Assembly: GCA_025617375.2 (NCBI GenBank)
Contig: JAMYGW020000010.1
Location: 1 to 64,000, forward strand
Reading direction: 5' to 3'
DNA length: 64,000 nt
DNA from: Acarospora socialis
Taxonomy: Eukaryota; Ascomycota; Lecanoromycetes; Acarosporales; Acarosporaceae
Shown here one piece after another: positions 1-64,000 of the stretch (the stretch's first letter is position 1; each line of letters begins with the position of its first letter). Under the pieces are notes generated by a model, which was not told where the DNA came from, searched no databases, and saw only the letters and a list, made by a program, of their open reading frames with translations. The translations under genes were made by a program, and so were the position numbers.

Positions 1-2877
1 TGATTGCTTGTCTTCAGCTTCTGTTTTTGCAGATGTATTTGTAAAATGCTTTAATGATATTGTTGATGACTTAATTCACACATGTAAAATAGTCACTCAG
101 CTCTTGCTGTCACTGATAGTGTTTCTTTTTTAATTGCTTAACTATAAACTGAAGAACTTTGTGAAGTGCATTGAAATGATGATCTGTTATAATAATAGTC
201 TTATTTGAGAAAAGAGCTGAAATATTAACTATTGACATAGCTGTAGTGAAATGATTGTGACAATTGCTGACAACTCACAAACATGTAATGAAAGAAAGAA
301 GACATTCTGTCTGAGTGAATCAAGTTATTATAAGATTTAATAAATAAAGATCTCATAATTGTTGATCATGTTGAGACTCTTTGTTGTACTTTGAATTTAA
401 TTTAGTGTTGAATTCTTGAGACTCATTACTTCAATCTTAATATCATGTCAATTTTTGCTCATATCATTGTCTCTGTTACTTGCAATTGAAGTTAATTTTA
501 TTTTATTCAACATACTGTCTTTTCATGTCATGACATGATACATATTCTCAACTTTAATGAACAATCTTTTCTTCTCTTTCTGAGTGTTCTTAAGAAAATC
601 TTTGAACATTAAGAATGTGAACATCATGATGATTGTGACTGCAGTTAAAAGTTAAATATGCTGTCTTTTCATGACATAATATAATAAGTCTTCTCAGTCT
701 TGATTGCTGACTTTTCATATCATGACATGATAAGTTTATCTGAGTTTGATTGCTGTCAAATCATGTTAAATCATGTTGTTAATCTTCAAGCTTGATTACT
801 GATTTTTCTTGTCATGATATGTTAAGTTTTCTCAATCTTAATGAACAACTCTTTATTCTGATCTTCTTTGCATTCATAATGAAATATTTGACATCAAAGT
901 CTGATGTGTCATCAAGATCTTAACTGCACTCAAAGACTTTTAAGCAGTTCAGATTATTTAATCATTAAGTTCTTAATTATGATCAAAGATTTTTGAGTCA
1001 TCAAGAAAATCATTATTATTTATATCTTTCACATACACAAGTGCTTAATCACAGTCAAGAACTTCTGCATCTTTGAGAGCTGATCTGCAGTCAGAAGTGT
1101 TGATATTGTTAAATAAGTATTGTGCATTTATCTTGATCATGATCAAGATCATTGAGTGTAACAAATGCATTGTAAAAATGATTTAAATAAGTGCACAATA
1201 ATACAGAATTCTTCATGTTTCAACTGAAGCTTTGATTGAGTTGAGTGATAATGATGCTTTTGATCAATGTGAAATTCTCTGATGTAAGCAACATTAGTTA
1301 TTAAATTGTTTCAAATGATTATGAATGTTTGCTCACACTTTCTCACTAGTGTATGTTGAATGAATTCATTCAAAATATTAAGGTTTTGCTAGTGAAAGAT
1401 TAAATTTTTGCTGTGATTCTTTAAAGATTCATTCACACATAGTAACAGTTAAATCTGATAAGTCAGTTTAAGTTTTAAAAACTGAGCTCAATCTGATCTG
1501 ATGATCACTTTATTACTTTTTTACTTTAAAATAGTCAACTTAATTCTGATGTTTTCAGTTTCAGATTATAACTTTTTGTATAGATAAGATGTGAAAATTC
1601 TGAGAAGTGCATTTTGTAGAGCTCATTCTACTTCTAAAAGCACTTTCACACTTTTTAAAAAGACTCAATATTGCACAGAATACTGATTAAAAATCAAAAA
1701 CTAATACTCTGATTAACTTTCTCACACAAAAAAAGTGATATTTTGAGCAAAGTATTGAAAGAAAGAACATTAGACAATCTTTACAACTTACATCAATCAC
1801 AGTTAAGTCAATGATGTATGTTTCACTAAATAAACAGTTAGTCAACAATACAGCACAAGTATTCTTTATATCTTACAATAAATTCAATATGCTTAACAAA
1901 ATTAAAGATGAGTTAGATAAACTGAGCAAGCTGAGAACTCAACATATTTAATAAACTCAACAGTAAGATCAATAAAATCTACAAGTACACTCAGTATATA
2001 GTAGAGATGATTTTCTTATGAAATTGACTGTGTTCAACTTAAGTTACAATCTAAGAATTAAAATTCAAAGTCTATTATATCATACAAATTGTTATATTAA
2101 CAAGCACAAACTCTTAACTCTAACATACTTGAGACATCTTAGATCTAGAATGTAACAAAATGTGCAATGTGATAATTTACTTTTGATAAAATTATCAGAT
2201 CAGTGACTGAGATCTTATTGAGATTGAACTTTTTTTTTCTTCAGTCTTGCATACTGTTAAAGATTAAACTTATAAGTTTCAATATTTATCATCAAGAATA
2301 GATTACTAAAATAGATTTCTGACAGTGTAAAATATAATAATACACAAATTATTTGATGATAAAACAACACAATATATTTTTATTGATATCAAAACTAATT
2401 TCTAAAGAGTCTTATGTGTAAAGAAGTTTTATACTTATAGACTTTCACTTCACTATGTTTATTAACAGTCTGTGTTATGACTGCATCAAAGTATTGTTTG
2501 TAATTGCTTTGACACATAATTTGTTAAAATTGAAATATTTTCTTTACTTAATATTAGATGTCTTAATTATCTAGAAGACTAGAATACACAGAGAATAATC
2601 TTTGTGTGTGATGACTAAACAATATCATGTGACATGAAAGATTCTGACACTAGACTGAATAGAGTTAAACTTCTAAAGAGTCTTCTGATTTCAACATCTA
2701 TTATTTGCTGCAATGTCAATCTTATAAACTGACTTTCTTCACTACATAATAGAATTTAAGTCTGAGAAACAAAGCACAAAGACAGATCACCATATTACAG
2801 CACATCTCTTCTCATCTAGTCTCACATTTTGCTGAATGCACTTCCAGCATATCTTCTTTGACACAATTGAGAATGGC
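1..2877. other. AT-rich block devoid of CpG and CpC
   Basis: Read line by line, positions 1-2789 contain no CG, no CC and one GG (near 1382). CA, TG, CT, AG and GC steps remain common. The first CC steps are at 2790 and 2844, and the first CpG is at 2878, where normal composition starts at once. No reading frame longer than about 60 codons lies in the block. Classical RIP in ascomycetes destroys CpA; here CpA survives, so the context is different. It is probably a repeat or isochore edge mutated at C followed by C or G. No element family can be recognised. Confidence 0.85.
511..873. repeat. Degenerate tandem repeat, unit about 45-50 bp
   Basis: A unit resembling 'tcatgacatgataagttt' followed by 'ctcagtcttgattgctga' recurs near 520, 670, 715, 760 and 805. 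Spacing is roughly 45-50 bp in the later copies and looser at the left. Copies differ mainly by C/T and A/G changes. It is an old array inside the mutated AT-rich block. Confidence 0.55.
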
Positions 2878-5800
2878 CGCAAGCGCTGTGCCGATACCGC
2901 AGCAATTGCCAGCCGCGCCATCCAATTGTCCCGCCCCGCGCGCACAACAAACGTGTTTGGCGGGGGATCGAGCAGCTCATCCCAGCTATCGACGGAGGTG
3001 ATGGTCTCAAAGTCCTCGAGCTTATCGGCTGTGGGGGAGTGCTCGCACGGCTCGAGGCGGTGGTAGAGCTGCTTTTCCGTCGGGCCGGTCATCAGGGTGA
3101 CGAGATCGAGGTCGGCGACCCAGGTGCCTCTGTCGAAGGCCTGGATCACTGCCTGCAGAATGAAAACTTCTTTGTCGTAGAGGCCGTGGTCGCGGACATT
3201 GATAGCGGATTCATAGCCGGTGAAGCGGAGGTGCAGGGATGTCTCTTGGAAGTTTTTCTCGCTCTTGCCGTCAAAGTCGGCGTGGTTGATTTGTTTCTAG
3301 GTGCCGTAGTCCGGATTCTTGATCTCAAGGTTCTTGGGAGAGATGAGAAATGCAAGTCCTGGTCTGCCAATGTTGCCGATGGTTCTGATGATGGCTGTCT
3401 CACTAGGAGGTTCGTATGGGTCTTGTAACAGGTACTTCGGAATATAGAGAGAGTTTCTGTAGGAAAGCGCAGTAACACCAAGGATATCTAGTGGATCAAT
3501 GTCAACTGCTCCGAGCTCGAACATGGCAATGCACGCGAACGCTTGTCCGTGCGAGGAAGGAGAGGTGGCCCATTTGGCGTTGTGTAATGGTTTCGAGGTA
3601 AGTTTCAGGTCGATCAACGCATTAGGCATGTCTTGATACAGCCTGTAAGCTTTAAAAAGAACTTCAAGAGACATCAACAGTGGCTTCATCTCAGGTCTCA
3701 GCCAGGACGATTCTGGGCCTTCAAAAAGATGAGCAGCTAGTGCATCACAGTCAACTTCATTGTTCCTGAGAGCCTCTAGAATTTCAAAAAGAGACATCTC
3801 TTTCAGGTGCGGGAGAGCTGATGCATCTTTCAGAGCAATCAAATTCCCTCCTACAATGTTTGATCCAAACAGAGAGTCATGAGACTTAGACAATGGGCCG
3901 CGAGTCTCTGCAACAGGCGAGTAAACACCAACATCATTAGGGCTACCAAACCAGCAGTTAAAGGTGGTATAGGACTTCTCTCGTTGGCGCAGCTCAATAT
4001 ACCATTTCTGGGGGCACCCGTAGGGATGGTTCTTCGTCTCGTATAAAGTTTCACAAGGAGGAATGCCCGGATCGAAATGCACCTTTTCCGGGACAAGAGG
4101 GGACTCCGCAAATCCAGGCATATCTAGCGAGATGTCGCCACTGCTTTGAGACTGGCCTACAGAGCTGGTTCGATATAGACCGTATATATCATCAGAATCA
4201 GACCGGAATGCGACTCGCAATGCTGCCGCTGTAAGAACATTTGACATATTTGGGATCGCCCATTGGTCATAGCGGAAGCGGGAGGTTCCTTTTCCGAATC
4301 CTGTTACTGACTCGGGCTTCGTCTCATAGGCGCATACCCAGCGCCTATATGCAGTAATATGCTCGGTATCAGATGATACATTAGCAACGATTTTTCTGGG
4401 AAGTAGAGAGGCGAAACTCGCACCGATTTCAACCCCGCCGTCATGGGACCCCGCCCAGTCCCCAGATCGAAGCTTCAATCGTCGGTCAGGATGATGACTG
4501 TGGTCATGACGGATATACTCTTGCTGTTCCTCTGGAGACAATGGTAGTAGATCTAATGTATTCATTGGATATTGGATCAATGCATTCTCTAAAGAAATAT
4601 GTGACACTGTATCCAATGATAGATGTTTTCAAAGTCATGCAATCTTTGGTTCTCTCAGAGATGATGGCTGGAACAGTCTGAGGGTCTTTGCGAAGACCCA
4701 ACGATCTGAGAGCTGGAACAACCTAGGAATCTTGGTGCTTGAGTTGTTGAGAAAGGAATTCGCTCGACGTCGGCCCCAGGCAACAAGCCTATTGGCATTC
4801 TCTAATTCATGGCCAGCAGTCGCCAGATAAAATCTTGCTGCATGGCCAAGAAGCACTACCCAATCTGGTACCAGACAACCAGGGCAGTTCCACAGAGATC
4901 CTTCCAATTCCACAAAGAACTGACAGAACTCTTTCATGTCTTCGCCTTTTCTTAGCCAGCTTCGTGTGAAGGTGCCTAGTGTAACGAATAAAAGCTCTCT
5001 GAAAGGAACTTGAGAACTAGTCTCTTCCACTGACCCAGTTGAAATTACAGCTTGGCCATAGTAGCGAAGGTGCGATAATGGTAAGGACCATGATATACCG
5101 CGGTGACCCAATAGCGGAGTGTCTTTAAGTCCGAGAGTGATGATACCCGTGGCCTTAACTAAATGATCACTCTGTGAGATGACTTTAGTGGCTCCAGAGA
5201 CAACATTCATATCTGGATAGATGTGCCAGGCCAGGAGACCTAGCAAGACCTCTGGATCCTGTATATCGTGGGGAACACCTTGGATAAGTTTGTCCAATGT
5301 CACCATTGCTCTATGCCATGCATTTTTGACGCTGGTGTAGGGGTCGGGTCCTGAAGGAAGTGATCGATCCACGTTATGGGCAATTATTTTGAGCTGACTC
5401 TGTTGCAGAGCATGAGCGGAATTGGCTGTTTGGAGCCAGGACCTGGACAAATTAGCGACTAGCGGCATAGGTAGCCAAGAATATTACCTTGCGCTCACAT
5501 CCCACTCTGCTAAATCCTTTCTGTCCAGTCGAATCTGCGATGCAGTGAAGTCAGAGATGCGATACTTTTCCCCCTGAACTCAATTCTGTATGATTTGTTG
5601 CCGCTTCAAAACGAGCTCGCTCCATATCGAGATGGCTTGGGGCACTTCAAAGATATAGGCCAGCATACAAGCAAGCAGATGAATAGCAACAGCTCCTCTG
5701 CCAGAGGTTGCTGCAGCCCATATACTCGTTGCATCCGCGCCAATGTGAGGAGCAAAAGCACCGTATTTGATAGACCCTTCGGGATTGAATGTGCAATTCT

Positions 5801-6083
5801 TTGAGATCTCCGAGGCTCGTTTTCCATAAGCTTCCATAAGATACGGCACGTCGGGCAGATCCTCTTCAACGAACAGCACAGCGAGCTTGCGGGTGATGGC
5901 ATGGAAATGGCCATCCTCGGCCTCTTTCTTTCGCCATGGTGAAAGACATGTCCCAACATCTTGGTATTCGGCCGGCGCCGAGGATTTGACGAGAGCAAAG
6001 TCAAAGTTCAAGCTGACGAGCGCTGCCGCGTTCTTCTGGGAACCAGATATGGCTGCAAGGGAGATATCTCCAATCTTTGCCAT
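2787..6083 (-). pseudogene. Conserved fungal protein of unknown function, broken by stops
   Basis: One long minus-strand gene runs from an ATG at 6083 (reading PIMAKIGDISLAAISG, with coding-like sequence slightly upstream) to 2787. An intron at 5487-5443 (GTAATA..TTTGTCCAG) joins WDVSAR to SWLQTA cleanly. The body has strongly coding-like blocks such as HHPDRR, NGDWAGSHDGG-like and YGCPQKWYIELRQR. The frame carries a TGA at 5580-5582, two stops close together at about 4625-4637, and a TAG at 3297-3299 just after NPDYGT where the next exon-quality sequence continues in the same frame. The last codons run into the AT-rich block, so the natural end is probably lost. I recognise it only as a widespread fungal family of about 1,000 residues without known function. 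The TAG fits TGG changed by a C-to-T on the plus strand. Confidence 0.7.
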
Positions 6084-6879
6084 GATGGGTTGGCATATGG
6101 AAGCAATGCGTGCCGCCTGACACACTTATAGATGAAGCGCGAGGCTGAGCTCAATGCACTTCAGGACCAAGTTGGGCTGACCAGAATTGATTCGGCCCAG
6201 CCAATCTGTATCCCTCTGATAAAAACCTGCAAGGCTAGGATGGTGGTGCAGCCAATCTTCCCATAAAACATCGAATCAGAGCTTGGTCTCTCCACTTCAA
6301 GGCAGAATACCATGCTAGTTTTTGATAGAGAATAACAGGCAGTTCAGTGCAGCCGCACCCGGGATGCAGCCGGCGCGATATCTCCGCAAGCTGCGCAAGG
6401 CTGCGTGTATCAGCTGTACCCAGCCCAATAATTGGAAGTCGGGGAACATGGCCGCTGACAGCAGCGAGGGGCCTGCAACCTCAAATTAGACGGCATATAT
6501 CATTGGACACAATACACATAGACCAGCAGATAAAATCCGTATGAAAGTCAGCAATGATGTATTAATACATTTAGCCCTAGAAAAAATGTTTTACTAACAT
6601 AAAAGCCATGTTGTAGAGATCACATGATTGATAGAGTCATCCAAAACAATACGAATGACTATACTTCTAGACAATCATGCAGATATGCATAACTACCTTA
6701 CCAACTACAGATATCTGCACCCTTAGTCTATTCAAGTCTAGTGAAACACACTGCCGTTTTATAAATCAATAATAAAATCATTCAACTGCATGCTTTGACC
6801 TCTATGTTTAATGATTCTCTCTTGTCACACCTGCCTGCGTCTGCACCAACACCCTGTTTTTCTTGTGCTGCTGTAACCC
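6084..6879. other. Intergenic
   Basis: About 0.8 kb with no supported gene. It is GC-balanced near 6340-6480 and AT-rich at 6540-6790. It would hold the promoter of the broken gene to its left and the 3' end of the membrane-protein gene to its right. Confidence 0.6.
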
Positions 6880-7762
6880 TCACGCATAGCACGTCGGTCC
6901 TGCGAGCCGGGTGTACGGCGGCAAGCCGCAGCAGGTTGCGGCCTCGGTTCGGCAGCCGTACGGATCCAAACACTCATTCGCACTGCATGGCGAGCCGGGG
7001 CAGCCTGGGTAATCGGTGCCGCAGCAGAAGGTCGAGGTGCGGGGATTTGTATAGCAGCCGTTTGGGGATCGGCACTGGCTGTCGGCGGTGCAGGGAGAGC
7101 CGGGGGCGAGACCTGTGATGCTGGTGCTGGAGGGAGCGCGGGTAATTTGGGGTGAGGGGGTAGATGTGTCTTTGACGGTGGCGCTGGTCGTGCTTGTGGC
7201 GATGGTCGTAGTTGTGGTGATGAAGCTCGTGGAATTGGGGGACTCAGATTGGGAGGGTGTGGAGCCAAATTGTTGAGAGAGTGAAGGCGCAGGTGAGCTG
7301 TGAGATGACTGAGACTGTGCGGAAGAAGTGGATGTCAGAGACGGTAGAGTGATCAAGCTGGTCGTCTCAGAGACTTGGTGGTCCATGGAGCTTGTGGATT
7401 TCTGAGAGTTCGTGGACAACAAGTTTGCAGTGGATGATGTCGGGAACTTTGCAAGGGTCTGTCAGCCAGTACATGCATAGTCATTGTCATTGAACACGTA
7501 CGCTGGATCCAGAACTTGATAAGCCATTTGAGGAACCATTAGGAATAGCAAGTTTGAAGACAAGAGTTATTATCACGGTGAGACTTATAACTGCAAGTAC
7601 AATGATAAGAAGCTTTAAATTTCTCTCCTTCTGTTTAGCTTGGATAGTGGTATGTTGTGAACGGTCTTGAGAATTATCCCAAAATCTGTTGCCGGCAACC
7701 ATGTGCGATCTTTCTCTCAAATTATTGTGATTTGCGTGCATCTCAAACTCTTCCGAGGCCAT
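6880..7762 (-). CDS. Single-span membrane protein with Ser/Thr-rich stalk and Cys-rich C-terminus
   Basis: Two exons: 7762-7502 and 7458-6880, separated by a 43-nt intron (GTACGT..GCTGACAG). The product is 279 residues. There is a charged N-terminus, one membrane segment at about residues 50-68 (LLIIVLAVISLTVIITLVF), then a stalk of about 110 residues dominated by Ser, Thr and Pro, and a C-terminal region with about 14 cysteines in repeated Cys-Cys and Gly-Cys patterns (FCCGTDYPGC, NECLDPYGC, ATCCG). With Lys/Arg before the span it is probably a type II membrane protein with the Cys-rich part outside the cell or in the secretory lumen, and the stalk likely O-mannosylated. I do not recognise the family; a cell-wall contact or surface role is inference. 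Confidence 0.7.
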
Positions 7763-8503
7763 CAGAAGGTAGATTTCACATCTAATGCCTCATCTCTCTC
7801 ACTGGCCTATTTGAAAGTTGTATCCAGAGCACAAAGTGTTCCATCTTGCTTCGTTGGCCGCTAAAATTTGAGCCAGCCTCATGGTTATTGGCATGAGCAG
7901 AGTAGAAGATGGCCCGAAGCACGCGATTCAATTTTCAGCTTCCGACAAGGCAAGATTGGGCGTCACGGTTGCTTTTGTGCTATCTTTCTCGGTGTCTCAC
8001 CAGCTGCGCCCAGCAACCCACCCGAGTTTCCCCGGTCATCCAATCTTCTGTCAATGACAGCATAGTTGCACTGCCCGGACCGGAGCCTCGCATAGGTAGC
8101 AGGCAGCACTTGGCACTTACTCAGTACACCTTCTCCGTGAACACAAGGATCCTGCTGCGCTTCGAGATCAAGTAGATGTAAGGCGTCTGCAACGCTCCAT
8201 AGAAAGTACCAAATCGCATAAACCTTCTGAGTCATGGAGGAGAGAGGTGCATACTTATTGCGATTGATAACGTCATTGTGCTCTAGTTTCATTTCAGTTG
8301 GCACATCACAAGCCTACCACGTAGTCTTTGCAAGTTGACAGCTCGCATGAGACCCAAGGCGCAAGGCTATTGGGTTATGTAGAGACTGTACCACAAGTGG
8401 AGCTACCTAGAATGATGGAACTTAAAAGAAGGCTCATGCCATAGCCCCATCCTAACCTCCAGGCGCACGTGAGACAAGAAGTGAGACTACCTAGGCTGCA
8501 ATT
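7763..8503. other. Intergenic, divergent promoter region
   Basis: This lies between the starts of the membrane-protein gene (minus) and the SesA-like gene (plus). Short open frames on both strands overlap each other and show no recognisable protein. No gene is supported. Confidence 0.55.
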
Positions 8504-9446
8504 ATGGACGCCGTTGCCGGTGTGGCTAGCGTCACCCAGCTGGCAGCCTACGGACACGACGCAGCCAAGTATCTCCTACAGCTATATAGAACAGCTCGGG
8601 ACGCCTTATCTTTGGTCAAGTGCCAACAGGAAGATATCTTCGTTCTACTCCAAGTCATCTACCGTCTTAACAGTGATAATAGCTCCTTGGATTCGGATCT
8701 ACTTCTCCCTGTGCTTATTCGCATCATTGACATTGCACAAACCCTCTCCAACTGGTTTAATGAACCTGGAGTTCTTGGTACCAAGTGGATGCTGGTCATG
8801 AGACGATCACAGATAGATGACGCGCTCAAGACACTGAAAAAAAAGAGTGATTTACTCGGCCTCTACCTGGTAGAAAGAAACCACGCCATCTTGTTGCGCC
8901 TTGAGACGAGTCTGAACAAGGAAACTAGGACCATCGCAGGCTCCACTGAGAATATGGGCTCGAACGAGAGTCGCAAACCATTCAGGAAAAAACCAAAGGT
9001 AAGGCTTGCACTGCACAGCAATCGGAACTCTTGCTGAACATGTGCTTTGTATTGTGGAGCAGGTGATAAATTCGGCACAAACAAGTGCAAGCGGAGCAAG
9101 CGCAAGCCAATCAGGCACAAGTCAAGATCTCGTAGTGTGCAAACCCATGGGCAAGGAAACCCGTAATCAGCAGCCGCACCGCGATCGGGAGCCGTACCGG
9201 GATGAGCAGCCGCAAAAATACCAGCAGTATCCTTCCACCAGTCAATCCAACAACCGAACACCTCAAAACGGACAGAGGATGACATCGAAGCTCCAGATAT
9301 GTGGCAACACATTGGAGACGAGCCATATGTCTTTAGGCAACGGCCCACATGACCCATCTCGTGACGTCGATATCATTTGCAGCAACAACAGGGGCAAGAA
9401 AGCTACCTACATTGCTTTCAACAGAGACGTGGATGATGAACACTGA
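8504..9446 (+). CDS. SesA/HeLo-like small protein with low-complexity tail
   Basis: Exons 8504-8998 and 9063-9446 are joined across a 64-nt intron (GTAAGG..GTGGAGCAG, branch TTGCTGAAC), giving 292 residues. Residues 1-150 are largely helical, starting MDAVAGVASVTQLAAYG and followed by LLQLYRTARD. This resembles the N-terminal domain placed before NACHT or NB-ARC modules in fungal STAND proteins (SesA/HeLo-like). No NTPase module follows. Residues 170-240 are rich in Gln, Ser, Arg and Pro, and the tail has Gly-Asn steps (CGNTLE, LGNGPH) and ends NRDVDDEH. By analogy with HET-S and SesA systems it may be a stand-alone signalling or cell-fate component. The family call rests on overall pattern only. 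Confidence 0.55.
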
Positions 9447-9686
9447 GAGGAAGAACAATCGGAGGTGTCGCAACAAAGCAGTCAACGCTAATGCTCACCG
9501 CACCTTTGTTAGAGGATGCAAATTGTGGCTGTTCTCTGGTTAGAACTACGGTGACACTTGGCGGATCATACTTCATTTAGACTCTGGTTTTGGCTCCTCC
9601 AAAGCATATAATTGTACGGTACACTCCCTGATCAATAACCCGGAAGCTGTCAATCAATTGTCACCGCGCATGCAATTATTCATCGA

Positions 9687-12533
9687 TCACCTGTTCATTA
9701 TCAACTTTTCGAATGTTGTGATGACGGTGTCCAAGTCAACCTCCCCACACCTGCCACTTTCAACGAACCATCTTCCTTCTTCATGCCGCGCCTCAGCAAT
9801 TTTCTTCCGAGTGCTTGTGTGTATCGATGACCTCAGGCTCTTCACAATACCCGTGCTGGGATACACAATAAGCCCGAACATGGCGGCGCCGGTCTTAGCC
9901 CCCATATTTGCCACCCCTTTCCCAAAGCCCTTTACTGCGCCCAGTGTCCCTCCCTCTTTGACACCCATGTACAGCTTTACTGCAATATCGCTGATACCTT
10001 CGGCCATGCCCCAGACAAAATTCTTACCAGCAACCACGACTTCACTCTTTCAGTCAGTCACTTGGCCATAGTCGCGGACTTCCTCGCCATAATATCGAGG
10101 CACGTTGCGAAGCCCTTCGGTTAAGGCGAGCGGTATTTCGACGGTCATGCCCTTGAGGGCGGAGACTGGAAATTGGCTCAAACTCTTCGCTGATGGCCCT
10201 GCAGCCCTACCTAAAAGACCCATATTCTTGTCTCCTGAGCTTCTCTGGGACCCCGATGATCCTTTCCCCACACTCATCATGGAATTACTGCCGCTCGAAT
10301 TCTCGTCCATGCCGCCGGACGTGGGCGCGGATGCGCTGGCGGAAGAACGACTGGAAACCGGATCGTCTGGGCTGCTGCGGGCGTGCTGCTTGCGGCCTTT
10401 CCGAATCTCTTGTACCGGTTTGGTGAAGGTCCCTACCAAGGATGAAGTAAGGTCAACCACGGTGCCCATTATGCTGACGATCCCACCTGTAATTGGATCC
10501 CACCGACGGTTCTCGATAACAGTACGGCTAGTTTCATGCCTAACATCCAGTCAACAACCGTTTTATCAAGACTGCGAACCTTGTGAGTGATAGGGCAGAG
10601 ACATACATGTCAATATGCTTGCGGTCAATTGACTTCCTGGAGAGGATGGTTTCCATGGCAATCTTTCGAAAGTTTAATTTTTTGGTTCCTCTTATTGAAA
10701 GACCATGCTGCAGGTAGATGCGGGCATATGTCGCATTGAAGTCGCTCAAGCGGAAGGTTCCGGTGGAATGAATTCGCTGCTGCCTGAACACTCATCTCTG
10801 ATCGCATTCTCTCTGCAACAACAGACGCTGCAGCTACAGCTTCGTGTGAGTGGCAATACCGTATCGCTTCAGCAAAGGTTTGCCGCACTCAGCTGCTTGT
10901 AGGGAATGGGGGCAGGGCCGACGCCGGCAGCAGCAACCATCTGACCCCAGATTGGCTGACTGCAAGCGAATATTTAGCAGAGATCTATTAGAATGAGCTC
11001 AATGGGCTGACGACTCACTCTCCAAAAAAAGGGACGATTGTGGTTGGTCTCCCATTCTTTAGGCCGCAAGCTGTTGTGCCAGCGCCTCCATGGTGGACAA
11101 CCGCGGCCACATGCTAGAAAAGCCACTCATGAGGACAGTCCCCAATAAAGTATGTCCGATCATTGTGCGTTCCTCTTAGGTTGGACCAGCCTTTCGAGAT
11201 GATAGCACGGACACCAGTGGCCTCCACGGCCATCGAAATCGTCGAAGTCAACCGGTCAGGGTCCTCAACCATAATGCTGCCAAATCCGATATATATCGGA
11301 GGCGGGCCAGCTTCCAAGAAGGCATGGAGTTCAGACGGCGACTCATATGGGGGAACGTCGCGGAAGAAGAAGCCACAAACATCTAGTCGTGTTCGTTAGT
11401 ACTTCTTTGCCCAAGGATCGTTCAAACTAGTCTGACCAATGTGGGCCGGCCAATCTGCTGGCTTAGGCACCAGAGCTGGAGACCAGCAGTAAGTAAACGG
11501 AATCTTGAGAAGCTCTGCAAGATCAGGCCCTTCGAACATGGCCACTTCCTCTAGGTCGAGTCCCCGACGCCACTGGTTGACCACATCACCTAGCCTATCG
11601 TGATTTGTTGACTATGAAACGAGTTTTCAAGCCGGCATACTTACCCTTGCCACGTCATCCAGTTCACTACGCCGTAAGACACGTAGTTTGCAACCCCCCT
11701 ATCGCCTTGTAGGTTCTTCAAATTCGCCAGTGGATGCGGGAAAGCTCTTGTATTGCTTCATGGCATTGTGAACATTAAATGCACCGGAATTCCTAGGGCC
11801 TGGGCGCAATGGATGTGAGCAAAACTGGGTGGGTTAGCAATAATCGCATCTGCCACAAATGGCTCATGCGTCAGAGTGTCTGGCTCGAGGCACGAATTCC
11901 AGCAACCGTCCAGCATCTCCTTGACCATCCGGCGCTTGCTGCTTATTTCCCCTCCGCGTAGGCTACTCATACTTGGGATGAGACCAGGGTTCTTGACCAT
12001 GTAAGCCATCAACTCAGCTGGATCCCCGCCAATGGGGTAGAACTCTAGACCGGAGTTCCGGACGAGCTGTTCAACCATGTTGTGCGTGGCTAGACGCATT
12101 CGATGACCGTGTCGCACGAGTTCGCTGCCGAGAGCGATGAAAGGCTGAACGTCTCCCCGGCTTGCCGACCACTTGGATAACGATGTTCAGCCGGATGCTC
12201 CAACTCCTCTCTTTCGCTGGAACCTGAGAATATTCAGGCGCCGGTGTTGCGGGAGGACTTCTGAACGGAGCGGTGTATAATTGCGAAAGAGCTCGCACGA
12301 GATTGGAGCTCAAGTCGATATCGATGCGTCCATCATCTTGGATTCAATTCGATCAGCCATAAGGTTGAACCGCAAAGCCGCATGCAACACCAGATAGCGA
12401 CACGATACCCACGCATACCTTCAACAAAAGGTTTCCCCTCCATGAGTTTCTCGGGCCATGCAGAGGAAGGGACCGGCGTGGCTGGATCGCAGGGTAGCTC
12501 ATGTGCTGTTGAGAGATCATTGCTGCTTGCCAT
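9687..12533 (-). pseudogene. GT28/UDPGT-type glycosyltransferase (sterol glucosyltransferase-like), degenerate
   Basis: The start is the ATG at 12533 (MASSNDLSTAHEL). Exon 1 ends at 12419 and an 82-nt intron leads to 12336. Recognisable parts in order: the N-terminal GT fold beginning IQVVG then [12 protein letters not shown] in a shifted frame, [29 protein letters not shown], the donor-site block [20 protein letters not shown], and the long fungal C-terminal extension (VVDLTSSLVGTF, NVPRYYGEE, GKGVANMGAKTG). Introns are still visible, for example GTAAGT at about 11646 and GTCAGA..CGACTAG at about 11430. Damage: one-base insertions near 12162, 10878 and 10664; TGG-to-TGA stops at 11758-11760 and 10050-10052; and CAG-to-TAG at 11114-11116, directly before the HHGGAGTT block. 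It therefore cannot make a whole enzyme. Relatives add sugars to sterols or metabolites and often sit in metabolite clusters. Confidence 0.85.
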
Positions 12534-13056
12534 GTCTGCCGGATGACTGTGTGACAGTTTTGACGGATAATTTGAATGGAGGAATGCCTCTGCGGTGAGG
12601 AATAAGAGGGATACGCTTGAACAACCTGAGCACACAAAACAGCTAAGCTCTACTACCTTAGTAGTGCTCCTTGGGAAAGTCCCCGCATTATTACTGTATC
12701 GAAAAGCCCTGCAACATGACGTACATCAAATGAGGATCGGGCGTCTCCTTTGGTCAGGTAACTCTGAAGATCTATTACCATAATATTGCCGGCTAGTTCG
12801 GCCCTACAACGTGCAATGGCCATTCCATCCAAGGGCTCCAGTAGTTCCCCAACAGCTCGTCTACTACAGTTATGATGCTTGTCCCCATCCTTGTGCCCAC
12901 CAGTATCCATTGAGGCCATGCAGTAATGCCCCAAAGTACGCGAATAGAAGCAAAGCTGGTGACTGCCGCTGCTTGAGCAGCACAAAGTATCTGTCCGGAG
13001 CAGCTCAGGACTCTGTCTGAATATTGGGTAAGACTCAGCCTTTTTAGATTACGTAC
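12534..13056. other. Spacer between glycosyltransferase remnant and oxygenase remnant
   Basis: This is the expected place for the rest of the 2-oxoglutarate oxygenase. Open frames run through it, but none shows the HxD..H iron site or the RxS motif of that family. I see only degraded sequence. Confidence 0.5.
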
Positions 13057-13218
13057 AACTCGAAACACTTCAGACACCTCTTCGTCCGCAATGTCATGAT
13101 TGATCAATTTTACGAAACCGTGAGTTGAGAGATGGGAGAGAAGCTGGTCGCGGAAGCTTGAGCATTGCTCGTATGATCCGCCATCCAACACACCAGCATC
13201 GAGTATTGGAAGAGCCAT
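13057..13218 (-). pseudogene. 2-oxoglutarate/Fe(II) oxygenase, N-terminal fragment
   Basis: From an ATG at 13218 the frame reads MALPILDAGVLDGG, then SFRDQLLSHLSTHGFVKLIN and HDIADEEVSEVF, the typical N-terminal (DIOX_N) part of plant- and fungus-type non-haem iron dioxygenases. A GTACGT donor at 13056-13055 follows codon 54, with possible acceptors after it. Beyond this point no frame gives the catalytic HxDx(n)H core. It is probably a remnant, or the downstream exons are too mutated to read. It is divergent from the isopropylmalate-synthase-like gene, as in metabolite clusters. Confidence 0.5.
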
Positions 13219-13740
13219 ATTGAAAACGCTTTCCAAGTACTATAGTATGTTCCAAGTCCAAGACTTGTAAACATGGAACAAAAGGGAAGATGAAGATGAA
13301 GAGGACTGGACAGAGCCCGATCGTTCTTGGTATAGATGGAGCTTTTGGGATCACCATCCGAATTTTCATACCAGAGATTGTCTGCCATGTGAGATACACC
13401 TGGACCGGTCATGGATGTTTACTCCCTAACTTCGTCTGAATTTAGTGACCGATTCGGACCGAGATCTCGGACCGACGGTGCGGGACCGCAGTCCGGAGCG
13501 GTCCGAGCCCGTCTGAAGCTTAACTACCTTAGGTACATAACGGAAGCGTACCTTATTGTTGATATCTGGTGCGGCCATTTCATCGTTTCAGCGCGATCCT
13601 TATTCGTTCAGCGGCTGCAGGTGCATAAATTTCATACGTTGTAAAGGCCCCCCCAAAGCAGCCCGGTGTCGAAAGTTTCAGATATCCCTTAGGTTCCATG
13701 TCTAAGGCACGCAGAAGACCGGCAGAGGTTCTGGCACAAC
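13219..13740. other. Divergent intergenic region
   Basis: It separates the oxygenase remnant (minus) from the isopropylmalate-synthase-like gene (plus). It contains the CGGNCCG cluster listed separately and a CTACCTTAGGTAC palindrome near 13524. No gene is supported. Confidence 0.6.
13455..13507. promoter_or_regulatory. Cluster of CGGNCCG elements
   Basis: Within 53 bp there are CGGACCG at 13455-13461 and 13468-13474, CGGGACCG at 13481-13488, GTCCGGA at 13491-13497 and CGGTCCG at 13499-13505. A perfect 9-bp inverted repeat joins 13466-13474 to 13499-13507. Paired CGG/CCG triplets are the usual targets of Zn2Cys6 regulators. The position between divergent genes fits a shared operator. Confidence 0.5.
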
Positions 13741-15778
13741 ATGCTCCAACGATTTCCACAAATACTCAGCGACATACAAGCCCTCATTTGCAAGCTGAGT
13801 GTTAGAACTGGGTACCAACGAGTGCAACATCTTTCATGACCACGGTTGAACCGTCGCCCCTTTCTTGACAGCCTGTACCAACCATACCAAATGTAAGCCT
13901 AACCTAGACCGGACACCAATGATACTCCGCAACATCATCAGGGGAAATCGCCAATAGTCGATTCTGATGAACAAGATAGGCTCAAAGATCCATCAACAAA
14001 ATATGAAGGCTTTCAGCCCTCCGACTTTCCTGACCGACGGTGGCCATCAGAACGCATCACAAAAGCACCACATTGGTTGACAACTGATCTCAGAGATGGT
14101 AATCAGAGCTTGGCAAATCCAATGGTGTGCAATCCCCATTCCACGCCAGTGGCTCCTAGCGCTGTTCGGAGCCATATGCTGACAGCACGGCATATCCAGA
14201 CGGTTGAGCAAAAATGGACGTTTTTTAACATGCTCATTCGCATCGGATTCAAAGAAATCAATGTGTCATTCCCTAGCGCTTCGCAGACAGAGTTCGACTT
14301 CACGCGGAAGATTGTTGAAACACCAAACGCAGTCCCCGCTGATGTCTGGCTGCAAGTGCTGTCACCCTGTCGAAAAGAGCTCATTCGCCGGACAGTGGAC
14401 AGCGTCACTGGGTGCAAGAAAGCTATTTTGAGTCTTTACATTGCGACCAGTGAATCGTTCCGGGACACAATCTTTGGGTTATCACAGGAGGAAGTCCTGG
14501 ACATGGCCGTCGACTGCGTGCAATATGCTAGGTCAATCACAAAAGACGACCCCGACCAGAAAGGCACAGAATGGGCTTTGATGTTCAGTCCAGAGGCATT
14601 TTCGGACACTGAAGTGGGTTATAGTTTGAGAATCTGTGAAGCCATGAAGGAGATTTGGCAACCAACAAAAGAGAATCCCATCATCTTGAACCTACCAGCT
14701 ACCGTGGAAATGTCGACGCCCAACACCTATGCTGATCAAGTTGAGCTGTTCTCCAGAGCCATATCTGAGAGAGAGAAAGTTTGCGTGTCGCTCCATCCAC
14801 ACAACGACCCGGGGTTGTGCTGTAGCAGCTGCGGAGCTGGGGCAAATGGCTGGTGCAGACAGAGTTGAAGGATGTCAATTTGGAAATGGCGAGAGAACGG
14901 GAAACGTCGATCTGATTACATTAGCACTCAACCTTTACACACAAGGTATAGACCCAGAACTTGACTTTGCAGATCTCAAGTCCATCAGAGACATCTTCGA
15001 AGAATGTACCTGCATCCCGGTCCATACCAGAGCGCCGTACAGTGGGGATTCTGTTTTCTTGGCGTACAGTGGGTCACATCAAGATGCTATCAACAAAGCC
15101 TTCGAGAAGATGGGAAAGGAGCCGAATGTGGACCGACGGATGTGGAGGGTTCCTTACTTGCCTCTAGATCCACAGGATGTAGGATTGACATATGAATCCA
15201 TCATTCGGGTGAACTCCCAGAGTGGGAAAGGAGGTGTCTCATGGACCCTTCAACAAACGATGGAATTAGAACTTCCCCGAGGGCTTCAGATTGCTTTTTC
15301 CAAGGTTGTGAAGTTGCTTGCAGAACGCCTGGGCCGCACCATATTACCTGACGAGATTACGGATCTTTTCCTTCAAAACTACCATGTTCTCTCGCAGGAC
15401 CCTTCCTTACTCTCTGCAAGTTACAGCTCCCTCTCCGGAAAGAATCAGCAGAAGGGTCCATTGATGAGCATTGGTGCCACAATCGTCGTGAATGGAGAGA
15501 AGCGTCTCATCAGGGGCTATGGAGAAGATATATTGTCCTCAGTTCACGACGCAATATCGACCCCGAACGGAGTGCAACTGTCGTTTCAATGCCACAAGTG
15601 CGACTTGACTCTTCAAGACGGCACCCTCCATCAGGTGGTCATGGTAGAGTGCAGCGCTATCGATGCTAGTCGGAGTTCGTGGGGTGTAAGTATTTCAAAG
15701 GATCCGAATACCTCGGAGCTACGGGCAAGCTTGTCGTCTGCTTTGGTAAGGTTTCCCCGTCTTGTGCGCGACCAGTAA
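13741..15778 (+). pseudogene. 2-isopropylmalate synthase-like gene with one frameshift
   Basis: The body is clearly LeuA/LEU4 family: KYEGFQPSDFPDRRW, WLTTDLRDGNQSL (active-site loop), SFPSASQTEFDF, SLHPHND, GNGERTGNVDLITLAL (metal/acetyl-CoA region), and a C-terminal regulatory-type domain ending near 15778. There is no ATG before the RDGNQ motif in the main exon. A plausible first exon is 13741-13811 (MLQRFPQILSD..), joined across a 96-nt intron to 13908. At 14808-14810 an extra C (GACCCGGGG instead of GACCGGGGT) shifts the frame inside HPHNDRGCA, so the catalytic domain is split. No other break was noticed. Paralogues of this enzyme occur in metabolite clusters, where they extend 2-oxo acids. 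The first exon is tentative. Confidence 0.8.
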
Positions 15779-16597
15779 CTAAACTATGGAAGGCCCTCTT
15801 GAACGATGTTCTCAGACTGGATACAGTCTAGATGTAAAAGGTTACCAGGTAGGACATCGGTAGAGAAAGATTAGATGAAAAGTAACTTCTAAGCTTTCAA
15901 CTCTTCATCGACAATGTTACTTTACATAAATAAAGAGAGTGTTCTTAAGGTAATGAATGAACAATATTGCTGATGTCGCTTCACAAAGACACAAGGAGTG
16001 CGGCCAATTACTCGACGTATTGATGAAATAACTGATGCGATCGTACACTGAAGGTCACCTACCTCCCCCATTCGGCCCAGACCCTGAGAACCCAGGATGG
16101 TCCGGATAGATCTCCCTGTCAGAGCAAGCGCACTGGCTGTGATGCCGCGGAACGGAGATGATTTGCGCGAGGCTACCGTGGCCGAGGTTTGGACAATAAG
16201 TGACTGGGGGTTTATCGGGCTGGGTGCCCTCCATAGCCTTCGAGTACCCTCCCTGGTTGTTAACGCCATCCTTCCTGGAACAATGAGTGAAGACTGCCAA
16301 GGGAGCGTTGTGAGGAAGGTGAAGGCAGCTATGGAGCAATGCGCGCTTGATGCAGCAATTGAAGTCCTTGGGGGCACCATAAGTCAGTATCAAATCCTTG
16401 ACGACATCGAAGATAGCATCCGAGCTCGGATTGCTTCTTACAACGCGAGCAAAAGCGCCTCAAGGAGACAAGGAAGGCGACCGAGGGTGGCTCTGCTAGC
16501 GACACTCGGAATGCTGGCTTAAATGGTCAGCGAGTTAGAGATCTTTGATCGAATTAGACTAGAAGCTTGTCGGTAAACAAGGAGCGAGTAAGGAGAA
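15779..16597. other. Spacer with an unassigned open frame
   Basis: A 141-codon plus-strand frame at 16097-16522 (with WGFIGLGALHSLRVPS, and VLGGTISQYQILDDI) and an overlapping minus frame are both open. I recognise neither, and no splice partner was found. It may be another eroded gene of the surrounding set. Confidence 0.35.
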
Positions 16598-18227
16598 TCA
16601 CTCTGCGCCCTGCTCCACTAACCATCTCTCTGGCCGAAACACATGCGCGTCCTCGCCGAAGACGTCTTTATTACGATGAACGCCCCACGCGCAATAGCCG
16701 ATGTTGGTGTTACCGGGCAGGAACATCGTCTTGCCGTCCAACTCGACCGTGTCTCCTTCCGGCGGGGTGACCTTGGACAATAACCCCGTGACGGCTGGCC
16801 AAATACGCATGCCCTCCCGGATGACGGCCTGGAGGTATGGCAGCTTCTGGGCCTGAGGGGTCTCGATGACGGGGCTGGAAACCTTGCCGGTGGCGATGGC
16901 GGCGTCGATTTCGTTCTGCAGGGTGCGGTACGTGGCCCGGGGGGTTCATAAGGAAGAGCATGGTGGCGCGAATGGTGGTCGCGGACGTGTCGGAGCCGGC
17001 GAGGATCTGTAACAGCGATTCCGACATGAGCTCGTCTTCCTTGAGGCCGTGTCGGATGAAGGAGTCGAGCATGTCTGGGCAGCTGACGGCTTTAGGGCCG
17101 AAGCGCTCGCCCATGAGCTTTTTTGCGATACTGGGAAGGTATTCGCTTCTGTTAGTACCTGAGACGCCCTGCGGCCTGTCTGGTCCTAGCTGTTCTCGGG
17201 GCTGGACAGAGCGCGCGGTTCGGGGTGGGGAGGGGTTGAGGGGAGAACCGTGGATGTGAACTTATGCAATCAATCTTCCGATACCGGTGCTGTCGTTGTC
17301 GGACGGAAAGCACAGTTTGGCAATCCACTCGTTCGACAGAAGGTCCTGTATCTTTGGGAAGAGGCTCAGGATAACGACGACTTCCAGCATCTCCTCGGTG
17401 GACTGGATGTAACTGTACACGTCTTCATCCCGCATCAGATCGCCAAATGCTTGTCCGAAGGCGATGTCCGTAATGGTCTCGAGGGTGAAGTACTGCGCCT
17501 TCCGTCCCAAGTCCAACGGCCTCAGAGATGAGTTGATGGGAATGTATTTTGTGCGGATCAGTTGTATGAGGTTCACTATATGGGTATCGATGGATGTTTC
17601 GAGGGAGGCGTTCTCTTTGCCAGAGTACTGCGTATGTTTTTTGGTGATTAGATATTTTAGGGTGCAGGCTTAAGCAAAGGGCATACACCTGCTGCCATCT
17701 GGGACCTCCGCAGGTTGTGATGCTTCTCGTCTCAAACACTGAAGACATTCTCATGACGTGGTTGAATCCTGACACCTTTGTACCAGTCGCTTTTGGTGTA
17801 TGGCGATCTGGCGGCGTTCATGCGAATCAGCAGCTCGGGTGAGCTGGTGAGTAGGTCATTGGGTCCAATGCGAGCGACAAAGCCTGTAACAGAACATGAG
17901 CCAGGTTCTTCGAGTCCCTACGCAGTGCAAGAAGCAGACGAAGCAAGGTACGCGAAGATGACGGTAAAGGAAAGATTGCAATTGTCGGAGAAGCATGACA
18001 TCCAGCTCAAGACGAACCGTATCTCTCGTTCACATTGTACAGTTCCAGGTGGGTTCTTCCGCCCAGCTAGCCTTGAGAATCCAGATTGTGCTGATAGCCG
18101 TGCCAAATGGACCCTTGAAGTCTGCCAGCTTGCGGGCCTCACGGTATAGCTTTGCGGCGTAGACCAAGAGGGCAAAGGTGACAAAGTACCAGCGCATGGC
18201 GGCAAGCATCCCCAGCAGCGTCATCAT
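16598..18227 (-). pseudogene. Cytochrome P450, truncated and frameshifted
   Basis: It starts at the ATG at 18227 with an N-terminal membrane anchor (MRWYFVTFALLVYAAKLYRE). Then come LADFKGPFG, LELYNVNERYG, ARIGPNDLLTSSPE, the FNHVMRMSSVFE stretch, LETITDIAFGQAFGD, the I-helix AGSDTSAT, ExxR as REGMR, and FRPERWL. Frame changes are needed near 18040, 17766 (extra A) and 16940 (extra C). The intron donor expected after GIGRLI reads ATAAGT instead of GTAAGT. Most telling, the frame stops a few codons after PERW and the haem-binding FxxGxxxCxG loop is absent from the sequence that follows. No working P450 can be made. It is divergent from the methyltransferase gene. Confidence 0.8.
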
Positions 18228-18869
18228 GTGATTGCGGGAGGTGATACAATGCACTCGGGATTTCCTTGCCTGTTTTCTTGATGGGCAAGCGCAACGAAGA
18301 GCGGCTGGATTATTCGCTACACCTCCGTTCACATGGCTCGCTCATTCGACCTATGATGACTATCATTGGGAGTACTCCACGCAGGTCGGTATGTACAGGG
18401 ACACCTGAGAGGATACCTGATTTCCACATATCAGAAGTGGCGTAAAGTAGTTCTGGAAGAACCCCACTCTCGTTAACTGGGTTACGATCTGTAAGTGCCA
18501 ATCCCGACTGAAGGGAGGTGTCTGCTAATGTATCCCCCCTTGTATCTACCTTAACGTTAAGCCTTGCGGATCCGTCCGTCCCACATGCTAGAGACGGTCC
18601 GGCTGGCCCGCTCGCCCCGATACTAGGTACCTACCGAAGCTGCCAATGCAGCAGGGCTCGACCAAACTCCTTCCATCTACGGAGTAAGTTGTACAAGTAC
18701 TACCTTTAATATGTATATGGGATCAACCAATATATTGATCGTAATACCTACCCTTACAAGCGGTCGGAGCATACTGTACTCAATTGGTAAGTTAATGATA
18801 TATAGTATATATCACGCCATTCATTCATTCATCTTTTCTTCTTAAAGCTTGAAAACCTCCGCGCACACC
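18228..18869. other. Divergent promoter region of P450 and methyltransferase
   Basis: This 0.64 kb region holds CGGATCCG near 18567 and CGGTCCG at 18595-18601, a TAGGTACCTACC palindrome near 18624, and an AT-rich stretch with a tandem TATATA near 18800. No gene is supported. Confidence 0.55.
18567..18601. promoter_or_regulatory. CGG/CCG triplet elements
   Basis: CGGATCCG, CCGTCCGT and CGGTCCG lie within 35 bp in the P450/methyltransferase divergent promoter. CGGTCCG is identical to an element at 13499-13505. A common Zn2Cys6 regulator is a reasonable inference. Confidence 0.4.
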
Positions 18870-20545
18870 ATGGCAGACATACTGAGCACGAACACCAAGG
18901 TCGAGGCCTCCCATGTTCTAGAACGCCCGGGTGAAGGAGTCGGGCAGCCGCACGCCGACACTCGCCCTTCGGCCACTATCGAACCTTCGTTGCAGCCGAC
19001 TCCAGCAGCAACTCATCCTGCCAGCAGTGTAAGCATGACAGGACCACGTCTTGACATTTGTCCCCCCATGATGGCTGATGGCAGCGTGCGTAGGATGCCG
19101 ATGACTCAGGCTATTCGGACACTTCTGAGTGAGTGGAGTAACTGTAACACACTCCATTACTGGTCTCGCTGCTGAATCACTGGACTTTGGGACAGGTCAG
19201 CGTGGACAGCGTCATTGGCATCAAGCATAGCGCAGTACCGTCAAGAGAATGGAAGGACTTATCATTCTTTCAGAGAAGGGAGTCCGTTCTACTTCCCTAA
19301 ACTCCACAGCTGCAAACCCTGTTCTTCGTCACCTACCAGTGAGAAGGCTGATTAGTCTTCACGATAGAATACAATGCACCGAATGATGAAGTCTGTTTGG
19401 CTTCCTTTGATCGTGAATCCTCATGCGGCTGACATGAAGCCCTATACAGATGGAGCAAGACAGGCTAGGTGAGTGTTATCAGCGGTTCCCTCTGCGAAGT
19501 CTTCCTTACTTACCTCTGGCAAGACCTGCAGAACGCGCTTTTTGAGATGAGCATGGGCGGGAAGTTGGTTCTCGCGCCGGTCAAGGTTGTCCATAACTGC
19601 CTCGATGTCGGCACCGGGACAGGTATCTGGGCGATAGATTTTGGTACGTGTACTCTCCTGGCCGTTGAACCAACACATTGACGACTAACGGCACCCAGGT
19701 GATGAGCATCCTGAATCTCGAGTATACACCTATCGAGGCTTCTTCTTCCGGCTGGCTGAGAGGGTAATTGACAGCCTCGCAGGTCATCGGCGTCGACCTC
19801 AGCCCCATCCAACCAAACTGGGTGCCCCCAAATGTGCAGTTCTTCGTCGACGACGTCGAAGACCCCTGGCATTACCAGCACCAGTTTGACCTGATCCACT
19901 CACGCATGATGGTCGGCTCGTTCAATGACTGGCCGGCCTTCATCAACAACGCCTTCACCTGGACACGGCCGAACGGTTACCTTGAGCTGCAGGATGTCGA
20001 CAACCTCTGCTGTGATGACGCCACCTTGACTGTTGACCCGCCGTCGTGCCGGCTGGCCGAGTGGTACTCGCTTGTCGTCCAGGCCTTCAAGTGCGCTGGC
20101 CGGCCCATGGACGTCGCCTCAAAGCACAAGGAGCACATGCTAGCGGCAGGCTTCGTCGACGTGCAGGAAACCGTAGTCAAGTGGCCCATCAACACCTGGC
20201 CCAAGGATGAACATATGAAGAAGATCGGTCTGTTCAGTTGCGAGAACACGTCGCAGGTGCTGGAGGCGTTTGCTATGGCGCCGTTGACAAGGTATCTTGG
20301 ATGGACCAAGGAGGAGGTGCAAGTCCTTGTCGCGGGCGCGAGGGCGGATATCAAGAACACGGGGCTTCATGCTTACTGGACAATGTGGGTCCCACTTTCT
20401 ACCCTCTCTTTCCAGCCTTTCATCTTAGCAACCAAGAGTTCGCAGCCCTGGTCTGATCAAGCTACTAACGTGACTTTCGTTCTCCCTCTCGCACAGTCGC
20501 ATCGTATATGGCAAGAAACCAGGCGAAGCGCAGCCAGAATCATGA
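18870..20545 (+). CDS. SAM-dependent methyltransferase (LaeA-like family), nine exons
   Basis: Nine exons read in one frame: 18870-19028, 19094-19128, 19196-19281, 19368-19390, 19450-19468, 19524-19643, 19699-19721, 19783-20384 and 20497-20545, giving 371 residues. Every junction restores a family motif: DADDSGYSDTS, SLASSIAQYRQENGR, FREGKYNAPNDE, DLQNALFEM, motif I DVGTGTGIWAIDFGDEHPES, VIGVDLSPIQPNWVPPN, DDVEDPW, HSRMM and the end IVYGKKPGEAQPES. These fit the LaeA-like class of fungal methyltransferases often found in metabolite clusters. It probably acts on a small molecule or as a regulator; the substrate is unknown. All splice sites are GT..AG. It is the only clean gene in a neighbourhood of broken ones and shares a divergent promoter with the P450 remnant. 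Confidence 0.85.
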
Positions 20546-21104
20546 AGGATGACTACGAATCTACGAATCTACGAATCTACGTGCTCAAAGTCTAATGCAG
20601 CCAGGAAAGCGTTACTCTTACCATATTGGAAGCTTTCATTTTTTGGCTATGACAGGATGTTGGCAAGAAGTATTTATGCTCGAGACGTTTCAAAGCAATA
20701 TATTTCTATAGCTTTTCCCAGTTCACCCAGATCTCGTCATATGACTATGCTAGTGAGTGATGAGCCCAATGAGACCGTGCAGCTGAGCAAAGAATATGTG
20801 ATAGAAGAAACTACAGTGAGATGGCAAGTTGACTTGGCAGCGGCGGCTTCGACTTTGGCCTTGACCTCGACCTCGACCTCGACCTCGAGCTCAACTTCAA
20901 CCTTGGGACATTAAGCAACACACAAGGGGGCTTTGAGGCACTAGTTCTTGATATTTGATATTGAAGGGCCTCGAGTAAGCGCTTAACTCTAACTAGTCCA
21001 AAAGCATGTGGGCGCATGTCTGAAGCGCTTCTTTCCTTGACCGCTGGCTTTGCTAATTCATATAATCCTGTTTGCGCCTCCATCAGTAGACAATAAATTA
21101 ATCA
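20546..21104. other. Intergenic
   Basis: This lies between the methyltransferase and the 3' end of the cofactor D gene. It contains the short CCTCGA repeat and no supported gene. Confidence 0.6.
20863..20888. repeat. Hexanucleotide repeat (GACCTC)n
   Basis: About four tandem copies of GACCTC, followed by imperfect copies (GAGCTCAACTTCAACC). It is a non-coding microsatellite. Confidence 0.8.
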
Positions 21105-24100
21105 TCATACCACCTCTTCAGAATTACCAAGAACATAGAGAGCATCTGCTGCCGAGGTTTGTATCTGTCGAGAGTCAGCAGTCAAGGATGTACAAACGTG
21201 CGATGCATATCACCTTTGGGAAAGGATGCTTGAGCATCTTTGTAAGTTTTGTTTTTGCCTCTTGCCTCAGTGGCCCTGTCTCGGACAGAGCAGCGTAGAT
21301 CTTGACAGCAGTCTCAAGCTTTTGAACGTTGCGGGATTTGAAATGCGACCTCTGTACAACATTATAGACCCCACGCCAGCTGCAATCGTCAGTAATTCCT
21401 TTGTCGCAGCGGACGGATGCACCTACTTGAACGAGACATCGTCGAATTCCTCAAATATTCCAGCATCGAAAAGAAAACCGATGACTTCAAGTGTTGGTAT
21501 CGCCAAGCGATCGTTTGTCAGGCAACGTCCCAGAATCTCGACCAGATCACTGCACAGATTGGGTGCTTGAGCCTCACCTGAGGTGTCCTCGACGTAATCT
21601 ACCAGTGCGAGTCTCGAAGCATGGAGCAATGACTCCGATCCTACTCCTGCAGATGTCACATAGCCCTCCAGAAGCGGTAATCTTAGCCAGCTCTCGGACG
21701 TCAATGACAGCAATTGTCGAAAGTAGGCGTACGAGGAGATCTGGGAAATATCCGAGAATCTGTGTGTATTGTCAGCTATGCGATGAATCGTCGCGCACAT
21801 GAGATTTACTCACGCAACTGGAAGATAGTTCTGACCCAAGACTTCTTGAAGACAGAGCCAGGCACGAAAGCGGACCTTGTCAAGCTTCTCGGCCGCAAGT
21901 CGACAAACACGTCCAAGAAGCTGGCGTCTGTTGTTCTCTTCTCCAAGGAGATCCTTTCTCCATGCTATTGCCACCACATCGATAGCTTGAATCCTGACCA
22001 GAGATCCAACATCACCTCGTTGATCCGTAGTGTAATCGTCGAGCGCCGCATTTAGGGCCTGGATAATCCTTGAATTGAAAACTACAATTCTCAGCAGATT
22101 ATAGATCTCTAGAGCATCCTGCACATACCACCAGATGCCACAACCCCCGTACCCAGACTGCGTACTGCGGCGACTCTAGATTCAAGTTCAACTTCAAGGC
22201 TAGCTCTCGCCACTAACGTGAGAATGATCGTTTCCCGTTCAGCAGTCGAATTGACTGAGTCTTCAGCGAGGAAGTACTTGAAGACAGCACCCAAGGCTGC
22301 AAGGTGCCCCAGACCTCTTCCGGCTCCCCGAGTACGGTTTGCTGTATTTCCTGCCAGGAGGGAGACCCAGGCTCGAACAATTTCTGCTCGTTTGGAAGGA
22401 TCCAGAATGGCAAATAAGTCTTTGCCGGCAGTAGACGCACAGATTATGACTTCGTCCTCCGTACGCAAAAGAGATAGAGATAGGAAGTCAAGAGCCTTCA
22501 GAAGCGATTGTTGCGAGGGTTTTGGCAGGAACGGCCGTCCTTGAGAGGTGGCAGCTGAGGCATGAGCCAGCGATGAGATCAAGCAGCTTATGCCTTCCGA
22601 GGTAAGCTCTGGACGGAGTACTGCGGATGTCAGATCGTCTTCTGATATCGACGAAACGGTACTGAAAACATTCCATAGATCAAATAACTCCTTCCGAGTT
22701 GGTACCAAGGTTCCTGCCAAGGTGGACCCAGGACTTAGCTCCGTAGCATTCTTGACTATAGCAGCTAAAGCCATGAGAAGTCCATGTTTTAGTTCGACTT
22801 CTCCTACCTTCGAACTGTTGAGCTTTTTCATGATAATCTGTACGTTTGACATAATCCCTTCATCTCCTCGTAGTGCACTGAGAGCACCAATGGCAGTGGC
22901 CGCGAGCCTTCGGGACTCGGCGTCAGAGGCGCCAATCCCTCTCCAACCCAGGAGAGCGTCTAATAGGGCGGTCCAGTACGCTTGGTCGAGCTTCGCAGAT
23001 CCGATCACGACCTCTGTCACAGCTTTCGAGCGTCGTGCAACAGCATGATAATCTACGACTTGCACAAGAGGTATTCCTTCTCTGATGGTATCTGGATGTC
23101 TGCCAATGAGCTCTTGAAGCGCCGCTGAAGAGCCTCTTCGGATGTTACCCGACGGATCAACTGAAGCAGACACCACCAGCTCGATAGCCATCACCTGCGG
23201 GATACTCATGGTTTTGTCAACGATGCTGGCGGCACATAAAGCCGCACTGTCAACCGCCAATAGCTCCTTTGTCGTATATCTTCGAGATAACGCCCAGATG
23301 CCGAAGCACGCAGCATCTCGAACATTAGTCCCTATGGAACTACCAGTAGACGAGCGTTGTTCGAAACTAAGCGCCAGTAACAGAGCGTGGAGTATCCGTG
23401 ATAGCATATCCGGAGGGGGCGAGCGTCGGAAGAGGAGATGTGCAAGGGTGAGGACAAGACCTTGCCACTTCAACGGGTTCACAGCTGTCAGATTTCGGAC
23501 TAGAGTGACATTTTTGAGATGGCCGACTCTTGCGTTGGGCAAAGCCAAACCACTTTCAAGGTCATCCCACAAGACATCTTCCTCAAACGTGCCTAGAACA
23601 GCCTCAACGACCTCTGATGCTAGGGCGGTATCTAACTTGAGTGTGATGACGCTCAGCGCTTTGCTCGCAGCATATCTTACAGGGGTATCTTTGTCAGCTA
23701 GATCGGAAAGCAACTGGTCAATGACTTCTTCAAGAATCACATCTTCTATACCGACGTTCTCTATATTCGGAAGTGGTGGGCCAGGTTGCAATGCAAGGAT
23801 TGCCATAGCTCGCAGAATCTTGATCATGATCTTGCGCGCCAGAGCGGAAGACTTGATATGTTGAGACAATGTACCCTCACCCTGGTTCAAGTGCTGGACC
23901 GTATGGAATATCTGAAGTATGAACGGAGCAATTGCTTCTTTCTCTGCTGACTGAAGGATTCCCGCAAGAAATGACAAAACTCCAATGTGGGCGAAGATAG
24001 AAGTCCCTAGAGATTCTTTAGATTCGAAATTGAATGATGATATCGCCCACAGCACGAGAGAGTCAAACAGTCCAACACGGCGCATGTCTGGGCGAAGTGC

Positions 24101-24908
24101 CAGGCGTGCGAGAAGCTTCACTGCAGCTTCCCTTTCCTTGCTTGCGACGCTTAGGTATTTGAAGCAGATGGGTATCAGCCGCCGAGGTATGTCCGCCAGC
24201 GCTGTTGGAAGTTCAAGGCGAAACAAGTTCACTAACTCCATTTTCTGCCTGCAATTGGGCGTTGAGGATATCGACGCCAGATCGAAGGGAGCGAGTAGAA
24301 GATGCGAGAGCCAAAGCAGCATGACGTACCGCTCCTCCCAGATAAGTCGCCCATGATCTATCTCGGTAGGGGCCTTCTCTGAAAGATCCCATGTCTCAAA
24401 AGCATGCAGCAAAGGTTCCAGGTATTGCGGTTCGTTACTGAAGAATCGGGTGATCACCTTCTCACCTCGTATTTTGCACAATGTGTAGAGTAGCCTGCAT
24501 ATTGCTCGTGGCAATGGCACTCTGACGGCGGGTTTTGCGATGGCCGACAAACAGTAGAAGTCACCATGGCGGACCAGATAAGTCAGATATGCGTCTATCA
24601 AAGGAGGCACAAGACTAGCCAGATGTGGATCGAGGAGCTGCGGCCACTCTTGGAATGGCTCGAGCTAGGGTTGAGGACATCTCAGCGAATTCGACTGAGA
24701 TCGAGACTTGGAGACTACATACCAGCTGGATCAGGCTATCAGTGTAGCTTCTTCCCACCGTTCTGCGCGCTCTCCGACTCTGATTCTGACCCTCGTCTGG
24801 CGAGGATGTCTTCTTCCTGAGGAAGTTCGGTAGTCTGCTCTTGAGCTCCGAGAGGAGGTTTTCGGAAGCTTTTTGCAATTTGATGTCCCTCTCAGCTGGG
24901 GCGTCCAT
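21105..24908 (-). CDS. Tubulin-folding cofactor D
   Basis: Six exons: 24908-24723, 24664-22129, 22081-21814, 21759-21427, 21379-21214 and 21164-21105, all GT..AG and all keeping frame, giving 1,182 residues. This is the usual length for fungal cofactor D (Alp1/Cin1, human TBCD). Recognisable parts are EPFQEWPQLLDPHL, the hallmark WEERYVMLLWLSHLLLAPFDL, a long HEAT-like helical body (DTPVRYAASKALSVITLKLD), RLALVDYVEDT, and the C-terminal HPFPK joined by the last intron to the AADALYVLGN end. Cofactor D captures beta-tubulin and, with cofactors E and C, assembles alpha/beta dimers in the cytoplasm. The last intron (GTGATA..CTCGACAG) decides the C-terminus; without it the frame would end at 21175. 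Confidence 0.92.
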
Positions 24909-25525
24909 TCCCCCGGGTGCATGTATAGTGTTCGTAAGAACCTACGTATGCGGCTGAGAAGGCTGGTGCGCCATTAGTTGAGGCAGTGCAACGACTACAA
25001 AGATAACGAACAAGAGAAAAGCAACAAGCACGCCACGGATCCCTTATCTTGCAGCTGTTCAATCACATCGGTTATCTCGCGAAGATATCTTTTGCTTGTC
25101 CAAACAATATATCAGAGCTGCTCATGTTGCCTTAAAGTACCAAATACTGTATCTTTCTGGAGGACTCCATACACCAACGGAAACATAAGGCACAATTCCG
25201 ACTGTAAAAGCATGGGTATACGTGTAATTGAATATTTTACTTACGCAATGCAAATCTTCCTATGTTACTGTAGACAACGTCGTAACTCCAACGAGTATTT
25301 ATACTATACCTCTGTCCATTGTTCTCTTGGGCACCGCGCATCGAGTATTGTCCCTAATTTCGCATCGGGACTCGTTCCTCTTTAGTTTTGATACCTGACC
25401 CTCTTCAAGGAAGTACTCGAATTGTTGTTTGGCTAGAGGAATGCGGTTCGCTTGAACATCTCCGAGGGCCTTGGTTGATACAGTAATCGATTATATTAAA
25501 TAAAACTTCCAGCTTGGATGCTCCT
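24909..25525. other. Intergenic, divergent promoter region
   Basis: This region separates the start of cofactor D (minus) from the start of the Zn2Cys6 gene (plus). Open frames are short and not protein-like. No gene is seen. Confidence 0.6.
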
Positions 25526-28292
25526 ATGGCGCAGGCCCCAGAGACGGAGGACAACCACCCAATATACCGCTCCGGAGATTCGGTCCAAACTTCGATTGCT
25601 AAAGCACCTAAAGCAACCTTCAAACCCAAGTTGAGAAGTCGTGACAAAGATTCCGCTGCGTCAGCCAAACGGAGATGCGTCAGCACCGCTTGCATCGCCT
25701 GTCGCAGACGGAAATCCAAGGCATGTAGTCCTTCCAACCTATGACACGGCTCCATGCCTGACTCTTACGTACAAAATGTGACCCGTGCTGAGTTGGATGG
25801 ATGGCGTAGTGCGACGGCAACACGCCGAGTTGTGCCGCCTGCTCGTCCGTTTACGGGACTCAGTGCGTCTATGACCCAAACTCAGACCACCGGCGCAAGG
25901 GCGTGTACAAGAAGGATATCGACAACCTCAAAACCCGTAATTCGACCTTACAAACATTGATTCAAGCCATTCTGAATTATCCAGAGGACGAAGTCGCGGA
26001 GCTGATCCGGCAGATTCGAACATGCGAGAGCCTGGACGATGTGGCAGAGTCTATACTTGCCAAGGACAACAGCTTCGGGGAAGAAGAGGATGAGCTCGAT
26101 TCCCCTGTATACGGGAATGGCCTCCCGGCCAAGGTCCCTAAATTCGAAACGGAATTGTCGGGGAAAATGGGAGCGTTACGGCTGGACAACGGGTCGGTCA
26201 GGTTCATTGGAGGCACTTCGAATTTGATCTTCTTGGGTCCTGGCTCGGATGGGGAAGAGGCGGTAGCCTCGAGCAGCAGCGTTCAGCCATATAAGCAGCA
26301 AGAGGACCCAATTACCTCTTGGACCGACGTCACAGCGGACCCGGAACTCATCGTTCATCTGATGAACATGTACTTTACATGGCACTACACCTACTTCACG
26401 ACGCTGTCAAAACATCTGTTCTATCGGGACTTTCTCATGGGAAAGCCGACGCAAGAGACACGACGCAAAACCGAATACTGCACGTCGCTCTTGGTTAATA
26501 CAATGCTGGCTCTCGGCTGCCATTTTACCTCCTGGCCGGCAGCGAGAGCAGACCCGCAGGACTCTGCAACAGCCGGCGATCACTTCTTCAAGGAGGCCAA
26601 GCGATTAATACTGGAGAATGACGAACATGAGAAACCGAGGTTGGCCACGGTGCAAGCGCTCGCGTTGATGTCCGTACGCGAAGCTGGTTGTGGACGTGAG
26701 GCAAAGGGCTGGGTGTACAGCGGAATGAGTTTTCGGATGGCGTGCGATCTCGGTCTCAACGTCGGCTCCAGTGGTCTCACAGCCCATCGTGACTCCAGTC
26801 TGAATGAAGAGGAAGACGACGCCAGGAGAGTTACCTTCTGGGGTTGTTTTCTGTTCGATAAGTAAGTCTCGTCGCGAACCTGTCTTGACCTGTCCTGACG
26901 TAATTCTACTTGATAGGTGCTGGTCAAATTACCTTGGTCGTCAACCCCAACTTCCACTGTCGAGTATAACCGCGGCGAGATACGACGTATTTCCCGACGA
27001 GGACGCTGATATCTGGTCCCCTTATACTGATTCTGGTTTGAGCCAAGCGCATTCTCAACCCTCGCGAACGCGAGCGGTAGCCTTACAGATATCATTCCTA
27101 TGTGAAATCAGCAGTGATTTACTCATACATTTCTATCACCCGACGCATATCGATAAGCCCGTCGGAAGGCAAGCGGAACTCAAACGCCTGACCGAGCTGC
27201 ATACCAGACTCGAGGCGTGGCGCAAGAACCTGCCGAAGGAGATGGAAGCAAAGGAAGGCCAACTGCCCAGTGTGCTCGTTATGCAGTAAGCTATTAGAAG
27301 CGATTTCAACAATACACAAAGCAGATGACAGCTACTGATTCGGTGCCAGCATGTTTTTTCAACTACTTTTCATTCACCTGTATCGACCCTTTCTCAAGTA
27401 CAATCAGGCAACCTCCCCCTTGCCGGCTCATGTCTCACCACGCAAGATATGCACCCACGCGGCTGCGATGATCTCTAAGCTTTTGCGCCTCTACAAGCGG
27501 ACTCATGGTCTACGGCAGATCTGTAATATTGCTGTCTACATCGCCCACTCGGCCTGTACAATACACTTGCTTAATCTACCGGACAGAAACGCGAAAAGAG
27601 ATATTATACACGGTGTGAAACACTTGGAGGAGATTGCGGAGTCATGGCTCTGCGCACGGAGGACACTGGGTATACTGAGTACTCTGGCGAAACGATGGAA
27701 AATAGACATGCCGGAAGAAGCAGCTACGATTCTAGCGCGTACGGATGCCAGATATGGGCTCTACCATTCGGAAGGTCATCATTCCCCAAGGTCCGAGATC
27801 ATGTCTCCTGCACCCGCACAGCCATTGTCGCCACCTGTTCCCATGGCGGGCCAGAGCAACTTGATGGATGGGACGCGCGACCACGGCGATCTCATTGGCG
27901 GCAACCTCGCATCGATACACGGCGCCCAGCAACCTGGCCTACGTGTGTCCGTACACCCTTCTGCGACGGCCGAGCCACAACGGCTACCGCGGCCAAGCAG
28001 ATATGGTTTATCGCAGGCGCAAGAAGAGCTCTGGAATCAGGACGCGGCGTCGCGGGGAGCTGCTGCTTCGGCGCAAATGTCGCCTTCGACGCTCTTCGGT
28101 GGTGTTGATACACTCGTGCAGGACCACGAGGGCTGGTGGGTCAAGGACCAGTTCGTGTTGGAGCACGGCTTCGGCAACTGGAACGGTCTCGAGTCGGACA
28201 TGAACCTACTGGGCAACGGTGCGCCCGGCAGTGGATACGTTGTTGATGGGGTCAACTCCTACAACTTGAGCGAGAGCGATATGTATGTGTGA
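25526..28292 (+). CDS. Zn2Cys6 transcription factor with fungal-specific domain
   Basis: Exons 25526-25720, 25810-26861, 26917-27285 and 27350-28292 give 852 residues from the ATG at 25526. The binuclear zinc cluster is CIACRRRKSK joined to CDGNTPSCAACSSVYGTQC, split by intron 1. That intron begins GCATGT rather than GT (25721) and ends GTAG at 25809; the join restores the cluster, so it is an apparent GC-AG intron. A coiled linker (KKDIDNLKTRNSTLQ) follows, then the middle homology domain (YFTWHYTYFTTLSKHLFYRDF, WVYSGMSFRMACDLGLN, RRVTFWGCFLFDKCWS, LGRQPQLP) and a segment ending LSTLAKRWKIDMP. This pattern is typical of the NIT4/NirA-like group. It acts in the nucleus on CGG-type sites. The target pathway is unknown; nearby promoters at 13.5 and 18.6 kb carry such triplets. 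Confidence 0.88.
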
Positions 28293-28842
28293 TATGTGAT
28301 ATGGTTGTTTTATGGTGTGCAATTTAGCGTTACAAGCCTGTACTGGGTAACTTCATGACAGACAACGAACCATAAGGCCATTGACGTAATGATACCTACT
28401 GAAAGCAAGATGTTGTACTCGTGTCTACAATCGGAGACCAAACTCAAGGCCGTGGTCGGTCAGTCACCTATGCAAGGTTTGTTTCTTGTTCCCGTTACCG
28501 TCAATTAGACTGATATGGGCCCGATGGATCTGCTAATTAAGCCCTCAAATTCTTGGTAATATGTTGGTGTACGGGCATCGTGGAACGTGAGACGGTTGCT
28601 GCTCTCATTGGGCGTTGATGTAGGATGTAAGTATGTAATAATAATTCGAGTTCGAGAATCAAATATCTTACGGTACTTTTCATACTCTGGTAACTTATAT
28701 ATACCGTACCCGCACTTTAACCTCAATCCCGCGTCGCCTCTGAGTAAGGCATGTGAATAGCATTTTGGTGTGACTTACTTCCATTCCCTTCCCTCACCCT
28801 GTCTTTTTCATCACCGTCGCCTGCAGGAGCTACGACCTGAAT
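28293..28842. other. Intergenic
   Basis: This is 0.55 kb between the Zn2Cys6 and bZIP genes, both on the plus strand. Pyrimidine-rich sequence lies just before the bZIP start. No gene is seen. Confidence 0.6.
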
Positions 28843-29715
28843 ATGTCAAACGTTGTAAGTAGACGTCCCCTGGCGGATACTACTAGCCACTCAGCCCGGG
28901 CCCAAAGCAGTCACCGGCAAGTGGTCATTGGTTGACGATAGTTGCAGGAAAAGGCGAATCTTGCTCGGATTCGTGACAACCAGCGCCGGTCACGGGCACG
29001 ACGAAAAGAGTATCTACAAGAATTGGAGGGCAAATACCGCAATTGCGAGCTTCTCGGGGTCGAAGCATCCTCCGAGATCCAGGCGGCCGCGCGACGAGTG
29101 GCCGAGGAGAATAAACTTTTACGACTGTTGTTGCTTCAACGAGGCGTACCGGAGTCGGAGATCGATGATTATCTTGGGAGATCCTTCGACCAACATCAAG
29201 CTACATCCGGGCCGACTACGCTGGACTCGATGTTGAGTGCGCGCAAACCATGCAGTGGAGAGAGGCCTGGGTGTAGTCCTCACCTCTCAGCAAGCTCGTC
29301 AACTTCCGTTCACTCGAAGCCCATCTCAATATCGCCGCCAGTCGTTACAAATCTCAGTGCACATAGCCAACAAGGTCCTATAGTCTGGTCGGACCTGAGC
29401 CTGGCTACATCCGCTCAATTATACCCCGATACAGACGTGGTGTTCAAGGTCGATGACTTTTCGAGGACGGGCCACGAGTTAGCCCCCGCAGCTTCGGACC
29501 TTTGGCCTGAACCAACCAGTTATGAATTTTCCAAGGAGATCAATGTCGACGCTAACATGTCGTCTTGCACCTTTGCCACAAACATTATCCGGGATATGAG
29601 CACAGGCGTTAGCTCGGAGCAAGTCAAAGTGGAACTGGGTTGTGCTTCAGATATGGACTGTAAAGTCGACAACTCTACTCTCTTTCGAGTCATGGACAGA
29701 TATAGTGGGCAATGA
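28843..29715 (+). CDS. bZIP transcription factor
   Basis: A four-codon first exon (28843-28854, MSNV) is joined across a 93-nt intron (GTAAGT..AGTTGCAG) to 28948-29715, giving 259 residues. The basic region is DNQRRSRARRKEYLQEL, with the N-x7-R pattern that contacts DNA, followed by a short leucine-rich coil (EENKLLRLLLLQRGVPESEI). The rest is Ser-rich and disordered with a few acidic patches. This class (NQRRSRARRKEY) is common in filamentous ascomycetes and often lies beside metabolite genes. It should dimerise and bind DNA in the nucleus; targets are unknown. The tiny first exon is supported because it supplies the only nearby ATG in frame. Confidence 0.85.
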
Positions 29716-30307
29716 GAATAATGTGAACAGTCGTTGTCTGGTGGGTGGTGTCAGCAGGTTTCTTGGTGTCACCATAGACGAAGCATCGTCATCAATGCAT
29801 TGCAGTATTCTGGGGTACACGAATTACAGTATCTGAGCCTCAAAATGAACTCTAGGTGTCTAAGAGGTAGCACTGTATCCACCGCGTTGGGTTAGACGAA
29901 CCAACATTCCTGGCCGCAACCGGTCGGCTATCGCCAACAGCATCTTCTCAGTCCGGGGTTGCAAACCAAAAGATTACCCAGATGGATACTCTCCATTGGC
30001 GCTGGACGTTGTTGCGAAAGGACTATTTCGTGACCGCTTTCAGAATGCGGCCTACTTGATCGAGGTGCCTGACATAGTTGACCATATCCCAACAATTCGC
30101 TGCTTTCGTCTAATAGACAAAGTAGACAAAGAATGGATGTGATCAGCTCTCGTTCTACCTTTATGTTGCTCGAGAGACAAATCGCCATTGGTAGTATGCG
30201 CGACTCTTTGCATATACATCCTCGCTCACCAAGCTTGGGATATGTTGATGCCTCGTGGCTTCTAATTTCCAGAGCCAGCAGCAGACCTCAACGAAAAAGC
30301 AACGGCA
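29716..30307. other. Intergenic
   Basis: Short open frames on both strands, none protein-like. It contains the upstream region of the tandem C48-like gene. Confidence 0.55.
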
Positions 30308-33300
30308 ATGGCTCCAATCAGACCTTCAGGAAGGCCGAGTGCGATTGGAGATACAGGCCGTACCCCAGAAGAGCCATCTCAAGCCGACAACCAACGCTGG
30401 GACACGTCCTCTCTTTCTCTCGCATCACCCAACGCTCTAACGCCCATCGCTGTCCCAACGTTGGCTCCGATACCCTCTCCTCTCGCCATTTTCTTGGGGT
30501 CTGATGCGTGGCTTCTAAGACTCGTGGATGAGCGAGCATCACCTTGTGTAAGAGACCTTTTCGGCAGAATTCGACAAGTCAACTTGGACCAGGATGTAAA
30601 CTTCGATCTCTCGGAAATAATGCTTGTCGGTTCTCTCCCCACGATATCGCCGTTATCGGCAGATCGTGAGACTGCTTTCGTGGTTTACCTCGAGCGGCGA
30701 AAGCATGACATGGTAGAGGAAGAGCAAGGTCATGATCTCGCGACGAGCTTCGAGCTTCGATATGAGTGGATCCGCAACAATAACCACTTCATCAGACCGT
30801 ACGTCTCTTACTTATCTTAGCGAGAATGATCCTGATATAACGTTTCTAGTGACGCTGTTCGACCTATGTCTCGACGACCGTCAGCGCAGCCGGGCCAAGT
30901 CATGCCACGTTGGGGTAGTTCTTTAGAAATCAGAAGACTCCCCAGCACCAACTCCGCTGACGGCACGAGTCAGTGTTTCTTCATCTTTAATTCCGCCAGC
31001 ACGAGTCTGTGGGTCAATGGCGTAATGTACGGCACGAGTGCCGTCGTAGGTCCTTTACCCGACTTTGCCGTCATTGAGACTGGCAAGGCTGCAGTATTCT
31101 GGTGGCACACGGACAAGAGTATCGATTACTTACCCAGTCTGAAAGATGAGGTTTGATTTGTCTTAAGCTATCCTCCAGACGCTTTGCTGACAGCTGCACT
31201 AAGATTGGCGAGTCTAAGAAACGTCCTTTGAGTATCGGTGACGGCTACATGAACCTTGCCAACTTTTGCCCACCAAAGAAACAAAGATTGACTGAAGGTA
31301 AGCTTTTTCAGTCTCGATTTATTCCAGTCGTACTTTGAGAAGAGACGTTTAACAGGCTCTAGGGTCTGAACGTCCACGCGAAACGGCTGTGGTGGGGACT
31401 AGTCCTTCAGACGTACCCGCATCGCACCCAGGCCGACCTCCGAGGAATCCGTCGCCTCCACCTCTAGCGCCACCGCGAATGCCGCGACCGCCCCCAGGAA
31501 TCCATCCATGGCCAGGTCCACCGCGAAAGAGGGGCTTCGAGTCGCCCAAAGGACCCCCTCCACCGCCGCCGTTGGATCCTCCGAATAAGCCAGGTCAAAC
31601 CCCAAAAGTACCACCATCAGGCCCCGTCCCATCATCGGGCCCTCCACGACCGCAAACGCCGCCGCAAACGCCGCCGCAAACGCCGCCGCAAACGCCAGGT
31701 AGAATCCCAAAGCGACCGTCCTCAGGCCCTCCACCGCCCACGACACCGAAAACGCCAGAGAAACCCCCAAAACGACCGTCATCGGGCCCCCCACCACCTC
31801 CTACGCCGCCGAAAACGCCAGTTAAACCTCCAAAAAGACCGTCTTCGGGCCCTGCACCGCCTCCCACGGATCCGCCGAAGAAGCCAGGTAAAACCCGAAA
31901 ACGGCCGTCGTCAGGCCCTGCACCGCCGGTCAACAAGCCGCCAACCAAACGAAAGTCAACCTTGTTGGAATCTGTCTCCCGCTATAGCATAGCCGCCTGG
32001 CGGCATGAATTTCAGAGGCGCTTGAAAGAGATGCAAACTAAAGCATCCAAGACACCGGATGACGCCAACTCAGCCCACCAGGTAGTGTCCTCAGTCTTTG
32101 GATATGATGATCCTGCCATGGCAATCGCAAGTGTGTGGGAAGGTTTGAAATTTGAGGGCGTCAACTACGCATTTGGCGACCCCCGTCTTTTCCAGTATGC
32201 CAGGCGAATAATGTGGTTGAATTTGTCTTGTGTTGGAGCGCCCCATCCCCTGATAATGCCGTTGGTGTTCTCTGAGAGTTTCAAAGATCCTGAGCCCGAA
32301 GAGGAGACAGACGTGAAACCAGTTCCACCAACAAAGTCAGTCGACCAAATGAAGAAAGAGCAGCAAGAGATTCTCGACGCGGAACGCCTTGCTATCAAAA
32401 CGAGAATGGAAACCAAATCGGGCGCCGAAAGGTGGGACCCAGGACCTAAGCAGTTTGTTTTGGCACTTGCACAACGAGACCCCTCCAGCGAAACTGGGGT
32501 CTCGATAACGTACATGAACAGCGGATCGGTACCGTCACAAGGAATCATACGTGCAGCAGCTCGCAACATCGTCAGAAACTCATCCTGGATGCCTGAGGGG
32601 ACCTGGCTCAGCTTTTCTCGGGAAATTTGGCAGACAGTTCCCCAGCAAGCGGACAAGTCGACGGGTGGCACGAACCTGGTCATGAATGCCTGGGCTCATA
32701 TGTTGAACCTCATCGTCAATGAGACGTGGTCGATTTCGAGTGAGGAGCAGAACAAATTCTACGAAGAGGCCCGCACCGTCATCAACCTTGCTCTCCGGGG
32801 GCACATGAACGGCAACACTATCCTTAGCTTTCTTACAGGTTACGAGTATGCACGATATCAAAGCACAGCCCATGCTCACGAGCTCCCTCCAAATATGCAG
32901 TCTGCTTTCATGAACCATGATGTTCTAAGCGATATCGTGGATCGTATGAAAAAGGAGGACAACAAGGTAGGAAGTGGGCCTGCAGCACCTCCGCCCACTA
33001 CAGCACCTCCGACGGCTCCGGTGCCAAGCACTGGAACTGGGCCTATCGTCAAACCTCCATCGACCATTCAGAAGCCTCCATCGACCACTAATAAGCCTCC
33101 ATCGACCACTAAAAAGCCTCAATCGAACACTAAGAAGCCCGGGCCCCAACCCCCGCCAGCGTCAACCAGCGTACCAGCTGGTGGAATACGTATCAAGGGG
33201 AAAACCGAGTGGGCTACAAAATTGCAGAATAGCCTTGACGCTTGTCAAGCAAAGTACAAAGACCTGAACAAGAACGAGTTGCATACCGTCGCGAAGGAGG

Positions 33301-34355
33301 AACTCACGGACGAGGACGTTACGCTTGGCATCGCTGCGGTCTGGCGAGCCTTGTGGACTGATGACATCAGGTTCGCATTCGGTACAGCAAACCTATTTCG
33401 ACTTTCTCGAACACCATCAACCGCTAAAGATTGGCATGGTTTTGTGTCTATAGGCGCACCCAATGATTTCATCATGCCTCTGCTATTCAACCCTGACGAT
33501 ACTGAAGAAGGCGAGGAGCCAATCGGCGCTGAGCGTGCTGTAGGCCATTTTCTGTTGGCTATCGCTTCGCGAGACTCGGAAGACAGTACTACTGTCACTA
33601 TCCAGATCCAAGACAGTATGGAAGGGCATAAAGATCTGGATGAAATTCGGGATACAGTGCAGAACATCGTCCGGTATTCTGGGTGGATGGGCCTCACTCC
33701 GGAGGGCATGCCCTTGGATGTTCAGCCAACTTTTGAGGAGGAGGTAATCACCGTTCCGCAACAGACTGGCGTTATCGAATGTGGTTTCCATGTCATCTTC
33801 AATGCATGGGCATACATGCTCGGCATCCCAATCATAAACGCCTCGCAGCGTAGCGGTACGGGGCTAGGCTTACGCGACCGAGACTTTTATGCATGTGGCT
33901 TGCGCATGGTCAACTTGGCTTTAGGCGGGTGCCTGGATTCTACGACGATTCAGGCGTTCTTCAACCACTTCGGCTACTGTGAGGCTCAGGATCCCGCGGA
34001 CGCCGTTCAGGAGATGGACTCGGTCATGATGGACGATGATATCCTCGCTGATATCATTCAAGAGATCGTAGACGAGGAGAAAGCAACCGCAACATCGAAG
34101 GGTCCTGCTCAAGGTCCCGCTCAAGGTCCCGCTCAGGGTCCCGCTCAAAATGGTAATGGAGATGGTAATGGAGATGGCAATGGAGATGGTGAGGAAGATG
34201 GCGAGGGAGGTCGCAAGGAAGATGGTGATGAAAACGGTGATGATGGTGGCGATGGAGATGGCAATGAAGATGGCAATGACGGAAAGGCTGAAAATCCCGC
34301 TGAAGGTTCGAATAACCCAATGTTCAATATATTACTGCATCTGATGGGTCTTTAG
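30308..34355 (+). CDS. Large protein with two tandem Ulp1/C48-like protease domains
   Basis: Exons 30308-30798, 30850-31150, 31204-31297 and 31363-34355 keep one frame and give 1,292 residues. Residues 1-295 form a unique region; SLWVNGVMYG followed by ETGKAAVFWW faintly recalls an FHA fold, and PPKKQRL near 290 looks like a nuclear signal. Residues 305-490 are proline-rich with five KRPSSGP-type repeats. Domain A (about 493-830) and domain B (about 905-1201) align throughout: AIASVW/GIAAVW, GAPHPLIMPLVF/GAPNDFIMPLLF, IVRNSSWM/IVRYSGWM, VPQQ, NAWAHML/NAWAYML. Domain B keeps His1024 (GHFLL), Asp1046 (IQDS), Gln in VPQQ and Cys1102 (ECGFHV), the Ulp1-type set. Domain A has Gln659, Asn681 and Gly730 instead, so it should be inactive. 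The tail is GPAQ repeats plus Gly/Asp/Asn. A SUMO- or ubiquitin-like protease role is inferred. Intron 2 (GTTTGA donor) is the weakest junction. Confidence 0.75.
31650..31696 (+). repeat. 12-bp tandem repeat in proline-rich linker
   Basis: Nearly four perfect copies of CCGCAAACGCCG encode repeated Pro-Gln-Thr-Pro. A repeat this exact inside a coding exon is likely to vary in copy number. Confidence 0.8.
34102..34149 (+). repeat. 12-bp tandem repeat coding Gly-Pro-Ala-Gln
   Basis: Four copies of GGTCCYGCTCAR occur in the C-terminal tail of the C48-like protein, followed by GGAGATGGTAAT-type repeats up to about 34,275 that code Gly-Asp-Gly-Asn. Confidence 0.8.
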
Positions 34356-34787
34356 ATTAAACGATCCAAGAGCACCGAAATCTACACAACAAAGATCTAT
34401 ATTTCCAGAGAGCGGTTTGAGCTTGCACCTAGTCGTCCTTGAATGTTTATCGCAGTTAGGAGTCAGGGCATGGGTTATAACGATGATATACTATACAAAG
34501 ACCCCTATCCAGTGGGATAGATGACTAGAGTTTGCGATAGTAGAATCAATAATAAGACTTATAATTCATTACTCAATGCCGAGTACATGTGCCATCGTCA
34601 GCGGGTTTTTTTGTAGTCCAAAAAGGCTGTAGCTAAGGAGTGGATGATTATACATAATAACGAGAAACCCAACCGAACGTCACAACCCTACCCGACTCCC
34701 AAAGATCCTTGCATGTCCCACATGCACGCTCCGAACTCGTACCACATCCTGCACCATACTTAGACTATTCGAAGCACCAAACCGACT
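34356..34787. other. Intergenic
   Basis: This is the 3' region of the C48-like gene and the promoter of the thioredoxin-like gene. No gene is seen. Confidence 0.6.
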
Positions 34788-35614
34788 ATGGTCGCAACCA
34801 CAGCCTTCCGATGCTCCGCCCGACCAAAACACACCTCCACCCTCCTGCACCTATGCACAACAACCCGGCACTTCAGCGCAACAGCGCGCCAACTAGCCAA
34901 GAACCGCATCTTCACCTCGTCCGTACCGCACTCTCCCTCCCTTATCTCCCTCTGCAACCCTCCCTTATCTCCCACATACAACTCGCCCCCCAGCTAATCC
35001 CCTCCCCCCATCGCGCGGGTCACAGGATCCGCAACGAAGAAGAAATGACCTCGCTCCTGCTGCTCTCGGCCTCGAACCGCCGCCCGCTCCTAACGCTCTG
35101 GACGGCGTCGTGGTGTCCGTCGTGTAAAGTGGTGGCGCCTGTGGTCCGCGAGCTAGTTGAGAGCGAGGGCGTGGGCGAGGAGGAGGGGGGCGTGGGGTTT
35201 GCGGAGGTGGAGTTCGATGCGCCGACGCTGGGGGCCGGGGGTGGCTTCGGAGGGGAGGGGGTGGGGATGCGATTTATGGTATGTGTGTTCTGTTGTCGGG
35301 GCGTTTGTTTGCTTTGAGGGGTGGGTATGGATACGGGGGGAGGGCAGATGGATGGGTGGATGGAATGGGGAACGAGGGCTGATGATGGGGAATGTGCGGG
35401 GTGGACATAGATCAATTCGATACCGACGCTGTTGTCGTTTAGTCGGCAGGAAGCGCAGCTGGGTACGAAGGTCACGAGCGTGGAGAAGATGAAGGATCGA
35501 GAGTTCTTGAGGGCGTGGATTCGAGAGGAGGCGAGGAGGGGTGGGAAGGGTGGTGCTGGAGGCGGTGGTGGGGGTGGACTGTTTGGGAAGTTTTTTGGGT
35601 TAGGGAAGAGCTGA
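34788..35614 (+). CDS. Mitochondrial thioredoxin-like protein
   Basis: Exons 34788-34918, 35026-35278 and 35411-35614 give 195 residues. The N-terminus (MVATTAFRCSARPKHTST, then RHFSATARQLAKNRIF) is Arg/Ser-rich without acids, typical of a mitochondrial presequence. The core has LLTLWTASWCPSCKVVAPVV, where WCPSC is the redox CxxC, then INSIPTLLSF containing the cis-Pro, and a Gly-rich tail. Intron 1 begins GTCCGT and ends GGGTCACAG, restoring IFTSIRNEEE. The middle is unusually rich in Gly/Glu because of a G-rich tract. It should reduce disulphides in mitochondria; the partner is unknown. Confidence 0.82.
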
Positions 35615-36067
35615 TGTCAAGTAAAAGGGGGAGGGGGAGGGTGTACGATAGTGGCTACAAGGGATATTGGCCTTTCTGTTGGGGCGGGGTTGTCGGAGTG
35701 TGTGGGCGGAAGAGTTTGGGACTACCGGGTAAGGAGTACTCGACGTTGCGACCTAATCGACTGTACAGACTGATGGCGCGAGCGAAACGGCAGTAGAGAC
35801 GTATCGTGCCGTTTTCGCAAGATCCGCGGATATGACTGTGCTCAGAACACTTGGTTATGCCTCGATTGGACTGGGTGTCGGTTTCGAACTGGAGTACATA
35901 GAGATGCGAGTGTCCGACTCATATAGCAGATGTTTATGTACAATCGTAGCGCCGTCATGTTGTCGATCAGCAGCTTCTCTGCGCGCACTCCGAACGCGAA
36001 ACAAAGTCCGCTCATCATCATTCTCCCGCCAGATAGTGTCATCACAGTGCGGAATTCCCAGTCGGCC
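35615..36067. other. Intergenic between convergent genes
   Basis: This 0.45 kb lies between the 3' ends of the thioredoxin-like gene (plus) and the small membrane protein gene (minus). No gene is seen. Confidence 0.6.
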
Positions 36068-36469
36068 TCACTCCCCTGCTGATTTCGACCTACTCCTAAC
36101 CGTCTCGACCCTGACCCGGGGCGTATTCCCCTCCTCCGTCTTCTTAAACCCCAACACCTGCCCAATCAGCCCTCCCGGTTTCGGCACCGGACATTCCCTC
36201 GCCTTACGCGCCATCGCCGCACCCTCATCTAGCAAGTCGTCTGTGGTCGGTTCGCCAAACCTCTCATCTGTATTCGTCGATCCTACAGCAGCTCGTTTCC
36301 GCCTCCGTCTCCGCTGCCCGTCGCCGAGATTGCCGGCATCTGCGAAATCGGTTCGGGGCGCTGGACACGGTAGGATGTGGGGCATGCCCACTACAAGGAA
36401 GGAGGCTAGAAGCGTGGTCGTGAAGAGAGAGGTCGTCCAGCGGGAGCGTGGGTGGAGGTGTGAGGGCAT
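36068..36469 (-). CDS. Small membrane protein of unknown function
   Basis: From the ATG at 36469 it is 133 residues: MPSHLHPRSRW, a hydrophobic segment (SLFTTTLLASFLVVGMPHIL), then PCPAPR, a basic run RRRRRKRA, and a conserved-looking block ECPVPKPGGLIGQVLGF. Open frame continues upstream to 36556 without an ATG, so 36469 is preferred. The arrangement of an Arg-rich N-terminus plus one span suits a mitochondrial inner-membrane assembly protein, but this is inference. No intron is needed. Confidence 0.6.
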   Translation of the reverse strand: MPSHLHPRSRWTTSLFTTTLLASFLVVGMPHILPCPAPRTDFADAGNLGDGQRRRRRKRAAVGSTNTDERFGEPTTDDLLDEGAAMARKARECPVPKPGGLIGQVLGFKKTEEGNTPRVRVETVRSRSKSAGE

Positions 36470-37071
36470 GGTGGGTGGAGGTAATGGCGGTTGTGCGAGT
36501 GCACGCTTCGGTGGGATTGTAGCGGCTATCGGATGGCCATGAGGCTGGGTCTCCAATACATCAGAATTTATATCTCCGTCAAAGTAGTGTCACGTCTCTA
36601 GGACACGTTCCTGGCACTGATTTGAAGATCCATCATGGTGGGATCTTGCGGAGATGGGATGAAGCTTTGAGGTTTAGCGTCACCTCGGTCAGTCTGCAAA
36701 CGATCTGATACGCGAGCTTTGATAGCGACAGATGATGCGCCAATAGTAATACTCAGTAACATCCACAGATATATCTCAAACGAGCAGTATTGCGTCCGAG
36801 ATTAAGTATTATCGTGTAAAGAGCTCTTGAAAAAATACTGTCTTGTTTCATTTTGACTATCTTGTACTCGCCGCTTTCGCATTGTACTGAGTATCCTGCG
36901 CAGCTGAGATCCGCAAGCCATCTACAACGCGCCAACCGGACGAGATACGCGGATATCAAACACGCATTCAAGAAGACCAAGGCTAAAGAGTAGAGCTTGT
37001 GCATATCTGACAGGTGCACTCATCGGTAAGGGCGTGCGCCGTCCGCAGACGCTCATGGTGAAGGGGCAAAC
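36470..37071. other. Intergenic, divergent promoter region
   Basis: This lies between the starts of the small membrane protein and the PP4 gene. No gene is supported. Confidence 0.6.
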
Positions 37072-38482
37072 ATGAGTGACTTGGACAAGTATGTCCACCA
37101 ACCTCGTCATGCATTGGACCGGTCTCTGATAGTATGGAAATAGAGCAATCGCACAATTACGAGCATGTCGACCAATACCCGAAGCCCAAGTTCGGGAGTT
37201 ATGCTACAAAGCGCGAGAGCTGCTGATCGAGGAGGGCAACGTGGTGGGAGTCGACGCGCCAGTGACGATTTGCGGTGATATACATGGCCAATTCCACGAC
37301 CTGATGGAGCTCTTCCGCGTCGGTGGAGACGTTCCGGACACGAATTACCTGTTCATGGGCGACTTCGTCGACCGAGGCTTCTACTCTCTCGAATCCTTCC
37401 TCCTCCTCCTCTGCCTCAAAGTGCGGTATCCCGACCGGATCACGCTGATAAGAGGGAATCATGAATCACGACAGATCACGACGGTGTATGGGTTTTACGA
37501 TGAATGTATACGGAAGTACGGCAGCGCGAATGTTTGGAGGTATTGCTGCGAGGTATTTGATTACCTGGCTTTGGGGGCTTTGGTGATGGGGGCGAGTTCG
37601 GAGGTTCAACCAACGTCTAGCGCGACGGACACACAGACGACGCTACCGGTGGACGACGAGGATATTGAGATCGAAATACTCAATTCGAATGGCGAGCTTC
37701 TCAACCGCTTTCCGCGAACCTCCCGACAACGACCTCTCACTGAAAGCAACGAGGGTTTGACGGCATCTCCAGCCGCTTCACCAAAGCGAGACACACCCGT
37801 GAAGACCGGACCGGCAGGTACAGGCGCGTCAGGCGACAGTGGCGGCTCAAGAGAGACGGGAGGCGGCGCAATCCTCTGCGTGCACGGAGGCCTGAGTCCT
37901 TTGGTCGATAGCGTGGATAAAATCCGGCTCCTAGACCGAAAGCAAGAAGTGCCACACGAAGGGGCCATGTGCGATCTCCTCTGGAGCGATCCCGACGAGA
38001 TCGACGGCTGGGGTCTCTCACCGCGCGGAGCCGGCTTTCTCTTTGGCGCGGACATCGTCAAACATTTCAACCACCGGAACGACCTCTCGCTCATTGCACG
38101 AGCCCATCAGCTCGTCATGGAGGGCTTCAAGGAGATGTTTGACTCCAGTATCGTCACGGTCTGGTCGGCGCCGAACTACTGTTACCGCTGCGGCAATGTC
38201 GCAGCCATCCTGGAGCTCGGCGAGGACAGCAGCAACGGCGGGGTGGTGGCCAGGAGTAATGGTGACCTTGGGAGGAGTACGGGCGGTCTCGTTGGAAACT
38301 ATCCGGGTGATGTGGGTAGGAGACCGGGGCCGGGGAGACGGTATCGGGTCTTTGAAGCCGCGCCACAGACTTCGAGAGGCATGCCTGCCAAGAAGCCTGT
38401 GGCCGACTATTTCCTGGTACGTGTCAATAGCTGATGACCTTACCTTACCACCGAGACTCCGTGCTAACTGTCGGCGCAGTAA
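37072..38482 (+). CDS. Ser/Thr protein phosphatase PP4-type catalytic subunit
   Basis: Exon 1 is 37072-37088 (MSDLD plus two bases), exon 2 is 37144-38416, and a last exon carries only the stop TAA at 38480-38482. The protein is 430 residues. Metal-site motifs are GDIHGQ, GDFVDRG, RGNHE and the later His in [20 protein letters not shown] and the methylated C-terminus DYFL are present. [16 protein letters not shown] and [16 protein letters not shown] fit PP4 (Pph3) better than PP2A or PP6. Metazoan PP4c is about 307 residues; here a Ser/Pro-rich insertion of about 95 residues sits between DYLALGALV and ILCVHGG, and about 45 residues are added before the C-terminus. It acts in DNA-damage recovery and cell-cycle signalling. 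The stop codon is created by splicing. Confidence 0.9.
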
Positions 38483-38547
38483 TTGATCTAGCTGTCGTTC
38501 TACATACCATCGGTCGACGTTTCAATAAATATCCGACGTCGTCATCA

Positions 38548-38850
38548 TCATAGCCGAGAAATAAAACCATTATGAGCTGAAAGTTTCGCCCAATTGGCAT
38601 GGTCGAGCGCAATGCAAACATAGTAAATTCCGACTAACATGACAGCAAACGGACTCCCTACCTTAAAAACCCAGAACTGTTGAGCTCTTCGGATCTCTCT
38701 TCCCCAATACGTATCATATTCTCTCTTCAGCCCGCCGTTCTTCGACCATGCAGAAACGGAGCGCAGGGAGATGATCAGGATCGTATGAAACCCTAGAATA
38801 GCAAGACGGAGCACTGGTACTGGCCGCTCAATCTTACGGCGAGTGGGTTC
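38548..38850 (-). CDS. Possible small two-span membrane protein, start not found
   Basis: An open frame reads RRKIERPVPVLRLAILG, FHTILIISLRSVSAWSKNG, GLKREYDTYWGREIRRAQ, QFWVFKVGSPFAVMLVG, IYYVCIALDHANW. It has two hydrophobic segments and looks coding, but no ATG precedes it in frame before the stop at 38851-38853. A short first exon may lie upstream. It is convergent with PP4. Function unknown. Confidence 0.4.
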   Translation of the reverse strand, partial: EPTRRKIERPVPVLRLAILGFHTILIISLRSVSAWSKNGGLKREYDTYWGREIRRAQQFWVFKVGSPFAVMLVGIYYVCIALDHANWAKLSAHNGFISRL

Positions 38851-39091
38851 TCAACAGCACTACTACACTTGGACGCACAGTCGGTGGTAGATGGCAAAAG
38901 GCAGATCACGTCAGGTCGGTCGCGCAAAAAAAATCGTAAAATGGAGGGGGCGCGGATTTAAAAAGATGCGGGCCTTCAACGAAAACATTGAAGTAGTTTC
39001 GTCAAGGCCCAAACTAGGACTCCTCCTCCAGTTCAATGGCCTAATATTCTCTCTGCGCTGGGTTGAGCGACCTTGAGAGGAGGAGAACAGG

Positions 39092-39908
39092 TCATTTCAC
39101 CGCTCCATTGTCCTTCTGATGTCGTGCTACCCCATGGCCCATCTCCTTATGTTCATCCGTATATCGAATGAATGGTTTACAGCCAGGAAAGACTAGTTTT
39201 GGGGCATTGCAGAGGCGGTCTTTTAGGGTTTCCCATGTCTGAAGACATTCATCGCTGGGGTCGAGACCGTCGTATGAATGGCGAGATAGATTCTGCCCTT
39301 CGCCAGGCAAACTTCCGAATAAGAAAGGACGTAAGCGGACGGGGATAGTGTGAAGTTCTCCTACATGGAGTGGGAAGTACTACTTGACACTCTCTATCAA
39401 TGTCATGGATAATCAGATGTAGATTGCCTATACTGCTTTGAAACCCTCCGTCTTGTATAGCACAGTCCTAATTTTCGTCCCCTACGAAACTTGCTTTCGT
39501 CTGGATGCAAGGGAGTGCTCCAAACATACTTCGCATCTCTTTGACAGACCATGGTATCTATACAGTGAGTATTCAATTGCCACGAGCAATGACTAAATAT
39601 ATCATTCATCCTTCTAAGCTTTCTAGATATTCTCAGTTCACGAGAGCTTGTCGTTGAAGGACCAGAAAGACTCGACATTTAGCATATAGGTGTTTAGAGT
39701 TGAGCAGTTCTTCGTCTCTATAAACATTGCTTTGGTGACGAGGCGCAATGGCATTTGATTCCAACCAGGAATCATACAACAAAAGCTCCCCATCAATCAG
39801 CGACCTGAAATACACGAGAGTACTTCGTGGCCCAATTGCCATGGACGGGAACGTGGGAAGTGAGAGCATTATTGAGGCTACGAACAAACCCGAACTATTC
39901 TGAATCAA
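39092..39908 (-). mobile_element. Ty3-like LTR retrotransposon fossil (pol fragment)
   Basis: At 39310-39092 the minus strand shows the reverse transcriptase/RNase H junction typical of Ty3-type pol (LKDRLCNAPKLVFPG and KPFIRYTD). Sequence up to about 39,908 has further weakly pol-like frames. No long terminal repeats were found. It is a short, old, broken remnant with several breaks. Confidence 0.6.
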
Positions 39909-39974
39909 CCCGAATCAAGCTATCAAGCAACGCCGACAATTACAACAACACGCCCAACCTCTCCCATTCTGGCT

Positions 39975-41408
39975 TCAAAGAGTCATAGTAACCATCTGCT
40001 CCTCCGGCACCTCTGCCCCTGTCTCCTCCGGCGGCACTGCACCCCCCGCATTCCCACCATCACCTCCTTCTCCTGAGCCCTGACCCTGCGCAGTCGTCGG
40101 CCCCTTCCCCTTCGCGTTCACAGGCCCATAGCTAGGCCCTTGCCGCTGCTGACGACCACTCGCCACCTTCCCCTCAACGACCCTCGCCAAATGTGCCCTA
40201 TCGCTCTCCCTCCCCTCCCCAGCCCTCAGCCTCGCAAGTCGCAAATCGTGCTCCGCTGTCTTCAAGTCGGCCGTGGCAGTCGCCAGCTGCGCACGTAGCT
40301 GCGCGATCGATCGGCCCCGCCTCTGCGCCTCGGCGTAGAGCTCGTTGATGCGGGCGTCCTTGCGGCGTTGGTGCGCCGTGTTGCGGGTGCCGACCTCGGG
40401 CCGCACGACGGTCTGCACGAGCGGGTGGCTCGTTTCCATGGTACGGGTCGCCGCTGTGCCGGGATGGATGCCGTGACCGGGGACGATGAAGATGGTGCGC
40501 GAGCCCGGGATGCGGTAGGCGCGGGAGGTGATGTCCATGACGACGACGGGGGCGAGCGGGGAGACGGTCTGCCGGGCGGTTTTGGTGGGTGGGGCGTGGA
40601 GGGCTAGTGCGGCGGCGCGTTCGCTCGCTTCTTGCTCCTGTTGCTTGCGCGAGAGCTCTTCGTTCAGCACGTCCCAGATCTCCGGGGTGAGGTTGGCCAG
40701 CACGTAGCGGTCTTGTGGGAAGAGGAGGGGTTTGCCTTCGGCCATGCGGCCGGTGGAGTTCAGTTGCATGGGCGCCATGGCTTCGCCGGCGAGGACGTCG
40801 CGCGAGTTGGCGAGTTCGGCTTCCAGTTCGGCGACGCGCTGGACGAGGGTCGTGGTGTAGACGAGCCATTGGCCGAGGATGGTGTCCGCTACTTGGGGGC
40901 GGGCCGGGTCGCCTTGAAGCGGGAGGATGGAGAAGAGGCCGCCGTCTGGAGCGCATTCGTGGTCGATGTATTCGAGTAATGAATTAGCATGTTCGATGTG
41001 GGCGGCCAGATCGCGTCGGTCGCCGTTGCCTTCGGCGAGGGTGCAGCCGGCTCGGAGAATGTCGGGGCCTGTCGCGTTATCCTGCGAGGTGGCGATCTGG
41101 TTGCGGACACTGTTGAGGGGGAGTGAGTGGGAGGGGGTGAGGTTGTTGTAGAGGGTGTCAAGATCGTCGAGCCAGTCGAAAGCGTCATCGGTGTCGGACT
41201 CGTGGTCGACTACGGTGAGCGTCTTAAAGAGGTTGCAAAGAGCTTGGGCGTGTTGTTTCAGTTGTATGAGAGTCGGGGCGACGCCGTTGGAGTGGCTGAA
41301 GTATGAGCAGTTTAGGAAGTTGTACTTGTGGCACTCTTCTCCAGTCCACTCTGCGAGGAAATTGGGTCGATATGCCCCAGCAAATAGATGAGCAGGGATT
41401 GGGTCCAT
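39975..41408 (-). CDS. Conserved fungal protein with C-terminal coiled coil, function unknown
   Basis: It is intronless, 477 residues, with the ATG at 41408 (MDPIPAHLFAGAYRPNFLAEW). There is a folded-looking N-terminal half (ECHKYNFLNCSYF, TLIQLKQHAQALCNLFKTL, WLVYTTTLVQRVAELEAELA), a basic segment HQRRKDARINELYAEAQRRG leading into a predicted coiled coil at about 350-400, and a Gly/Gln-rich tail ending in acidic residues. The frame remains open upstream for 46 codons to a TAA at 41547-41549, with a further open piece back to an ATG at 41639 in the same frame (see findings). GC is high in the 3' half. Function is not recognised. Confidence 0.7.
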   Translation of the reverse strand: MDPIPAHLFAGAYRPNFLAEWTGEECHKYNFLNCSYFSHSNGVAPTLIQLKQHAQALCNLFKTLTVVDHESDTDDAFDWLDDLDTLYNNLTPSHSLPLNSVRNQIATSQDNATGPDILRAGCTLAEGNGDRRDLAAHIEHANSLLEYIDHECAPDGGLFSILPLQGDPARPQVADTILGQWLVYTTTLVQRVAELEAELANSRDVLAGEAMAPMQLNSTGRMAEGKPLLFPQDRYVLANLTPEIWDVLNEELSRKQQEQEASERAAALALHAPPTKTARQTVSPLAPVVVMDITSRAYRIPGSRTIFIVPGHGIHPGTAATRTMETSHPLVQTVVRPEVGTRNTAHQRRKDARINELYAEAQRRGRSIAQLRAQLATATADLKTAEHDLRLARLRAGEGRESDRAHLARVVEGKVASGRQQRQGPSYGPVNAKGKGPTTAQGQGSGEGGDGGNAGGAVPPEETGAEVPEEQMVTMTL

Positions 41409-41546
41409 CTGCTCAAGGGCGACTTCATTCGTGGATGTCTTTTCTTTTGACGTAAGCCTGACACTCTGCCCTCCGGACGGCCTTTGGGTTAAGTCAATGG
41501 TGATACCCTTGCCATCGGGTGCTCCTGCAGTGTAATCAGCACCGGT

Positions 41547-41639
41547 TTACTGGGCTTGTGGGACTTTGTGGGTGTTATCACCTTCTTGGGTCTGGCCTTC
41601 TGTTGCTGCCTGAGGATCTGCATTACTCGGTGCTGCCAT
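41547..41639 (-). other. Upstream 30-codon frame in phase with the next gene
   Basis: ATG at 41639 reads MAAPSNADPQAATEG and ends at TAA 41547-41549. The following 46 codons up to the ATG at 41408 are open in the same frame. It could be an upstream frame or an N-terminus cut off by one C-to-T change (CAA to TAA). Confidence 0.4.
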
Positions 41640-42111
41640 GATGAATTCAGATGTCTTGAGATACGGTACGTATTGAAGATTACGACGTTTCAACGATCGA
41701 CGACCAAGATGAGCGACTAAGAATTTGCCATTGTCATGATTGTTGCGAAATAGATACAGCAATCACAAAGAACGCCGGAATAGGCAAGCTTGCCAGGGCA
41801 ACGCCGAAAGCAGCATTGGAATGCAAGGTGCACGTTCGCTATGCAGCACCACCACCCATCAGCGTCTACCCAACGCAAACAGCAGCAAAATGAGAATTAT
41901 CGCGTGGAGAAAGGAGCAGTATCGAATTACTAAGTAAACAAGCAGACATCATCCTAGGGACTGTGTAGCGTTCTTATAAGCAAATCCCGCAGCACATCCG
42001 CAACTACAAGCTTCTCACAACATGCTCACAACAAGAGAGAACTTGGTAAGAAATAGCAACTTGAAGAAGTGCACAGACTTGTTGGGCCAGTCCCATCTCT
42101 TGATGTCGTCT
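41640..42111. other. Intergenic
   Basis: This 0.47 kb between two minus-strand genes serves as promoter for the left one and 3' region for the right one. No gene is seen. Confidence 0.6.
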
Positions 42112-44214
42112 TCAAAAGAAGTCTGATGCCGCCGGCCGGATATATTCCCGCTTGTCGGTATCGGTGTTGTATAACAGCGAGTCATCTGAACTCGGCAATG
42201 ATCCATCAATATGAGGTGTGATGCTACATTCCTGTGATTTATTTGCCATAGGATCTTCGTGGGGTGACGACTGGTCAGTCAAAGCGGCTTGTTGTGGTTG
42301 TTGGGGAGGTTGGTTGGCAGGAAGTGAACTCGTCCCGGAATGCGTTAGAAGGTCTTGAAATAACTGCTCTGCCACCACCTCACTATCTAGCTCGTCGCGT
42401 TCGTAGAAGTTCTCTTTCGGCGGGTCCAAACTGTTGGATATAGGTTTTGCGCCGCTTGCACGACGTCCACCACTGACAGGTTCCATACTATCTTCGTGAA
42501 CGTGAAAGGCGCCCTCTCTTTGCTTTGGCCGTTTCGTCGCTACTCTTCTCGTCTTGTGGCCAGAAACTTCTTGATTAGACAGTCCTAACGAACAATTAGA
42601 AGCAACACAGCAAAATGTCTGTATAGTGCCATACCTCCGTCTAGTTCCGTCTTCTGGTCTGTATGGTCCGCTATACCTGACGAGCTGCGCTGCTTGTCCG
42701 CACTCTGGTCATCCTGACCGATTGAGCTCGCATGTAAGCTCACTTCATCGCTGAGCCGTATCTCCACTGTTTGTGGTTGGAATATCGCTTGATCACCGTG
42801 TTCGTCATCGACGTAATCCTGGATCATATCATAAATGTCATAACGATGCATATCAGGATCATCGATTCCTTCAAAATCGGCCTCGTTCGTCATTGCTTCT
42901 GCGTTCTCAAGGTTCTCATTATCTACAGAGTAGTCGTCTTCATATTCGATGCTCGCCTCCTCTTCTGCAGTTTCGGTGCGATGGATTCCGTGGTCGGGTT
43001 TACTACCATTCACAGAATTGGGTCCTGCACTATCGCTCTTCGACACACGGGGCTGGAGGTCGTAGACGTCAAAGCCTTCTGAGTATCTGAGCACGAAGTC
43101 CCCTTCCTCCATTGGCTCCTCCGGAGCATCAAACAAGGTCATCATATGAAGTCTGACTGCCTCGTATCGCTCCTCGAGGGCTGGTATGCCTCCCCACACG
43201 TTGAATCGTTCATTGGTAAAATACTGTTCTTTCACCAACAGGCGGACAACTTTGGGCCATGTATGAGGGAGAGTCTTGCCTTTCGAGGGTGCGCCTTTCT
43301 GGATTATGTAGACGCGTCGATCTAAAGGTTCGAGGTCTTCCCACGCTTCGGAAACTGGGTTGGTGAAAGGATCTCCCAGGTCGTCAGGCATAGGTAACTC
43401 TTCGCCCCAGGGAAAGGGGCCCTTGAGAGGTGTATTGGATGAAGCGGATGAAGCGGATGAAGCCCAGGCCCTTATGGATCTTTCCTTCGCGGCTTTCGGG
43501 TAGAGAAGATCATCCATTGGGTGGTGCTTCATGTCATAGTCAACATTCCTGTTACCGTGGACCATCGCTCGTGTGATGCGCCGCTTCTTCGGCAACGGCG
43601 AAGGGCTTCGGCTTTTGGGTTTTGCTAATCTTTTAGCAGCGGCTTTCGGGTGGAGAAGATCATCCATTGGATGATGTTTCATGTCGTAATCGACGTTTTG
43701 CTCACCATAGACCATTGCTCGCGTAACGCAGCGCTTCTTGGGGTTTGGTGAATTGTTTGAACCCCTTTTTGTTCTGCGCTTGGTTGGTACTGAAGGCTGT
43801 GAAGACGGAAGATCGGTTTCAGCACTCGAAATGGACTCGGCTCGGAGCACGCTCCGCTTTTGAAGCGTCGAGTAGGATAATACTCGTTTGGGGGAAGTAT
43901 GTGGTGTCGCGGACCCATCGTTGTAAGGCTGATATTCCTGGCTATTGTTGGTCCCGAGCAATGCAGAAGTCTCCTGTGCTAGGTTAATCCACCAATGTTC
44001 GATAGTATGGAGACACGACCAAGAAGTGAACCGTACCACTGATGAGCTGGAGGCGGAGCTAAATGAAGGCTTCCAAACGTTAGAACAACAGCCAAGGTGA
44101 CTGAAAGCAAGTGAAACTTACCATGGGGCCATCCAGCTCTCCAATGTGAGACGGACCCGTGTCAGGCGCCATAGTACTGGCGAATGTTCGTTCCCCGAGC
44201 TCCGTACTTCTCAT
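42112..44214 (-). CDS. Conserved fungal protein with duplicated KKR/DYDMKHHPMDDLL motif
   Basis: Four exons fit: 44214-44122, 44058-44037, 43978-42635 and 42584-42112, giving 643 residues. Exon 2 is only 22 nt. The N-terminal half contains a motif of about 36 residues twice (43745-43630 and 43595-43475): PKKR, TRAMV, NVDYDMKHHPMDDLL, PKAA. Between and before the copies are Ser/Pro/Arg-rich nuclear-signal-like runs. The middle (EAWEDLEPLDRRVYIIQKGA, TLPHTWPKVVRLLVKEQYF) looks folded; the C-terminal third is acidic and disordered. The basic motif followed by acidic tails suggests a nuclear or chromatin protein, but I do not recognise a named family. Exons 1-2 are less certain than 3-4. Confidence 0.68.
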
Positions 44215-45171
44215 TGTGAACGCTAGTTATTGCTGCTGTCGTCCTCTTCTGCGCGGTATTTGGGGACTCTTATCGTAGACGACAAGGTATGGTGTGGTGA
44301 TGTGGAGAAAGTTAGAGGTGTTGGGGAAAAAGAGGGGAAAGGACTCGAGGTTAAATTAAAGTGAGTGGGGAAGTACTGGCGAGCTCTCACTTAGGGCAAA
44401 GACATCACGTGCAGAGCATCACTGTATTGCAGTACTTATCGCAAAGTGAGGTAAGATAGAGTACCACAGTTACACACAATAAGTGATACATCTTCACACT
44501 CGAACATGGACTCACCTAAGGTAAGTAGGAAAGGTAGGGAATAACCAGAAAGAACCATGCATGAAGTGAATGATTCCGTAGTTAGTACAACCAATGCATA
44601 TGTCGAAGCAACTGAACAGTATATTAACCAACAATTTCGATGCACAAGTATAGGCCACTGGTAAACTTCAACATCAGCTCTAGTTCGTGTGAGACATTGA
44701 TTTCGGGGCTTTAGTTCTTCCATCGGCGTACATCATGGGCTTTGCCATCAGCACTTCCACGGCGGCGTCTAAACACCCACAAGTCTCACCAACGTGTGAA
44801 GTCAAACGTGAGCAGTGGCTGGACGCTGATGGAAATGTCATTATACGCACGTCTGCACTTAGTAAATTCCAGTCTTTGATGCATCTCAAGCGGGCAGGAT
44901 GATGAGATGGAAACATGGTTGTAGACTGATAAAGCTAGAAGAGAGGCATGGGAGCAAAACACCGAGACACCGGCCAGTTGAGGCCTCTCCGAGGTATGCT
45001 ATATGTTCGCTGAAAACCGCTGGAAGTGACTGTCACATTTCGCTCAAAGCGAGAAAGCCCGAGATAAGGAGCGTCCAAACACCCGTAGCCAGGCCTGCCC
45101 ATGCTCGCACTAGCTCCATAATCATGCCAAGCAACTTGTCGAGTAGAAACAAAGAGTCGAATTGGAGAGGC
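44215..45171. other. Intergenic
   Basis: Nearly 1 kb with short frames only. A CACCTAAGGTAAG palindrome-like sequence lies near 44,514. No gene is supported. Confidence 0.55.
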
Positions 45172-46134
45172 TCATCTTCTGGTGCTCCGAAAGGCCGTCA
45201 GGTCGATGTGGATCGAGCTCGAGTCCGATTCGTCGCCGTCGTCTATCTCTATCACGTCGTCACCGTTTCCCAACAGCGCCACTCTATTATTCTCCTCGTT
45301 CTGTGCTCGCTCCTCGGCTTCTTCCTTCTCTTTCTCCAATTTCGCTTCCTCTTCCAACCGATCGACTTCCTTTTCGGCAATCTTGAGACAGGTCTCGAAC
45401 CGTTGTCGCGTCCCTTCGATTTCCAAGCCACAGTCCCCGTCACGGAGGAACTGGTGTGCCGCAACCTCGCACAGGGACTGCGCCACCTCCAACTCCTTTT
45501 CCACCGTGTCAAACACCGCCGTGGCCTGTGCCACTATTCCTTCCGTCCCACTCGGAACTCTTGTCACTTTCGTTTGCATCATTTTAGGCCGCAGGGTGTT
45601 CCCAAAACCACTGATGCCGATCGAAATCTCGTCACCGCCCAGCGATGACATGCGGGCCTTCATGCTGGCCTGCATCTTCCCTTTTCGAAGGTTGTTCCTG
45701 GCACTACCGATATTTCGAACGAGGGACTCGAAGGCTTCTTGTACGAAGGAGTCGTACCAGACAATGATCATCGATTTTGTCCGGTACTTCTGTGGACCCG
45801 ATGCTCCGGAGATGACCGAGCCCGGTTTGCGTTTTCGGCGGGCTTCGCGAAAGAGGTGTCTATTGCTAGGATCGACGACGCCGATACGCTCCGGCGTAGC
45901 GGTTTTGGTGACAGTGACCGCTACACGCTCCTGGTCCGGTTTGTCGATCGGTCGTAATGATTCGGTGGAGCAATTCGTGGGCTTATCGTGCGCGAAACCG
46001 GTTGCGTGATAAATTTGAGCATGCTCTGGGCCGTTGATGCTCGTCCGAACGGAAAGGTCGTCGAGTCTCGAGATCCACGAAGGCAAGCCATCGGCAAGGA
46101 ACCGGAAGCTCTGCAGAGCGTCCATGGTCGACAT
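45172..46134 (-). CDS. Conserved fungal protein with coiled coil and acidic SIM-like tail
   Basis: It is 320 residues from the ATG at 46134 (MSTMDALQSFRFLADGLPSW). Open frame continues upstream without an ATG. A central block (RKRKPGSVISGASGPQKYR, then SMIIVWYDSFVQEAFESLV, RNIGSARNNLRKGKM) looks strongly conserved and basic. A long Glu/Lys coiled coil follows (CLKIAEKEVDRLEEEAKLEK). The tail has DVIEIDDGDESDSSSIHID, matching the hydrophobic-then-acidic pattern of a SUMO-interacting motif. Function unknown; a nuclear role is inferred from the basic block and tail. Confidence 0.7.
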   Translation of the reverse strand: MSTMDALQSFRFLADGLPSWISRLDDLSVRTSINGPEHAQIYHATGFAHDKPTNCSTESLRPIDKPDQERVAVTVTKTATPERIGVVDPSNRHLFREARRKRKPGSVISGASGPQKYRTKSMIIVWYDSFVQEAFESLVRNIGSARNNLRKGKMQASMKARMSSLGGDEISIGISGFGNTLRPKMMQTKVTRVPSGTEGIVAQATAVFDTVEKELEVAQSLCEVAAHQFLRDGDCGLEIEGTRQRFETCLKIAEKEVDRLEEEAKLEKEKEEAEERAQNEENNRVALLGNGDDVIEIDDGDESDSSSIHIDLTAFRSTRR

Positions 46135-47626
46135 TTTTGAATAACCGCAGCGAATTTGAGAGGTCAATGCTTTTGATACGCGAAACAGGGCGACAGGTAT
46201 AAACCGAGCAGGTGTCGTAAAGGCGTAAAGGTCATACGATCGTGGTACTACCCAGGATGCAAAGGTAATCACTGAGATAATTCGTCAAGTCTTGTCAGTC
46301 GCAGTCGAATCCAATTGAGCTCGGCGGAGAGAAAGTGCGGTGAACAGAGTCGAAAGTCACATGGCATTGGGTACGTTGATTTTCTGATCGGACAGGAATC
46401 CGAGAGTTTTCCAATCAATAAAAACAGCGGTGATGTTAGAGCGCGGCCATGATTCGTTGCGATTGCCGAATTTCGAGATTAAAATATGTACGTGGACAAG
46501 AAGAGGATGTCCGGGATGGGGAGGATGGATTGTGGTCGAAGCTTGCTGGGTAGTAGGAGGGAGTATGAGTACTTGTTGTTTGTCCGAGAGGAGTCGCTAC
46601 GTAGTTGTGCCTACCTGAGGTAGGTACCTTAGGACTGTTCGAAGCGAGCAATGGGGGGCAATAACAATCAGAGAACCGTTGTGTCGGATTCTCGAAAGTG
46701 GAGATGAGAGGGTGTGGGAGGGGAGGGTAGGTAGAGAGTGTGTGGGATGGTGATGTGTGGTGATGCGTGGTGATGTTGGTTGTGTTAGAAAGGGTGTGTT
46801 TCTACGGCCAATTGCGAAAAGGTAAGGCGAGGCATGTCATAAACGAAGCTAAAAGATATAAGAAACGATTGACAGGCCTACAAACGATCGGATTTAACTT
46901 GACTTCTCCTACAAGTAATATCTAGAAGTAACTACTCGTACATGGAGCTGATTAATAATTGCACAGTGGCAGGTGTAACGTTAGTCGTCTAGAACACCCT
47001 GTTCTTGCCATCTCGCCCACCAGAAAGCGTGGACTGAGCGACCGAGATCGCCAGTTCAGCGTGGTCCGTAAGCATTTCCTCTCCAAATCCTTTCCCTGCT
47101 GTAGATCGGTTCACACCCGAACGAAAGTGGCACGAATACGAAATGGCAGTCAGTCGATAGAGTACTCGTACCTAACTTACTGAAAAAGAGGACTCCGTAA
47201 GACGAACGAATCAGAATCGGGAAAGAGATCGGTATTCGGGGCTTGCGAGGATTCTGGCAGGCTGCTAATGCACAGACATTTCCAAATTCTCACCTTATAT
47301 ATTCGCGGCAACGGGACGCTGCGCTAGCGCCGGCAAGCTATCATCGAATCACCGCTAAGATATCAAACCACAGCGCCATCTGTTCAAACTCACCAGCAAC
47401 AACTGGCCAAGAAAGTTGTTTGCTCCTGCAACGTAAGATTATGGGATTCGAAAGTTCAGCCCCCGCGCGTCTGTGACAGCTCCTTAGCAGGATCAATCGC
47501 GGCTACCGCTGTGGTGGGAGCTGATGGATTGCGGACCCTTGAAAGTACGTGTACACGAACTTGTACCTTGCTCCAGTATGTGTCCAAGCGGCACCGCCAG
47601 TGAACACTCTCCTTGAGAGCAGGTGG
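46135..47626. other. Intergenic
   Basis: 1.5 kb without a supported gene. It includes a palindromic CCTACCTGAGGTAGG then TACCTTAGG near 46,610-46,633 and a G/T-rich stretch at 46,690-46,800 (repeats of GGTGATG). Confidence 0.55.
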
Positions 47627-48989
47627 TCAGCAAAAAGAGGGGGTTGCATTGCATGGCCATTTATGCTGCAATGCACACCGGGGTTCCCTTTCACGCCTTG
47701 CTTTCTCCATCCGCTCACAGCCGAATGAAATGGGACCATTGCGTGGACATGCTAATTGCTCTTCAACGCCTATATTTTGGGCACCAACCTTAGTAATACT
47801 GCATTCGTAGGAGAATACAAGTAACCTCACTTTCTCTTGCTGTGCAATCCTAAGCTTTAGTTCATCAATGAGCTTGTGCGCTTCTAAAGCAGCAGTACGG
47901 TTCTGAGCCTCCTGCTTGTTCAGATCTTGAATCCTTCCCCGGAGCGCTTTCTTCGTGGATTGTGTCTCCGCAAGTGTCGCTTTCGCCTTCTTCTCGACCT
48001 TCTCGGCTTCGTCAAGTTTTCTCTTCAAGACCTTCATGATAGCCTTATGTGCTATATCTTTCAGTTCCTTATCAAGCACTGTCGACTCGTCCGTTTGTTT
48101 GGTGCTGTGCTGGGGCGGTAATGAGCCAGATTTGTTGGTTTCCTTGTTGACAGATTGCAGTGACTCAATTCCCGTCGAGCCATTAACACCTACATCTGGC
48201 AGGGGAAGTGTAGTATTGAGACTGGTTTCCGACGTCTCACCAGGATCATTGACCATGTCAGGACGGCTTATGTGCGTACACATTTTGTGCCTCTTGCGGC
48301 ACTCCTCGCAAGCCACTTTCGCCTTGGGATCTAGTTCGCTTTCTTTTACCACCTCTGGCGGACTCGGTATCTCTATGGGCGACTCGCGGCGAAGCCCAGA
48401 TCTGTTCCCTTGAGGCGGATTTGGCCCAAGTAAACGACCAGTTTCTTGAAGAGTGTTGGCATCCTGGAATACGTTCAGACATTAACCTTTTCCTCTGAGA
48501 GGGTTACATACACGAGCACTTTTCAAGCGTCGAGCGTCCAAGCATGCTCGACAGGTTTTTCTCTCCTCGCCGAAGTCGCTGGACTGCTTCTCTCTATTAC
48601 AACTGGTACAAGGACGCGCTCCCCGCTCTGTCTCGATCTTGGCTTTCTTTGTGGGTCGCTTTGATGTCTTGACTACGCCCGGCTCTTCATCGTCTGTCCA
48701 CACCAGCTCCTCATAGACTGAGTTGCGCTTCATCGTCGTCTCAGTCTGTGATGCCGATTTGTCGCTCTGGGGCTGTGATGTTCGGAGCTGTACAGAAGGT
48801 TCAGCATGGTGGCACAAGAATCTAAGCAAGTACACCCACCTCAAAACAACGTTTACACAATGCTACTACACGCGATGGAGGGACAACTGTTGGTTCGTCA
48901 CATCCTGTGCAAAGATTCATAAATACACCCTTCTTCCGGCGGCGGGAGTTGATCTCTTCATAAGACATTGGTGTGCCCGAGTATCCCAT
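47627..48989 (-). CDS. Protein with three Cys clusters and a coiled coil
   Basis: Exons 48989-48840, 48787-48512 and 48463-47627 give about 420 residues. Exon 1 has CTGC-x14-CKRC, exon 2 has CTSC-x15-CRAC after a basic NLS-like run (RPTKKAKIE), and exon 3 has CEECRKRHKMC, which resembles the first half of a Zn2Cys6 cluster. A Lys/Glu/Ala-rich coiled coil follows (about residues 260-340). Each cluster lies on its own exon. The C-terminal end is uncertain because a 42-nt stretch (GTGAGG..TACTAAG) near 47,830 could be an in-frame intron. It is probably a zinc-binding nuclear protein; DNA or RNA binding is inference. Confidence 0.6.
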
Positions 48990-49700
48990 ATTAAGCAGAT
49001 ATCTCCATGATGACAATGGACTGATAGGTTGAAGAGGCCTCCTCAAGGGATGTACAAGAAAAGCTTCGGGCAACCCTTGCGGGAATATTCGCTGGGAGAA
49101 GAACTCAGCAAGATGTTTGGGATATTTTCAGAAGCGACGCGTTCAGGAGACCCAATTGAGGCAGAGATGACTGAAGAGATGATGTTTTCATAAGGTTTTA
49201 GTTCAGGGGTAGTGAAATTGTCTGCATCTGGAACCCCTTCAGGTTTTGAGCTCACTTCTGGCGTTTGAGGTGATCAGCTGTGGTTGTCATCAAAACCAAG
49301 CTCCGGAGTATATTTTGAGAAGAACGGGCTGAGAAGGACCCAGCAGTGGAGGAATTGGAACTACAGAAGGACAATCTTCAACATTCACTGAAACAGATGA
49401 CTAGCGCGAAGGATATCTGATGTGTCGGAAGATTAGGGTGAGGGTGAGATGAAGTACAGATAGAATTCTCTCAGTATCTGTTTACTGCTTCTATATCTTG
49501 GATAGTCTTTATAGCTTGTTCTATTTATACATGTGTGAACAGCTCCAAGAGGAATGTAGCTTTGATGACCTTAGCCACCGCTTCAGTCAACAGGCTCCTC
49601 ATACAAAAGAAAGTCTATGATTCACCTTTTTACAAAGTTACCACCAGGTAGTGTACCTATATGACACCTTCAATAAAGGCCCAACCGGAGCAAAACTAGA
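48990..49700. other. Intergenic
   Basis: 0.7 kb upstream of the Cys-cluster gene and downstream of the FMN-binding gene. No gene is seen. Confidence 0.55.
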
Positions 49701-50619
49701 TTACGGCCAAAGCTCTTCCATCTTCCACTCTCCGATCGTCCCCTCACTCTGTCCCTTTTCCCCGACAAATGTGAATCTCCATCTCCGTGCCCGACTCGGA
49801 TCACTAAGATCAAGCTGTTCCACTTCCTCCGGTTTGATGATCACCACTCTAAAGTTCTTGCGAGCAACTGCATCATGCAAGTCTGTGACCTTCTGCCCCA
49901 ACGAAAGCTCCTTATCCGCCGGCGCTTGAGTTACAGGAGTACCAGGCGGAGGGTTCTTAAACGTCCCTAAACATCCCATCATCAGCGGTCCATCTTTGAA
50001 CTCCACCATTTCCAGATCACCAACCTCTCATCCCAGGACTCAGATTCCCAAAATGCGCCGTGACCTCCCTCGCCCAACTCCACTCCTTCTCCTCCCCCTC
50101 CCTCACGACCCTCATCCTCCTCCCTACCTCACTCTTCACCGTCCGCACCCCACTACTCTCCTCCCCTTCCCCCTCGACATCGTCCGCAATCACAAACGCC
50201 TCCCCCTTGATCCTCCACTGCGTCATGACCTCCTTGATCCAAAACGCCGCCTCGACCGGCCCCCCGCCTCCGGTGCCCTGCGCCTGCGACCGCTCCCCGT
50301 GGCCCGCCGAGGACGCGAAGATCTCCGGGACCTTCTCCATGCGGATGTCGGTTGTGAAGGTGGGCATGTCAGTCTCGTAGACGCGCGGGTTCTGCGAAGC
50401 TTCGTTGTGCGGGTTCGAGGGCAGTTCGGCCCACATGCCGCGGAAGATGCAGTAGCGGACGCGGGGGAGGTAGGGGGTGGGTGAGTCGTTGGGCGCTGGA
50501 CGAAGGGAGCTGAGGACGAATTCAGGAGAGGGCAGCTTGGAGAGGTGGGTGAGGAAGAGGGGCTTCCATGGGGCGGTCGTGCCGGGGGAGGTGGAGGAAT
50601 GGGTGGTTAGGGTGGCCAT
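49701..50619 (-). CDS. FMN-binding pyridoxamine phosphate oxidase-like protein
   Basis: Exons 50619-50025 and 49966-49701 are joined across a 58-nt intron (GTTGGT..TGTTTAG), giving 286 residues. The start reads MATLTTHSST and soon APWKPLFLTHLSKLP. The split-barrel fold features RVRYCIFRGMW, a disordered loop, AAFWIKEVMTQWRIKGEAFV, then SPGMRG joined to TFKNPPPGTP, with LGQKVTDLHDAVARKNFRVV and WRFTFVG at the end. This is the Alr4036-type FMN-binding family related to PNPOx. A redox or B6-salvage role is possible but not shown. The 3' splice restores the RGTFKNPPPG block and so supports the model. Confidence 0.82.
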
Positions 50620-51645
50620 GGTGCGGAGGAGGTGGGTGAGGCGAGTGGAGGTCGTGGAAGCTATGTTGGGTAGGTTAAGGCAATGTTATTTAATATGTTG
50701 AGAGATGATATGGTTTGAAGAAGAGTCTGATGTCGTTCAATTGGGTGTCTGGGAAAATAACGGGGACGATGACGATTAGATTCCAATGTGCTCGACAGTA
50801 CGGTGGACCGTTCTGCTCAGTTACGATGAACCTCCGAGAGTCAGTCCGCATTGTGATCTCAACACCACCTTCACTCACTCGCAAAGCTACTCGTACCTTC
50901 ACCACTGTAGATCTTCTGAGCGTTTCCAATATGTACAACTTGAACTGCACCCGGCCATTTCGGTACTGCCACAAGGAGTTATATGTCCTTGCTATCCTTG
51001 TTGCCCTGCATTTGGTTGTCTCAATATACACATACAGACAAGTGTCAAGCAGACACTTTGATAGTGTTATTACTATTCGCATTGCTATTTGGCTCTTTGA
51101 CCTACCATTCTTGAAATGGTCCCCCGTCGAAAGGGAACGGTTGCCTGGGCTTGAGGTCCCTCAAACACAATCTCGCTTAAATCACGACCATGACACGAAA
51201 GATCGTCAGCAAGCCGAACAGGCAACATACAGCACTACAGAGAGACTCACAAGGAGGCAAGCACATTTAGAAACCTGGGCGTCGATGCCTGGATGTGACT
51301 CTTCAAATTTCTCTGCTCTCAAGTCTAGTCGTTCTGTCCAAGTACAGTCAAATTGACCGGACGCGAGCTATTGACAAAAACTGACATTCAAAAGCCCTCA
51401 TCGACGACGTTACCTTGGTGATACTGGTCCATTAGTGCTACACATGCTTCATTCTTCCACGATATCTCGTGTCATCTACTTGACAGTACATGCCTAAATG
51501 TTCGCGGCCATTTTGGCAACTGCTTTTTCATCACAGAACTCTTTGCCAGGTTAACCCTTCTTTCACCGCGTTCATCTCTACAAACCATCATCCCAACCAT
51601 CTCCAAGATCATACATCATCTCTCAGTACAACACTCTCCAAGATC
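50620..51645. other. Divergent intergenic region
   Basis: A 213-codon plus frame (50715-51356) overlaps other open frames here and looks random in composition. No gene is supported. The region should hold both the FMN-binding gene promoter and that of the next gene; 51,420-51,640 is C/T-rich and suits a 5' leader. Confidence 0.5.
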
Positions 51646-54600
51646 ATGGCATCATCATCCAATGGCCCCAGCCTTCCCCGAGTACTGACAAACGCCTGGC
51701 GCTTTGACCAGAGCGATATCCATAACATCTCACCTCAGCTAAGCGGGTGGACTGTCTCATCCCTCGCTGAGGCTCACCTCAAAACTCAGCTAAGGAGCTA
51801 TGAGACCATGATTGAGGAAGAGCGGATGCAAATGAAAAACTATATGAAGGCCCCTTCGCTCGCTTCCTTGTCTGCTGGAAAGATCATTGAGATGCTGGAA
51901 GAGTCCGATAACCTTACCGCGGACGTTCGGACGATTGCGAAAAACCTCAACTCGAACACGCTGCGGGAGGTCCTGGAAGACCCGCGCACACCGTATCCGG
52001 TACTGCGAGCTTTTCTCGCACTTCCTCCAGGCTACGGACCCGGTAATGCCGCAGAGACTGCGAAAACGCTTGTAGACATTGATGAAGCCATCCTCGCTAA
52101 CGAAAGGTATATCCGATCGCGTGGTGCGGAGAAGAACAAGGATGGCAAAGGCCTCGTGAACCTGGATAATGCCTCGATGTTGTTCGAGTCGTCGACTTCT
52201 GGGGCGGTGGATGAACCGCTCACCATTACCCGGAAGGAGCCACCCACGGGAGGGTTCGAATTTCTCAATGAGAAGAGAGATAGAACTATACACATCCAAC
52301 CCAACTCTAAGGCTTTTGCCGAAACTTTCCATCGTATTACCCGAAACATCCTTCACGGTCTAGACTGGAGCAATATCTTCCTGGCTGGGGGCGCAGCTCT
52401 TACTACCCTCATGCACACTGACCCAACCAAGGACGACGACAGAGACGTCAAAGACAACGATCTCGATATCTACATCTACGGGCTTAGGCCAAAGGAAGCG
52501 AATGAGAAAGTCAAGCATATCTACCAGGTCTGGAAAAGTAACCTACCAGCAGACAACAAGCAGCAGCTCGTGGTCAAGAACTCCAAAACGATCAATCTCT
52601 TGGCCGATTATCCGAATCGCCGCGTACAGATCGTTTTAAAGCTTATCCAATCACCGACACAAGTCCTTCTCAATTTCGATCTTGACGCATGTGCTCTTGG
52701 CTTCAATGGCAAGGAGGTACTTATGTTACCGCGTTGTGCACGCGCACTCGAGACTGGGTATTCAACCTTTACCATGGATCTCATCTGGGGTCACCATCTT
52801 GGAGACCGCCGTGCGACACAAGAGGTTAGGGTTTTTAAATATGCCGATCGTGGGTTCGGATTGAGAATTTTACCGTCCTACGTTCAGTCACTAGAGGAAA
52901 GCGAATATCGGCAGACGAAGCTGGCTGGTCTGCCCACTACCCATCTTAACGACGCGGACGCGGATCATACCGTTGACGGGGAGTCTCGAGAGACCGTGAG
53001 ACCCATCATCACGCGCAGTTCCCAAGTCCGGGATTTTCGAGATCGCAAGCCTAACGGTGCAGAACCTGGTCTTAAGACGCTTAAGAGAATCGCGTATATG
53101 GGTCAGAACTTCGTACATGCTTATTACTTCGGTGCAGCCCCACTCTCAAGGTGTCCCGATTGGGAAGATGAGGAGTCATGGCGACAACAGTTCGAAGAAA
53201 CGAAAGCCGAAAATGATCGAATCTTCGCAGCAAATGAACGCCGCCGAGCCGCAGGTGAGGCGTGCGAAGGACCAGTCATTTCATTGAACACCATGGACAC
53301 GAGGGATATGCATATCGGGTTGCCAGGTGGTCGCCGTGGTCTTGGTGGATTCGAGCTATTCATGAGACACTGTGAAGTGTGGAGGTTGCACGCTCGCACC
53401 GATGCAATGTGAGTTGCCCATGCTAATCATTTACTTTCATTTATCTGACCTTCTGAGAAGTTTGGACCCGGATTCGTTCTCCAGTACTGTCTATGACCCT
53501 GATGGGTACGATGATGTGCCGGAATACCAATGGGACAAAAACTTCAGTGCGATGGATTTTGCCCGAGCAATTGACACACACAACAACTCCCTCTTCGAGA
53601 ATCTCAAACATACCATTTGCCACGAGCTGAATATGGATTACCAACGAACCGGCTGTGAGTAACAAAGTTCTCCCTAGCTTACCCTACGCCCTAAATCCGA
53701 AAGTATTTTCATATTTCCAAATACCCCTTGAGTGACTCGGTGTTCAAACAAAGCTGATCTTCACAGGGAGAGATTACCTTACGCGCAGGATTAGGCGTCA
53801 AGTGTATGGGCCAGACATTGATAGTGTGTTCGAGAAACAGATCACAATGCCCGTCATCATCCCCTACGATCTGGAGCAATCCTTGTTACAGGTTATGTCA
53901 GATGCCCTGGATGAAGCGGGATTGTCAGAGGGCCAGTTGGATCAATTCCTGATTCCGGTTCACGAGCAGGGCAAAGGCACAGCCATTATCCCGGATCTCC
54001 ATGATACTGCTGGGCCTACGGGTAATGTCAGGGTCTGGGTAATTGGGAACGAGTTGATGTGGGCTGGTATCGATCGTCGCATTGATGAGGTTTTTGAGAC
54101 CCTTTGGGTCTTGTTCCACTGTTACAACTCTATTACCGCTGATCGGTACTCTGTACGACTCGACCAAAATGACGCACTGTTTCACCTTGCCTCGTCTTTT
54201 CGCCAGCGATTGCCTCCACGCCTCGACACGGGCACCAGCGAAACAAGTGAACAAGTGCAGGGTGTTCACAGTGAGCATGCTTACCTTCGATCTGTTAAGT
54301 GGAAAGGCCTTAGCCCTAGGGAGGCTGTCTTGTTCAAGCGATGGGCGTTCCACAACCCGACACTCGTCAATAGGACATATAATGACTATGGTCGACATTC
54401 GATGTCCGGCGACGAGGAGGATATGCTCTATCCGTTTCCTGATGATCTGTTCTGGAAAGATGGAGATGAGGGTGACAGTGGCCGTGACGGAGTGGCTCAG
54501 TGGCAGGATGTTGGATCAACAGAAGGTGAACGCAAGGATGAGCAAAAAGACAAGGATATTGGCTCAACAGACGATGAACATCAGATTGCGCAGAACGAGA

Positions 54601-54671
54601 TGGAAGAGGGCCGGAAGAGAAAGAGGGAGAGTAGTGGTTTATCGCAAAATCTGGTGATTCACGAGAAATAG
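51646..54671 (+). CDS. Large fungal protein with nucleotidyltransferase-like signature
   Basis: Exons 51646-53408, 53461-53654 and 53767-54671 give 953 residues. The ATG at 51646 (MASSSNGPSLPRVLTNAWRF) is preferred over one 52 codons upstream because it follows a leader-like tract. The centre has FLAGGAALTTLMHTDPTK, then DVKDNDLDIYIYGL: a Gly-Gly followed by Asp-x-Asp, the pattern of the polymerase-beta nucleotidyltransferase superfamily. Before it lies GGFEFLNEKRD and after it KHIYQVWKSNLP and NFDLDACALGFNG. The C-terminal third is acidic and ends with an NLS-like RKRKRE. The family is widespread in fungi, sometimes with ankyrin repeats, and its substrate is unknown. Catalysis is inferred from motif spacing only. 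Confidence 0.72.
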
Positions 54672-54938
54672 CTCACGCATGTGCATATACCCTTGATTTA
54701 CTGGCGAGTATCTGAGAATTGGGTTGGTTGTTTGCTAAGAGAACCATAGGAAATAGCAAGCTTATCAATTTGTGGCTTGACAATAGAAAAGAAAAACTAG
54801 ATCTAACCCTTCGGACCCATATTGTCAGTTGATGGTATGCTGAGGAGATTCTGTGCAGGCTCTGATGCGCTCCTTCGCATCGCTGGTCAAACACTCATAA
54901 TCTGAGTTGGAATCCTGAGGCCTAAACCACCACAAACC

Positions 54939-55700
54939 CTACGAATGACGCTTCCTACCAAACACGCCTCGAGATCCGCCAGGAGCTCTCCGTCCAGGTT
55001 CCCTTCTGACAGCTCTGTATCCGGACTGCCACCGCGGATCGCGTCGATCTCTGTGGATGAGGTGATGAAACACGGCCAACTCGACGTACTGCTTCCCACC
55101 GAGGCCCTTCTGCACCGCGGCCATGCAACGCTTGAAATGCCTGCCATGGCCCGGATCCGGCTCGTCGTGGTCGTCCGGATCGGCACACAAAACAAGCAGG
55201 TAGGCATGCACCATCTCGTGCATCAGCACCGACCACACGTCGCGCAGCCGCGTCGTCGGCAGCTCCATGATCCGGCGGTCCATCTTGATCTGCACGCGCG
55301 GACACCGCAGCAAGGGACGAGGCATGTTCGTGATGCCGGCTGCCCATTCGGGACAGTCGCCCCAGCACAGGTAGACGTTGTGATACAGCTTCCCCGCGAA
55401 GAAGACGGTGTCGATATCGTTGAAGGCCTTGAAGATGACGTCTTTGCCGAAGCGCTGCGCGTGCTGCAGTTCTTCGAGGCGCTGCAGGGCGGCCTTTTCG
55501 GCGGGGCCGCGGGGCTGGGCGTGGAAGCGTTCGAGCTTCCGCGTCGCGCTGCCGATGGTCAGATAGGGTTCGGTCGCCGGGGGGTGGGACCGCGATTGTA
55601 GGATGTCGAGCTCTTCTTGGCTGATGGGGTACGGGGTGCCGCGGGTGGCGAGGATGGGGTGGGTGCGGGGTTTCGGCTTGGGGGAGAAGGGGAGGCGCAT
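54939..55700 (-). CDS. SprT-like zinc metalloprotease domain protein
   Basis: It is a single exon of 253 residues from the ATG at 55700 (MRLPFSPKPKPRTHPI). The SprT core is visible: VIFKAFNDIDTVFFAGKL, LCWGDCPEWAAGIT, the HExxH site in VLMHEMVHAYLL, and GHGRHFKRC with the third zinc ligand. The tail is Arg-rich. It lacks the PIP box and UBZ finger of Spartan/Wss1, so the usual role in DNA-protein crosslink removal is not assured. Many fungi carry such short secreted or nuclear SprT proteins; there is no signal peptide here. Convergent with the nucleotidyltransferase-like gene, with 267 bp between. Confidence 0.82.
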   Translation of the reverse strand: MRLPFSPKPKPRTHPILATRGTPYPISQEELDILQSRSHPPATEPYLTIGSATRKLERFHAQPRGPAEKAALQRLEELQHAQRFGKDVIFKAFNDIDTVFFAGKLYHNVYLCWGDCPEWAAGITNMPRPLLRCPRVQIKMDRRIMELPTTRLRDVWSVLMHEMVHAYLLVLCADPDDHDEPDPGHGRHFKRCMAAVQKGLGGKQYVELAVFHHLIHRDRRDPRWQSGYRAVRREPGRRAPGGSRGVFGRKRHS

Positions 55701-57423
55701 GGTTGGTTGGTTGGTTTGGGGATGGTGGGGAGGGGAAGTGGGGCTGGCAGGATATGGGAAGATGTGGGTTTGAATAGGGGCTTGATGTGCTTTGCGCTGG
55801 GTGGAGCGTAGGTCACGGTAGGCAAAAAGGTGCGGTGGTCAGAGGAGTTTGGGGGGGATTACAGTTGTGCTACAGTAGGAATGTATTCATTGTTGTTGAT
55901 ACAGAGAACGTGTCTGGTGAAGCTGGCGCAATGCCCGCAACCGATGTGAATGATGTTTGCTTGAAGAGGCAACTACGGCACTCGAAGGGAATGATGCACT
56001 AGATCCCTACTACTCCATCATCCACAGCGTTCTGTCTTCGTGTGAATACCATTACCGATATAAAATAACAAATAGCGCCCTTAGGGCTAGCCTCACACGT
56101 GCCATTCCCCCAGGTGTCTTGCAAGACATCCACAACACCAAGCCTATCCGAAATCTGCCAACACTCTTGTCATAAACCTTGGCCAAGGTACCTTCTACCT
56201 GCATTCTGGGTCCTGGTGTCGACATATCTGAGTATACGAAGATCATGAAACCTGAGGGATCAGAATTCACCACAGCATTGGACCGAGTAAGAGTACTTAA
56301 GAGAGTATATGATACAGTATAGGCATAGGGTGTTTGAGTCCACATCCTCACCCGTAGCAACTACGTTGACCGAGTGCAGTGATTCGCAATCCTGGGCAGT
56401 CACACCGTATAAGCACCATGGTACCATCCCCGCTTATGCCGAAGGTCGCCAGGACGTTTGGAGGACACAACATTTGTAGGGATTGAGTTAACGAAAGTGA
56501 AGGGGTCTGTGACTGCATCTCTGGTGGCAGCTTGAAGCAAGCTGATTGGAACCAATTTGGGACTTCGACGGGGTTAGGGTTCATACAACAGTTATGTTAT
56601 TTGATGCCGTGCGAGCAGGGACATCTCCGTAAGGTGGCAGCGATCTCCTCGCTTCAATCTATAGTGGCGACAATCTCCGGCGTCCCCTAGATCCAAGCCA
56701 GGAGATCGACGGGAGGGCTCTAGACCGGCTGTCACTTGGATGAATATCTTACCTTATGTCTGAAAGCTGAACGGATCTCGACTATTACGTACCAGTGCAC
56801 AGCCTCGTGTGGCTTCACTTCATTCTGGTGTCCCACAGCCTCAAAACTTGAATTTTAGGCGAATAATGATCCACATGATCCTTACTTCACCGGCTGGGCA
56901 GCCTAGGCATCTCCGGCCCACATTTCTTGGTAACTAAGTTTATTGGATAGCGCCAAGCGGTCAGAACCCTGATCTTGACAGTAAACAAAGTGCATCATTT
57001 TATGAATGTTCAGCTGTTGTTGTGCTGTCCAGCTAGACTATGGTTGAGATACGTAAGATAGTGTAAGTCTGGATTAATAATTGTTTGATGGTACTTTGAT
57101 AGAAATCAATAATAAGTAGAAGGGAAGCTGCATACCTACCTTAGGTACTACTCTGCCGTCCTGATTACCCAGATCGAAGAAGTGCGTCATACGTGTATCG
57201 CTCATCTCCAGAATCAGGATCGACGGCCGCCAAGCCCAAATTAGTGCATCATCATTCAGCGTACGGGGCACTGTAACTTCAAATTAATATCCACTGCACT
57301 ACCCCGTCTGCAACAATAACAACAGCATTTATCGCACATCGTCGCTCTTCCCTCTATTTCATTCTTTTCTTCTCTGGAGGTGAAGCTCATTGGGCGTGAG
57401 GACCCACATCGTCGTCCGTCAAT
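55701..57423. other. Intergenic, divergent promoter region
   Basis: 1.7 kb between the starts of the SprT-like and CSC1-like genes. It contains ACCTACCTTAGGTAC near 57,134 and A/T-rich stretches at 56,980-57,120. No gene or RNA was recognised. Confidence 0.55.
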
Positions 57424-60398
57424 ATGGATACCACACTTCATGCCTTCAACAACGCGCTTCTGCGCCGGCAGAGTGTATGTTACACTTCCATCCCCATTGC
57501 AGAACAGTACTAACATGACGCGGTCATGTTCAGGTGCAACAGAATGACCAGAACATTGGCTCCGCCCAGGGGAAATCCAATTCCCTGTCGACCTTCCTCT
57601 CCACCCTTGTTCCGATCGCGCTCGTCGCTGGGTTCATGACCCTCCTATTCCTCATCCTGCGTCGACGATATCCTCGCCAATATTCTCCTAGAACATATCT
57701 TGGTTCTCTGCGCAAACAGTGAGTCTGAGCCTGCAGCTTTCCATGGTAGCGTTATGAGGTCCTTCGACTCTAATCGGAATGCAGAGAACGCTCTCCTGAC
57801 ATCCCGAACGGTTTTCTCAATTGGCTGGGCAGTTTTTTCAAAATACCGGATAGCTATGTCCTCAATCACGAGTCGCTCGATGGCTTCCTTTTTCTTCGCT
57901 ACCTCAAGATTTGCGTTGCTATCTGCTTCGTCGGCTGCTTGATCACCTGGCCGGTCTTGTTTCCTGTTAATGCTACTGGAGGCAAGGGACAGGTGCAGCT
58001 GGACCTCTTGACATTTAGCAATGTCGCGAACAAGAATCGTTACTACGCACACACCGGGATTGCATGGATATTCTTCAGTATGATCCACTGCCTTGATGAT
58101 TAGTCTCGATGAGCTGACTTTGCCCACAGGCTTCGTCTTTTACATGATCACACGTGAGAGCATCTACTATGTCAACCTCAGGCAGGCTTATCTGCTCTCG
58201 CCGCTATATGCCAAACGCGTGTCATCCCGAACGGTACTTTTCACGTCGGTACCTGAAGAATATCTGGACGAGGCCAAACTCCGCCGCATGTTTGGCAGGC
58301 AGATGAAAAATCTCTGGGTTGCTACAGACACGAAGAAAATCGAAGAAATGGTCGAAGAGCGGGACCAGGTTGCTTACAAACTCGAAGCGGCCGAGACCAA
58401 ACTCGTCAAGCTTGCCAACGCTGCTCGATTGAAGTCGATGAAGAAAGGCGGACACCATGATGATGAATCGCATTTTGGCAATATGGACGGTGACGGTAGC
58501 GGCGAATCTGGCTCGGTGGCTGCTCGATGGATCAGCGCCAAGAAACGTCCGACTCATCGGACCAAGTTCCTCGTTGGCAAGAAGGTGGATACTATCAATT
58601 GGTGCCGAGCCGAGCTGGAACGTCTGCTTGCGGAGGTCGAGCGAGAGCAGGCAATGCATCGTGCGGCTGAGGCCAAGTTCGTCGGTTCCGTATTCGTCGA
58701 GTTCTACACTCAAAGTGACGCTCAAGCGGCCTTCCAGATGCTTGCACATCATCAAGCTCTCCACATGGCACCACGCTTCATCGGTGTCAACCCGGCAGAG
58801 ATCATCTGGAAGAACCTCCGTGTCAAGTGGTGGGAGCGGATCATTCGAAACGCGGCTACCATAACGTTTGTGGTCTTGCTCATTGTCTTCTGGTCGATAC
58901 CCGTCGCTGTCGTCGGTATCATCTCGAATATCAACTACATTACGGACAAAGTACCCTTCCTGAAGTTCATCAATTCGATACCACCCGTCATCCTCGGTCT
59001 CGTCACTGGGCTTCTTCCGTCTGTTATGCTTGCCGTGCTCATGGCTTTAGTCCCGATCATACTTAGATGTACGCTCAATCCAAACTGTACAGGTATCTTC
59101 TCTGCTGACATCAGCTCTAGTGGTGGCCAAACTTGGAGGCTTGCCAACCCAGTCAAGAATCGAGTTGAGAACTCAGAACTTCTACTTCGGCTTTCAGGTG
59201 GTGCAAGTCTTCCTGGTGACCACTATGACTTCCGCAGCTTCGGCAGCAGTTACGCAGATTATTCGACAGCCTTCTTCCGCACTGAACCTACTGGCAACCA
59301 GTCTACCCAAAGCATCCAATTTCTACATATCGTACTTTATCCTCGAGGGCTTGACCATTAGCAGCGGCGCATTGTTGCAAATAGTAGGACTGCTCATAGC
59401 CCGGATTCTTGGCAAATTCCTCGACTCGACACCACGAAAGATGTACAGGAGATGGGCCAATTTGTCTGGCCTGAAATGGGGAACTGTGTTTCCGATCTAT
59501 TCTAATCTGTGTGTCATCGGTAGGCATTCAATTCAATTCTCTGTTGGCTATGGTTACAACTAACTTCTTTCTAGCCATCACGTATTCGTGCATCGCCCCC
59601 CTAATCCTTGGCTTCGCCACCATCGGTCTCTACTTGCTCTACTTGGCTTACAGATACAACCTTCTGTTCGTTTATGACCACAACATTGATACCAAAGGGC
59701 TGGTGTATCCACGTGCGCTGCAGCAGACAACGACTGGTATCTATCTCGCGATTCTCTGCATGATCGGACTATTCGCCATCAATGTCGCCATCGGCCCTCT
59801 GGTCCTCATGGTCGCTTACCTCATTTTTGCGGTCCTGTATCATGTGTCGCTGAACTCTGCTCTCGATCCCCTACTCAAATACCTGCCCAAGTCTCTTGAG
59901 GCAGAAGAGGAGTCGCTCTTGGCGCTCGAGGATGGACATAGCCCTGATGATCGATTGACGAACGAAAAGGGAACCCACGCTGTATCCGGGAACACGATCG
60001 CACGAAACGGTGTTGCCTCGAGCAGAGGTCAATCGTCGATCGAGAAAGACCTTCCGGCCCCGCCGCAGAAGAAGCCCAACTTTTTCACTAAATGGCTTCG
60101 TCCGGACAAATATACGGATTATCACACGCTCCGTCGTCTCGTGCCTCGTCAATTCGCCGAGATCTCCTACGATCCGGAAACCGAGCGTGATGCTTACTAT
60201 CATCCCGCCATCGCTAGCCCGACGCCCTTGCTTTGGATCCCCAGAGATGCAGCAGGTGTGTCCCGACAAGAAGTGAAACATACCAGCAGAGTGATTCCCA
60301 TGACCGATGAAGGAGCTCACTTCGACGAGAAGAATAAGATTGTGTGGGATCAGGAGAGTGGCCGACCGCCCATCTATGAAGAGAAGGTTTACTACTGA
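57424..60398 (+). CDS. CSC1/TMEM63-type stress-gated cation channel
   Basis: Six exons: 57424-57474, 57534-57718, 57785-58077, 58130-59068, 59121-59519 and 59575-60398, giving 896 residues. An N-terminal RSN1 transmembrane part (STLVPIALVAGFMTLLFLIL, GSFFKIPDSYVLNHESLDG, CFVGCLITWPVLFPVN) is followed by the large cytosolic PHM7 loop (TVLFTSVPEEYLDE, FVGSVFVEFYTQSDAQAAF), then the seven-span RSN1_7TM region (VPFLKFINSIPPVILGL, KASNFYISYFILEGLTIS, GLVYPRALQQTTTGIYLA) and a cytosolic tail. It is the plasma or internal membrane channel family opened by osmotic or mechanical stress and permeable to calcium. All junctions are GT..AG; acceptors at 57784 and 59120 were chosen because they restore family sequence (RSPDIPNGFLNW and ILRLVAKLGG). 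Confidence 0.9.
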
Positions 60399-61014
60399 AG
60401 GGTGGTCGTTCATCCATGGCCTTGGCCACATAGGCCGTCCATTCATGCTCTTTTGAGATCGACTAGCCAAGACTGGGAGTTGTCTTCCTCATAACCTCTG
60501 TATGAGTCTGTCACACGAGGAGGATTTTTTTATGTTCCGGGTGCAGGATGGTTTTGTTAAGATACCACAGCGTCGAAATTGCCTTGCTTTGGGCGAGATT
60601 AATTCTTGCGGTTCCTTTGCATTGTCACCTCAGAAAATCGTAATGACATCTCGTAGAGTTTCGAGATAACTGTCCTCCTCAAAGCTTGAGTGCTATGGTA
60701 GTCCAGCGTATACACCACACCGCTGCCATGACTTTCTGACACATTATCAGTATTGACTCTTTACGATTCAAAGTATAGGGACTCGTACCAATCCAATCAT
60801 TCGGAAGTGCAGCATCTTCCCAATTAGTGTCGAAATCACGCTAGTGAAGACTAACCACATGGAGAACCACTTTACGCGTCGTCGCGTAACTCCCACTACC
60901 TTACCGATACTTCGTAAATAATCACGTCTTTGATCTTAATTACACATCCGAGTCCCACAACACAACAGAGTCAATTGATAATCATAGGGAGAAATCAAAC
61001 GGAGACAAATCATC
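60399..61014. other. Intergenic
   Basis: 0.6 kb between CSC1 and MCM6, both on the plus strand. ACGCGTCGTCGCG near 60,873 resembles an MluI-type cell-cycle box, the site class used by MBF for replication genes. No gene is seen. Confidence 0.5.
60872..60880 (+). promoter_or_regulatory. Possible MluI cell-cycle box (ACGCGT) upstream of MCM6
   Basis: The sequence TTACGCGTCGTCGCG lies about 140 bp upstream of the MCM6 ATG. ACGCGT is the core site of MBF (Mbp1/Swi6), which drives G1/S expression of MCM genes in fungi. Its use here is inferred. Confidence 0.4.

Positions 61015-64000
<2,986 letters not shown>

Follow-up and report, generated by a model that had tools for sequence, protein, structure and literature searches.

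A predicted gene of Acarospora socialis encodes two homologous domains in one polypeptide, of which domain B retains the four catalytic residues of a Ulp1/C48-like cysteine protease and domain A has lost three of them. The gene is located at 30308-34355 of the forward strand within the window, the stretch of 64,000 nucleotides that was analyzed (assembly GCA_025617375.2, contig JAMYGW020000010.1, positions 1-64,000, forward strand). The two-domain layout is well supported. At about even confidence, the product is proposed to be a two-domain cysteine isopeptidase of C48-like type whose own pseudoprotease part binds the modifier or exerts control over domain B, the role of domain A and the identity of the modifier being the presumptive parts of this proposal.

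With a live and a dead C48-like domain naturally joined by covalent linkage, one could ask within a single protein whether the dead sister aims or switches the live one; the best-explained pseudo-DUB partners a JAMM deubiquitinase from a chain of its own. Such a pair would also offer a handle on the unexplained Ulp1-like genes that occur in variable parts of fungal genomes. If domain A is passive, what remains is a lineage-specific protease of the usual sort, accompanied by a duplicate that has decayed.

Gene model and architecture of the protein

The predicted gene comprises four exons and 1293 codons including the stop, which correspond to 1292 amino acids. The ATG at 30308 is reached by joining the frame across three predicted introns (30799-30849, 31151-31203 and 31298-31362). 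Exon 1 (30308-30798), delimited by its open frame and splice sites, begins with this ATG and encodes the N-terminal region, which goes on in exon 2 (30850-31150), where the frame joins past a 51-bp intron of the form GTACGT...CTAG. Exon 3 (31204-31297) is joined past a 53-bp intron and carries the basic stretches KKRP and PPKKQR, while exon 4 (31363-34355), preceded by a 65-bp intron, encodes both domains, the linkers and the tail in a single open frame that ends with the stop TAG at 34353-34355. The exon structure, the start codon and the expression of the two-domain gene are predictions. An erroneous gene model, with two separate genes or exons 1-3 wrongly joined, would be compatible with splice sites that are predicted only; it is nevertheless most improbable, as domains A and B lie within a single uninterrupted frame of 1000 codons (31353-34355, forward strand), no choice of exons is needed to join them and only exons 1-3 are at risk.

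The proline repeats between the domains and the Gly/Asp tail described in an earlier note on this DNA were confirmed, and the proline-rich linkers and the tail, all on the forward strand, contain tandem DNA repeats. Linker 1 (31374-31958; residues 300-494) is proline-rich and includes a 63-bp unit in 3.9 copies (31680-31924) and a 12-bp unit, also in 3.9 copies (31650-31696). Linker 2 (32961-33200; residues 829-908) is rich in proline and threonine and includes a 21-bp unit in 4.1 copies (33054-33139), and the acidic tail (34083-34355; residues 1203-1292) is rich in Gly, Asp and Glu and built on 12-bp-based repeats.

Exons 1-3 add an N-terminal region of about 290 amino acids that was absent from the earlier note. 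No recognized domain was found in it, exon 1 giving no Pfam match at E<=1, and its comparison with domains A and B by BLASTP produced no match at E<=10 that would indicate a third copy of the domain. An FHA-like fold suggested by eye for residues ~165-265 was dropped; the only Pfam match there was Laminin_G_3 (E 0.12). The basic stretches of exon 3 may function as nuclear signals, and the protein could be nuclear.

Homology of the two domains and state of domain A

Domain A (31959-32960, forward strand; residues 495-828), the putative pseudoprotease, and the C48-like domain B (33201-34082, forward strand; residues 909-1202) align with E-values of 2e-34 in BLASTP and 6.7e-31 in phmmer. Identical residues occupy 98 of 337 positions if gaps are counted (29%) and 98 of the 277 ungapped aligned pairs (35%). 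The motifs VPQQ, NAWAxML and NLALxG are common to both domains, and domain A carries a charged stretch of some 33 inserted residues that the earlier account does not mention. The catalytic set of domain B consists of His1024, Asp1046 and Gln1096-x5-Cys1102, in the order of clan CE. The aligned columns of domain A contain Gln659 for His, Asn681 for Asp and Gly730 for Cys, with Gln724 kept opposite Gln1096. The presence of two homologous domains in one protein and the identity of these residues, both stated in the earlier note, are thus confirmed by the single open frame and the alignments. A duplication after which one catalytic set stayed intact and the other degraded is supported by the aligned sequences; one domain of ~300 amino acids would have been duplicated in a filamentous fungus.

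The main competing explanation is that domain A lost catalysis under relaxed selection and persists solely as a spacer or through sharing the reading frame of B, neither binding nor regulating; this is possible if on the doubtful side. At 35% identity of the aligned pairs, a change at three of four given positions is expected from plain drift alone, and the changed residues, as read from the alignment, show that a catalytic constraint was lost and not that a role was gained. The codon-choice signal of domain A is weak (z 2.3, somewhat coding-like; 4.3 for B and 5.9 for linker 1, with little signal in linker 2, -0.5, and the tail, 1.2). Domain A alone had no match in Pfam and scored -1.6 bits with a profile of six C48 sequences. 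The gene lies ~30 kb from the contig end, the window starting at base 1 of the contig with an AT-rich first 3 kb, and young, dispensable genes are common near contig ends. Against a passive copy stands the fact that domain A is strongly diverged yet retains the motifs common to B and is free of stops and frameshifts: none of 1000 shuffles of its 1002 bp was stop-free, and its other forward frames contain 18 and 15 stops. In the preferred reading, domain A, although its nucleophile, base and acid are gone, seems to have been kept as a protein domain that most likely still binds, and it is presumably folded.

Relation of domain B to peptidase family C48

The only Pfam match of domain B was PF02902 (Peptidase_C48), with 16.3 bits (E 0.0091) for the domain and 18.1 bits (E 0.0026) for its core, over profile positions 100-188. 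Both scores are below the curated cut-off of 20.7 bits, and domain B is therefore filed as C48-like and not as a C48 member. With the six-sequence profile it reached 7.9 bits (i-Evalue 0.83), a score attained by none of 2000 shuffles (best shuffle, 6.8), and the aligned stretch was P-x-Q-x5-C. In an extract of a paper on Aspergillus niger, QXXXXXC is the signature listed for three C48 enzymes (PMC7804941). At E<=10, a search of PDB sequences with domain B returned four matches and no clan CE protease; the top one, with 1.4e-4 as the sum over four weak repeats, was a designed TIM barrel. The search with A and B together returned a single match, a haemagglutinin (0.32). In NCBIfam, domain B had one weak match to an unrelated family (0.033) and domain A had none.

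The structure prediction of both domains that the earlier note had proposed yielded poor AlphaFold models (mean pLDDT 41.3 for B and 37.3 for A). The predicted order of elements in B, strand (His)-strand (Asp)-helix-helix (Cys), fits clan CE. In a Foldseek search of the PDB with this low-confidence model, from which matches can be meaningless, ranks 1-6 were ChlaDUB, OtDUB, a 'de-sumoylating protease', NopD, SENP1 and again NopD, and ubiquitin/SUMO proteases made up 14 of the best 50 of 481 matches; ranks 7-14 were unrelated enzymes, no match reached E 0.001, and the best E-value was 0.012 with TM-scores of 0.24-0.27. The low-confidence model of domain A gave 93 matches (best E 0.57), with no clan CE protein among the best 50 of them. 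A clan CE fold for domain B is suggested by several weak, agreeing lines.

The residue that follows the catalytic His, on which the earlier note is silent, is Phe1025 in domain B (HF), with QF in domain A, vs Trp in all six reference C48 domains, a residue that is common in C48 without proof of being required. The tunnel tryptophans of SENPs are described in an extract of PMC10919355. A clan CE-style motif, H-[WF]...DS...P-x-Q-x5-C-[GA], composed after domain B had been seen and admitting F because B has it, occurs at one place in a six-frame translation of the window and is present in 6/6 of the reference domains; among 100,000 shuffles of B, 2 contain it. These data bear on an unlikely alternative in which neither domain is enzymatic and both are binding modules, the catalytic residues of B having been kept by chance or B being inactive for want of the Trp and a proper tunnel. 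The HF and QF pairs in place of HW and the sub-threshold Pfam score are in keeping with it; however, B has the four catalytic residues in the order of clan CE, its Gln and Cys being spaced as Q-x5-C, the motif, composed after the fact as it was, is rare among shuffles, and Phe for Trp is a conservative change.

In comparison with family C48 (Ulp1/SENP/DEN1, PF02902; clan CE), domain B shares the H-D-Q-C order, the Q-x5-C-G stretch, the DS at the Asp position, its sole Pfam match and the top structural neighbors of its poor model, whereas it differs in its score below the curated value and the Phe after His, domain A differs in the loss of three of four catalytic residues, and the protein differs in its tandem layout with proline linkers and an acidic tail. 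The designation Ulp1/C48-like given in the earlier note is supported for B by several weak, agreeing lines, while domain A would be included solely through its homology to B. SUMO specificity, which that note also implied, is unsupported, since B has Phe at the position of Trp in the six reference domains and nothing here tells which modifier is involved.

Possible mechanism, comparable systems and genomic setting

In the proposed explanation, domain B would be the working enzyme, with Cys1102 as nucleophile, His1024 and Asp1046 completing the triad and Gln1096 forming the oxyanion hole, and would most likely strip a modifier of the ubiquitin type, be it SUMO, NEDD8 or ubiquitin, off proteins. 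Domain A might keep a modifier, whether attached to a substrate or part of a chain, beside B, or it might pack onto B and set its activity, and the long proline linkers would lend reach to the two domains. A more specific version, put forward tentatively, is that the dead domain A acts as a reader, gripping a single modifier within a chain or on a modified protein, while the live domain B cuts the next, with a flexible proline arm between them, so that one polypeptide would both recognize and remove ubiquitin-like modifiers. By analogy, binding of substrate or regulation of B by domain A is plausible: according to extracts of the corresponding papers, the catalytically dead region 3 of Ulp1(C580S) binds SUMO as well as its conjugates and chains (PMC3216068), and the dead partner KIAA0157 activates BRCC36 (PMC4579573).

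Homologous active and inactive domains in one polypeptide occur in carboxypeptidase D, one-chain M16 peptidases and polyserase-2, as described in extracts of PMC11266112 and PMC1435904, although these are metallo- or serine proteases that differ in fold and substrate. Dead homologs of deconjugases are exemplified by the pseudo-DUB partners KIAA0157/Abraxas with BRCC36 and by OTULINL, an inactive paralog (PMC10318531); unlike the present case, they belong to JAMM or OTU families and are separate chains. In view of these one-chain pairs and pseudo-DUB partners, the 'undescribed system' of the earlier note is too strong. No SENP-family member is named among the pseudo-DUBs in the extract of PMC10919355, and searches of open-licence papers turned up no C48-like chain that joins a live to a dead domain; this pairing within a C48-like enzyme is what looks unusual here. 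Additional Ulp1-like genes in variable or lineage-specific parts of fungal genomes are described for a Colletotrichum minichromosome (PMC10779208) and as unique to Fusarium zanthoxyli (PMC11110190), but these are separate genes, for which the extracts of both papers, compared by description only, mention no live and dead domain in one chain. Deletion of one minichromosome Ulp1 gene of Colletotrichum caused no defect in growth, conidiation or virulence, as stated in the same extract, and extra genes of this kind may consequently matter little.

No further copy of the gene was found in its own genome, where it is single-copy DNA in a search that skips simple repeats. A profile of A plus B matched 56 stretches by pattern in IMG/VR and 20 in GTDB genomes, none of them confirmed, these being viral or prokaryotic collections that say little about fungi. 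Comparison by tblastn of domains A and B with five C48 loci of this genome gave no significant match, and other chance matches scored alike: one of the matches of B fell on the P-x-Q-x5-C stretch in L001 (E 0.23) and L003 (E 2.8) and on the Cys stretch in L002/L004 (E 2.3), and no such match was found in L005, the one further non-canonical C48-like gene that this genome has. In hhalign, A and B lined up with L005 at H, D, Q and C, weakly (probability 0.6%, E 0.094).

According to an extract of PMC3212892, some oomycete Cryptons encode C48 peptidases, and the gene could in principle descend, as a remnant or by domestication, from a mobile element of Crypton or similar type that carried such a protease. 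This origin is very unlikely given the single-copy DNA, a criterion that low-copy or decayed elements would escape, and the 13 pairs of inverted repeats at 28000-37000 (15-24 nt, 71-93% complementary), none of which convincingly flanks the gene as a terminal pair. The GC content at the gene, which also argues against such an origin, is ordinary.

Layout of the predicted protein and homology of its two domains

The predicted four-exon gene (30308-34355, forward strand) comprises 1293 codons including the stop and would encode a protein of 1292 aa. Its last exon lies within a 1000-codon open frame (31353-34355) and is joined to the predicted ATG at 30308 by three small GT..AG introns of 51-65 bp; different splice-site choices could be made in exons 1-3, and leave both domains unaffected. 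The N-terminal region (aa 1-~290), which as a whole has no Pfam match at E<=1 and in a sub-piece matches Laminin_G_3 at 0.12, is followed by proline-rich linker 1, domain A (aa 495-828; 31959-32960), proline-rich linker 2, domain B (aa 909-1202; 33201-34082) and an acidic Gly/Asp tail C-terminal to B (aa 1203-1292). Linkers and tail carry tandem DNA repeats with units of 12, 21 and 63 bp, and those of the proline linkers (63-bp unit, 77% matches, 31680-31924; 21-bp unit, 89% matches, 33054-33139) may differ in copy number among strains. Basic stretches at 269, 289, 350, 474 and 491, among others, would suit a nuclear protein.

A and B are homologous (BLASTP E 2e-34, 98/337 identities; phmmer 6.7e-31), with 98 of the 277 ungapped aligned pairs identical and a charged insertion of ~33 residues in A ahead of the His strand. 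B carries His1024, Asp1046, Gln1096 and Cys1102 in the catalytic columns, which in A hold Gln659, Asn681, Gln724 and Gly730. The alignment thus bears out, residue by residue, the assignments of the earlier note and confirms its observation of two homologous domains, one catalytically intact and the other degraded.

Relationship of the domains to C48 peptidases

The evidence that B is C48-like consists of several weak lines in agreement. The sole Pfam match of B is PF02902 (Peptidase_C48; E 0.0091, 16.3 bits, or E 0.0026, 18.1 bits with a trimmed core), both scores being below the 20.7-bit cut-off. On a profile of six C48 domains, four from the same genome and two from PDB alignments, B scored 7.9 bits (i-Evalue 0.83 in a set of 4003 sequences) over the stretch P-x-Q-x5-C; 1112 of 2000 shuffles of B scored, the best at 6.8 bits and none reaching 7.9, and reversed B gave -1.3 bits. 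For B, AlphaFold run on an alignment of two rows gave a poor model (mean pLDDT 41.3, pTM 0.34), which had no Foldseek match in the PDB at E<=0.001. Its ranks 1-6 were ChlaDUB (E 0.012), OtDUB, a 'de-sumoylating protease' (5lnb, with no family named), NopD, SENP1 and NopD, with query-normalised TM-scores of 0.21-0.27; ranks 7-14 were unrelated enzymes and complexes, and proteases of ubiquitin/SUMO type made up 14 of the best 50 of 481 matches at E<=10.

A has no Pfam or NCBIfam match, and its -1.6 bits on the six-domain profile were equalled or beaten by 781 of 2000 shuffles. Its AlphaFold model (pLDDT 37.3) gave 93 PDB matches at E<=10, the best at 0.57, with no member of clan CE in the best 50 of these. 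The putative kinship of A to C48 is drawn from its homology to B, A by itself giving nothing for C48. The earlier reading of both domains as Ulp1/C48-like is therefore upheld in part, for B through these agreeing lines but for A solely by way of B. Since the lines for B are weak and A has no stand-alone evidence, B is called a C48-like domain and A the dead homologue of B, and neither is counted as a C48 member.

A looks maintained as a protein, because its 1002 bp are open, as were 0/1000 base shuffles (a rough null in which decay after duplication is not modelled), and its codon-choice z is 2.3, a weaker signal than the 4.3 of B. This score compares synonymous codon choice with four neighbouring frames against a composition-matched null. 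Among the other parts, linker 1 scored 5.9, the N-terminal region 2.7 and the tail 1.2, with linker 2 at -0.5. The two other forward frames of A contain 18 and 15 stops.

Proposed function and comparable systems

Because of its catalytic residues B would be the cutting domain, and it is probably active. SENP-type enzymes have a tunnel covered by tryptophan (PMC10919355); B has Phe1025 where 6/6 reference C48 domains have Trp, which argues against assuming the standard SENP tunnel. A could be a modifier reader or a switch acting on B, and either precedent would fit. A dead C48 domain can, by analogy, serve as a reader, since the catalytic region of yeast Ulp1 inactivated by C580S binds SUMO, SUMO conjugates and chains (PMC3216068), although in that mutant the Cys is the one residue missing, against three catalytic residues in A; as a switch, the pseudo-DUB KIAA0157 turns on BRCC36 (PMC4579573). 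That A will be shown to bind or regulate is judged possible but less likely than not.

Live and dead sister domains share a single chain in carboxypeptidase D and one-chain M16 peptidases (PMC11266112) and in polyserase-2 (PMC1435904). A C48 chain that combines a live with a dead domain is described in none of the titles or abstract openings among the matches listed by full-text literature searches (for several of them the best 12-25 of more), which cover few subscription journals. The novelty is the pairing of a live and a dead C48-like domain; the mechanism is a proposal. Three C48 enzymes are reported for A. niger (PMC7804941). Colletotrichum has Ulp1 genes on minichromosomes. One of them has a paralogous gene in tandem, and deletion of one such gene left growth, conidiation and virulence unaffected (PMC10779208); in Fusarium zanthoxyli ULP1 is among the domains enriched in unique genes (PMC11110190). 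The likeness of these last two cases lies in Ulp1-like genes occurring in variable parts of fungal genomes.

Genomic setting and other C48-like genes

In the genome (31.1 Mb in 38 contigs; contig C10, 1.65 Mb, whose first 64 kb make up the window) the DNA of the gene is single-copy, and searches with each of the two domains and with the N-terminal region recovered no further copies among the best candidates, to which scoring is confined, own-genome counts of this kind being lower bounds. A PF02902 search, which misses the A/B gene, gave five matches at four other places. L001 is Ulp1-like, with Ulp1/SENP chains as its PDB relatives; L002 and L004 share one frame, presumably Ulp2-like to judge from its insert; L003 is another of these matches. 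L005 (G000:C14:94274-94624; 25.3 bits, above the Pfam cut-off) is a second non-canonical C48-like gene, with an H-D-Q-C motif; tblastn of A and B against 3.35 kb around it did not recover its own known domain. No relatives were confirmed in viral and prokaryotic collections.

The window also contains Fungal_trans, TBCD and RSN1/PHM7 genes, which together with the 51-65 bp introns would be in keeping with a filamentous ascomycete. Upstream of the gene lie a Fungal_trans transcription factor frame (25810-28292; Pfam E 3.4e-34), preceded by a Cys-rich stretch that by eye suggests a zinc cluster, and a frame (28942-29715) in which a bZIP-like basic region, NLARIRDNQRRSRARRKEYLQELE, is seen by eye but which no Pfam family matches at E<=0.001. 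Directly downstream is a thioredoxin-like frame with WCPSC (34661-35317; Pfam 21.3 bits, below the 23.5 cut-off). Exact TTAGGG x3 is absent from the window. The contig end (1-3000) is AT-rich and possibly repeat-induced point mutation DNA; GC is 28-30% in the first ~3 kb, 41% at 2-4 kb and 48-61% beyond.
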